36,535 nt of DNA from an uncultured delta proteobacterium (GTDB lineage: Bacteria > Desulfobacterota > Syntrophia > Syntrophales > Smithellaceae), in contig CAIVDK010000306.1 in the NCBI GenBank assembly GCA_903904655.1, positions 1 through 36,535 on the forward strand, given 5' to 3'. The position numbers and the translations under genes are program-made. Each line of letters opens with the position of its first letter. Position 1 is the stretch's first letter. This document shows, one piece after another, positions 1 to 36,535 of the stretch. The notes beneath the pieces are model-generated. The model did not search any database. It worked only from the letters and a program-made list of their open reading frames with translations, and was not told the origin of the DNA.

Positions 1-791
1 CTGCTGGGGGTGAAGGTAAAGCCGGTTTTGACGGGTGTTACCGTATAGGAGCCGCTGAGAAGTCCCGTAAAAGTGTATTTGCCATCGGCATCAGTTGTCG
101 TTGATTTGTTTTCCGCTCCTGTCAAGTTGATGGTTACACCTTCTTTCGTCGCGCCGCTCACCTCACCCGATATGCTGTATGTGGGAATAGGAACGGGCGC
201 TGACGTAAAGTTATTGTCCGTTGAATGAGCGCCACTCACTGTTGGACTAAGATTCACCGGGGTAAAGATGTAACCCGCCCGGGAAGGCGTCACCGTGTAA
301 CTGCCATTCACAAGACCGGAAAAACTGTAATTACCGCTGGCATCGGTTATAGCCGTCCCGGTTGCGCCACCGCTTAAAATAATTGTCACGCCCGCCTGCA
401 CAGACCCTGATACCGTGCCGGAAAGGCTGTAGGTCGGATCAGTGTTGGCGGTTGCCACAAAATTGGGAGTGGTGACATTTGCTCCGCTGACGACAACGAC
501 GAAACTGACCAGGTTGAATCTATAATCCGCCTTGACGGGAATCACCGTGTACGTGCCGTTCGCCAGGCCCGTGAAGCTGAAATTGCCGTTGACATCGGTT
601 GTCGTAGAAGCGGTCGCCGCACCGGTCAGGTTGATGGTTACACCGGCAAGAATATTACCGCTCACCGCGCCTGTGATACTGTAGGTCGATGGTGCGCTGC
701 CGCCACCACCACCGCCGCAACCTACGGCCACAAAAACCATTATCGCAAGAAAACACAACATCAATCGAGTTGAAATTCTTTCCCTGTTCAT
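1..791 (-). CDS. Lipoprotein with 84-residue carboxypeptidase-regulatory-like repeats (partial)
   Basis: The reading frame starts at ATG 791-789 and stays open to the left edge, so the C-terminus is missing. An AGGGGTGAT-like ribosome binding site precedes the start. Residues 1-24 form a lipoprotein signal peptide ending A-V-G-C with the lipidation Cys at 25, followed by a run of glycines. Then come three tandem repeats of 84 residues, each opening with T-Y-S-[IL]-[ST]-G and carrying the TDxxGxYxFxGLxxGxYTVTPxxxGxxF pattern of carboxypeptidase-regulatory-like (Ig-like beta-sandwich) domains; the third is truncated by the edge. By family this predicts a surface or periplasmic beta-sandwich stalk or adhesion-type lipoprotein; the true function is unknown. 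It is transcribed away from tolQ. The signal peptide and repeats are seen directly; the role is inferred. Confidence 0.85.
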   Translation of the reverse strand, partial: MNRERISTRLMLCFLAIMVFVAVGCGGGGGGSAPSTYSITGAVSGNILAGVTINLTGAATASTTTDVNGNFSFTGLANGTYTVIPVKADYRFNLVSFVVVVSGANVTTPNFVATANTDPTYSLSGTVSGSVQAGVTIILSGGATGTAITDASGNYSFSGLVNGSYTVTPSRAGYIFTPVNLSPTVSGAHSTDNNFTSAPVPIPTYSISGEVSGATKEGVTINLTGAENKSTTTDADGKYTFTGLLSGSYTVTPVKTGFTFTPS

Positions 792-990
792 GTTTTGATC
801 ACCCCTAAATGCGAAATCGTTATATTTTAAACATACCTTCAAAATAATTAGCTAAATTTTCCACGCATTATTGGAAATGTCAATCGAAAGCTGTCTTTTT
901 TTCACGAAACTTCCATAACCGGATAGCACGAATCATTAAGAATGCTGAAGCAATGCCGACGATACCGTCTGTATCGCAGTAAAAGATGTA

Positions 991-1019
991 TTGACAAGCC
1001 CCTTTTTTTCCTTTAGGTT
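991..1019 (+). promoter_or_regulatory. Candidate sigma70 promoter for tolQRAB
   Basis: TTGACA at 991-996 is a perfect -35 box. A 17-bp spacer leads to TAGGTT at 1014-1019, a weak -10. The tolQ start lies about 40 bp downstream with GGAG at 1046-1049. The rest of the 792-1057 gap is A+T-rich and shows no gene. Confidence 0.5.
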
Positions 1020-1057
1020 ACATCGCAAATTTCAAAACCATTTCTGGAGATAATAAA

Positions 1058-1777
1058 GTGAAAGATATTGTGTCTTTAGGCATAGGAAGCAATTTTCACG
1101 GCTCTCTTTTTGGCATGATTTTAGATGCCGGTTTGATGGTCAAATTTGTTTTGCTCATTCTGCTCATTCTCTCCGTCGTTTCCTGGACGATCATTTTTCT
1201 AAAATTCCGGTATTATCGGAAAATCAGAACAGAAAATGAGGCTTTTGATTCCGACTATCAACGCAGCAATAAACTTTCCGAAGTCCTGCCTGCGGCCAAG
1301 AAATATTCATGTTCGACAACGGCGCAAGTGTTTCGTGTCGGTTATACGGAACTGACCAAAGTGAATAAGTTGTCCAAAGACGCAACACAAGGTGAAGAAA
1401 TCAGTCTCTCTTCTCTGGATAGTGTGCAGCGGGCGCTCAACCGAGCCTCCAACACGGAAATGACCAAACTGGAAAGCGCGTTGGGATTCCTAGCCACAAC
1501 CGGTTCGGCCAGCCCCTTCATCGGTTTATTCGGCACGGTCTGGGGGATTATGGAAACCTTCAAAGCCATCGGTGCGCGTGGTTCGGCGACGCTGGCCGTT
1601 GTCGCCCCCGGCATCTCAGAAGCACTGATCGCCACGGCGGCGGGACTGGCCGCGGCCATCCCGGCCGTCATTTTCTATAATTATTTTTTGAATAAGTCTA
1701 AAACGATGGTGCAGGAAATGGATAACTTTGCCGATGAGTTTTTGAATATCGTCGAGCGTTATCTGATTCGTAAGTAA
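1058..1777 (+). CDS. tolQ: TolQ, Tol-Pal inner-membrane proton channel subunit
   Basis: A 239-residue protein of the MotA/TolQ/ExbB family. It starts with GTG, with GGAG eight bases upstream. A first membrane helix lies near residues 26-50, a cytoplasmic stretch follows, and two helices follow at about 142-172 and 185-212. The conserved patterns TTGSASPFIGLFGTVWGIM and EALIATAAGLAAAIPAV are present and typical of the family. TolQ assembles with TolR as a pmf-driven motor that energises TolA to keep the outer membrane attached during division. It heads the cluster tolQ-tolR-tolA-tolB, with tolR 17 bp downstream. ybgC, which precedes tolQ in E. coli, is absent here. ExbB is the main alternative, but the tolB/pal neighbours favour TolQ. 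Confidence 0.95.
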   Translation: MKDIVSLGIGSNFHGSLFGMILDAGLMVKFVLLILLILSVVSWTIIFLKFRYYRKIRTENEAFDSDYQRSNKLSEVLPAAKKYSCSTTAQVFRVGYTELTKVNKLSKDATQGEEISLSSLDSVQRALNRASNTEMTKLESALGFLATTGSASPFIGLFGTVWGIMETFKAIGARGSATLAVVAPGISEALIATAAGLAAAIPAVIFYNYFLNKSKTMVQEMDNFADEFLNIVERYLIRK

Positions 1778-1794
1778 GTTGATTCAGGATAGAC

Positions 1795-2220
1795 ATGATG
1801 CGAACAACACGCAGAAGTAATACTGAAAAAAGAGCCATGGCGGACATTAACGTTACACCGCTCGTTGATGTTATGCTTGTGCTTCTTATTATCTTTATGG
1901 TTACCGCACCGATGCTTTCCATGGGCATTGATGTCAACCTGCCGCGTGTTAAATCAAAAAGTATTGATCTCGCGGAAGAGAAACTGGTCTTGAGCATTAA
2001 AGAAAACAAAGAAATTTTCTTAAACAAAACGAGAATGCCGCTTCAGGATCTCAACGCGAAGCTTGCCGCAATCTTTGCTGAGCGCGTTGACCGGGAGATT
2101 TTCCTCCGCGCCGATAAAAATGTTCCTTACGGCTTTGTGGTGGAAGTGATGTCGGAAATACGCAAAGCAGGCGTCGATAAGCTTGGCATGATTACCGAAC
2201 CGCCCGAGGGCATAAAATGA
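1795..2220 (+). CDS. tolR: TolR, Tol-Pal proton channel subunit
   Basis: A 141-residue ExbD/TolR family protein. Two successive ATG codons (1795 and 1798) could serve as start; an AGGA at 1786-1789 is compatible with either. The single membrane helix spans about residues 22-42 and carries the family Asp in NVTPLVDVMLVLLIIFM (Asp25), which is the protonatable residue in TolR/ExbD. A periplasmic domain follows, ending in the usual DKxVPYGxVVEVMxxIRxAG pattern. It pairs with TolQ. Its stop overlaps the start of the next gene as ATGA, which indicates translational coupling. Confidence 0.95.
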   Translation: MMRTTRRSNTEKRAMADINVTPLVDVMLVLLIIFMVTAPMLSMGIDVNLPRVKSKSIDLAEEKLVLSIKENKEIFLNKTRMPLQDLNAKLAAIFAERVDREIFLRADKNVPYGFVVEVMSEIRKAGVDKLGMITEPPEGIK

Positions 2221-2969
2221 CGTCCCGGACGCCCCATAAAAACGCCTTCGGCAATACCGGTAGTCCCTACAATATGTTCTTCGCCTCCCTGTTTCTTCAC
2301 CTGATTGTTATTGCCGCCATTATCATCACCGTGCCCGGCGCATCAAAGCAGTTAACCTTTGGTGCACCCTATTCCGTCGCACTGGTAGGTCCCGAAGTCA
2401 TGCGGTCGCCCCAGGAGAACTCCGTTGCAAAAAACATTCTGCAACCAGCACAATCGGCCCATCCCGTCATTCTGAAGGGCAATCCCGTCACTTTGAAGGC
2501 TGCGTCTCTGATTAAAAAAGACGAAACAGGCAAACCGGACATTGAAAAAGCAATCAGCGCCATTAAGCAAAAAGAACTTACTAACATGGAAATCAACAAG
2601 ACGAGCAAATCTCCGCCCGCCTCGACATCCCCCGGCGCCGCCTCTTCGGCTGAAAATCAATCGCAAGCAAACGACTATAGCCGTTTTGTCTGGTCGAAAA
2701 TAAAAAAGAACTGGACGCTGCCTGCCGCTTTAATGCCCAAAAACAATGTAGAAACGATTATCGAAGTTAGAATTGCGCAAAGCGGCGCGTTGGAATATAT
2801 CGGGTTTGAAAAACGCTCCGGTAATCATTATTTTGATGAGTCTGCGCTGCGCGCCGTTAAAAAATCGGTTCCCTTTCCGCCGCTTATGGGATGGGTGGCC
2901 CATCGCTCCATTGAAATCGGCATCCGGTTTCATTCTGCGGAATTACGCCAGACGAATACAAAGGATTGA
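2217..2969 (+). CDS. tolA: TolA/TonB-like energy transducer
   Basis: A 250-residue protein whose ATG overlaps the tolR stop (ATGA at 2217-2220). One N-terminal membrane helix lies at about residues 19-41. A low-complexity Pro/Ser/Lys-rich linker occupies about 60-150. The C-terminal TonB/TolA domain (about 152-245) has the characteristic WSKIKKNWTLP, VRIAQSGALEYI and ESALRAVKKSVPFPPLM segments. The role is to span the periplasm and transmit TolQR energy to Pal/TolB. It is shorter than E. coli TolA and lacks a long Ala-rich helix, which is common outside the gammaproteobacteria. Position between tolR and tolB makes TolA the best name; a TonB paralogue is the alternative. Confidence 0.88.
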   Translation: MTSRTPHKNAFGNTGSPYNMFFASLFLHLIVIAAIIITVPGASKQLTFGAPYSVALVGPEVMRSPQENSVAKNILQPAQSAHPVILKGNPVTLKAASLIKKDETGKPDIEKAISAIKQKELTNMEINKTSKSPPASTSPGAASSAENQSQANDYSRFVWSKIKKNWTLPAALMPKNNVETIIEVRIAQSGALEYIGFEKRSGNHYFDESALRAVKKSVPFPPLMGWVAHRSIEIGIRFHSAELRQTNTKD

Positions 2970-2977
2970 CCATCATC

Positions 2978-4300
2978 ATGGGAAATAAACATACATTCAA
3001 GCTATTGACTTTATTCATTTTTATATTAATAGGCATCTTGCATAACACAGCCTTGGCCAAAGTATATATTGATATTGACGCACCGGGTTTTCAACAATTC
3101 CCCCTAGCGGTTTGTGATTTTCAAAACAAAAAAACAGGGGCGTTACCATCAGATGAATTCAGTACCGCTATTGCCGACAACATCCGGCACTACCTCGACT
3201 TGTCGGGAATCTTTAATATTTTGGACAAGAAAAGTTTTCTGGAAGGCGTTGAGCCAGGTACTCCGGAAACCATCCGTTTTTCCGACTGGTCTGTCATTGG
3301 CGCGGATTTTCTGCTGCGCGGTGATATGATAATCGCCGGCCAAAATGATGTCATCGTGGAGAGCCGTTTGTACGACGTCACGCGTGGCCAGATGCTTTTT
3401 AATAAAAAATATTTGGATAAAACCGGCGACCTGCCGGCATTTGCTCGCGCTATCGCCGCCGATATCCTGCTTGCGCTGACCGGAGATGAAGGAGACTTCA
3501 ATACAAAAATTGCCTTTGTGATCAAAAAAAATGCCCGGTCCGATATTTACACGATGAACTATAACGCATCCGACATGATAAATCTGACAAATCATCAAAA
3601 CATTGTCGCGGCGCCGCGCTGGTCGCCGGACGGTCAATATCTTGCTTTTACATCATACAAAAGCGGCCGGCCAGCGGTTTATCTGCAAAATTTAAAAACC
3701 GGAAAAGAAAAAACCGTTTCTTCGTTCCCTGGCCTAAATTTATGTGGTTCCTTCTCCCCGGACAGCAAAAAACTATTGCTGACGCTGAGTAAGGACAACA
3801 ATGAAGAAATCTATGTCCTGGACATCGACACCATGACGCTCAAGCGTTTAACCCATAGTTATTCCATTGATGTTTCTCCTGCCTGGTCGCCTTGCGGCAA
3901 AAAAATCGCTTTTGTGTCTAATCGTTCGGGCTCCCCGCAAATATTTTTAATGGATACGGACGGTAACAACGTTAAAAGAATAACTTTTGAAGGCAATTAC
4001 AACACATCTCCTTCTTGGTCTCCCCGCGGCGGCAGAATTGCTTATGAAGGTCTCATCAATCACAAGTATCAAATCTTTTCCGTAGATGAGGAAGGCAACA
4101 ACCTTATTCAGTTGACATTTGATGATGCGGATAATGAATATCCATCATGGTCTCCTTCCGGCAGACAAATTGTTTTCAGCTCGAGGCAAGGCTCAAAAAG
4201 TCGCATCAGTATTATGAATGCTAATGGACTGAACATGCGAGTTCTTAAGGAAAATAAAGACCATTTAGTGATGCCTTCCTGGTCACCCAGATTTAAATAG
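2978..4300 (+). CDS. tolB: TolB, periplasmic beta-propeller of the Tol-Pal system
   Basis: About 440 residues. I place the start at ATG 2978, because AAGGA at 2961-2965 leaves a usable spacing to it, whereas an in-frame TTG at 2966 touches the SD directly. A Sec signal peptide ends near TALA-KV. The N-terminal TolB domain (about 25-170) is followed by a six-bladed propeller with repeated PD40-type motifs: WSPDGQYLAFTS, FSPDSKKLLLT, WSPCGKKIAFVS, WSPRGGRIAYEG and WSPSGRQIVFSS, ending WSPRF. TolB binds Pal and outer-membrane proteins in the periplasm. The previous gene overlaps the extreme 5' region, and pal follows after 238 bp with its own promoter. Confidence 0.95.
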   Translation: MGNKHTFKLLTLFIFILIGILHNTALAKVYIDIDAPGFQQFPLAVCDFQNKKTGALPSDEFSTAIADNIRHYLDLSGIFNILDKKSFLEGVEPGTPETIRFSDWSVIGADFLLRGDMIIAGQNDVIVESRLYDVTRGQMLFNKKYLDKTGDLPAFARAIAADILLALTGDEGDFNTKIAFVIKKNARSDIYTMNYNASDMINLTNHQNIVAAPRWSPDGQYLAFTSYKSGRPAVYLQNLKTGKEKTVSSFPGLNLCGSFSPDSKKLLLTLSKDNNEEIYVLDIDTMTLKRLTHSYSIDVSPAWSPCGKKIAFVSNRSGSPQIFLMDTDGNNVKRITFEGNYNTSPSWSPRGGRIAYEGLINHKYQIFSVDEEGNNLIQLTFDDADNEYPSWSPSGRQIVFSSRQGSKSRISIMNANGLNMRVLKENKDHLVMPSWSPRFK

Positions 4301-4459
4301 AAAATTTATTTCATGTTGGGGTTGTTATTTTTCAGCCTTTGCCGTATAGAAAGCAATATGATTAGTTATGCATTCAACAGGGATATCGAAAAGCAGCGAG
4401 GTTGCCGGGCATCCCCTTGAAAAATACCTTATATGCATTTAATTTTTATATTATTTTTG

Positions 4460-4488
4460 TTGACGTCCACAGGCAAGTTATGTTTAAA
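4460..4488 (+). promoter_or_regulatory. Candidate sigma70 promoter for pal-cpoB
   Basis: TTGACG at 4460-4465, a 17-bp spacer, then TTTAAA at 4483-4488. It lies in the 238-bp gap between tolB and pal, so pal and cpoB can be expressed separately from tolQRAB. No convincing terminator for tolB is seen in the gap. Confidence 0.45.
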
Positions 4489-4501
4489 TTTTGGCACAAC
4501 T

Positions 4502-4516
4502 TGTGAGCTACTCACA
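4502..4516. promoter_or_regulatory. Short palindrome in the pal leader
   Basis: TGTGAG-CTA-CTCACA is a perfect 6-bp inverted repeat just downstream of the predicted pal transcription start and 10 bp upstream of its ribosome binding site. It could be an operator or a small mRNA hairpin. Confidence 0.35.
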
Positions 4517-4538
4517 CCCATAACGAAAGGAGAATATC

Positions 4539-5132
4539 ATGAAGAAACATTTAACGCTAATAGGGTTATTTATGGTTTTTGCATTTAGTTTGACAATGTT
4601 CAGTGGTTGCGCGGAAAAGAAGGCGGTTGTCAAGGATGAGGCCATCCAGGAACAAAAGGTTGCGCCCACTCAGACGGCACCGGTAGTAGTGACAGACGAT
4701 GAAGCCGCCCGCCGAGCAAAAGAACAGGCAGATCGAGAAGCCGCTCTGAAAGCACAGGCCGCGAAGGATAGAGCCGCAAGAAATGCAGCAGCGCTCAACG
4801 ACCTGAATATTCAAAACATCTATTTTGATTATAACAAATCCAGTGTCCGCCCCGATGCCCGTGAAATATTGAAGTCCAACGCCGATATATTCACAAAGAA
4901 CAGCGCTGCCAAGATCGTTGTTGAAGGCTATTGCGATGAAAGAGGCACCGCCGAATACAATATGGCTCTGGGAGAGAGACGTGCCCAGGAAGCCAAGCAA
5001 TACCTGATAAATCTGGGGATCAGTGCATCGCGACTTGAAACCATCAGCTATGGTAAGGAACGTCCGGCTAACGAAGCCCACAATGAAGCGGCCTGGGCGC
5101 AGAACAGACGCGCACAGTTTCTTTTGAAATAA
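4539..5132 (+). CDS. pal: Pal, peptidoglycan-associated lipoprotein
   Basis: A 197-residue outer-membrane lipoprotein. AAGGAG at 4527-4532 is well placed for the ATG. Residues 1-23 are a lipoprotein signal peptide ending F-S-G-C with lipidated Cys24. An Ala/Lys/Glu-rich linker (about 45-90) is followed by an OmpA-like peptidoglycan-binding domain (about 92-197) with IYFDYNKSSVRPDA, VEGYCDERGTAEYNMALGE-type and SYGKERP motifs; the Asp and Arg that hold meso-diaminopimelate in the family are in the YCDERGT segment. Pal anchors the outer membrane to peptidoglycan and binds TolB. cpoB follows 19 bp downstream, probably in the same transcript. Confidence 0.97.
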   Translation: MKKHLTLIGLFMVFAFSLTMFSGCAEKKAVVKDEAIQEQKVAPTQTAPVVVTDDEAARRAKEQADREAALKAQAAKDRAARNAAALNDLNIQNIYFDYNKSSVRPDAREILKSNADIFTKNSAAKIVVEGYCDERGTAEYNMALGERRAQEAKQYLINLGISASRLETISYGKERPANEAHNEAAWAQNRRAQFLLK

Positions 5133-5151
5133 TTCAGAAAAGGAGAAAGCT

Positions 5152-5958
5152 TTGAAAAGCTCTCTTTATCTCATATTTCTAGTGCTTGTTTTTTTCGTTT
5201 CCGGCTGTGCGACATCGTCCGATTTAAAGGCGGTCCGCTCGGAATTAGACCAGCAGATGGAAGAGAAGCTTGCCGCGGTGGATACTCGAATCGCCGCGGT
5301 GCAAAAAGAGCAGGAGAAAAGCACAACGACTCTGGCTTCCATGCGCAAAGGACAAGCCAATACCAGCGCGGACTTTGCAGAACTCCGCGATAACATACAG
5401 CAACTACACGGTCAAGTTGAAGCATTGAAGAAAGAAACGTCCCGGGATTCCAAGGAATATAAGGCAAAGATCGACAACCTTCTCCTGAAGATCAATTTCA
5501 TCGAAAATTTCCTGGAAATCAGCAAGAAAGATTCTTCAAGTGACATTGACAGTTCTGCTTTAACCAAGGATCCTTCGGGAAAGCAGGATAAAGCGGCAAT
5601 TTATGCAGCGGCCTATCAGACCTTTAAGGGCGGCAACTACACAAAGGCCAGAGAAGCTTTTCAAGGTTTCCTGACCGCTCATCCGGCAGGCGAATATTCT
5701 GATAATGCCCAGTTCTGGATTGGCGAATGTTATTTTTTTGAAAAGAAATACGACAAGGCCATTCTGGAATATGAAAAAGTGACCAAACAATTCCCCAGCA
5801 GCAACAAGGTTCCTTATGCCTTGTTAAAGCAGGGGATTTCCTTTCAAAACCTGGGCGATAAAGTAAGTGCCAAGCTGCTTCTGCAACAAGTGATTAGGGA
5901 TTATCCCAATACCAGCCAGGCTCGGATTGCGCGTTCCAAGCTTCAGGACATTAACTAG
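5152..5958 (+). CDS. cpoB: CpoB/YbgF, Tol-Pal-associated TPR protein
   Basis: A 268-residue protein starting with TTG; AGGAG at 5141-5145 sits six bases upstream. It has a lipoprotein signal with V-S-G-C and Cys19, unlike E. coli CpoB, which is soluble in the periplasm. Residues about 25-115 form a coiled coil, the trimerisation part of the family. Three tetratricopeptide repeats follow from about 142 to 266 (AYQTFKGGNYTKAREAF, AQFWIGECYFFEKKYDKAI and LLKQGISFQNLGDKVSAK regions). CpoB coordinates Tol function with septal peptidoglycan synthesis in E. coli; here the role is inferred from family and position. A strong terminator follows the stop. Confidence 0.93.
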   Translation: MKSSLYLIFLVLVFFVSGCATSSDLKAVRSELDQQMEEKLAAVDTRIAAVQKEQEKSTTTLASMRKGQANTSADFAELRDNIQQLHGQVEALKKETSRDSKEYKAKIDNLLLKINFIENFLEISKKDSSSDIDSSALTKDPSGKQDKAAIYAAAYQTFKGGNYTKAREAFQGFLTAHPAGEYSDNAQFWIGECYFFEKKYDKAILEYEKVTKQFPSSNKVPYALLKQGISFQNLGDKVSAKLLLQQVIRDYPNTSQARIARSKLQDIN

Positions 5959-5980
5959 GTTTGTCCGATCATAAAAGAAT

Positions 5981-6015
5981 AAAAAAAGGGGCTTTTGCAT
6001 AAGGCCCCTTTTTTT
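5981..6015. terminator. Bidirectional rho-independent terminator
   Basis: A perfect 12-bp stem, A7-GGGGC paired with GCCCC-T7, closes an 11-nt loop. The A-tract and T-tract let it work in both directions. It separates cpoB (+) from the convergent lipoprotein gene (-). Confidence 0.9.
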
Positions 6016-6105
6016 ATCAGTGCGAAAGGACTCTTGACTACGGGAGGACAGTGCACCCAATCCTGATTGCGGTTCTTTCAAGATTCAAACGATGCATGAT
6101 TTTCA

Positions 6106-6123
6106 TAGAGAGACAGCTCTCTA
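6106..6123 (-). terminator. Hairpin directly after the LolB-like gene
   Basis: TAGAGAG-ACAG-CTCTCTA is a perfect 7-bp inverted repeat with a 4-nt loop, five bases beyond the stop of the minus-strand gene. No T-tract follows, so it may protect the mRNA end rather than terminate transcription. Confidence 0.4.
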
Positions 6124-6128
6124 CACTG

Positions 6129-6899
6129 TTAATTCATTTTAATTATTTTGATTTCCGACGGAATCGGCAATTCAAAAACCGACAGATCAGTCGCTTTTTC
6201 GATTTTCAGATCGGAATATTTTACGCTGACAGACGTCATGTTATCCGTCCATTTAATGGTTATCTTTTCGGCAAGAGGACCCTGCGGCGCGTAATTCTCA
6301 TATTGCACCTGATAAATTTCTCTGCCGTCCGAATCATGGCGGACCAGCCTTACTATTCTTCCGTTTTTCTCCATCCAGATCGTTTGCGAAGGCCCCAAAG
6401 GTGTTTTCATGTCAACACGCAGCAAATCGGCTTCCTCGTAACTCGCATATAACAAGTTCTGTTCGGCCAGCGGTGGATAAGAACCGGAGAGAATCATCAC
6501 CATATCTGCAATATTCAATGCAAAAGTTAAAAAACGAGCCAGATTTTCGGCAGAGGGTTTTCCCGAATAAAACTCGCCCCGCGACGGAATAAATATCCTC
6601 ATATCACCAGGCGTTGCGGTCAGGAAAAAATCGGGTGTGCCAATCAGTGGCAGCATCTCCAGACGAAGATAGGAAGGCTTCTGCAAAACTAACGCGGCTC
6701 TGACCGGAAAATTCCCCTGCGCCGTCATCAGATCAATCTGTGCCGTGGCGACAATTCTGTCCGTTTCATGAATCGTTCGGGAAATAATCTCTAAAGATTT
6801 TGGCGGCATGCCAGCGGTTTTCCCGGCGCATCCGCAAACCAGCATCACCAGCCATAAAAAAATAACCACTCGCCCACAGGGAAAATATCGATCACGCAT
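6129..6899 (-). CDS. LolB-like / DUF4292-type outer-membrane lipoprotein
   Basis: About 256 residues from ATG 6899. An in-frame TTG at 6941, two bases after the upstream stop, would add 14 residues, but the ATG gives a cleaner signal peptide. The signal ends L-V-C-G-C with the lipidation Cys at 24. The mature part shows alternating beta-strands (KPSYLRLEMLPLIGTPDFFLTATPG-like region, then FIPSRGEFYSG) that resemble LolB/LppX-type half-barrels binding lipid acyl chains; DUF4292 proteins have this layout. I infer a lipoprotein-binding or lipid-handling role at the outer membrane, but this is not LolB by clear signature. It is the last gene of a minus-strand group behind the TPR lipoprotein. Confidence 0.65.
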   Translation of the reverse strand: MRDRYFPCGRVVIFLWLVMLVCGCAGKTAGMPPKSLEIISRTIHETDRIVATAQIDLMTAQGNFPVRAALVLQKPSYLRLEMLPLIGTPDFFLTATPGDMRIFIPSRGEFYSGKPSAENLARFLTFALNIADMVMILSGSYPPLAEQNLLYASYEEADLLRVDMKTPLGPSQTIWMEKNGRIVRLVRHDSDGREIYQVQYENYAPQGPLAEKITIKWTDNMTSVSVKYSDLKIEKATDLSVFELPIPSEIKIIKMN

Positions 6900-6943
6900 G
6901 TCAGAAGCACTACCTGGGAAATTTGACGTAGTTTTTGGCAACT

Positions 6944-8650
6944 CTATTTTTTATTAATCAGATTATCGAGTTTCTTTTTCAGTAACCTGTTGTCAGGATC
7001 AATTTTCATAGCCTTCCGGTAGTAGCCCAGAGCCTCTTTCTCCTGACCGATTTTTAAATGAACATCCCCCAGATGCTCCATAACATTGGGGTCATCCGGC
7101 AAGAGTTCCAGTGCTCTTTTTAGATGTTTCAGGGCACTGTCGTAATTGTTTTTTCTAAAATGCAACCAGCCCAGTGAGTCCAAAATGTATCCATTGTCCG
7201 GTTTGATCTTTAAGGCCTGGACAATCATTTGTTCGGCCTGGTCAAGATGAATATCACGATCGGCATAGGAATAGCCGATAAAATTAAGCGCGTCCGCATT
7301 TTGCGGATCAATCTCCAGAACGGTTTTCATGGATTTAACACTGTCCTCAAAACGGTTCATTTTCTCCAGAATTGAGCCATGGACATAGTGCAGATCCGCA
7401 TTCCGGGGGAAGCGCCCAATGCCTTCCAGAGCCGTTTTTTCCGCCGTGGCAAAGTCCTTCTGCTCTTCATACAGCGATGATAAGTAGAGAAACAAAATGG
7501 CCTGATCGTTTTTCTTTTCAATGGCTTGGGTTATAACCAAGATGGCGTCCGCTAGCTTACCTTCTTTCTTGAAAATCATAGCCGCGTGAATTTGGGCATT
7601 GGCGTATAATTCAAACTCCGGAGATATTTTTTGATACTCCGCCTGCGCCGTATGCCAATCACCCTTTTGCTCCAGAGCATTGGCCAAAAGATAACGCAAT
7701 TTTTGGTCGTTAGGCGCCATTTCCAGAAGCGATAAAAATTGAACGGCCGCCGCATCAAACCGGCGTATATCGTAGTATAAAAGCCCCAGAGCGGTGCGCA
7801 CCTCCTGGTTGGTGGGATCCGTTTTTAAGACTTCCTGAAATTCTTTTTCCGCCTCTTCCTGTTTATTCGCTTTAACCAGCAGCTCAGCAATCTTTATCCG
7901 GAAACTGATCCGGGCAGGATTCATCTCCAGATAACGGCGATAAACGCCAATGGCTTCATCATATTTGCTTTGAGTTTCGTAAAGTGCGGCAAGCCCCAGC
8001 CAACTCGCTTCAAACGCGGGCCTTTGTGCCGTAATCTTTTGATAGAGAGCCTCTGCCTCCGCTAAGCGGTTCATTTGGGTCAGCGTTTTTGCGTAGTAAT
8101 AAATGCCAATGATATTATTGGGATCTATCCCCAGCATTTTCTTATAAGCTTGGTCAGCTGAGTCATACTTTTTTTCCTGCGCGTAAATAGTCGCCAGATA
8201 CAAGTAGGCAACCAGATTCTTTGGATCCATCTCGATGATGGTCTGATATTCCCGAATCGCCTTATCGTATTCACGCAGATTAAAATACACCCCCCCCATA
8301 ATGGAGCGGAGTTCGATGTTGCCGGGATTCTTAGTCAGAGCTGACTCCCCGAGCGACAAGGCAAAATCAACATTACTATTCTCTACATACAGCGAAACCA
8401 GTTCGGTGGTAAGATAAGGTGAATCGGGATGAAGCGCGAGCGCCTGTTTCAATTGATCGATAGACGCCGTCAGATCGCCATCCAGGCGCAATAAAACGGC
8501 CAGCGAATAATGATAGCCGGCGGCTCCGGAATACTGCTCCGGGATGGATGGATAAGATAATGGACGGTCTACCGACAAAGAAGCGCAGCCCACAAAAATT
8601 GCGGGGATAAGAAATCCGAAGATCATGAAATTAGTAAGTTTTTTTTTCAT
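6944..8650 (-). CDS. TPR-repeat lipoprotein
   Basis: A 568-residue protein from ATG 8650. The N-terminus is a lipoprotein signal with I-F-V-G-C and lipidated Cys22. Nearly the whole mature protein consists of tetratricopeptide repeats, roughly fourteen, with typical helix-turn-helix units such as YDKAIREYQTIIEMDPKN, LAEAEALYQKI, FEDSVKSMKTVLEIDPQNA and YDSALKHLKRALELLPDDP. It should be a protein-protein scaffold tethered to a membrane facing the periplasm; partners are unknown. It lies 45 bp behind the deacetylase-like gene and runs into the LolB-like gene, and pairing of those two suggests an envelope assembly or export task. No enzymatic domain is visible. Confidence 0.85.
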   Translation of the reverse strand: MKKKLTNFMIFGFLIPAIFVGCASLSVDRPLSYPSIPEQYSGAAGYHYSLAVLLRLDGDLTASIDQLKQALALHPDSPYLTTELVSLYVENSNVDFALSLGESALTKNPGNIELRSIMGGVYFNLREYDKAIREYQTIIEMDPKNLVAYLYLATIYAQEKKYDSADQAYKKMLGIDPNNIIGIYYYAKTLTQMNRLAEAEALYQKITAQRPAFEASWLGLAALYETQSKYDEAIGVYRRYLEMNPARISFRIKIAELLVKANKQEEAEKEFQEVLKTDPTNQEVRTALGLLYYDIRRFDAAAVQFLSLLEMAPNDQKLRYLLANALEQKGDWHTAQAEYQKISPEFELYANAQIHAAMIFKKEGKLADAILVITQAIEKKNDQAILFLYLSSLYEEQKDFATAEKTALEGIGRFPRNADLHYVHGSILEKMNRFEDSVKSMKTVLEIDPQNADALNFIGYSYADRDIHLDQAEQMIVQALKIKPDNGYILDSLGWLHFRKNNYDSALKHLKRALELLPDDPNVMEHLGDVHLKIGQEKEALGYYRKAMKIDPDNRLLKKKLDNLINKK

Positions 8651-8695
8651 AGGGTATGGTTGCTCTCAATGCTTATATCCCGAAAAACCCGTTTG

Positions 8696-9688
8696 TTAAG
8701 ATGCGCCTTCCGATGATTTCTTTTTCACCAGTTTCGATACCGGAACAATCGAAACACCTTTTTCCCGAAAAGATTTATTGGCGGCTCTGATTGCCCGAAT
8801 TGTCTCGGGATAAGGATGGCCGATCACAATCAGCGGAGCGTTACCGGCCGGCGCATTGCACACATCCATCAGGATTTGATAGATTTTTGAATAATCACGA
8901 TCATTGTCCAGAAAAATTTTGCGTGACGCGACAGTCAAATGGGCTTTCTGTGACGCTGCCGTGGTTTTTGAATTGTTGGTCGTCCGCGAATCGATAAAAA
9001 ACAAATCCTTCTTTTTCAACTGTTTAAAAACCAGCATCAGCCTTTCTTCATCAGCCATGAATTTGGAACCCATGTGGTTGTTGACGCCGGAGATATAAGG
9101 AACAGAAGCCAGATTTTTTTCCAGTTGAAAGACAATTTCTTCATCATTCATATCCGAAAAAAGAGCGCCATTACCCGGTTTTTCCTTTGGGTAGGAAAGC
9201 GGCTCCATCGGCAGATGCAACAAGGTTTCACGATTGGCCTTATGCAACATGTCCGCTGCTTCTCGTGAGTGAGCAAGAAGCGGTAAAATGGCAAACGTGA
9301 TATCCGCGTCAACGCGTAAAAGCTCATGCACCGGCGTCATATCATACCCAATATCATCAATAATAATGGCAACCTGCTTTAACTTCAACCGAGGCGGCAT
9401 TATTTTGGCAATAACAACATCTTCTTTCTCCGCAGGGTTCCCCGCAACCGGCGGAGGCTGGGGGAGGTCTCTGGCTTTTTCCCGTGACTTTTTCGCCGGC
9501 GTCAGAGCCTGCTCCATTTCCTTTGCAGCGGCCTTCTGTTGCGTCGTTTGCTTCTTCTGCTCCGGCGATTTAAACACAACCGTTTCTTCCCGAGGAAACA
9601 TGATCACGTAAACGATTGCGGCAACAGATAAGACGATCAGCGCTGTTAAAACCGCTATTAATAAATTGTTCTTTCTTTTCTTTTTCAT
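8696..9688 (-). CDS. Divergent polysaccharide deacetylase family protein (YibQ-like)
   Basis: About 330 residues from ATG 9688; an in-frame TTG nine bases upstream is possible but has no better ribosome binding site. The N-terminus has Lys/Arg residues and one membrane anchor at about 8-32, then a Lys/Pro/Glu-rich linker to about 105. The C-terminal domain has the family marks VAIIIDDIGY, ITFAILPLLAHS, TLLHLPMEP, MGSKFM, FFIDSRTT and VIGHPYPETI. It is the DUF610/polysaccharide deacetylase 2 family, a NodB-like barrel of uncertain substrate in the periplasm. Association with ctpA, 34 bp upstream, is a recurrent arrangement in Gram-negative genomes and suggests cell-wall remodelling. Confidence 0.88.
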   Translation of the reverse strand: MKKKRKNNLLIAVLTALIVLSVAAIVYVIMFPREETVVFKSPEQKKQTTQQKAAAKEMEQALTPAKKSREKARDLPQPPPVAGNPAEKEDVVIAKIMPPRLKLKQVAIIIDDIGYDMTPVHELLRVDADITFAILPLLAHSREAADMLHKANRETLLHLPMEPLSYPKEKPGNGALFSDMNDEEIVFQLEKNLASVPYISGVNNHMGSKFMADEERLMLVFKQLKKKDLFFIDSRTTNNSKTTAASQKAHLTVASRKIFLDNDRDYSKIYQILMDVCNAPAGNAPLIVIGHPYPETIRAIRAANKSFREKGVSIVPVSKLVKKKSSEGAS

Positions 9689-9722
9689 AGCCGACAATAT
9701 CCGCGCCTTTGTGAAAACGGAA

Positions 9723-11042
9723 TCAGTTGATCAGATTCTTTTTCATGATACGCCAGCTTTTCAAAATATCAATAGCCGTCTTGAGTTGATTGTCTTTGGT
9801 CAAATCGGAAGTATCTTTGAGACTTTCAATTTTATTTTCCTCAAGCTGCGTGCCGTCTTCTTTGGCTGGTTTGATGTGGCCTTTGAGATCCTTTTCCCGA
9901 AGTCTTTCCGTAAGACCATTCTCCGGCTCCTCGGAAGGCTTCACCAACTTAACGATAATGTCCGGTTTAATCCCCTCGGCCTGAATGGATCTGCCGCTGG
10001 GCGTGTAATACCGGGCCGTAGTCAGTTTCAACGCGGAACCGTTTTCCAGGGGAATCACTGTTTGCACGGATGCTTTGCCAAAGGTCTGCGTCCCCACAAT
10101 CAGAGCCCGACCGTTATCCTGCAGCGCACCCGCAACAATTTCCGCCGCGCTTGCCGTTCCTTCATTCACCAAGACGACCATGGGAACGGTGATTTCCTTA
10201 CTGCCATTGTCCCTGGCCATTGTTTTGGTTTCCATGTTTTTCGTGCGACCGCGGGTGGAAACAATCATTCCCGACTTCAAAAACATATCGGATACTTCAA
10301 TCGCCTGATTCAGGAGTCCGCCCGGATCATTTCTCAAATCCAGCACCAGTCCCTTCATGGGACTGGCTTTTTCACCCACCTCGGCCAGCGCTTTACGCAG
10401 ATCCGTGGATGTTCTCTCATGGAAAGACGCGATGCGGATATAGCCGATATGATCATCAAATGTCTTTGATTTGACGCTTTTAATCTGGATAACGGCGCGT
10501 GTCAGGACAATATCTTTAGGCTGGACCATATTCTCTCGCATAATGGTGATAGTCACCTTGGTGTCCTTTGGACCTCGCAGTTTTTTCACGGCTTCCATGA
10601 TGGTAATATCTTTTGTGGATTTACCGTCGATTTTGATGATCTGATCGCCGGATTTCACTCCGGCTTTGTATGCGGGGGTATCCTCAATAGGAGAAACAAC
10701 GGTTAACATATCTTTTAAAATAGTTATTTCAATGCCGATCCCGCCAAAACGCCCCTGCGTTTCCACTTCCAGTTCTTTATAAATTTCGGCGGTCATAAAC
10801 GAGCTGTGGGGATCAAGGGACTTCATCATGCCGTTAATCGCACCCTGAATCAAGACGGAGGAGTCCACTTCATCAACGTAGTTTTTATGCACCATATCTA
10901 AAACTTCATTGAATGTTTTAATCTCTTTGTAGATGTTTTTGTCCCGCTCGGAAACCTTGCTGTCGGAATACGGCCCAAAAATAACAAAAAGGCCAAGGAG
11001 AATGATGACGAATAATGGCCATTTACCGGATATGTTTTTCAT
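9723..11042 (-). CDS. ctpA: Carboxyl-terminal processing protease, S41 family
   Basis: About 439 residues. I choose ATG 11042 because GAGG lies six to seven bases upstream; a TTG seven codons earlier has no ribosome binding site. One N-terminal membrane anchor at about 8-24 puts the enzyme in the periplasm. A PDZ domain occupies about 95-180 (GGIGIEI, YKAGVKSGDQIIKIDGKS). The protease domain has LVLDLRNDPGGLL, the nucleophile Ser298 in EGTASAAEI and the general-base Lys323 in QTFGKASVQT. CtpA/Prc enzymes trim C-termini of envelope proteins and control peptidoglycan hydrolases. It is followed by the deacetylase-like gene in one probable transcript. Confidence 0.95.
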   Translation of the reverse strand: MKNISGKWPLFVIILLGLFVIFGPYSDSKVSERDKNIYKEIKTFNEVLDMVHKNYVDEVDSSVLIQGAINGMMKSLDPHSSFMTAEIYKELEVETQGRFGGIGIEITILKDMLTVVSPIEDTPAYKAGVKSGDQIIKIDGKSTKDITIMEAVKKLRGPKDTKVTITIMRENMVQPKDIVLTRAVIQIKSVKSKTFDDHIGYIRIASFHERTSTDLRKALAEVGEKASPMKGLVLDLRNDPGGLLNQAIEVSDMFLKSGMIVSTRGRTKNMETKTMARDNGSKEITVPMVVLVNEGTASAAEIVAGALQDNGRALIVGTQTFGKASVQTVIPLENGSALKLTTARYYTPSGRSIQAEGIKPDIIVKLVKPSEEPENGLTERLREKDLKGHIKPAKEDGTQLEENKIESLKDTSDLTKDNQLKTAIDILKSWRIMKKNLIN

Positions 11043-11071
11043 GCTCTGCCTCACTGTAAACAAGATATTTT

Positions 11072-11100
11072 GTTTTATATAAAGAAATGCCTTTAATCAA
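11072..11100 (-). promoter_or_regulatory. Candidate promoter for ctpA
   Basis: Reading the minus strand, TTGATT (11100-11095) is followed after 17 bp by TAAAAC (11077-11072), with an overlapping TATAAA at 15 bp. The transcript would start about 30 bp before the ctpA ATG. Confidence 0.4.
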
Positions 11101-11168
11101 TGGAATCATATACCATTACTCCAGTTATTTTCCATATATTTCGGCAATCAGGAAAGAAATAATCAACC

Positions 11169-11259
11169 ACCTCGCGAGCTCGCTGTCGAGGTATGAAATG
11201 AACGTCATTATATCGCGAGCAAGCTCGCGGAGAATTAACGCTCGTCCCGCTTAAGCGGG
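11169..11259. repeat. Cluster of intergenic palindromes between cysS and ctpA
   Basis: Four inverted repeats follow one another: ACCTCG...CGAGGT (11169-11192) with the 10-bp palindrome GCGAGCTCGC inside it at 11174-11183; AATGA-ACG-TCATT (11197-11209); CGCGAGC-AA-GCTCGCG (11214-11229); and the perfect 14-mer CCCGCTTAAGCGGG (11246-11259). The shared CGCGAGC/GCTCGCG core suggests a REP-like dispersed element. None is followed by a T-tract. Confidence 0.65.
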
Positions 11260-11310
11260 GTTAAGAATACTGTTGTGGACTGGACGTGTGAAAATCGGGA
11301 GGCATTTTTC

Positions 11311-12780
11311 CTACTCTATCGACCAGATTGTCTGGCCTGCCGCATCCTTCAAAGTAATATTCTGCAAAGCCAGTTCCTGACGGATATCGTCGGCCCGGCT
11401 CCAATCTTTTTCTTCGCGGGCTTTTTGCCGCTCCAGAATCAGCGCTTCTATTTTGGGAACATCCAGACCGCGTTTCCCGACTTCCATATCGCGGTCGACG
11501 TGGAAGAAGATCTCCGGATCAGACTGAAAAACACCCAGCACATCGCCAAAATGCGTAAAGACATCTGCTGCGGTCTCCAGGATGACCTGCTTGGTTGATA
11601 CGGGCATCTTCTTTTCCGCAGTCGTAACATTATTAATCAACCGGGCAGTATCGAAAACATAACCCAGGGCCTGCGCTGTATTAAAATCATCGTCCAGCGC
11701 GGCGCTAAACTTTTCTTTTAATTCATTTAATTTATGAATGTACTCCAACGGTGTGGGTAGAAGATTTTCTTGTGCGCGCGGGACTAACGCCCGCGTTTCT
11801 TTCATGAGTTGCAAGGCGGTATAGCAGCGAATAAGCGCCGTCCTGGCTTCCTTGAGCGACGCCTCCGAATAATCCACGGGGCTTCGGTAATGACTCTGGA
11901 GCATAAACAGGCGTAAGGCTTCCGGATGGTACTGTTTGATGATCTCCCGTATCGGAAAGATATTCCCCAGTGATTTAGACATCTTTTCCGCATTGATCTT
12001 CACAAAACCATTGTGCATCCAATAATTGGCCAAGGGTTTCCCCGTTGCCGCTTGAGATTGCGCGATTTCATTTTCGTGGTGCGGGAAAACCAAGTCTTCG
12101 CCGCCCCCATGAATGTCGAATGTCTCGCCCAGATAACGCCGGCTCATGGCCGAGCATTCAATATGCCAGCCTGGCCTGCCCCTTCCCCAAGGACTTTCCC
12201 AGAAAGGCTCGCCTTCCTTGCTCTTTTTCCACAGCACGAAATCCAGCGGGTTTCTTTTCTTGTCATTGATGTCCACGCGGGCGCCAGCCATCATTTCATC
12301 CAGATGACGTCCCGACAATCCGCCGTATGCAGGAAAATTATTCACCGCATAAAACACATCGCCGTCCACTGAGTAGGCAATGCCTTTTTTTTCCAGCATT
12401 GAAATCAGAGCGATCATCTCCGCCATATGCTCGGTCGCCTTTGGCGTCACGGTAGGTGTCAGAACATTGAGCGCGGCCATATCTTCATCATGCAGCTTGA
12501 TATACCGCTCGGCTATTTCAGCGATGCCGACACCTTCTTTATTTGCCCGATCAATGATCTTGTCGTCAATATCGGTAAAGTTTTTGATATACGTCACGTT
12601 GTAACCACGCGCCTGTAAATGCCGGAAGGCCACGTCAAAAACTACCGCGGCGCGGGCATGACCGACATGGCAGACGTCGTATGCCGTAATGCCGCAAACA
12701 TACATGCCGACAGCACCATCTTTAATCGGTTGAAATGTTTCCTTTTGTCTTGTTCTGGTATTAAATATTTTTTGAGGCAT
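11311..12780 (-). CDS. cysS: Cysteinyl-tRNA synthetase
   Basis: A 489-residue class I aminoacyl-tRNA synthetase that charges tRNA-Cys. The HIGH motif is HVGH at 38-41 and the KMSKS loop is at 266-270. Zinc ligands expected for the family are present: Cys29 (YVCGIT), Cys209 (HIECSAMS), His234 and Glu238 (HHENEIAQSQ). The helical anticodon-binding C-terminal region is complete, ending W-S-I-E. Length matches bacterial CysRS. It lies 15 bp downstream of argC, probably cotranscribed. No T-box or other leader is seen. Confidence 0.98.
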   Translation of the reverse strand: MPQKIFNTRTRQKETFQPIKDGAVGMYVCGITAYDVCHVGHARAAVVFDVAFRHLQARGYNVTYIKNFTDIDDKIIDRANKEGVGIAEIAERYIKLHDEDMAALNVLTPTVTPKATEHMAEMIALISMLEKKGIAYSVDGDVFYAVNNFPAYGGLSGRHLDEMMAGARVDINDKKRNPLDFVLWKKSKEGEPFWESPWGRGRPGWHIECSAMSRRYLGETFDIHGGGEDLVFPHHENEIAQSQAATGKPLANYWMHNGFVKINAEKMSKSLGNIFPIREIIKQYHPEALRLFMLQSHYRSPVDYSEASLKEARTALIRCYTALQLMKETRALVPRAQENLLPTPLEYIHKLNELKEKFSAALDDDFNTAQALGYVFDTARLINNVTTAEKKMPVSTKQVILETAADVFTHFGDVLGVFQSDPEIFFHVDRDMEVGKRGLDVPKIEALILERQKAREEKDWSRADDIRQELALQNITLKDAAGQTIWSIE

Positions 12781-12795
12781 ATTTTATTACTTTCA

Positions 12796-13836
12796 TCAGG
12801 GATAAAGCGGAGACATCTGCAAACCACTGTCTTCAGCCAGAGAACAGACCAAATTCATGTTCTGCACGGCCTGTCCGGCAGCTCCCTTGATCAAATTGTC
12901 AATGGCGGAAATAATAATCACCCGGTTGGTCCGTGGATCAACCGCTAAACCGATATCGCAGTAGTTTGATCCGCAAACGGACGAAATATTGGGATACGTC
13001 CCGGCAGGGCTTATCCGTACAAATTTATCCGCAGCATAAGCGGATACATACAGCGAATGAAGCTCGGCAAGCGTTATGTCTTTCATGAGCGTCGCGTAAA
13101 CCGTGCTTAAGATACCCCTTTTCACCGGCAATAAATGCGGTGTGAAGGAAATAGCAAACTTTTCCCCGGCCAGCATGTTGAGTTCCTGCTCAATTTCTGG
13201 CGTATGCCTGTGCTTGCCGACTTTATAGGCTTTAAATCCACCATCAACTTCGCAAAAAAGCGATCCCACGAGAGGGTCCCGGCCTGCGCCACTCACACCG
13301 GAGGCCGAATCGGCAATGATCGTGGAAACATCCAGCAGATTGTTTTTCAACGCGGGCATCAGGCCCAGAATGATGCTGGTCGGATAACAACCCGGATTGG
13401 CAATCAACCGGGATTTTTTGATCTCCTGCCGGTAAAGCTCAGGAAGCCCATAGACCGCCTGCCCGAAAAGATCGGCGCTATTGTGTTTGGCATACCACTT
13501 TTCGTAAGCGGCAAGATCTCGCAGGCGATAGTCTGCGGAAAGATCGATCACTTTTTTACCCGCCTTAATAAAGACGGGAGCAATGTCCATGGATACGCCG
13601 TGAGGAAGAGCCAGAAAAGCCACATCGCAGAGTTTGGCAATCTCCTGGGGTGTTGCGTTTGAATAGGTCAGTGATGTTAAACCGAAAAGTGACGGAAACA
13701 CGTCCGAAACCTTCACGCCATCATAGCGCCTGGAGGTAACGGCCATCAATTCCGCCTGCGGATGCCCGGATAAAATCCTGATGAGTTCCTGGCCTGTGTA
13801 GCCGCTGGCCCCGAAAATCGCTGCTTTAATTTTCAT
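12796..13836 (-). CDS. argC: N-acetyl-gamma-glutamyl-phosphate reductase
   Basis: A 346-residue enzyme of arginine biosynthesis that reduces N-acetyl-glutamyl phosphate to the semialdehyde with NADPH. The N-terminal dinucleotide-binding motif is FGASGYTGQEL (8-18). The catalytic Cys150 is in the ANPGCYPTSI signature. SGVSGAGRDP and HRHTPEIEQ segments, typical of ArgC, follow. The ATG at 13836 has GGAG five to six bases upstream, and that GGAG directly abuts the T-tract of the rpsI terminator. No other arg genes are in the window. Confidence 0.97.
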   Translation of the reverse strand: MKIKAAIFGASGYTGQELIRILSGHPQAELMAVTSRRYDGVKVSDVFPSLFGLTSLTYSNATPQEIAKLCDVAFLALPHGVSMDIAPVFIKAGKKVIDLSADYRLRDLAAYEKWYAKHNSADLFGQAVYGLPELYRQEIKKSRLIANPGCYPTSIILGLMPALKNNLLDVSTIIADSASGVSGAGRDPLVGSLFCEVDGGFKAYKVGKHRHTPEIEQELNMLAGEKFAISFTPHLLPVKRGILSTVYATLMKDITLAELHSLYVSAYAADKFVRISPAGTYPNISSVCGSNYCDIGLAVDPRTNRVIIISAIDNLIKGAAGQAVQNMNLVCSLAEDSGLQMSPLYP

Positions 13837-13845
13837 AAAAACTCC

Positions 13846-13875
13846 AAAAAAAAGGGAGGCCTGAAAGCCCCCCTT
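13846..13875 (-). terminator. Rho-independent terminator after rpsI
   Basis: On the minus strand AAGGGGGGC pairs with GCCTCCCTT (one G-U wobble) around a 6-nt loop, and runs into eight T residues. It ends the rplM-rpsI transcript and touches the argC ribosome binding site. Confidence 0.85.
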
Positions 13876-13881
13876 GGATGA

Positions 13882-14274
13882 TTAGCGTTTGGAGAATTGG
13901 AATTTCTTACGGGCTCCCGGTTGTCCATATTTTTTTCTTTCAACGACGCGGGCATCACGTGTTAAGAAACCTGCCTTTTTCAGTATGGGGCGCAACTCGG
14001 CGTCATATTCCAGAAGCGCTTTGGAAATGCCATGTTTGACAGCTCCCGCTTGTCCCGCGACGCCACCGCCGCCGACATTGATATAAAAATCAAACTGATC
14101 GTTCTTGCCGGTAATATCCAGAGGCTGACGAATGATCATCTTCAAACTGGGACGGGAAAAATATTCCTCATAATTTCTCTTGTTAACCACGATATTGCCA
14201 CTACCTGCTTTCATATAGACGCGGGCAATAGCGCTCTTCCTCTTACCGGTTGCATAAAAACGTTGTACTGTCAT
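13882..14274 (-). CDS. rpsI: 30S ribosomal protein S9
   Basis: About 130 residues. The start is ATG 14274, because GGGAG lies six bases upstream and S9 proteins begin close to the [16 protein letters not shown] segment; an in-frame ATG 12 bases earlier overlaps that SD. The family marks are FYATGKRK near the N-terminus, [21 protein letters not shown]-type centre, and the conserved end [26 protein letters not shown]-like tail that reaches the P-site tRNA. It follows rplM in the usual order and is closed by a terminator. Confidence 0.98.
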
Positions 14275-14320
14275 GACTTCTCCCATAAAAATATAATCAA
14301 TTCTTCAGAGTTCCGGGTAG

Positions 14321-14749
14321 TTAAACCGCTAATGCCTGTGGACACTGGGCTTCATGCGGATGCGCGTTGCCGCTGTAAACCTTTAGTTTCTTAAGCATTT
14401 TTCTGCCCAAATTATTCTTGGGCATCATGCCGGCCACGGCAATGCGAATTAAATTTTCCGGCTTTTCCGCCAGCATTTTACCGGCGGCCGTTTCTCTTAA
14501 CCCTCCCGGATAGCCGGAATAGGAATAATAAATTTTGTCGGTAAGCTTTTTGCCGGTCAGGGCAATCTTTTCGGCATTCACCACCACGATAAAATCGCCG
14601 GTATCGACATGCGGCGTATAAATAGCTTTGTGCTTGCCCCGAAGGCGCAGGGCAATCTGGCTAGCCAACCTTCCTAATATTTTATCGGATGCATCGACCA
14701 CGTACCAGTCTTGTTTTGTCTCTTCTGCTTTCGCTGAAAATGTTTTCAT
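14321..14749 (-). CDS. rplM: 50S ribosomal protein L13
   Basis: A 142-residue L13 protein, an early assembly protein of the large subunit. Recognised by [59 protein letters not shown] and [23 protein letters not shown]. It is first in the rplM-rpsI operon, preceded by a good promoter about 35-65 bp upstream. The ribosome binding site is weak (GTGGCGG-like). Confidence 0.98.
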
Positions 14750-14784
14750 AGTAAACCGCCACTTAGTTAAAAATTTAAAAACGT

Positions 14785-14813
14785 AAACTATGCAATTCCC
14801 GTCTGTTTGTCAA
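14785..14813 (-). promoter_or_regulatory. Sigma70 promoter for rplM-rpsI
   Basis: On the minus strand a perfect TTGACA (14813-14808), a 17-bp spacer and TAGTTT (14790-14785). It explains why the ribosomal pair can be expressed independently of lptD upstream. Confidence 0.7.
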
Positions 14814-14906
14814 GAAAAATATTTGAATCCAATATAATTGCCAATACCGGTCAGGTCTGATGACCAAAATAATAAATAGCATAATCCGTGACAGACAAAT
14901 ACATCA

Positions 14907-17138
14907 TCAAATTCCTAGCATACCTAATCCGGCCAGGGATATTTTCAGCATAATTCTTTCATCATCGTGTGTCTTGGTATAGGCCACTCCCACGCCCCAG
15001 CATTGCTCCGTATAGACCAGCCCAACCGTATTTTCAACGGTTTGACTGTTAAACTGATCAAGCCGGATAACGAATTGGCCACTCAGGCGCTCGGTAATGA
15101 CCGCTTTTAAGTCCATATTAATCTCTTGGATGGAATCCCGCGTGTAACGGTAACCGAATGTCAGCTTATCACCGCGCCAGTCGCTGATGCCCAGATCATA
15201 GTTCATTTCTTTCCAGCCGCTGTAGGGACTATATTTATTACGGGCCGCAAATGACAAATAAGAATGAGGCTTCAGATCAAGCTCCATCCCTATATCCGAC
15301 ATGGGTCGCCTATCCCCGGTTGAGCCTGCCATCTCTTTTTTAGCTTCGTTAATGTCATAGACCTGAAATAGCTTGAAGCGGAATAATTCCAGATAATTGC
15401 CCATCCCGATTTTGTCTTTGACCCGGGCGGTAACCGTATTGGTAAGAGACCAGGCCAACGCGTTTTGTTCGGTTAAAACATTTGTGTTATTGATATTATA
15501 AGACGTGAAAGGATCGAGCAACGAACTTATCTTCGGCAAATAATCGGGAATGTCGTCTTGCCGGACACCGGGTGTATAGGAATAAAGAACTTCGGGTTTG
15601 ATTTCATGCCGGACTTTCTCCCAGTTTAGAATGCTGACATCGAAAACGCGGGAGAGCAGACTGCTGACCGTTAGGCCGGCATTATAAATCGTGCGGCTGC
15701 CACTTTTATTTTCGGAATCAGCCGCATTGTCTTCACGGTTCCAATAGATTTCCCGCACAGTGAGTTGCGGGGTGATCTTCGCATAGCTGGAAATATTAAA
15801 AGGCAGTGAAATCGTCGGCGAAAGATCAACATAGTGTCCTTTGGCTCCTTCGCCCCGGTAAAAATAGTCATAATGACCGGCAAATTCAAAATACACAGGC
15901 GTGGAAAAAAGCGGCTGTTTGATGCCGGTCAAAACGATCTCCGGGTACTGCTGCAAGGTCCGGTCATTATTGTTTACCGCAAAATCGTCCGTTGAGCTGA
16001 CGCGCGCCATCACATTATAGTTATTCCATCCCTTGAACACACGCGCCGATGATTCGAGGGAACGTAGGGACTCATTCCCTTGAAAAGGAATTTTCCGAAA
16101 TGGGTCTTCCTCCGAACCGGCATAATGAGTCAAATAATAGTTATGAGCATTAAAATCACGAAAATACCACGCATCGGAAACACGACGCAAATCCGTCCGG
16201 ACATAAAATTGCGTATCAAAATTCGTCTGATGATTGGCCATGAAAGACCAACGCCTGTGCATCTCTTGCCAGTCGCGGATTAACGTGTTGCCGATGGTTT
16301 CCGTAACGTGTTTGTTGTCTTCCATGTAGTCGCCATAGAGCGTGCCAAAAGACTTGCTGCCAGCGAAATACCGGAATTCTGCGCCTTCTTTAAATCCTCT
16401 TTTTTCGATGTAACGCGAATAAAATGTCGCGTCCATTTGGGGATTAATAGCCCAGAAAAAAGGAATCTCGACATCCACACCGTCTTTATCCTTGGAGTAG
16501 GCAAGATAAGGAAAAAGCAATCCTGTCTGTCGTTTGGTTTTCGCGGGAAACGCGATGAGGGGGGTATAGACTACCGGCACGCCTTTGGTCAGCAAGCGGG
16601 CATTCTTCAACCAGCCATACCCTTCAACGGTCACGTTCATCTCCGATCCGGCCAGTTGCCAATCGGGATTATCACCGTCACAGGTGGTGGCCAAAGGCTT
16701 TTCGATACGATAGCTATTATCACCGGTTTTCTCGATCTTATCCCCTTTTACGTAGAAATGATTGCGAGCGTAAAAAGCTTTGGCGTTATAGGCCACACCT
16801 GTTTTATCTTCCACATTCACGACGATTTTATCACCCGCGAGCGAATCCTGGGCCATCTTCAGGAATGCGCCGCCTTGTGCGGTAGCCAGATTATTCTTGC
16901 GATCAAACTCAACACTCGCGGCAGTTAAGACGCCATCGCCATAAGTTATGACGACATTGCCAAAAGCCGAGTAAACATCACGTTCGTTATCGTAGGACAG
17001 GTTATCCGCTTCGATCTTTACCGGTGCGTCAGCGGGCACTTTAATATCCTGAGCAAAAATATTGTTGCTCACGCACAGGACAAAAATCGCCCCCGTTACC
17101 ATTCCGACATATTGTCTCAATCTGATCGGCAAATTCAT
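14907..17138 (-). CDS. lptD: LptD, LPS-assembly outer-membrane protein
   Basis: About 743 residues from ATG 17138; a TTG one codon earlier is also in frame, with AAGG close by. A signal peptide ends near IFAQD. The N-terminal OstA/LptA-like beta-jellyroll (about 35-165) shows VKIEADNLSYDNERDVYSAFG and VITYGDGVLTA. The rest is the LptD beta-barrel, starting with VYTPLIAFPAKTKRQTGLLFP and rich in alternating aromatic strands. LptD inserts lipopolysaccharide into the outer leaflet together with LptE, which is not in the window. The 120-bp gap upstream to folC holds short GTGAAG-type direct repeats and no gene. Confidence 0.95.
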   Translation of the reverse strand: MNLPIRLRQYVGMVTGAIFVLCVSNNIFAQDIKVPADAPVKIEADNLSYDNERDVYSAFGNVVITYGDGVLTAASVEFDRKNNLATAQGGAFLKMAQDSLAGDKIVVNVEDKTGVAYNAKAFYARNHFYVKGDKIEKTGDNSYRIEKPLATTCDGDNPDWQLAGSEMNVTVEGYGWLKNARLLTKGVPVVYTPLIAFPAKTKRQTGLLFPYLAYSKDKDGVDVEIPFFWAINPQMDATFYSRYIEKRGFKEGAEFRYFAGSKSFGTLYGDYMEDNKHVTETIGNTLIRDWQEMHRRWSFMANHQTNFDTQFYVRTDLRRVSDAWYFRDFNAHNYYLTHYAGSEEDPFRKIPFQGNESLRSLESSARVFKGWNNYNVMARVSSTDDFAVNNNDRTLQQYPEIVLTGIKQPLFSTPVYFEFAGHYDYFYRGEGAKGHYVDLSPTISLPFNISSYAKITPQLTVREIYWNREDNAADSENKSGSRTIYNAGLTVSSLLSRVFDVSILNWEKVRHEIKPEVLYSYTPGVRQDDIPDYLPKISSLLDPFTSYNINNTNVLTEQNALAWSLTNTVTARVKDKIGMGNYLELFRFKLFQVYDINEAKKEMAGSTGDRRPMSDIGMELDLKPHSYLSFAARNKYSPYSGWKEMNYDLGISDWRGDKLTFGYRYTRDSIQEINMDLKAVITERLSGQFVIRLDQFNSQTVENTVGLVYTEQCWGVGVAYTKTHDDERIMLKISLAGLGMLGI

Positions 17139-17258
17139 CAACCTTGTTTATAATTCTTGAATCACAACGGGAATTGTCCTCCGAGCATGCGCCGGGCAAG
17201 CTGACTGTTCCCTGTTCCTTACGCTTCACACTTCACGCTCTTGTATGCGCTTCGTCCC

Positions 17259-18533
17259 TTACCACAAGAACGCATTTGATGAAATGTCTGTTTTAATCTC
17301 TCCGGCAAGATAAAGCGAACCACACGCTAAGATCAAATCGTCTTCACCGACATATCGGAGCGCCTGCCGAACGGATGCAGTTACACTGTCGGATATCAGG
17401 GCCGGATAACCGAGGCTCTCCAGGAATGCCGCCAATGCTGTTGGCGGCACAGCGCGCTTCGTCTTTAACAGCGGCAAGAGTATCTGATGAGACAGCGGCG
17501 CTATCTTGCGCAGCATCCGGCGATAATCCTTATCGGTCAGAGCGCTGAAGATTAGGATCAGCCGACGACCGAAGAAATCCTTTCGCAATGCGCGGCAAAG
17601 CGATACGATGCCCGCCGGATTGTGCGCGCCGTCCAGCAGGAACAGCGGACTTGGCCGCAGGATTTCCAGTCTTGCCTCCCAGCGGGTTTGCGCCAGCCCC
17701 TTCTGAACAGCCTGATCATCAATCCGGTAACCCTTCTTCTCCAAAATTTCAATGGCTGCCATGGCCAGGGCTGCATTAGACAACTGATGCGGCCCCCGCA
17801 GAGGCATGGTAAGTTGGTTAATTTTACGGTTTAGTCCTTCATACGATATTGATTCGTCCTGATGGATTTTCATTTTAAAATCAATACCTAGACGCAGAAG
17901 CCCGGCCTGCTGTTTGTGGCATATCCCGTTAAAAACATCGATGACTTTTCTTTGTGTCGCGGCAGTGACACAAACCCCATTTTTTTTGATGATCCCGGCT
18001 TTTTCACGGGCAATCGCTTCCAGCGTTTTACCCAGATAAGCCGTATGCTCCAACGCGATATTGGTGATCACCGAAACCAGCGGCTGACAGATATTGGTTG
18101 CATCCAGCCTTCCGCCTAAGCCCACTTCCAGAACGGCAATATCCACTTTCCGGCGGGAAAAATAAAGAAAAGCGGCAGCCGTCAAACACTCAAAATAAGT
18201 AATCGGCTGCACGGTGTGATCTTTGATCTCAGCAATCAGCCCCCCCAGATCCTTAGGGGATATTTTCATTCCATTGATAACGATTCTTTCACGAATATCG
18301 ATCAGATGCGGTGATGTATAGAGACCTACTTTTAAACCTGCTTGCTGCAGAATCGAAGCCAGCATGACGGCGGTGGATCCCTTGCCGTTGGTGCCGGCAA
18401 TTAAGACCGAATGAAATGAGTTCTGCGGATTTCCCCCCATCCGAGACAACAATTCGTTGATCGCCTCCAAGCCAAAACGCATTACGTCAATATTCAGACC
18501 GGAAAGATAGGCGCCGGGATTAAATTTATTCAT
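17259..18533 (-). CDS. folC: Folylpolyglutamate synthase / dihydrofolate synthase
   Basis: A 424-residue Mur-ligase-family enzyme that adds glutamate to folates, and often also makes dihydrofolate from dihydropteroate. The ATP-binding P-loop is AGTNGKGST (46-54). SPHLIDIRERI, EVGLGGRLDATN, ITNIALEHTAYLGKT and IIKKNG follow, all FolC marks. LLDGAHNPAGI belongs to the C-terminal domain. It lies 15 bp behind the MBL-fold gene, probably in one transcript. No accD gene is seen next to it, unlike many proteobacteria. Confidence 0.95.
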   Translation of the reverse strand: MNKFNPGAYLSGLNIDVMRFGLEAINELLSRMGGNPQNSFHSVLIAGTNGKGSTAVMLASILQQAGLKVGLYTSPHLIDIRERIVINGMKISPKDLGGLIAEIKDHTVQPITYFECLTAAAFLYFSRRKVDIAVLEVGLGGRLDATNICQPLVSVITNIALEHTAYLGKTLEAIAREKAGIIKKNGVCVTAATQRKVIDVFNGICHKQQAGLLRLGIDFKMKIHQDESISYEGLNRKINQLTMPLRGPHQLSNAALAMAAIEILEKKGYRIDDQAVQKGLAQTRWEARLEILRPSPLFLLDGAHNPAGIVSLCRALRKDFFGRRLILIFSALTDKDYRRMLRKIAPLSHQILLPLLKTKRAVPPTALAAFLESLGYPALISDSVTASVRQALRYVGEDDLILACGSLYLAGEIKTDISSNAFLW

Positions 18534-18548
18534 GGGATTGCCTATTAA

Positions 18549-19316
18549 TTATATTCGAATGACCTGACCATCTTCAATGATGCGGATTTTCTTATCCCGG
18601 ATTGCCGCGATTTCTCGGCGAATCGCCTCGGCGTACTGGGACTTCATGTGATAAAGATAAATCTCGGGTTTTGCGTCTTTCAATTTTTTCAGTTCCGCCG
18701 CGAGCGTCACCGGCGTGAGGTGCCCGGTTTTATCCGCTATACCTTGCATGCTGCCGGGCAGGGACGTTTCCACAAAAATCGCCCGCAACCCCTTCACGGT
18801 CCTGGCGACTTTCCAGACATCCTCTGTGGGCCCCGTGTCGCCGAGGAAAAGAACCGCCTTGTCTTTCGACTCCATCATGTATCCCATGGTTTCCACGGTA
18901 TGATGAACACCCATCGCCCGCACCTGCCAATCGCCTAATATTTTTTTTCTACCGGGCGTGAGAATCTCAAACTTAATCAGTGGCGCTTTGGCGCTGGGAA
19001 TTTTGGAGAAATCAGGCCAGATAACATTATTGAACAAATGGCGGCGGATATTTTCAATAATCCCCCGGCTGCTGCAGACAATCAGCGGTCTTTCCCGTTT
19101 CGCATAATAAAGATTATCCGCAAGAAACATGATGTCGCGCACATGATCCAGATGGGTGTGTGTTACAAAAATATAATCAATGCGGAGTTGTTCCGCAAGC
19201 GTCAACACGGGCGTGACAGTTCCCGCATCGATCAAGATATTTTTTTCAAGAAGGAAACTTGTTGTATTGTGATAAGGCAATTGTGAACCGTGGCAACCCA
19301 ACACCCGTATCTTCAT
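18549..19316 (-). CDS. MBL-fold hydrolase resembling class II cyclic-nucleotide phosphodiesterase
   Basis: A 255-residue protein from ATG 19316, chosen because GAGGAG lies six bases upstream; the frame extends further back without support. The metallo-beta-lactamase metal motif is T-H-T-H-L-D-H (52-58), with later ligands His138/139, Asp160 (FLGDTGPT), His199 and His223. The segment VETSLPGSMQGIADKTGHLTP and its neighbour L-x-x-E-L-x-x-L match what I recall of class II 3',5'-cyclic-nucleotide phosphodiesterases. It is thus probably a Zn-dependent phosphodiesterase, perhaps for cAMP; the substrate is inference. It is followed by folC after 15 bp. Confidence 0.7.
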   Translation of the reverse strand: MKIRVLGCHGSQLPYHNTTSFLLEKNILIDAGTVTPVLTLAEQLRIDYIFVTHTHLDHVRDIMFLADNLYYAKRERPLIVCSSRGIIENIRRHLFNNVIWPDFSKIPSAKAPLIKFEILTPGRKKILGDWQVRAMGVHHTVETMGYMMESKDKAVLFLGDTGPTEDVWKVARTVKGLRAIFVETSLPGSMQGIADKTGHLTPVTLAAELKKLKDAKPEIYLYHMKSQYAEAIRREIAAIRDKKIRIIEDGQVIRI

Positions 19317-19408
19317 GTAGAGCTCCTCGACGTCCATGATACTGAAATAATCGAAGATGACGTTACCATACATTCGGCAGGCAGGCAATGATTTTGTAAC
19401 ATCCGGCC

Positions 19409-19426
19409 AAAGGCAAACTTGCCTTT
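19409..19426. terminator. Hairpin between the phosphatase and MBL genes
   Basis: AAAGGCAA and TTGCCTTT form a perfect inverted repeat with a 2-nt spacer. Only a short T run follows on the minus strand (TTT), so a terminator role after the phosphatase gene is weakly supported. Confidence 0.35.
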
Positions 19427-19440
19427 TTAGTTTCCACTTT

Positions 19441-20853
19441 TTATTTTGCGGCGGGATCTGAGCGCCCTTTTAAAAGGCCCTCTTTTTTTCTACTGATGAG
19501 GGGCTCCATTTTCAGCGCCAGAAGGGTAATATCATCGGCGGGATTGGAACCTGCGGCAAACTGGTGCACGGCTGCTATGATCTTTTCTACCACACTCTGC
19601 GCCGATGCCCTGTTGGTCCCGTCGAGAACATGCAGGAGGCGCGCTTCGGTAAAGAAGTCCTTTTGTCTGTTCATAGCTTCGGTCACGCCGTCCGTATAGA
19701 GCACCAAGGTATCGCCGGGCTCAAGACACAGCTTCCCTTCTTCATAATTCATATCGTCCATGACGCCCAAAGGAACATTGGCCGTGACCTTAAGGAAAGA
19801 AACGGAACCGTCGGTCTTCACAATAACCGGAGGATTGTGACCGGCATTGATATACGTGACGTCACCGGTCGTTATATCCAGAAATCCGCAGAAAGCTGTC
19901 ACAAACATGGAGGCATCATTTCCCTCACAGAGTGTTTTGTTGACATTGGATACAATCAGTCCCAATCCCACATCACCCGGTTGCATCTTGGCCTTCATCA
20001 CCGTTCTGGTAACGGCCATGAACAGCGCGGCTGGAACGCCTTTTCCCGAAACATCGCCAATCATGAAAAAAAAACGATTGTCTCCCACAAAATAAAAGTC
20101 GTACAAGTCGCCACCCACTTCCTTGGCCGGTTCCAGCGTCGCATATAAGGAGAATTCCTCTCTTACCGGCACAGGTGGAAAGGTCTTGGGGACAAGACTC
20201 ATTTGAATCTCACGGGCCACGCTGAGTTCGCCCTCCATCGTGAGTTTGGCCTTTTCCAGAGAGCGTTCCTTAAGCAGGTTTATCATGATGTATCCATAGA
20301 TACCAATTCCGATGGCATTGGCGGCAACGATAGGAAAAACGGTGCTCTCCACGAGAGTGATGGCCTGCTCCCGTGGTTGACTGATGGCAATGACGATGGC
20401 CATGTGGAGGAGCTCCACACAGATCATGAACAGGACGGCCCGACCAATGCCCAGAAATCTGTTGCGTCTCAACAGATACAAAGCACCTCCCGCCAGACCG
20501 GCCATTATGGGCGCGATCCCGCAGGCAAGCGCCGTAAAGCCACCCTGTAAATAGCGGTGAACGCCGCCAATGATGCCCGCACCCAAACCAACCAGGGGAC
20601 CCGCCAAAAGACCGGCGACGGCCGGTCCCAAATCACGGATGCTGGCGATGCCGCCGAGAATTGGGAAACCTCCCAGTGTCCCGTAGATGGAGAATATCCC
20701 AAAGATAAGGACCATAAGGAATTGGTCCTTCCATGTCATACTCTTTTCCAGGACACGATTGAACAACGGGCTACGGGTTATAAAATAAGCGACGACTATA
20801 ATAACCGCAACGCTGTTGATGAGTGATAAAAGGGTTGGGATAACCGATTGCAT
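19441..20853 (-). CDS. Membrane 5TMR-LYT sensor fused to SpoIIE/RsbU-type PP2C phosphatase
   Basis: About 470 residues from ATG 20853, preceded by GAGAAAGG; upstream in-frame codons look non-coding. Residues 1-195 hold about six hydrophobic helices with a LytS/YhcK-like 5TM receptor pattern (GGFPILGGIASIRDLGPAVAG region, GIIGGVHRYLQGG, ACGIAPIMAGLAGG). A short helical linker (197-222, EGELSVAREIQMSLVP) leads to a SpoIIE-type serine phosphatase with metal Asp residues in GGDLYD (249) and IGDVSGKG (267), and PADDITLLALK at the end. Such enzymes dephosphorylate anti-sigma antagonists in partner-switching. No anti-sigma or STAS gene is nearby, so the target is unknown. Confidence 0.85.
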   Translation of the reverse strand: MQSVIPTLLSLINSVAVIIVVAYFITRSPLFNRVLEKSMTWKDQFLMVLIFGIFSIYGTLGGFPILGGIASIRDLGPAVAGLLAGPLVGLGAGIIGGVHRYLQGGFTALACGIAPIMAGLAGGALYLLRRNRFLGIGRAVLFMICVELLHMAIVIAISQPREQAITLVESTVFPIVAANAIGIGIYGYIMINLLKERSLEKAKLTMEGELSVAREIQMSLVPKTFPPVPVREEFSLYATLEPAKEVGGDLYDFYFVGDNRFFFMIGDVSGKGVPAALFMAVTRTVMKAKMQPGDVGLGLIVSNVNKTLCEGNDASMFVTAFCGFLDITTGDVTYINAGHNPPVIVKTDGSVSFLKVTANVPLGVMDDMNYEEGKLCLEPGDTLVLYTDGVTEAMNRQKDFFTEARLLHVLDGTNRASAQSVVEKIIAAVHQFAAGSNPADDITLLALKMEPLISRKKEGLLKGRSDPAAK

Positions 20854-20968
20854 AACCTTTCTCTGGTTTATTAACGCTTTACCATTTGCAGTATAATGAA
20901 TGCCTGGATACTTGGCAATCTCTTTTAGACTACAGCTATGATTGGTTGCATACGGGCGGTTTGTTCTC

Positions 20969-21009
20969 GCGACGCGGCGATCTCGAAGCACCAGAGATTG
21001 CCGCGTCGC
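20969..21009. repeat. 16-bp near-perfect hairpin in the gap 20854-21097
   Basis: The left arm 20969-20984 (GCGACGCGGCGATCTC) and right arm 20994-21009 (GAGATTGCCGCGTCGC) differ by one base, which is a G-U pair in the + transcript, around a 9-nt loop. There is no T-tract on either side. The arm resembles GAGATTGC-CGTCGC dispersed palindromes I recall from many bacterial genomes. Confidence 0.7.
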
Positions 21010-21097
21010 TTTCAATAACCCGTTACGTTTCTACTGAAACACAGGCCACTATGAAGCACGCAAAAGACACAACATCGGTCAGTAAGTGTGTCACGGC

Positions 21098-22813
21098 CTA
21101 TTCATTCATCGCGTATTCGCCATTTAAGGTAAATACATATTTATTCCAGACCCTGTTATATTGGTCATCATCTCCCTGTGACTTGATCAGCATGATGTCC
21201 TTGCAGTAGGCACGCTGTTCGTCCTTGGTGGTGTGCGTACCATAGATTTGCAGGGCAAAGCGGGCAAAGTCGCGCACCATGAAATCAAAGATCTGGTTGA
21301 CAATATCCGAATCAACATTATCAAATTTGGCCTGTTCCAGAATCAGCTGCCCATAGACCACGATGGAGAACATCTCGCCCAACGGCAGAGAAAAGATGGG
21401 ATCCATATCCTGGGCCTTGTCCGGACCGGCTTTCTCCAGCAATGCCTTGAATAGATTGATCTGCTGAATAAAGATGGCCACATTCGGCAGTTGCTTATTG
21501 GCTTCGAAAACCGGCTTATAGTCGTGGAACTGAACGGTCCCCAAACCCTTTGTCGGCCCTTGGTTGAACAGGAAGAGATCATCTTTGGCAGAAAAATCCT
21601 GCGCCACCGGTTTATATTCTGCGGGGTTAAAGAAGTAGTTCTTCATGAACTTGCGGATGAGCTGAACATTAACATGGACCGTGCCTTCCAGCTTGGAAGG
21701 CCCGCGAATGTCTGAAGCACCGATGGAAAAATAGGTATCCTTTTCGAATCCCTTGGCGGCAATCACTTCCCAGAGCAGGTTGATTACTTCTTCGGCCTGC
21801 GTCGTCACTTTCATCTTGCTGGTGGGATTGTAGAGAAGATAACGGCGGTCATTGGCGTTGGCGTTGCGGAAATAGTCCGTGGAGCGACGTTGGTAGAGTT
21901 TCATTCCCACGATCCTAAGCCAGGCATCCATAAAATTTTTCTTCACATGCGGCATGTCCGTAACATGAACGCCGTAGAGTATACGATTTGCCGCATGGGT
22001 TATGGCTTCATAAAAACTATGTTCGGTCACGCCAATAGATGCCGGACCAATATTGAACTTACCGACGTTCACGGTGTTGAGCGAAGAATCCCAGGCATGC
22101 GATCCCCTCGAAAGAATGTCTTCCTCCGTGATGGGATAATCGTGAAGGGCAAAATTGGAGACATATTGCTGATGGGAAACAACGTTCTTTTTCAGTTCAT
22201 AGGCTTTGTGATGAAAGTTGGTAACAAAGAAAGTGTAATCATCGGTGCCGTCCTTGATTTTACCCAGCGTAGAGACCATCTCCGCTTCGTTGCCGTTGCC
22301 GATATAGTATTTTTCTCCATTGGCTACCCAAGTGCCGTCGGCTTTGGGCGTCAGTGTCGTTTCGGTGGAATAGATGTCCGCGCCGTGCGTCCGTTCGGAA
22401 AGGCCGAAGGCGAAGATCGCGCCTTTTTTAAGCAATTCGGCGGCCTTCTTCTTAGCTTTTTCATTGGGACTCATCCAGATGGGACCAAGCCCCAGGATGC
22501 TGACCTGAAAACAATACCAGTAACCCAGACCGTAAAAGGACAGAAGCTCGCTGTATTCGCTGTTACGGGCCGTGTCCCAACGACAATCCGGATCTCCACC
22601 GCCATACTGGCTTGGCGTAAGCAATTTGGCAAAGATTTGCTCTTTGGCGATAAAATCGACAAACTCCCGGTACCAAATCTTTTTGTTGAAATCTTCGGTA
22701 ATCCTAGTTTTGCCCATCTTCTCGAAGAAGGTGATCGTTTTGCTCATGATAACCTTTGAAGCTTCATCGGCCATGAGACTCTGATACTTTTTCGGCTGCA
22801 ACAAGTAATTCAT
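21098..22813 (-). CDS. Acyl-CoA dehydrogenase family protein
   Basis: A 571-residue flavoprotein from ATG 22813, with AAGGAG eight bases upstream. The FAD/substrate region is visible: FAFGLSERTHGADIYS (134-149, matching the family pattern FxLSEPxxGSD) and GTWVANGEKYYIGNGNEAEM. It is longer than the usual ~380-residue acyl-CoA dehydrogenase; the extra length falls in the N-terminal part and the C-terminal helical part. By family it oxidises an acyl-CoA to enoyl-CoA and passes electrons to ETF. The substrate cannot be read from the sequence, and no ETF, ligase or hydratase is adjacent. A 21-bp palindrome precedes the gene. Confidence 0.85.
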   Translation of the reverse strand: MNYLLQPKKYQSLMADEASKVIMSKTITFFEKMGKTRITEDFNKKIWYREFVDFIAKEQIFAKLLTPSQYGGGDPDCRWDTARNSEYSELLSFYGLGYWYCFQVSILGLGPIWMSPNEKAKKKAAELLKKGAIFAFGLSERTHGADIYSTETTLTPKADGTWVANGEKYYIGNGNEAEMVSTLGKIKDGTDDYTFFVTNFHHKAYELKKNVVSHQQYVSNFALHDYPITEEDILSRGSHAWDSSLNTVNVGKFNIGPASIGVTEHSFYEAITHAANRILYGVHVTDMPHVKKNFMDAWLRIVGMKLYQRRSTDYFRNANANDRRYLLYNPTSKMKVTTQAEEVINLLWEVIAAKGFEKDTYFSIGASDIRGPSKLEGTVHVNVQLIRKFMKNYFFNPAEYKPVAQDFSAKDDLFLFNQGPTKGLGTVQFHDYKPVFEANKQLPNVAIFIQQINLFKALLEKAGPDKAQDMDPIFSLPLGEMFSIVVYGQLILEQAKFDNVDSDIVNQIFDFMVRDFARFALQIYGTHTTKDEQRAYCKDIMLIKSQGDDDQYNRVWNKYVFTLNGEYAMNE

Positions 22814-22848
22814 TTTGACACTCCTTTCAGGTAAATACAATTATTTTC

Positions 22849-22869
22849 ATATTGTCGTCAGGACAATAT
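22849..22869. promoter_or_regulatory. 21-bp palindrome upstream of the acyl-CoA dehydrogenase
   Basis: ATATTGTC-GTCAG-GACAATAT has perfect 8-bp arms. It lies about 35 bp before the start codon of the minus-strand gene. Size and place fit an operator for a dimeric repressor such as a TetR-family fatty-acid regulator. Confidence 0.5.
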
Positions 22870-22914
22870 CCTATAATTTCTAAGAAGCGCTGTACGACAT
22901 TTTCAAAAAAAGAG

Positions 22915-23109
22915 CTACTGCGAAAATCGGACATAGTCGCTTATTGTGGATTCCCGACTCAACCGCCGTTCAGAATTATTCCTTTTACCGGAAACAGCTG
23001 AGTTCCTTAAGCAGCCAATCACGACTGTTGATGGCCGGCTGCCCAGGACAATGACGTGTATAGGGATTAAGATGGCCAAGACAACTTTTACAGCATTATT
23101 TCGATTCAT
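22915..23109 (-). CDS. Possible small membrane protein, 64 residues
   Basis: The ATG at 23109 overlaps the stop of the DUF169 gene as ATGA, and AAGGAGG lies five bases upstream, one of the best ribosome binding sites in the window. Residues about 6-24 are hydrophobic (AVKVVLAILIPIHVIVLG), suggesting a single membrane helix or signal anchor. The rest is polar, Ser/Arg/Asn-rich and without recognisable motif. I do not recognise a family. It may be a real small protein translated together with DUF169, or a chance frame behind a good SD. Confidence 0.4.
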   Translation of the reverse strand: MNRNNAVKVVLAILIPIHVIVLGSRPSTVVIGCLRNSAVSGKRNNSERRLSRESTISDYVRFSQ

Positions 23110-23930
23110 GATTCCTCCTTCATCAGACTAAGCCACGTATGCCTCTCCAGGAAAGAGCCGGGGACATTTTGTTCCATCTCTTCGAAGAGCGCAAAAGGAG
23201 CGGCAAAGGTTATGAAATGGGAATCACCCAGTTGTTTGCGGACATAGACGCGGGCGGATAGATCGGTGAGACCTACAACGGCACGGGGCTTGACCGATTT
23301 GGCCTCCAGGTAAGGGTAAATACCGATGGTCTGGCAACCGGCGGCATAAGGGATAATCACGTTTTCATTGTTACCGCGTCCATAATTGGCTAGCACGACC
23401 AGTGCGGACAGCTGATCGGGATTAGCAAAGAAAATGACCGTCTGAGGTTTTTCTTTGAGAGGATCGATATCGGCCAACGGCTTGAACACAACAAACGCCT
23501 CCGGAATATCCGTCATGGGCAGCGCCTCAAGAAACTTGTGAACCAGATGAGGGCTCTTGATGTAGCGCTCGCCGTGCAGAAAATTCTCGTGGCTTTCCTT
23601 GGTCATAAAAGGTTTGATCTGTTCGGCCAGTTCTGGTCCGCCCGGACGCCCGGCATTTCCCGAGGAGAGAAAATGACAGAATCCTTCTTCGCCGCCGGGG
23701 AAATTTTCATACTGATTACCGAATCCCAATCCCACGCCGCCTCCGGTACAGCCGAATGTCTTGATATTAGCAACCGCGGCCTTTCCTTTGGCGGCATGAA
23801 CAGCCAGCCACATCACGCAGCCCCACTTGCCTTCTAAAAACTGCATAGCGTCGGCCGGTTTTTCATTGGACCAGAGCAAGGCTACTGGCTGGTATTGAAG
23901 TTGAATGGCTTGGGCAATCGAACTTTTCAT
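23106..23930 (-). CDS. DUF169 family protein
   Basis: About 274 residues from ATG 23930, with AAGG five bases upstream; this start lies seven bases beyond the phoR stop. The family marks I recognise are PVALLW near the N-terminus, Cys38 (KWGCVM), Cys61 in FGCTGGGVGLGF, and the GFCHFLSSGN segment with Cys85; a fourth Cys lies in YAAGCQTIGIYP. The Gly-rich and Cys-rich pattern suggests a metal or cofactor site, but DUF169 has no established function that I know. Its placement directly after phoR suggests cotranscription with the phosphate regulon. Confidence 0.8.
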   Translation of the reverse strand: MKSSIAQAIQLQYQPVALLWSNEKPADAMQFLEGKWGCVMWLAVHAAKGKAAVANIKTFGCTGGGVGLGFGNQYENFPGGEEGFCHFLSSGNAGRPGGPELAEQIKPFMTKESHENFLHGERYIKSPHLVHKFLEALPMTDIPEAFVVFKPLADIDPLKEKPQTVIFFANPDQLSALVVLANYGRGNNENVIIPYAAGCQTIGIYPYLEAKSVKPRAVVGLTDLSARVYVRKQLGDSHFITFAAPFALFEEMEQNVPGSFLERHTWLSLMKEES

Positions 23931-23937
23931 ATTGGCC

Positions 23938-25683
23938 TTATACTTTTTGTATCGGGAAAAATAAAGATACTTTTGTGCCGCGTCCCAACTGGCTTTCGAT
24001 TTCCATTTTGCCGCCATGCGCCAACATCAAGTGCTTGACAATCGAAAGGCCAAGGCCCGTGCCGCCCAGATCGCGTGAACGCGTTTTATCCACACGATAA
24101 AATCGTTCACCTAACCGCTGGATTTCTTCCCGGGGAATGCCCGCTCCGGTATCGGTAATCGCCACAACCACGTTCCCCGCTTTTTCTTCAGCGTCAATTA
24201 TTACGCTGCCGCCCTCGGGAGTAAACTTCACGGCGTTATCCAGCACATTGACGAAGACCTGACTCAATCTATCGCGGTCTGCTCGCACTGGCAATATTTT
24301 CCCCGGCGCATGATTTTCAATGCGGATTTTCTTTGCCGCCGCTTTTGCTTCCAGAAGCGGCAGAACACTGCCGATAATATCCAACAGAAACACATTTTCA
24401 AAACGAAAATTTATCTCACCCAGTTCGATCTTCGATATGGTCATTAGATCTTCCACCAAGCGATTCAGCCTTTGCGCCTGCTTGAGTATGATATCAATAA
24501 ATCGCTTGGCGTCTTCGGTATTGTCGATGGCGCCGGTCTGGAGCGTCTCCAAATACCCGATGATGGCCGTCAGCGGCGTGCGGATTTCATGTGTGACGTT
24601 GGCGACAAAGTCCGTACGAATCCTCTCCAGTTTTTTTAAGCGGGTAACATCATGAAAAACGACCATGTCTTTTTCTTCTCCGGGATGGTCGTGAACTTCC
24701 GAGATACTAACACTCATGATGACTGGATCAATGCTTCCCAATATGATTTCGCTGGATACGGTACCGTGTGATTGTTTAAACTGCTGGAACGCTTTTTGTA
24801 ATTCCACATTGCGGAAGGCTTCCATCAATGTCTTGCCGCCGACATCACCATACCGCGAAACCAGGATGTTAGCCAGCGACGGACTGACAAATTCAATTTT
24901 CTCGGCGGTATTTAAAATTAAAACTCCTTCGTTGATACTGGTCAAAGCAGTCATCAGTTTGCTTTTTTCTTCAAAAGCCTGCCGAATCTTGTTTTGCAAC
25001 TCTTCCACAAGATAGTTGATATTATCGGCCAGCTTCTTGGTTTCATCAGATGTTTTCAAAATTATGCTGCCCGAAGGCTCACCCTGACGAAGTCTTTCGG
25101 TAAATCTTTCCATCGCCCGAATCGGCTCGGCGATTTTATAAGAAATGAAGAGCGCAATAATCAGCGAGATAATGGACACGACAATAATCGTCAGGAAAAT
25201 GGATTGGTAAACTTTCTCGATCAGGCTCTGAACATCATGAAGAGGACGGGCTAATCTTACATAACCGGTGATCTGCGCTTTTGTTTTAATGGGTACGGCA
25301 ACATAGAGCATATCCACGCCCAGCGACTGACTGAACCGGATAGACTTCCCCTTGCCCCGCAGTCTCGATTCCTGTATTTCCGGACGGCTGAAGTGATTTT
25401 CCATCTGGGCGATCTCTTTTTCCGAATCGGCAAACACCTTGCCCTGTGCGTCCACCAGTGTCACCCGGGAGCCCGATATCTTGGCAATTTGACGCAATTG
25501 ATCGGACATCTCTATTGCGGAACTCAAATCAATCAGTTCGGCAGAGGTTAATAGTTCTCCTTCAATCTTGCCGGTCATAACTTTTCGAATCTCGTCTTTG
25601 ATAAAAACATTCAAAACGAGGAAGGAAAAAAAGATAATGACAAGATAGGAGATAAATATCTTTAAAAACAGATTGCGCTTCAC
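23938..25683 (-). CDS. phoR: PhoR-type sensor histidine kinase
   Basis: A 581-residue kinase starting with GTG; AAGGAG sits five bases upstream. Membrane helices at about 8-27 and 161-183 flank an extracytoplasmic sensor domain. HAMP (about 184-235), a PAS domain (about 245-350), HisKA with phospho-acceptor His365 in VTHEIRTPLTAI, and HATPase with NVLDNAVKFTPEGG, DTGAGIPREE and GGTGLGLSIVKH follow. The order phoU-phoR behind pst genes identifies it as the phosphate-sensing kinase. The usual partner phoB is not in the window. PhoU and the Pst transporter normally hold PhoR inactive when phosphate is plentiful. Confidence 0.9.
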   Translation of the reverse strand: MKRNLFLKIFISYLVIIFFSFLVLNVFIKDEIRKVMTGKIEGELLTSAELIDLSSAIEMSDQLRQIAKISGSRVTLVDAQGKVFADSEKEIAQMENHFSRPEIQESRLRGKGKSIRFSQSLGVDMLYVAVPIKTKAQITGYVRLARPLHDVQSLIEKVYQSIFLTIIVVSIISLIIALFISYKIAEPIRAMERFTERLRQGEPSGSIILKTSDETKKLADNINYLVEELQNKIRQAFEEKSKLMTALTSINEGVLILNTAEKIEFVSPSLANILVSRYGDVGGKTLMEAFRNVELQKAFQQFKQSHGTVSSEIILGSIDPVIMSVSISEVHDHPGEEKDMVVFHDVTRLKKLERIRTDFVANVTHEIRTPLTAIIGYLETLQTGAIDNTEDAKRFIDIILKQAQRLNRLVEDLMTISKIELGEINFRFENVFLLDIIGSVLPLLEAKAAAKKIRIENHAPGKILPVRADRDRLSQVFVNVLDNAVKFTPEGGSVIIDAEEKAGNVVVAITDTGAGIPREEIQRLGERFYRVDKTRSRDLGGTGLGLSIVKHLMLAHGGKMEIESQLGRGTKVSLFFPIQKV

Positions 25684-25692
25684 GCCGGCTCC

Positions 25693-26379
25693 TTATTCTT
25701 TTAAGGGACATGTCTGATGACGGACGCATTCGCCGGTCACCATATACATGACCATATCCGCAATGCCTTTGGCATGATCGGCGATGCGCTCCTGGTTTTT
25801 GGAAACCTGCATGATCAACAGGGCGCGATGAATCGATTTGGAATCCTCCATCATAAATGTTAGCAACTCGCGAAAAATCTGCTCATTTAGGTCATCGACG
25901 ACTTGCTCTGTTTGTCGAACCTTATCGGCCATCCCCAGATCGTTTCGAATAAAACTATCGAGGGAATCCTTGATCATCGAGCCGACCAGATCGGTCATCC
26001 GGGGCAAGTCAATATAGGGTTTGAGCTGCGGTTCTTCGTTTAATTGCAACGCCTTCTCGGCAATATTTACCGCCATGTCGCCGATTCTTTCCAAATGGCC
26101 TGTAATTTTGATCGCAGTGGTGATAAACCGCAAATCAATCGCCGTGGGCTGCCGCAGGGCTAATATCTTAATACACCGTTCTTCAAGGTTTGTGTCCAGT
26201 TTGTCAATTTCATTGTCATCCTTAATGACTTTTCGCGCGATGTCTGAATTTCTCTCAGACAGAGATTTCATCGCCTGCTGAATGGCCTTTTCCGTTAAAA
26301 CGCCGAGATAGATCAGGCCGTTCTTAATCTCCTGCAGTTCCTTTTCGTAGTGTGAACTGGTGTGTCTTTTTTCTTCCAT
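25693..26379 (-). CDS. phoU: PhoU, phosphate signalling protein
   Basis: A 228-residue protein from ATG 26379, chosen because GGAGG lies seven bases upstream. It has two PhoU-type three-helix repeats. Acidic metal-binding motifs appear in VIKDDNEIDKLD and in the second half DKVRQTEQVVDDLNEQ; RIGDMAVNIAEKA and RIADHAKGIADMV are the repeat signatures. PhoU couples Pst transport to PhoR. It is 9 bp upstream of phoR. The 187-bp gap to pstB is unusual for this operon and is filled by an inverted-repeat element. Confidence 0.95.
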   Translation of the reverse strand: MEEKRHTSSHYEKELQEIKNGLIYLGVLTEKAIQQAMKSLSERNSDIARKVIKDDNEIDKLDTNLEERCIKILALRQPTAIDLRFITTAIKITGHLERIGDMAVNIAEKALQLNEEPQLKPYIDLPRMTDLVGSMIKDSLDSFIRNDLGMADKVRQTEQVVDDLNEQIFRELLTFMMEDSKSIHRALLIMQVSKNQERIADHAKGIADMVMYMVTGECVRHQTCPLKE

Positions 26380-26415
26380 CTTTAGTCCTCCAAATAAATA
26401 ACTAAGTACCTTTAA

Positions 26416-26564
26416 AAAGACGGCTTTGCAAAATACCCTAAAGGGCACGCGAGGTTTAGATGCAAGGCGCGCAAATTCCGAGGAATGAGGCGTATAGTAT
26501 CATACGCCGCAATGACTAAGAATGCAGCGCAACGAAGCAGATAGGCCTTTTTCCAAAGTCGTCT
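26416..26564. mobile_element. ~150-bp element with terminal inverted repeats between pstB and phoU
   Basis: The left end AGACGGCTTTGCAAAA (26418-26433) and the right end TTTTTCCAAAGTCGTCT (26548-26564) are imperfect inverted repeats. The centre holds GGCGTAT-AGTATC-ATACGCC (26489-26508), a perfect 7-bp hairpin. The outer boundary lies two bases from the pstB stop codon. It has no ORF. The layout resembles a MITE or other dispersed non-autonomous repeat; I recall similar AAGGCGCGCAA...GAGGAATGAGGCGTA units in deltaproteobacteria but could not check. Confidence 0.6.
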
Positions 26565-26566
26565 CC

Positions 26567-27325
26567 TCATCCGAATCTTCCTGTAATATAATCTTCCGTC
26601 TGTTTGACATCGGGTTTGGTAAATATTTTCTCTGTCTTATTATACTCGACCAAATTTCCTATATAAAAGAAAGCTGTCTCATCGGAGATACGCGCCGCCT
26701 GCTGCATATTATGGGTAACAATGATGATTGTGTAGTGTTTTTTTAGCTCTTCAATTAACTCCTCGATTTTGGCGGTGGAAATGGGATCAAGCGCGGACGT
26801 CGGTTCATCCATCAACAAGATATCCGGCTTCATCGCCAGCGCGCGCGCAATGCAGAGCCGCTGCTGCTGACCACCGGAAAGATTCATAGCAGATTTATTT
26901 AAAATATCTTTCACCTCATCCCATAAAACAGACTGTTTCAGGCTTTGCTCCACAAGTGCGTCCAGGTCCCCGGCTTTCACTCCGGTCAGTTTCGGACCAT
27001 AGGCAATATTGTTATAAATCGTTTTCGGAAACGGATTAGGCTTCTGAAACACCATACCGATCTTGCGGCGGATTTCCACCGGATCGATATCAGGCGCATA
27101 GATATTCTTATCTTCAAAAAGAATTTCTCCTTCAACTCTCGTCCCGTCAATCAAATCATTCATTCGGTTCAAAAGTCTCAGCAATGTTGATTTACCGCAA
27201 CCGGACGGCCCGATGAGCGCCGTGACCTTGTTTTTTCCGAACGTCATCGATATATCCGTGAGCGCCCGGCTCTGACCATAATAAAAATTAACGTCTTTGA
27301 GCTTAATAATTGTGTTGGTTTCCAT
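26567..27325 (-). CDS. pstB: PstB, phosphate ABC transporter ATPase
   Basis: A 252-residue ATPase from ATG 27325, two bases after the pstA stop; a GTG three codons earlier overlaps pstA and is less likely. Walker A is GPSGCGKST (39-47), the ABC signature LSGGQQQR, and Walker [13 protein letters not shown], with the switch His in [11 protein letters not shown]. The insert [22 protein letters not shown]-like segment and [15 protein letters not shown] are typical of PstB. It drives phosphate import through PstA/PstC in the inner membrane. Confidence 0.97.
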
Positions 27326-27327
27326 TC

Positions 27328-28206
27328 CTACCACCTTTTGTTTCTTCTCATATAACTCCGAACAACAATCGCCACAAGATCGATTCCCAAGACGACCGCC
27401 ACTAAAACGAGCACCGTTCCGAACTGGATGGGGCGCGTGGCCTCAATATTGGTTCCCGCCGTTGCCAGAACGTAGATGTGGTAAGGCAGAGCCATTACTT
27501 CGTCAAAAACTGAACCGGGCAGTTTGGTTGTGAAATAAGCGGCGGCGGTGAACATGATCGGCGCCGTTTCACCGGCGGCGCGCCCAATACCCAGAATAGA
27601 ACCTGTCAGAATGCCCGGCAATGCGTTGGGCAGAACAATCCGATAAGTCGTTTGCCATTTGGAGACACCCAAAGACAGAGAGGCTTCACGAAAAGTCTGC
27701 GGCACGGATTTGAGGGCTTCTTCCGACGCGCCGATGATCGTAGGTAAAATCAGAAATCCCAGCGTCAGCGATCCGGACAGGATGCTCGATCCAAACTTCA
27801 GGAAAATGACAAAGAAACCCAATCCAAATAAGCCGAAAACAACCGAAGGAACACCGGCCAGACAGTTGATGCCCACTTTCAGGAAACGAATAATCCTGCC
27901 TTGTTTAGCATATTCGGTCAGGTAAATCGCCGACGCGATACCCAACGGCAAGCCAATCGCGATAGCACCGACCGTCAGATAGATCGTTCCCAAAATGGCC
28001 GGCATAATGCCGCCCTTCGTCATGGAATCCGTAGGGGGTTTGGTGATGAAATCCCAGCTGATTGCGCCGATACCATTATATGCAATATAAAAAATGATCC
28101 CCCCCAGGGCCAACGTAACGATCAATGCCGATGCGCGCACCAGACCAAAAAAAATCTGCTGCTTGAGATAACGCCACTTCATTGAATTATTATTAAATGT
28201 ATTCAT
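27328..28206 (-). CDS. pstA: PstA, phosphate ABC transporter permease
   Basis: A 292-residue inner-membrane permease with about six helices. Helix 1 is at about 20-46. The binding-protein-dependent transport motif is [24 protein letters not shown], which contacts Pst[21 protein letters not shown] is a PstA signature. It starts at ATG 28206, 11 bp after pstC, and is followed by pstB after 2 bp. Confidence 0.96.
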
Positions 28207-28217
28207 GCATTTTCCGT

Positions 28218-29105
28218 CTAAAGCGTCCCGGACCCGATCTGCCGGAATTTGTGTGAAACATAATCGGCAAACAGATTAAAAAACAATGTCAGGAAAAATA
28301 AAACGATGCCGATGGCGAAAAGCGCCTGATAGTGACCACTACGGAAAGGCGCTTCGCCCATTTCCGCAGCGATGCTTGCCGGCATCGGTCGAACCGAGTC
28401 AAACAGACTCTCGGGAATGGCTGCTGCGCCCCCGGCTACCATCAAAACCACCATCGTCTCGCCAATGGCCCTGGCCATCCCCAGCATCACCGCTGTGGAA
28501 ATGCCGGACATCGCCGCGGGCAAAATCACTTGGACAATGGTTTCAAATTTGGTTGCACCCAGGGCGTAAGACGCTTCCTTGTATTCCCGCGGCACGGCAT
28601 ACAGGGCGTCCTCGGAAATACTGGAAATCGTCGGGATCGCCATGAGGGCTAGAATAACCGAAGCATTGACAATATTCAGACCTGTGGGCAGATCAAACGT
28701 ATCTTGCAACCACGGTGCCACGATGACCATCCCGAAAAAGCCCAGAACCACGGAAGGCAGACCAGCTAACAGTTCGATGACAGACTTGAGAATCTCCTTG
28801 ATCGCCTGGGGAGCAATCTCCGCAATATAAATGGCGGCCATCACACCCAGCGGCACGGCAATGACAGTTGCCAGCAATGTGACAATCAAAGAGCCGACAA
28901 TCAGAGGGAAAATACCGAAGGACGGCGGATCATAGGTGGGATACCACTCCATCCCAAAAATAAAATCTTTGACGGAAACTTTACCGAATATCGGCAGGCC
29001 TTCCCGAAAAAGGGAAAACACGATCAGCCCCAGAACAATGACCGAAACCAGGGCAAAAAGAAAAAATATATATTTGATGATAATTTCTTTAGTTTGACGA
29101 TTCAT
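28218..29105 (-). CDS. pstC: PstC, phosphate ABC transporter permease
   Basis: About 295 residues from ATG 29105 with AGGG six bases upstream; an in-frame TTG six codons earlier is not needed. Six membrane helices are predicted. The permease loop EDALYAVPREYKEASYALGATKFET and the PstC signature MLGMARAIGETMVVLMVAGG are present. PstC pairs with PstA in the channel. A stem-loop lies between pstS and this gene. Confidence 0.96.
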   Translation of the reverse strand: MNRQTKEIIIKYIFFLFALVSVIVLGLIVFSLFREGLPIFGKVSVKDFIFGMEWYPTYDPPSFGIFPLIVGSLIVTLLATVIAVPLGVMAAIYIAEIAPQAIKEILKSVIELLAGLPSVVLGFFGMVIVAPWLQDTFDLPTGLNIVNASVILALMAIPTISSISEDALYAVPREYKEASYALGATKFETIVQVILPAAMSGISTAVMLGMARAIGETMVVLMVAGGAAAIPESLFDSVRPMPASIAAEMGEAPFRSGHYQALFAIGIVLFFLTLFFNLFADYVSHKFRQIGSGTL

Positions 29106-29164
29106 TCTTACCCTATAAAACAACTGCTGGATTAGGCCTTTCGACCAACTTATGTCTTCTCTTT

Positions 29165-29222
29165 AAACAAAAATGGCTCGCTCCGATTTATATAATATTC
29201 ACATCCGCAGCGAAGCCATTTT
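29165..29222 (-). terminator. Stem-loop attenuator between pstS and pstC
   Basis: On the minus strand AAAATGGCTTCGCT pairs with AGCGAGCCATTTT (one bulge), followed by a T-rich stretch ATTTTTGTTT. The loop is long (about 25-30 nt, A+T-rich). It would let pstS be made in excess over the permease genes, as is usual in pst operons. Confidence 0.6.
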
Positions 29223-29236
29223 GTTACAATAAAAGT

Positions 29237-30082
29237 CTATTTTTTCTTACCCGCTTTCTTCACATCAACAAGGGGAACAAATCCTTCTTTAGCCACGATT
29301 TTCTGCCCTTCAGCCGATTTCACGAACTTAATATACTTTGCCGCCTCGCCGGTTGGCTCGCCGTTGGTATACATGTAAAGCTCACGGGAGAAGGGGTATT
29401 CTTTGGACATCGCCGTCTGAATGGATGCGGTTATACCGTTGACTTGCAGGGGTTTAACGCTTTTATTGACATAACCGATGCCCAGATAAGCAATGGCATA
29501 GCGATTTTTTGCCACTGCGGTTACGAGAGCCCCATTGGAGGCCAACATCTGTGCTTTAGGGGTCACTTTGGCTTTTTTCATCACAAAATGATCCCAGGAT
29601 TCAAATGTGCCGGATGATGAGTCACGGGAGATGACCACGATCTTTAAATCTTCGCCACCCACTTCTTTCCAGTTGGTTATTTTCCCCTGATAAATCTGGC
29701 TTAACTGATCGGTGGACAGATTTGTAATTTTGTTTTTGGGATTTACGACAGGAATAATCGCATCGAAGGCCACAACATGAGCAACCGGCTTGACACCCTT
29801 CGTCTCAGCCAGTGCAATCTCTTCCTTTTTGATTTCGCGTGATGACGTAGCGATATCGGTTGTTTTATCAATTAACGCTTTGACGCCTTCTCCGGATCCG
29901 CCGCCGGATAAAGATATCTGCACACCGGGATTGGCTTTCATGTAGGCCTCCAATGTACCCTGCGCCACGGGCAGAACCGTGGTCGATCCCTTGATGACAA
30001 TGGATTCAGCGGCGACGGCCGCCCCCGCCGTGAAACACAACATTAAAAGCCCTAAGGACGCTTTCTTAAAGATATTGAACAT
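29237..30082 (-). CDS. pstS: PstS, periplasmic phosphate-binding protein
   Basis: About 281 residues from ATG 30082; GAGGAGG lies five bases upstream, so codons before it are not used. A Sec signal peptide ends A-V-A-A-E (cleavage near 24-25). Phosphate-binding loops are KGSTTVLPVAQG (31-42), LSGGGSGEGVKAL and SRDSSSGTFESWDHF, whose Ser/Thr/Arg residues hold the anion in the family. It delivers phosphate to PstCA. It heads the operon behind a Pho-box-like element. Confidence 0.97.
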   Translation of the reverse strand: MFNIFKKASLGLLMLCFTAGAAVAAESIVIKGSTTVLPVAQGTLEAYMKANPGVQISLSGGGSGEGVKALIDKTTDIATSSREIKKEEIALAETKGVKPVAHVVAFDAIIPVVNPKNKITNLSTDQLSQIYQGKITNWKEVGGEDLKIVVISRDSSSGTFESWDHFVMKKAKVTPKAQMLASNGALVTAVAKNRYAIAYLGIGYVNKSVKPLQVNGITASIQTAMSKEYPFSRELYMYTNGEPTGEAAKYIKFVKSAEGQKIVAKEGFVPLVDVKKAGKKK

Positions 30083-30110
30083 TTTATCCTCCTCAATTTT
30101 AATTTTGAGT

Positions 30111-30155
30111 AATATACAACTCAAATATTACAACATGATGACAAACCGATGAATC
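30111..30155 (-). promoter_or_regulatory. Pho-box-like promoter of pstS
   Basis: On the minus strand TTGTCAT (30144-30138) and TTGTAAT (30133-30127) are spaced 11 bp start to start; a third weaker copy GATTCAT (30155-30149) lies 11 bp before. Ten bases downstream is TATATT (30116-30111) as -10. The E. coli Pho box is CTGTCAT repeated every 11 bp, with the box in place of the -35. Confidence 0.7.
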
Positions 30156-30303
30156 AACGGAGACAATATGGCGCGGGAACGTTCGCAATGACCACGATAC
30201 AGCAGTCGTGTCCCGAAGAAGACCATTATCAGAAAACTGTGGTTCTTATACATTCAGAATAACTGCAAAAGCAAGAGTGAATTTACTTGAAAAGCCCCGG
30301 AAA

Positions 30304-31356
30304 CTAAATATTTTTTTCTATGATTTGGATGTCTATGGAAGAGCAGGTAACACTGCTTTTGCCGGCATAAACGAAGGCAACGACCCACAAAGCCCCCAGA
30401 AACATTATTAATTCCGGATTCCACAGCGACAGGAGACCGGCCATCAGATTAGGTGCGGCGAGATAATGTTTCGTATCCAGTAGCGCAATCATGATGGCAT
30501 ATCCCATGGCCAGCAACGTCATGATCTGATACATGGAAATACGACCGTGGCCCCGATGATCAGCCCGCAAGAATTCGGAAACAAAACGCCAGTTTTGCGT
30601 TATCAGCAACGTCATGATTAACGCCACCGCGGCAAAGCCTTTAATGAAAAGGTAAAAACCCAGAACGCCGGTCCCCGCGCAAATGACAGCGGTCAGCGCC
30701 TGAATCGGAACGACCGCCTGGCCTTCGAGTTGCTGAGCATAAGCAATTTTTTTGGTCCTTCCCCAAAAAACAAAATTCCATCGACGGAAGATTTTTTGAA
30801 TGAAAGGATCGCAATCAGCCAGCGGTTTCCCGTAACAACAACCAAAGCTGATGCAGGCCAGTCGCCCGATCCCTTCACCGAAAGCATAGGCAATCATAAT
30901 GGCCGCCAGGGTCTCTGTCATCGGAATATGAAACATCCACCACTTACCCAGAGTCATATTAACCAGCAGGATGAGCCACGGTGCTACGACCATGCCGACG
31001 AAGGAAGCGGCCCCCACGGAAAATGTGTGATGTTTTTTTTCCACCCACCGGGCAATGAAACGCGCAGCCCACATGCAAATGAGCAAGACCGGAAGGACAA
31101 CAGACAGAGCGCCCCATAGCGGAATACTCAGAGAACCGATCATGATCAGGAACATCACAACGGCAAACACATAAGCTAAAGCATTAAAAAAACCATAATA
31201 GGTTAAATTGACGCCACGCCAGATTCCATCGGTGCCTTTTCGCGAAGGCAGGCAGGCAAGAATCTGCCAGTCCTCTCCGGGGAGCGTTCTGAAAGCCCAG
31301 GAGAATAACAGAGCAATCACACCGGAAAGAATCAGGATAAAGATTTCAGCAAACAT
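30304..31356 (-). CDS. Lgt-family integral membrane protein with variant motif
   Basis: A 350-residue protein with about eight to nine hydrophobic helices. It resembles prolipoprotein diacylglyceryl transferase in NLTYYGFFNALAYV, VPIQALTAV and FVSEFLRADHRGHGRISMYQ (the Lgt C-terminal Arg/Glu motif region). In place of the Lgt signature G-R-x-x-N-F-x-N-x-E it has GRLACISFGCCYG (164-176), with three Cys. It is therefore an Lgt superfamily paralogue rather than a safe Lgt. Its ATG lies 11 bp inside the end of the DksA-like gene, so the two are translationally linked. A lipid-transfer role is inference. Confidence 0.7.
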   Translation of the reverse strand: MFAEIFILILSGVIALLFSWAFRTLPGEDWQILACLPSRKGTDGIWRGVNLTYYGFFNALAYVFAVVMFLIMIGSLSIPLWGALSVVLPVLLICMWAARFIARWVEKKHHTFSVGAASFVGMVVAPWLILLVNMTLGKWWMFHIPMTETLAAIMIAYAFGEGIGRLACISFGCCYGKPLADCDPFIQKIFRRWNFVFWGRTKKIAYAQQLEGQAVVPIQALTAVICAGTGVLGFYLFIKGFAAVALIMTLLITQNWRFVSEFLRADHRGHGRISMYQIMTLLAMGYAIMIALLDTKHYLAAPNLMAGLLSLWNPELIMFLGALWVVAFVYAGKSSVTCSSIDIQIIEKNI

Positions 31357-31750
31357 GATTATAGGAAATTCCTTTCATGGGCCATTGCCTGTTTCTTCGT
31401 TTATGATTGATTTCTTCCTCCTCCTTGCATTCCATACATAATCTGCTCATGGGTTCGATGCGAAGTCTTTCTTTGGGAATCACTCTGCCACAGTGATCGC
31501 ATATACCGAATAACCCCTTGTCGATGCGCATGATAGTTTCCTTGATATCAAGTATCAATTCCCGTTCCCTGTCCCGGCAGGCTAACTCAACATACTTATT
31601 GGAATCGGTTGCCGCCTGGTCGAAAGGATCAGCATAGTTGCCGTCGGCATCTTTCATTTTAGATATTGTCTGGCCCGCATTGGACCAAAGTTTTTCCATT
31701 TTTTTAACCAAAGCATTCCTGATAGGCTGTGTCTGTTCTTTCCTCACCAT
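31346..31750 (-). CDS. TraR/DksA-family zinc-finger protein
   Basis: A 134-residue protein from ATG 31750, with GGAGG spaced six bases upstream. The N-terminal coiled coil has the tip sequence DPFDQA (41-46); in E. coli DksA the equivalent D-x-x-D-x-A is needed to act in the RNA polymerase secondary channel. The zinc finger is Cys84-x2-Cys87 and Cys105-x2-Cys108 (GICDHCGRVIP, SRLCMECKEEE). It is thus likely a transcription modulator that works with ppGpp or alone. It is smaller than E. coli DksA (151). It lies 13 bp after the phosphatidylserine decarboxylase gene and overlaps the next gene by 11 bp. Confidence 0.85.
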   Translation of the reverse strand: MVRKEQTQPIRNALVKKMEKLWSNAGQTISKMKDADGNYADPFDQAATDSNKYVELACRDRERELILDIKETIMRIDKGLFGICDHCGRVIPKERLRIEPMSRLCMECKEEEEINHKRRNRQWPMKGISYNHVC

Positions 31751-31763
31751 GGCTACCTCCGTT

Positions 31764-32795
31764 TCATGCTTGCATAATTTTTATTTTATCCTGCTGGTTG
31801 CAGGAACTGGCAATATATGATCTAACTTTAACATCCGTTTCGACCAGGGATTTCCCAAAGCCGCTGCTGAAAATGCTTTCGGCGTCCGGATAGAACATAT
31901 TCGCTGCAATATCATCCGCAAACCGCACTCTGTTTTTTTGAAATATCAACACGACCGTGCTGCTACCGGGGCGGAACAGGCTCTTAGGCATCCCTTTTTC
32001 GACAAACATGCCTGTGCCGACAGAAACAGGATTGTCGTACTTTTTTTCACTGTAACACTGAACGATATTGCCAATCATCAGAGCTACAACTTCAATCATG
32101 GCCACAAGGCCTGCCTTTGTTCCGCCCTCCACGTCCGTATCAATTATCGTCACCACGCGCTTATTTTTGGAATAAGGCGTCACAACGGAAACAATGGCAT
32201 TGGGGTTACAGGCGTGATAAGTTCCGTGGATTTGATAAAAGTCGATTATTTTTCCGGCAACAGGCGTGTGATTGTAGTGATATTTCTCGGGTGTCAGCCT
32301 GAAAACCGCAAAGTCGCCCTTCCGAAAGGCCGCAAGCCAGGTGCCCTTGTCAGCGCCGAACATCTCCTCGTAGTCAAAAAACTTATCCTTGATAAACAAC
32401 CCCGATTCTTCCTGAAACGATCCCAAAAGCATTCTGGAATCAGCAGGAGATACAACGGCGCGCGGATCATTGGGCATCGGGCGACATTCCCCATAACGAA
32501 TTTTTCTTTCAAATATTTTTCTCAAGGAGTTTAGATTTTCCGGTACATCCAGGCATTCTCCCGGATCGATATTCAATTGTTGATGGATATCCAAATAATT
32601 ATTCATGCGCCTGGATAGAATTCCGTCATAGTTCATATGACCCAGCACACTGGAAATCCTGGCACTGGTCAGCCTGCGAAAAAGCCAGGATGACTGTTCA
32701 CGGATACGGGAATAGAGAAATTGAACGGCCTGGTCGCCGTAAAACTGTTCCGTTTTGATCCTGCGCGTGTCGCGCTCTATGTAATGATGCTGCAT
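31764..32795 (-). CDS. psd: Phosphatidylserine decarboxylase (proenzyme)
   Basis: A 343-residue proenzyme that should decarboxylate phosphatidylserine to phosphatidylethanolamine. Recognisable segments are VVSPADSRM (Asp119), YHYNHTPVAGKI (His173/176), VEVVALMIGNIVQ-like EVVALMIGNI, GTGMFVEKG and the cleavage motif FRPGSSTVVLIF. The motif is P-G-S-S at 276-279 instead of the E. coli L-G-S-T; G-S autocleavage would leave the Ser278-derived pyruvoyl group. An N-terminal ~100-residue extension has no clear family. It lies 10 bp after the large unknown gene. No pssA is nearby. The role is secure by family; the substrate could be a related phospholipid. Confidence 0.9.
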   Translation of the reverse strand: MQHHYIERDTRRIKTEQFYGDQAVQFLYSRIREQSSWLFRRLTSARISSVLGHMNYDGILSRRMNNYLDIHQQLNIDPGECLDVPENLNSLRKIFERKIRYGECRPMPNDPRAVVSPADSRMLLGSFQEESGLFIKDKFFDYEEMFGADKGTWLAAFRKGDFAVFRLTPEKYHYNHTPVAGKIIDFYQIHGTYHACNPNAIVSVVTPYSKNKRVVTIIDTDVEGGTKAGLVAMIEVVALMIGNIVQCYSEKKYDNPVSVGTGMFVEKGMPKSLFRPGSSTVVLIFQKNRVRFADDIAANMFYPDAESIFSSGFGKSLVETDVKVRSYIASSCNQQDKIKIMQA

Positions 32796-32805
32796 ATTTT
32801 GATAT

Positions 32806-35232
32806 TTACCTGTCTGTTTTATTCTGAAATTTTCGATTGAGTTCCTTCTTGTAATGGATGTGCACTAAAATAATATGGACTAATTTCTCGAGCGTTTCTT
32901 CCAAAGCGGTTTCCCCGATTATTTCTCGTTCGGCTCGATCCAGAAATTCGCCAATGTTTTTTTCTTTCAAAATGCCGTGAAGCAGACATCTGATGTCCTG
33001 CCTTAAACCCGCAGAGACATTTTCCAGTTTGATCATGTCTTCTCTAAGCAATCCAAAAGCCTCCCGAATCTGCCGGTTGCGCAAATCCGTACGATAGTAT
33101 CTTTCTGCGGTCCGATTAAATTTATCGGCGCTAAGCTCCAGGGCGGAACCGGCGCCGGCCACGCTCAGAATACCGGACTTCAGCCTACCACAGGCGGAAA
33201 AACGGTCTGGTTCGCTGAGTCGGGCATCAAGCTCGTCGATACTTTCCCGCATACCGAGCATTTCGATGAGGTCCGCCGCATCTTCGCGCAGGATGTTCAA
33301 AAGCGCCCTTCTGTATTCAAGATTATGAACCCGCGCGTATCCCGGATATCGATGACTCATACGCCCCCGTTTTGTTCTGGCAATAATTTTTTTCAGCAGG
33401 GCATTGCCGGTATTGTTTCGCACAAAGAAAGTCGGTATCCCGATGGCCGTACCGAAAATGACTTGCCGTCGTTCACTTTCAACGGAAGGATCATCCGGAA
33501 TATGCTCATGACCGATCTGTCCGGTGACAATATATTTGAAGGCTAAAAGATAGAGAAGATTTTGCAGCGTTACGGCCGGTCCCATATCCTGCGTAAAGCT
33601 TTCAAAAAGGCTGTAGTGGCGTCCTTCAAAACCGGAAAAGCCCATAACACTGTATTCGCGAAGCTTCTCCAGAAGATAAAGAGACATTTTGGAGTCAAAC
33701 ACACCAAGATCGGCAAGATCTTCTTTCAGCCGCTGCGTGTTATGGAGTTCGCCGTTTAAGGCCGGGCTCTTATCCGTGCTCATTAAAACGACCAGATAAT
33801 CAATAAGGCGAAAGTCGGGGATAAAATCCCCCTTTAAGCGAAACGTCTTGCTGATCAGATTATCAATCCATCGTGGGCCAAAAGGCGTAATGGACCGGCC
33901 GAAGATGTTCAGGTCGGCTTTCTTCCGCCAGCGCCGCCAGAGCATTCGTAAATGCGTATAATCCAATTCATGCGGAAGAAACCCCAGGGCTTTCTCCGGA
34001 TGGAAATCGACAAAATCGAGGCGATAGGGTGCGGCGCTGTATGTGCCGACAAACAGCGGCAGGAAATGCTCGACGATCTTCACAACCAGATCACCGATAT
34101 ACTTTTCGTCTCTCGCGGAAAATCCCGATGAAGGATCGTGAAGCAGACGGCTGATTTTGGTGCTTCCCAAACTCACATGGGTTCCATTGTTGGCCAGGCT
34201 GATATTTGATAAATTAGGCAGCGACACCAGATTGCTGGTAATGATTCCGGCTTCGCGGAGTTTCAGAACAGCGTTGAATTGGCTGCGGCTCAAAACACGG
34301 TGACACAAATGCATGTATTGATGCTTTTCTTCGCCTTTATCCCATCCGGACAGGCAGGGATTCATGAAGAGTTCCCGGTAAAACGCATCAGAAATGCAAT
34401 GGCTTAAAACTTTCTGACGGGTTGGCGGATGTGGTGATGAAAAAATCATCCCTTTTTGTCCGCTCTCCTGGAGCGCGAATTTTTTGTTGGCGTACATGAC
34501 CAGCAACTGGCTCAATAAAAAGCGGATGGCCGCCTCCTTGGCTACAGTCCGACCCATGCCCACTTCCGATTGCATGGCGACAACATAGAAAGATGACGTC
34601 TCCGGCGACGTATTATCATTGAGATAAGATTGCATAATATTCAGGCCGGTTTTGTGGATAAGCGGATGAACCTTGCGTTGCGGATCAATAATTTCCGCCA
34701 GAGATAGTTTTAAAAGATAACTGATTGGAATCCGAATATATCCGAGTCCATCTTTTTGAAAAATAAATCTGTTTAAATCTGATCGCTGCCCGGCAAACAT
34801 ATTCTCCTTGTCGGCCAGGATATCGTACTGAACAATCGTCTTGGCAAGATCTCCCATTTTATCCTGGGGAAAACGGACCCAGCTGTTTTCCCAGACGCCT
34901 TCCTTATTTATATTTAAGTATTCTTCCAGGTCGGTCATGACCTTGCGGGAAGTATCTCCAGCCTTTGCCCGTCGTTTCGTATTGATAAAATAGTTGGATT
35001 GTTCGATGAAAAGGGGCAGATCAACGTCATGCTTATTCCCAACAACAACCGTCTGCATTTCCGATTCACTACCGGCGGTCGTATCTGCAGGTGCAAAGGG
35101 CAGTGATCCGACATTCAAACCTAATCGATCATACTTCACACCGAATATTTCCGATATTTCTCTAATTGATTTAGGGGCAACATTGTCTGGCCTTGCCTGA
35201 TAATTCACTATGTCGGTGTTTGCTCTACTCAA
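32806..35232 (-). CDS. Uncharacterised 808-residue protein
   Basis: The start is TTG 35232, supported by AAGGAG seven bases upstream. I do not recognise a family. The protein has no signal peptide and no membrane helix, so it should be cytoplasmic. Visible features are a possible helical region at 195-330, a Thr/Ser/Gly-rich stretch THVSLGSTKISRLL (351-364), a charged block with RLDFVDFHPEKALGFLPHELD (404-424) whose His411 and His421 look like site residues, WRRWRKK (432-438), and a long charged coiled-coil-like C-terminus (about 690-800). It leads a tight group with psd, a DksA-like gene and an Lgt-like gene, which suggests a role in membrane lipids or its regulation. This is inference only. 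Confidence 0.8.
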   Translation of the reverse strand: MSRANTDIVNYQARPDNVAPKSIREISEIFGVKYDRLGLNVGSLPFAPADTTAGSESEMQTVVVGNKHDVDLPLFIEQSNYFINTKRRAKAGDTSRKVMTDLEEYLNINKEGVWENSWVRFPQDKMGDLAKTIVQYDILADKENMFAGQRSDLNRFIFQKDGLGYIRIPISYLLKLSLAEIIDPQRKVHPLIHKTGLNIMQSYLNDNTSPETSSFYVVAMQSEVGMGRTVAKEAAIRFLLSQLLVMYANKKFALQESGQKGMIFSSPHPPTRQKVLSHCISDAFYRELFMNPCLSGWDKGEEKHQYMHLCHRVLSRSQFNAVLKLREAGIITSNLVSLPNLSNISLANNGTHVSLGSTKISRLLHDPSSGFSARDEKYIGDLVVKIVEHFLPLFVGTYSAAPYRLDFVDFHPEKALGFLPHELDYTHLRMLWRRWRKKADLNIFGRSITPFGPRWIDNLISKTFRLKGDFIPDFRLIDYLVVLMSTDKSPALNGELHNTQRLKEDLADLGVFDSKMSLYLLEKLREYSVMGFSGFEGRHYSLFESFTQDMGPAVTLQNLLYLLAFKYIVTGQIGHEHIPDDPSVESERRQVIFGTAIGIPTFFVRNNTGNALLKKIIARTKRGRMSHRYPGYARVHNLEYRRALLNILREDAADLIEMLGMRESIDELDARLSEPDRFSACGRLKSGILSVAGAGSALELSADKFNRTAERYYRTDLRNRQIREAFGLLREDMIKLENVSAGLRQDIRCLLHGILKEKNIGEFLDRAEREIIGETALEETLEKLVHIILVHIHYKKELNRKFQNKTDR

Positions 35233-35297
35233 ATTCTATCTCCTTCATATATATTTTTCTAGTTTTACGAGGAGATAATAACTCTTCAATGTTTCAA

Positions 35298-35412
35298 AAT
35301 GATGAAGGAATGGAGATGATTTGATTAAATATTAAAAGGCAGAAGACTCTGAAAAAATATTTCCCGGGGTGTTTGTTTTCTGTTTTTACATTTTAATCAA
35401 TCCTTCATCATT
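35298..35412. repeat. Mirrored two-block motif in the divergent intergenic region
   Basis: The left copy is AATGATGAAGGA (35298-35309), 11 bp, then TTGATTAAA (35321-35329). The right copy, read on the other strand, is AATGATGAAGGA immediately followed by TTGATTAAA (35412-35392). Both blocks match perfectly; the left has an 11-bp insertion, one helical turn. The 35233-35520 gap otherwise holds no gene. Confidence 0.55.
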
Positions 35413-35470
35413 CCGTAACAATATACTGGTACATTCCCGTTCGATCATAAAGGGTTTACGCGGAAGCAGC

Positions 35471-35490
35471 CTTAAAATGCCTGTTTTAAG
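35471..35490. promoter_or_regulatory. Palindrome before the porin-like gene
   Basis: CTTAAAA-TGCCTG-TTTTAAG is a perfect 7-bp inverted repeat 20 bp upstream of the porin ribosome binding site (GGAGG at 35511-35515). It may be an operator or a leader hairpin. Confidence 0.45.
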
Positions 35491-35520
35491 GGTTTAATTA
35501 CTTTTTACTGGGAGGAAACA

Positions 35521-36535
35521 ATGAAGAGATTTTGGGTTATTGTGTTAGCGCTGGGGCTGATCGCGGCCTTCAGCACATCGGTTTTTGCGCTGAACGTCAA
35601 GTTCAGCGGCGAGTACTACGCGGCGGGTATGTATCTGGATAAGACAACTCTGCAGAAGGATGTGGGCCCCTCCACTGCGTTTTATTACCAGAGATTAAGG
35701 GTTAGGACGGACTTCATAGTATCACCGGGCTTGACTCTGATCACGCGTTTTGACGCGATGGAGCGCGCTTGGGGCGCAACCAGAAGTACGGCCGGCACGA
35801 CACTGGCGGCTGACTCTGCCGGAACGGTTGCGGAAAATGAAAACATCGCTTTTGACTGGGTTTACATCAATTATAAGTCACCCATCGGTGTTTTTGATGT
35901 CGGTATCATGAATGACGGCGCTACGGGAACTATCTTTGGTGATAGCTATTCCCCTTTGGGACGAATCAAATATGCTTATACAATCGGTCCTGCTGAGATC
36001 AAATTAGCTTATACCAAAGCCAGAGAGGCCGGCAATACCGCTATATATGCCGGCAATACCGCTGCTGCTGACAACGATAAATACGGCATTGAGGGTGTCT
36101 TCAATTGGAAGGGCGGCAAGGCCGGCATGCAGGTCAATTACTACAACTATGCCAATACGCGTCCTCCGACCAACAACTATAAAAGAACCTATTTTCTGTT
36201 TACACCTTATGTGATTGCCAAAATTGGCCCGGTGGCTCTGCAGGCGGAATTCAATTACCTGACCGGTGATCAAAAGTATGAAGGGCCCTCAATAACTCCC
36301 GATAAAAAACTCCAGAACATGTCCGGCTGGGTTGACGCTACTGCCGATTTCGGCATGTTTTACGCCGGGGGCAGCATCGCGTATGTGTCGGGCGATGATC
36401 CCGGAACCACTGATAAAATCGAAGGTGGAATCATCAGTGGCGGTCGTGACTGGAGCCCCTGCCTGATTATGTGGAACTACGAACGGACTCAATGGGCAGG
36501 TGGCTTGGCCGGTTATAATGCGGCTGCTCAGGATA
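35521..36535 (+). CDS. Outer-membrane porin-like protein (partial)
   Basis: The ATG at 35521 has GGAGG five bases upstream. Residues 1-23 are a Sec signal peptide ending S-V-F-A before L-N-V. The mature part consists of alternating amphipathic strands with aromatic ends (VKFSGEYYAAGMYLD, FYYQRLRVRTDFIVSPGL, FDWVYINYKSPIGVFDVGIM, AGMQVNYYNYAN), the look of a beta-barrel porin. The C-terminus is beyond the right edge after 338 codons. The N-terminal third with xxQRLRVRxDxxxSPxLxLxTRFDAMER resembles porins of deltaproteobacteria. Substrate is unknown. Confidence 0.82.
   Translation, partial: MKRFWVIVLALGLIAAFSTSVFALNVKFSGEYYAAGMYLDKTTLQKDVGPSTAFYYQRLRVRTDFIVSPGLTLITRFDAMERAWGATRSTAGTTLAADSAGTVAENENIAFDWVYINYKSPIGVFDVGIMNDGATGTIFGDSYSPLGRIKYAYTIGPAEIKLAYTKAREAGNTAIYAGNTAAADNDKYGIEGVFNWKGGKAGMQVNYYNYANTRPPTNNYKRTYFLFTPYVIAKIGPVALQAEFNYLTGDQKYEGPSITPDKKLQNMSGWVDATADFGMFYAGGSIAYVSGDDPGTTDKIEGGIISGGRDWSPCLIMWNYERTQWAGGLAGYNAAAQD

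Follow-up and report, generated by a model that had tools for sequence, protein, structure and literature searches.

What do four closely packed genes, headed by a large protein of no recognised family, do together in an uncultured Smithellaceae bacterium? The initial annotation of the window (the whole stretch of DNA analysed here, 36,535 nucleotides) had proposed that a gene for an 808-residue protein, here termed BIG, forms a lipid-modification or lipid-stress module with a psd, a DksA-like and an Lgt-like gene. The cluster was confirmed, down to its exact coordinates: four open reading frames lie on the minus strand, separated by gaps of 10 bp and 13 bp and, in the last pair, overlapping by 11 bp, as had been described. 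The start codon of BIG is TTG, with AAGGAG in front, and scans for promoter and terminator consensus sequences remained at chance level. The cluster and its context comprise the following features.

23938..26448, minus strand: context, phoU and a PhoR/PnpS-type histidine kinase gene (PhoU TIGR02135 above cut-off; best kinase models PnpS, WalK and PhoR)
26567..30124, minus strand: context, phosphate transporter genes pstS, pstC, pstA and pstB (Pfam classes and order)
30127..30143, minus strand: Pho-box-like repeat TGTCATCATGTTGTAAT, upstream of pstS
30304..31356, minus strand: module-type Lgt-like membrane protein, 350 aa
31346..31750, minus strand: DksA-like protein, 134 aa, mainly a Syntrophales addition
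31764..32795, minus strand: module-type phosphatidylserine-decarboxylase-family enzyme, 343 aa, the genome's second psd
32806..35232, minus strand: BIG, 808 aa, new family with a predicted carboxylate-amine ligase (glutamine-synthetase-type) fold
35291..35307, minus strand: Pho-box-like repeat CTTCATCATTTTGAAAC, upstream of BIG, with matching sites before BIG in relatives
35403..35419, plus strand: Pho-box-like repeat CTTCATCATTCCGTAAC, facing a divergent porin-like gene

Among 297 Desulfobacterota genomes, full-length BIG was present in 31 (about a tenth of the sample), and the module-type Psd and Lgt were found in the same 31 genomes plus one more, whose contig stops where BIG would begin. 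Congeners without BIG also lacked the second psd and the second lgt, revealing co-loss within the genus. BIG, psd and the lgt-like gene were linked in all 20 carriers fetched from two phylum samples and in the majority of 80 additional loci, and the gene order was conserved across diverse carriers. Trichlorobacter thiogenes, Citrifermentans bremense and Geomonas are carriers that can be cultivated. As the linkage is conserved in this way, the cluster is not due to chance; the three genes are inherited as one unit, additional to the housekeeping psd and lgt. Unrelated neighbours or a match to a known housekeeping family, which the initial annotation had named beforehand as counting against its proposal, were clearly not what the survey found for these three genes. 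Of the three companions whose linkage it had suggested surveying, psd and the lgt-like gene travel with BIG; dksA was linked mainly in Syntrophales loci and missing from the cluster in most loci elsewhere. The DksA-like call itself was sound (DksA_N and zf-dskA_traR above cut-off; TIGR02420 match, E 1.6e-26, below that model's cut-off), and dksA is a lineage-specific companion, mostly of Syntrophales, outside the module core. Neighbours across the loci include lipid glycosyltransferase-like, phospholipase-C-like and aminolipid-N-methyltransferase-like proteins, while clustering of ORFs of at least 90 aa yielded no recurring small conserved ORF. Two neighbour clusters, c16 and c17, which resemble antisense ORFs called in error, were left out of account. 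No relatives were found on plasmids or viral contigs, and no description of the trio was found in the openly licensed literature.

Profile searches of Pfam and NCBIfam gave no family match for BIG, and a sequence search of the PDB gave no meaningful match; a NifB match (E 1.5, spanning 30 residues) was dismissed. An AlphaFold2 model built from 7 sequences was poor (pLDDT 54.6), and the model used was that from 92 sequences (pLDDT 91.4, pTM 0.93). The fold search with this predicted model returned GshF (Z 16.6), GshA (16.2), YbdK (14.8) and PafA (14.6), PafA/Dop thus being among the matches at Z of about 14, whereas unrelated chains scored below 5. BIG is hence predicted to be a new family with a carboxylate-amine ligase fold, a fold known from glutathione, glutamine and Pup ligation. 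The claim of no recognised family stood at the level of sequence, but the structure prediction and fold search that had been suggested made the predicted fold recognisable. In this superfamily, core strand 1 carries GhExE (Ex[EH]), strand 4 carries [HD]x[NH] and strand 6 carries Ex[RK]xxD (PMC2588565). In BIG, G53xE55xE57 (GxExE) was present in 91 of 91 sequences, the h position often being Ser, and H351 and E535xR537 were present in 92 of 92, with S353 and S540 standing where N/H and D are expected; strands were assigned by sequence order rather than by superposition. E114 is also invariant. BIG shares with the carboxylate-amine/ammonia ligases (GshA/GCS1, GCS2/YbdK, GshF, PafA/Dop) the predicted fold (Z 14-17) and the strand-1 GxExE, and its invariant His and ExR may correspond to those of the strand-4 and strand-6 motifs. 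It differs from them in its 808 aa with large additions, its HxS and ExRxxS variants and its operon of lipid genes, and has no detectable sequence similarity to them in an hhalign comparison of the BIG profile with single GshA and YbdK sequences rather than full family profiles.

Profile searches bore out the family calls for the other two core enzymes. The module Psd matched PF02666 above cut-off (E 2.6e-39), and D118, H172, H175 and G276-S277-S278 (PGSS, the self-cleavage motif) were invariant in 25 module sequences, the catalytic Asp/His and GSS motif being shared with the phosphatidylserine decarboxylase family (closest NCBIfam model PRK00723). In contrast to that family at large, it forms a distinct clade (every module member at least 482 bits, next best 136) and is always extra to the canonical enzyme, whose gene was present in every carrier checked (in the window's genome at G000:C46). 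The Lgt-like protein matched the LGT profile just under threshold (23.4 bits, cut-off 24.9). Equivalents of E. coli Lgt Y26, R143, R239 and E243 were found in 32 of 32 module sequences; that of His103 was found in 0 of 32, a V/I/L/A-type residue occupying the position, and the HGGL motif, a proposed binding site for the lipobox peptide, is lost. In Lgt, R143 and R239 are essential for diacylglyceryl transfer, and His103 within HGGL is essential in the E. coli enzyme (PMC4728403). Because R143 and R239 are kept but the essential His103 is missing, the acceptor is probably not a lipoprotein, and owing to the absence of His103 from all 32 sequences the protein was not filed as a lipoprotein Lgt. 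Like prolipoprotein diacylglyceryl transferase, it is a membrane protein, with an R246 equivalent in addition to the four residues above; unlike it, it has V/I/L for His103, Cys for N146 and E151 and Thr for E202. It is about 350 aa long and coexists with canonical Lgt, the carriers having a canonical lgt in addition to the module gene.

The stress served is most likely phosphate starvation, judging from Pho boxes and Pho-regulon neighbours, a link absent from the initial annotation. The module's immediate neighbours in the window are pst-phoU and the gene for a PhoR-like kinase, and Pho genes occurred in 32 of 80 module loci versus 1 of 20 background loci. The Pho signal was found with a degenerate half-site and spacing analysis: upstream of BIG, 58 half-site pairs were spaced at 11 bp and 45 at 22 bp, against 9.9 expected for either. 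Strict Pho-box repeats preceded BIG in 28 of 94 promoters and in 0 of 97 background promoters from unrelated regions; the motif definition is narrow, and 66 of the 94 lacked a strict box. An earlier control, consisting of the remaining genes of these loci, was dropped as it showed enrichment too, plausibly since these neighbours are Pho-regulon members or share the intergenic region. For the E. coli Pho-box consensus, enrichment was marginal (6 of 74). The site in the window is a variant Pho box that recurs in its relatives. The best reading of these sequences is that the module is PhoB-controlled. Of the lipid module originally proposed, the part comprising BIG, psd and the lgt-like gene is thus supported, DksA falling outside the core.

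We favour, with a probability of roughly 0.6, a single pathway in which BIG works with the module's Psd and Lgt to make or alter a membrane lipid under phosphate scarcity. In its favour are the matching phylogenetic profiles in the 297 genomes, the co-loss, the extra copies and the conserved order; the ligase fold with its invariant motifs, the Lgt donor-site residues kept with His103 lost and the intact Psd catalytic residues; and the 11-bp periodicity, the strict boxes, the nearby Pho genes and the lipid-enzyme-like neighbours. Judged by fold and residues, the Lgt-like protein would transfer diacylglycerol from phosphatidylglycerol to a non-lipoprotein acceptor, releasing glycerol phosphate, the pyruvoyl enzyme would decarboxylate an alpha-amino-acid group, and BIG would join a carboxylate to an amine via an acyl phosphate at the expense of ATP, like gamma-glutamylcysteine ligase. 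Step order and substrates are guesses; the most economical candidate product would be a phosphorus-free or phosphorus-sparing aminolipid. Against this pathway stand the apparent want of a sequence link between BIG and known ligases, its variant strand-4 and strand-6 motifs, and the promoters without a strict box. Moreover, the Lgt active site faces the periplasm, yet BIG needs cytoplasmic ATP, and a phosphorus-saving role would demand a non-standard Psd substrate.

Alternatively, the second Psd may make phosphatidylethanolamine, to whose amine BIG would couple an amino acid or a different carboxylate, the purpose being envelope charge or stress and not the saving of phosphorus: phosphatidylserine is the ordinary substrate of Psd, whose residues are intact, and amide bonds are what the predicted fold of BIG makes. 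Such a modified phospholipid is nevertheless unlikely, as every carrier checked already has a canonical psd, Pho control suits extra phospholipid synthesis poorly, and the Lgt-like protein is left without a role. Still less probable is lipidation of a peptide or protein under phosphate control, in which BIG, in the manner of PafA, would ligate a peptide tag and diacylglycerol would be attached by the Lgt-like enzyme. Proteins are the normal targets of Lgt (PMC4728403) and PafA/Dop are among the fold matches, but the putative lipobox-binding site is lost, Psd has no obvious role, and no small conserved ORF recurs nearby among those of the size clustered. The cluster could also be an operon for general regulation or envelope stress built around DksA, BIG being a structural protein, which would fit the embedding of dksA in the Syntrophales operon, the window's included; this is highly improbable given the many invariant catalytic-type residues of BIG and the absence of dksA from most clusters outside Syntrophales.

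Returning to the single pathway, phosphate shortage appears to induce the module, which in many anaerobes probably makes or remodels a membrane lipid of an unusual kind. Phosphorus-free membrane lipids allow microbial life where phosphate is scarce, and a Pho-linked trio in about a tenth of the sampled Desulfobacterota, headed by a new ligase-fold family, offers a genetic handle. If this is confirmed, Lgt-type chemistry would reach a different acceptor and the ligase fold would gain a family. More tentatively, the trio may produce an undescribed class of phosphorus-free aminolipids, by Lgt-type transfer of diacylglycerol, taken from phosphatidylglycerol, to either an amino acid or a gamma-glutamyl compound, Psd-type decarboxylation of the headgroup and its building or capping by BIG through an amide bond; this route would be distinct from the BtaAB route to betaine lipids and the OlsBA/OlsF route to ornithine lipids. 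The module resembles the PlcP-Agt, BtaAB and OlsBA/OlsF systems in its Pho boxes and in lipid enzymes beside phosphate genes, but none of its three core enzymes belongs to them. For plcP clusters, control by Pho boxes and the placing of lipid enzymes close to phosphate genes have been reported (PMC4796936), and in D. alaskensis phospholipids are replaced by glycolipids and ornithine lipids (PMC5193443). Uncharacterised aminolipids have been reported from phosphate-starved marine bacteria (PMC4796936).

The 808-residue protein BIG (32806-35232, minus strand) heads a cluster of four genes whose positions in the initial annotation were exact; the first three are separated by 10 and 13 bp, and the last two overlap by 11 bp. 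Family scans agreed with the psd (31764-32795), DksA-like (31346-31750) and Lgt-like (30304-31356) calls, the Lgt-like match lying just under threshold, and returned nothing for BIG. BIG, psd and the lgt-like gene (hereafter the module) are followed immediately by pstSCAB, phoU and a gene for a PhoR/PnpS-type kinase. Taken together, the evidence described below is that of a predicted Pho-linked lipid-remodelling pathway.

Full-length BIG was encoded in 31 of 297 Desulfobacterota genomes, which are not independent of one another, the carriers being spread over many families. Module Lgt (scores of at least 395 bits, next best 43.5) and module Psd (at least 482 bits, next best 136) were each present in 32. 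The three genome sets are identical save for G155, where psd stops 146 bp short of the contig end at which BIG would start; G041, a genome 66% complete, holds only a 25-bit N-terminal BIG stretch, also at a contig end. Nearly all carriers tested possess an extra psd and an extra lgt, and four genomes of the window's genus without BIG (G007, G008, G011 and G014) have exactly one of each. The extra Lgt of G263 was overlooked by the Pfam model and picked up by the module profile. Pairwise distances of BIG, Psd and Lgt correlate at 0.85-0.93 (58 loci, species tree uncorrected). The window's own genome contains a second canonical-type lgt (G000:C263:2418-3185) with an internal TAA, which may be a pseudogene or derive from a contaminating contig.

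BIG relatives are common, with 208 encoding stretches in GTDB contigs. Hosts of the best 80 of these (loci L009-L088) are mostly Desulfobacterota (Syntrophales, Geobacter and relatives, Desulfobacteraceae, Syntrophobacter types), together with Candidatus Brocadia, Candidatus Anammoxibacter and one Nitrospinae MAG; in the phylum to which the Anammoxibacter genome belongs, 4 of 199 sampled genomes carry BIG. Of the 80 loci, 77 contain a module-type psd and 70 the lgt-like gene, almost always 3' of BIG and in the same orientation. Five of the ten lgt-less loci run into a contig end shortly past psd or BIG, and for four (L025, L027, L058, L065) the genome encodes it at another site, the remaining one being L038. 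The three psd-less loci (L025, L027, L058) likewise have psd elsewhere. The order BIG, psd, lgt was kept in all 20 carriers fetched from two phylum samples. Thus psd and the lgt-like gene travel with BIG, whereas dksA, initially grouped with them, is clustered mainly in Syntrophales loci.

In 94 sequences 5' of BIG, PhoB-type half-site pairs occurred 58 times at 11 bp and 45 times at 22 bp, against 9.9 in shuffles for either spacing. A strict two-half-site box was present in 28 of 94 BIG upstream regions and in none of 97 background promoters (unrelated regions of nine carrier genomes); the latter are GC-richer, yet show no 11-bp peak relative to their own other spacings. The Pho box of D. vulgaris is a repeated (c/t)GT(n)AC with a 4-bp spacer (PMC3333781). 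The pattern [TC][GT]TCATCATNN[TC]G[AT]AA[CT] occurs exactly three times in the window, before BIG, pstS and a divergent porin-like gene. Because it was derived from the window itself, the independent evidence is that relatives carry it at equivalent positions. Of 80 module loci, 32 contain a gene for Pst, PhoU, PsiE or Ppk, compared with 1 of 20 background regions. The features of the divergent gene are:
35403-35419, plus strand, Pho-box-like repeat matching the window pattern
35521-36534, plus strand, 5' part (to the window end) of the porin-like gene, weak DESULF_POR1 match
This gene possibly encodes a phosphate-regulated porin.

Pyruvoyl enzymes decarboxylate alpha-amino-acid substrates. 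Module Psd retains the catalytic and self-cleavage residues and should therefore, as predicted from sequence, act on such a substrate. Module Lgt aligned in register with E. coli Lgt by two methods, the low hhalign probability being due to the use of a single sequence. Y26, F102, R143, R239, E243 and R246 are kept in 32/32 proteins; two of these, R143 and R239, are indispensable for transfer by the E. coli enzyme (PMC4728403). However, the essential His103 of E. coli Lgt, of which no mutant tested complements, is absent from module Lgt, which has Cys at 146 and 151. Lipobox peptide binding has been proposed for the HGGL motif (PMC4728403). The simplest reading is that module Lgt would be a diacylglyceryl transferase with a different acceptor. 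Outside the module, Lgt-family paralogues carry GCC[FH]G in place of NGELWG (L136, G000:C45:3000-4500; L139, G054:C1:467600-468900), hence several non-canonical Lgt subfamilies exist.

An AlphaFold2 model of BIG from 92 sequences reached pLDDT 91.4 and pTM 0.93. Its top Foldseek matches were glutamate-cysteine ligases, bifunctional GshF, PafA and Dop, with modest E-values (best 3e-3). VIA-align Z scores were 16.6 for GshF, 16.2 for GshA, 14.8-15.2 for YbdK and a homologue, 14.6 for PafA and 14.3 for Dop, compared with 6.5-8.8 for glutamine synthetases and below 5 for unrelated chains. Motifs of this ligase superfamily are set out in PMC2588565; BIG carries G53xE55xE57 (91/91), E114 (92/92), H351xS353 and E535xR537xxS540 (H351, E535, R537 and S540 each 92/92). 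Sequence profiles gave no link from BIG to GshA or YbdK, and GCS2 was not found in the genomes of 40 relatives. The initial view that BIG lacks a recognised family holds for sequence, its predicted fold being a recognisable one, and BIG is best described as a new family with a predicted glutamate-cysteine ligase/GshF/PafA/Dop-type fold. From the model we infer that it joins a carboxylate to an amine.

One consistent scheme, its step order and substrates presumed, has three steps: module Lgt would transfer diacylglycerol from PG to an acceptor, module Psd would decarboxylate an amino-acid headgroup, and BIG would form an amide in an ATP-dependent reaction. Constraints on this scheme are that the Lgt active site is periplasmic and that BIG needs ATP. 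For the gene 3' of lgt in Brocadia and in the Nitrospinae MAG, the best models were the lipid N-methyltransferases OlsG and PmtA, below cut-off; these two loci hint at an amine-bearing product.

Other recurring neighbours are a zinc-dependent phospholipase C homologue (11 loci), a DUF2062 protein (16 loci) and, also in 16 loci, a protein of about 815 residues with a PHP phosphoesterase-like start and a family-4 glycosyltransferase end, whose gene lies between psd and lgt in some loci. Examples of the latter gene are:
L034:339-2768
L028:2911-5319
L032:12693-15146
In five loci it is adjoined by a gene for a protein of about 709-735 residues (e.g. L032:10337-12544, L070:2281-4410), the L070 copy of which had no Pfam match. 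A probable exported protein of about 255 residues (c12, 11 loci, e.g. L039:5496-6263), likewise lacking a Pfam match, is often encoded directly 5' of BIG in Geobacter-type loci.
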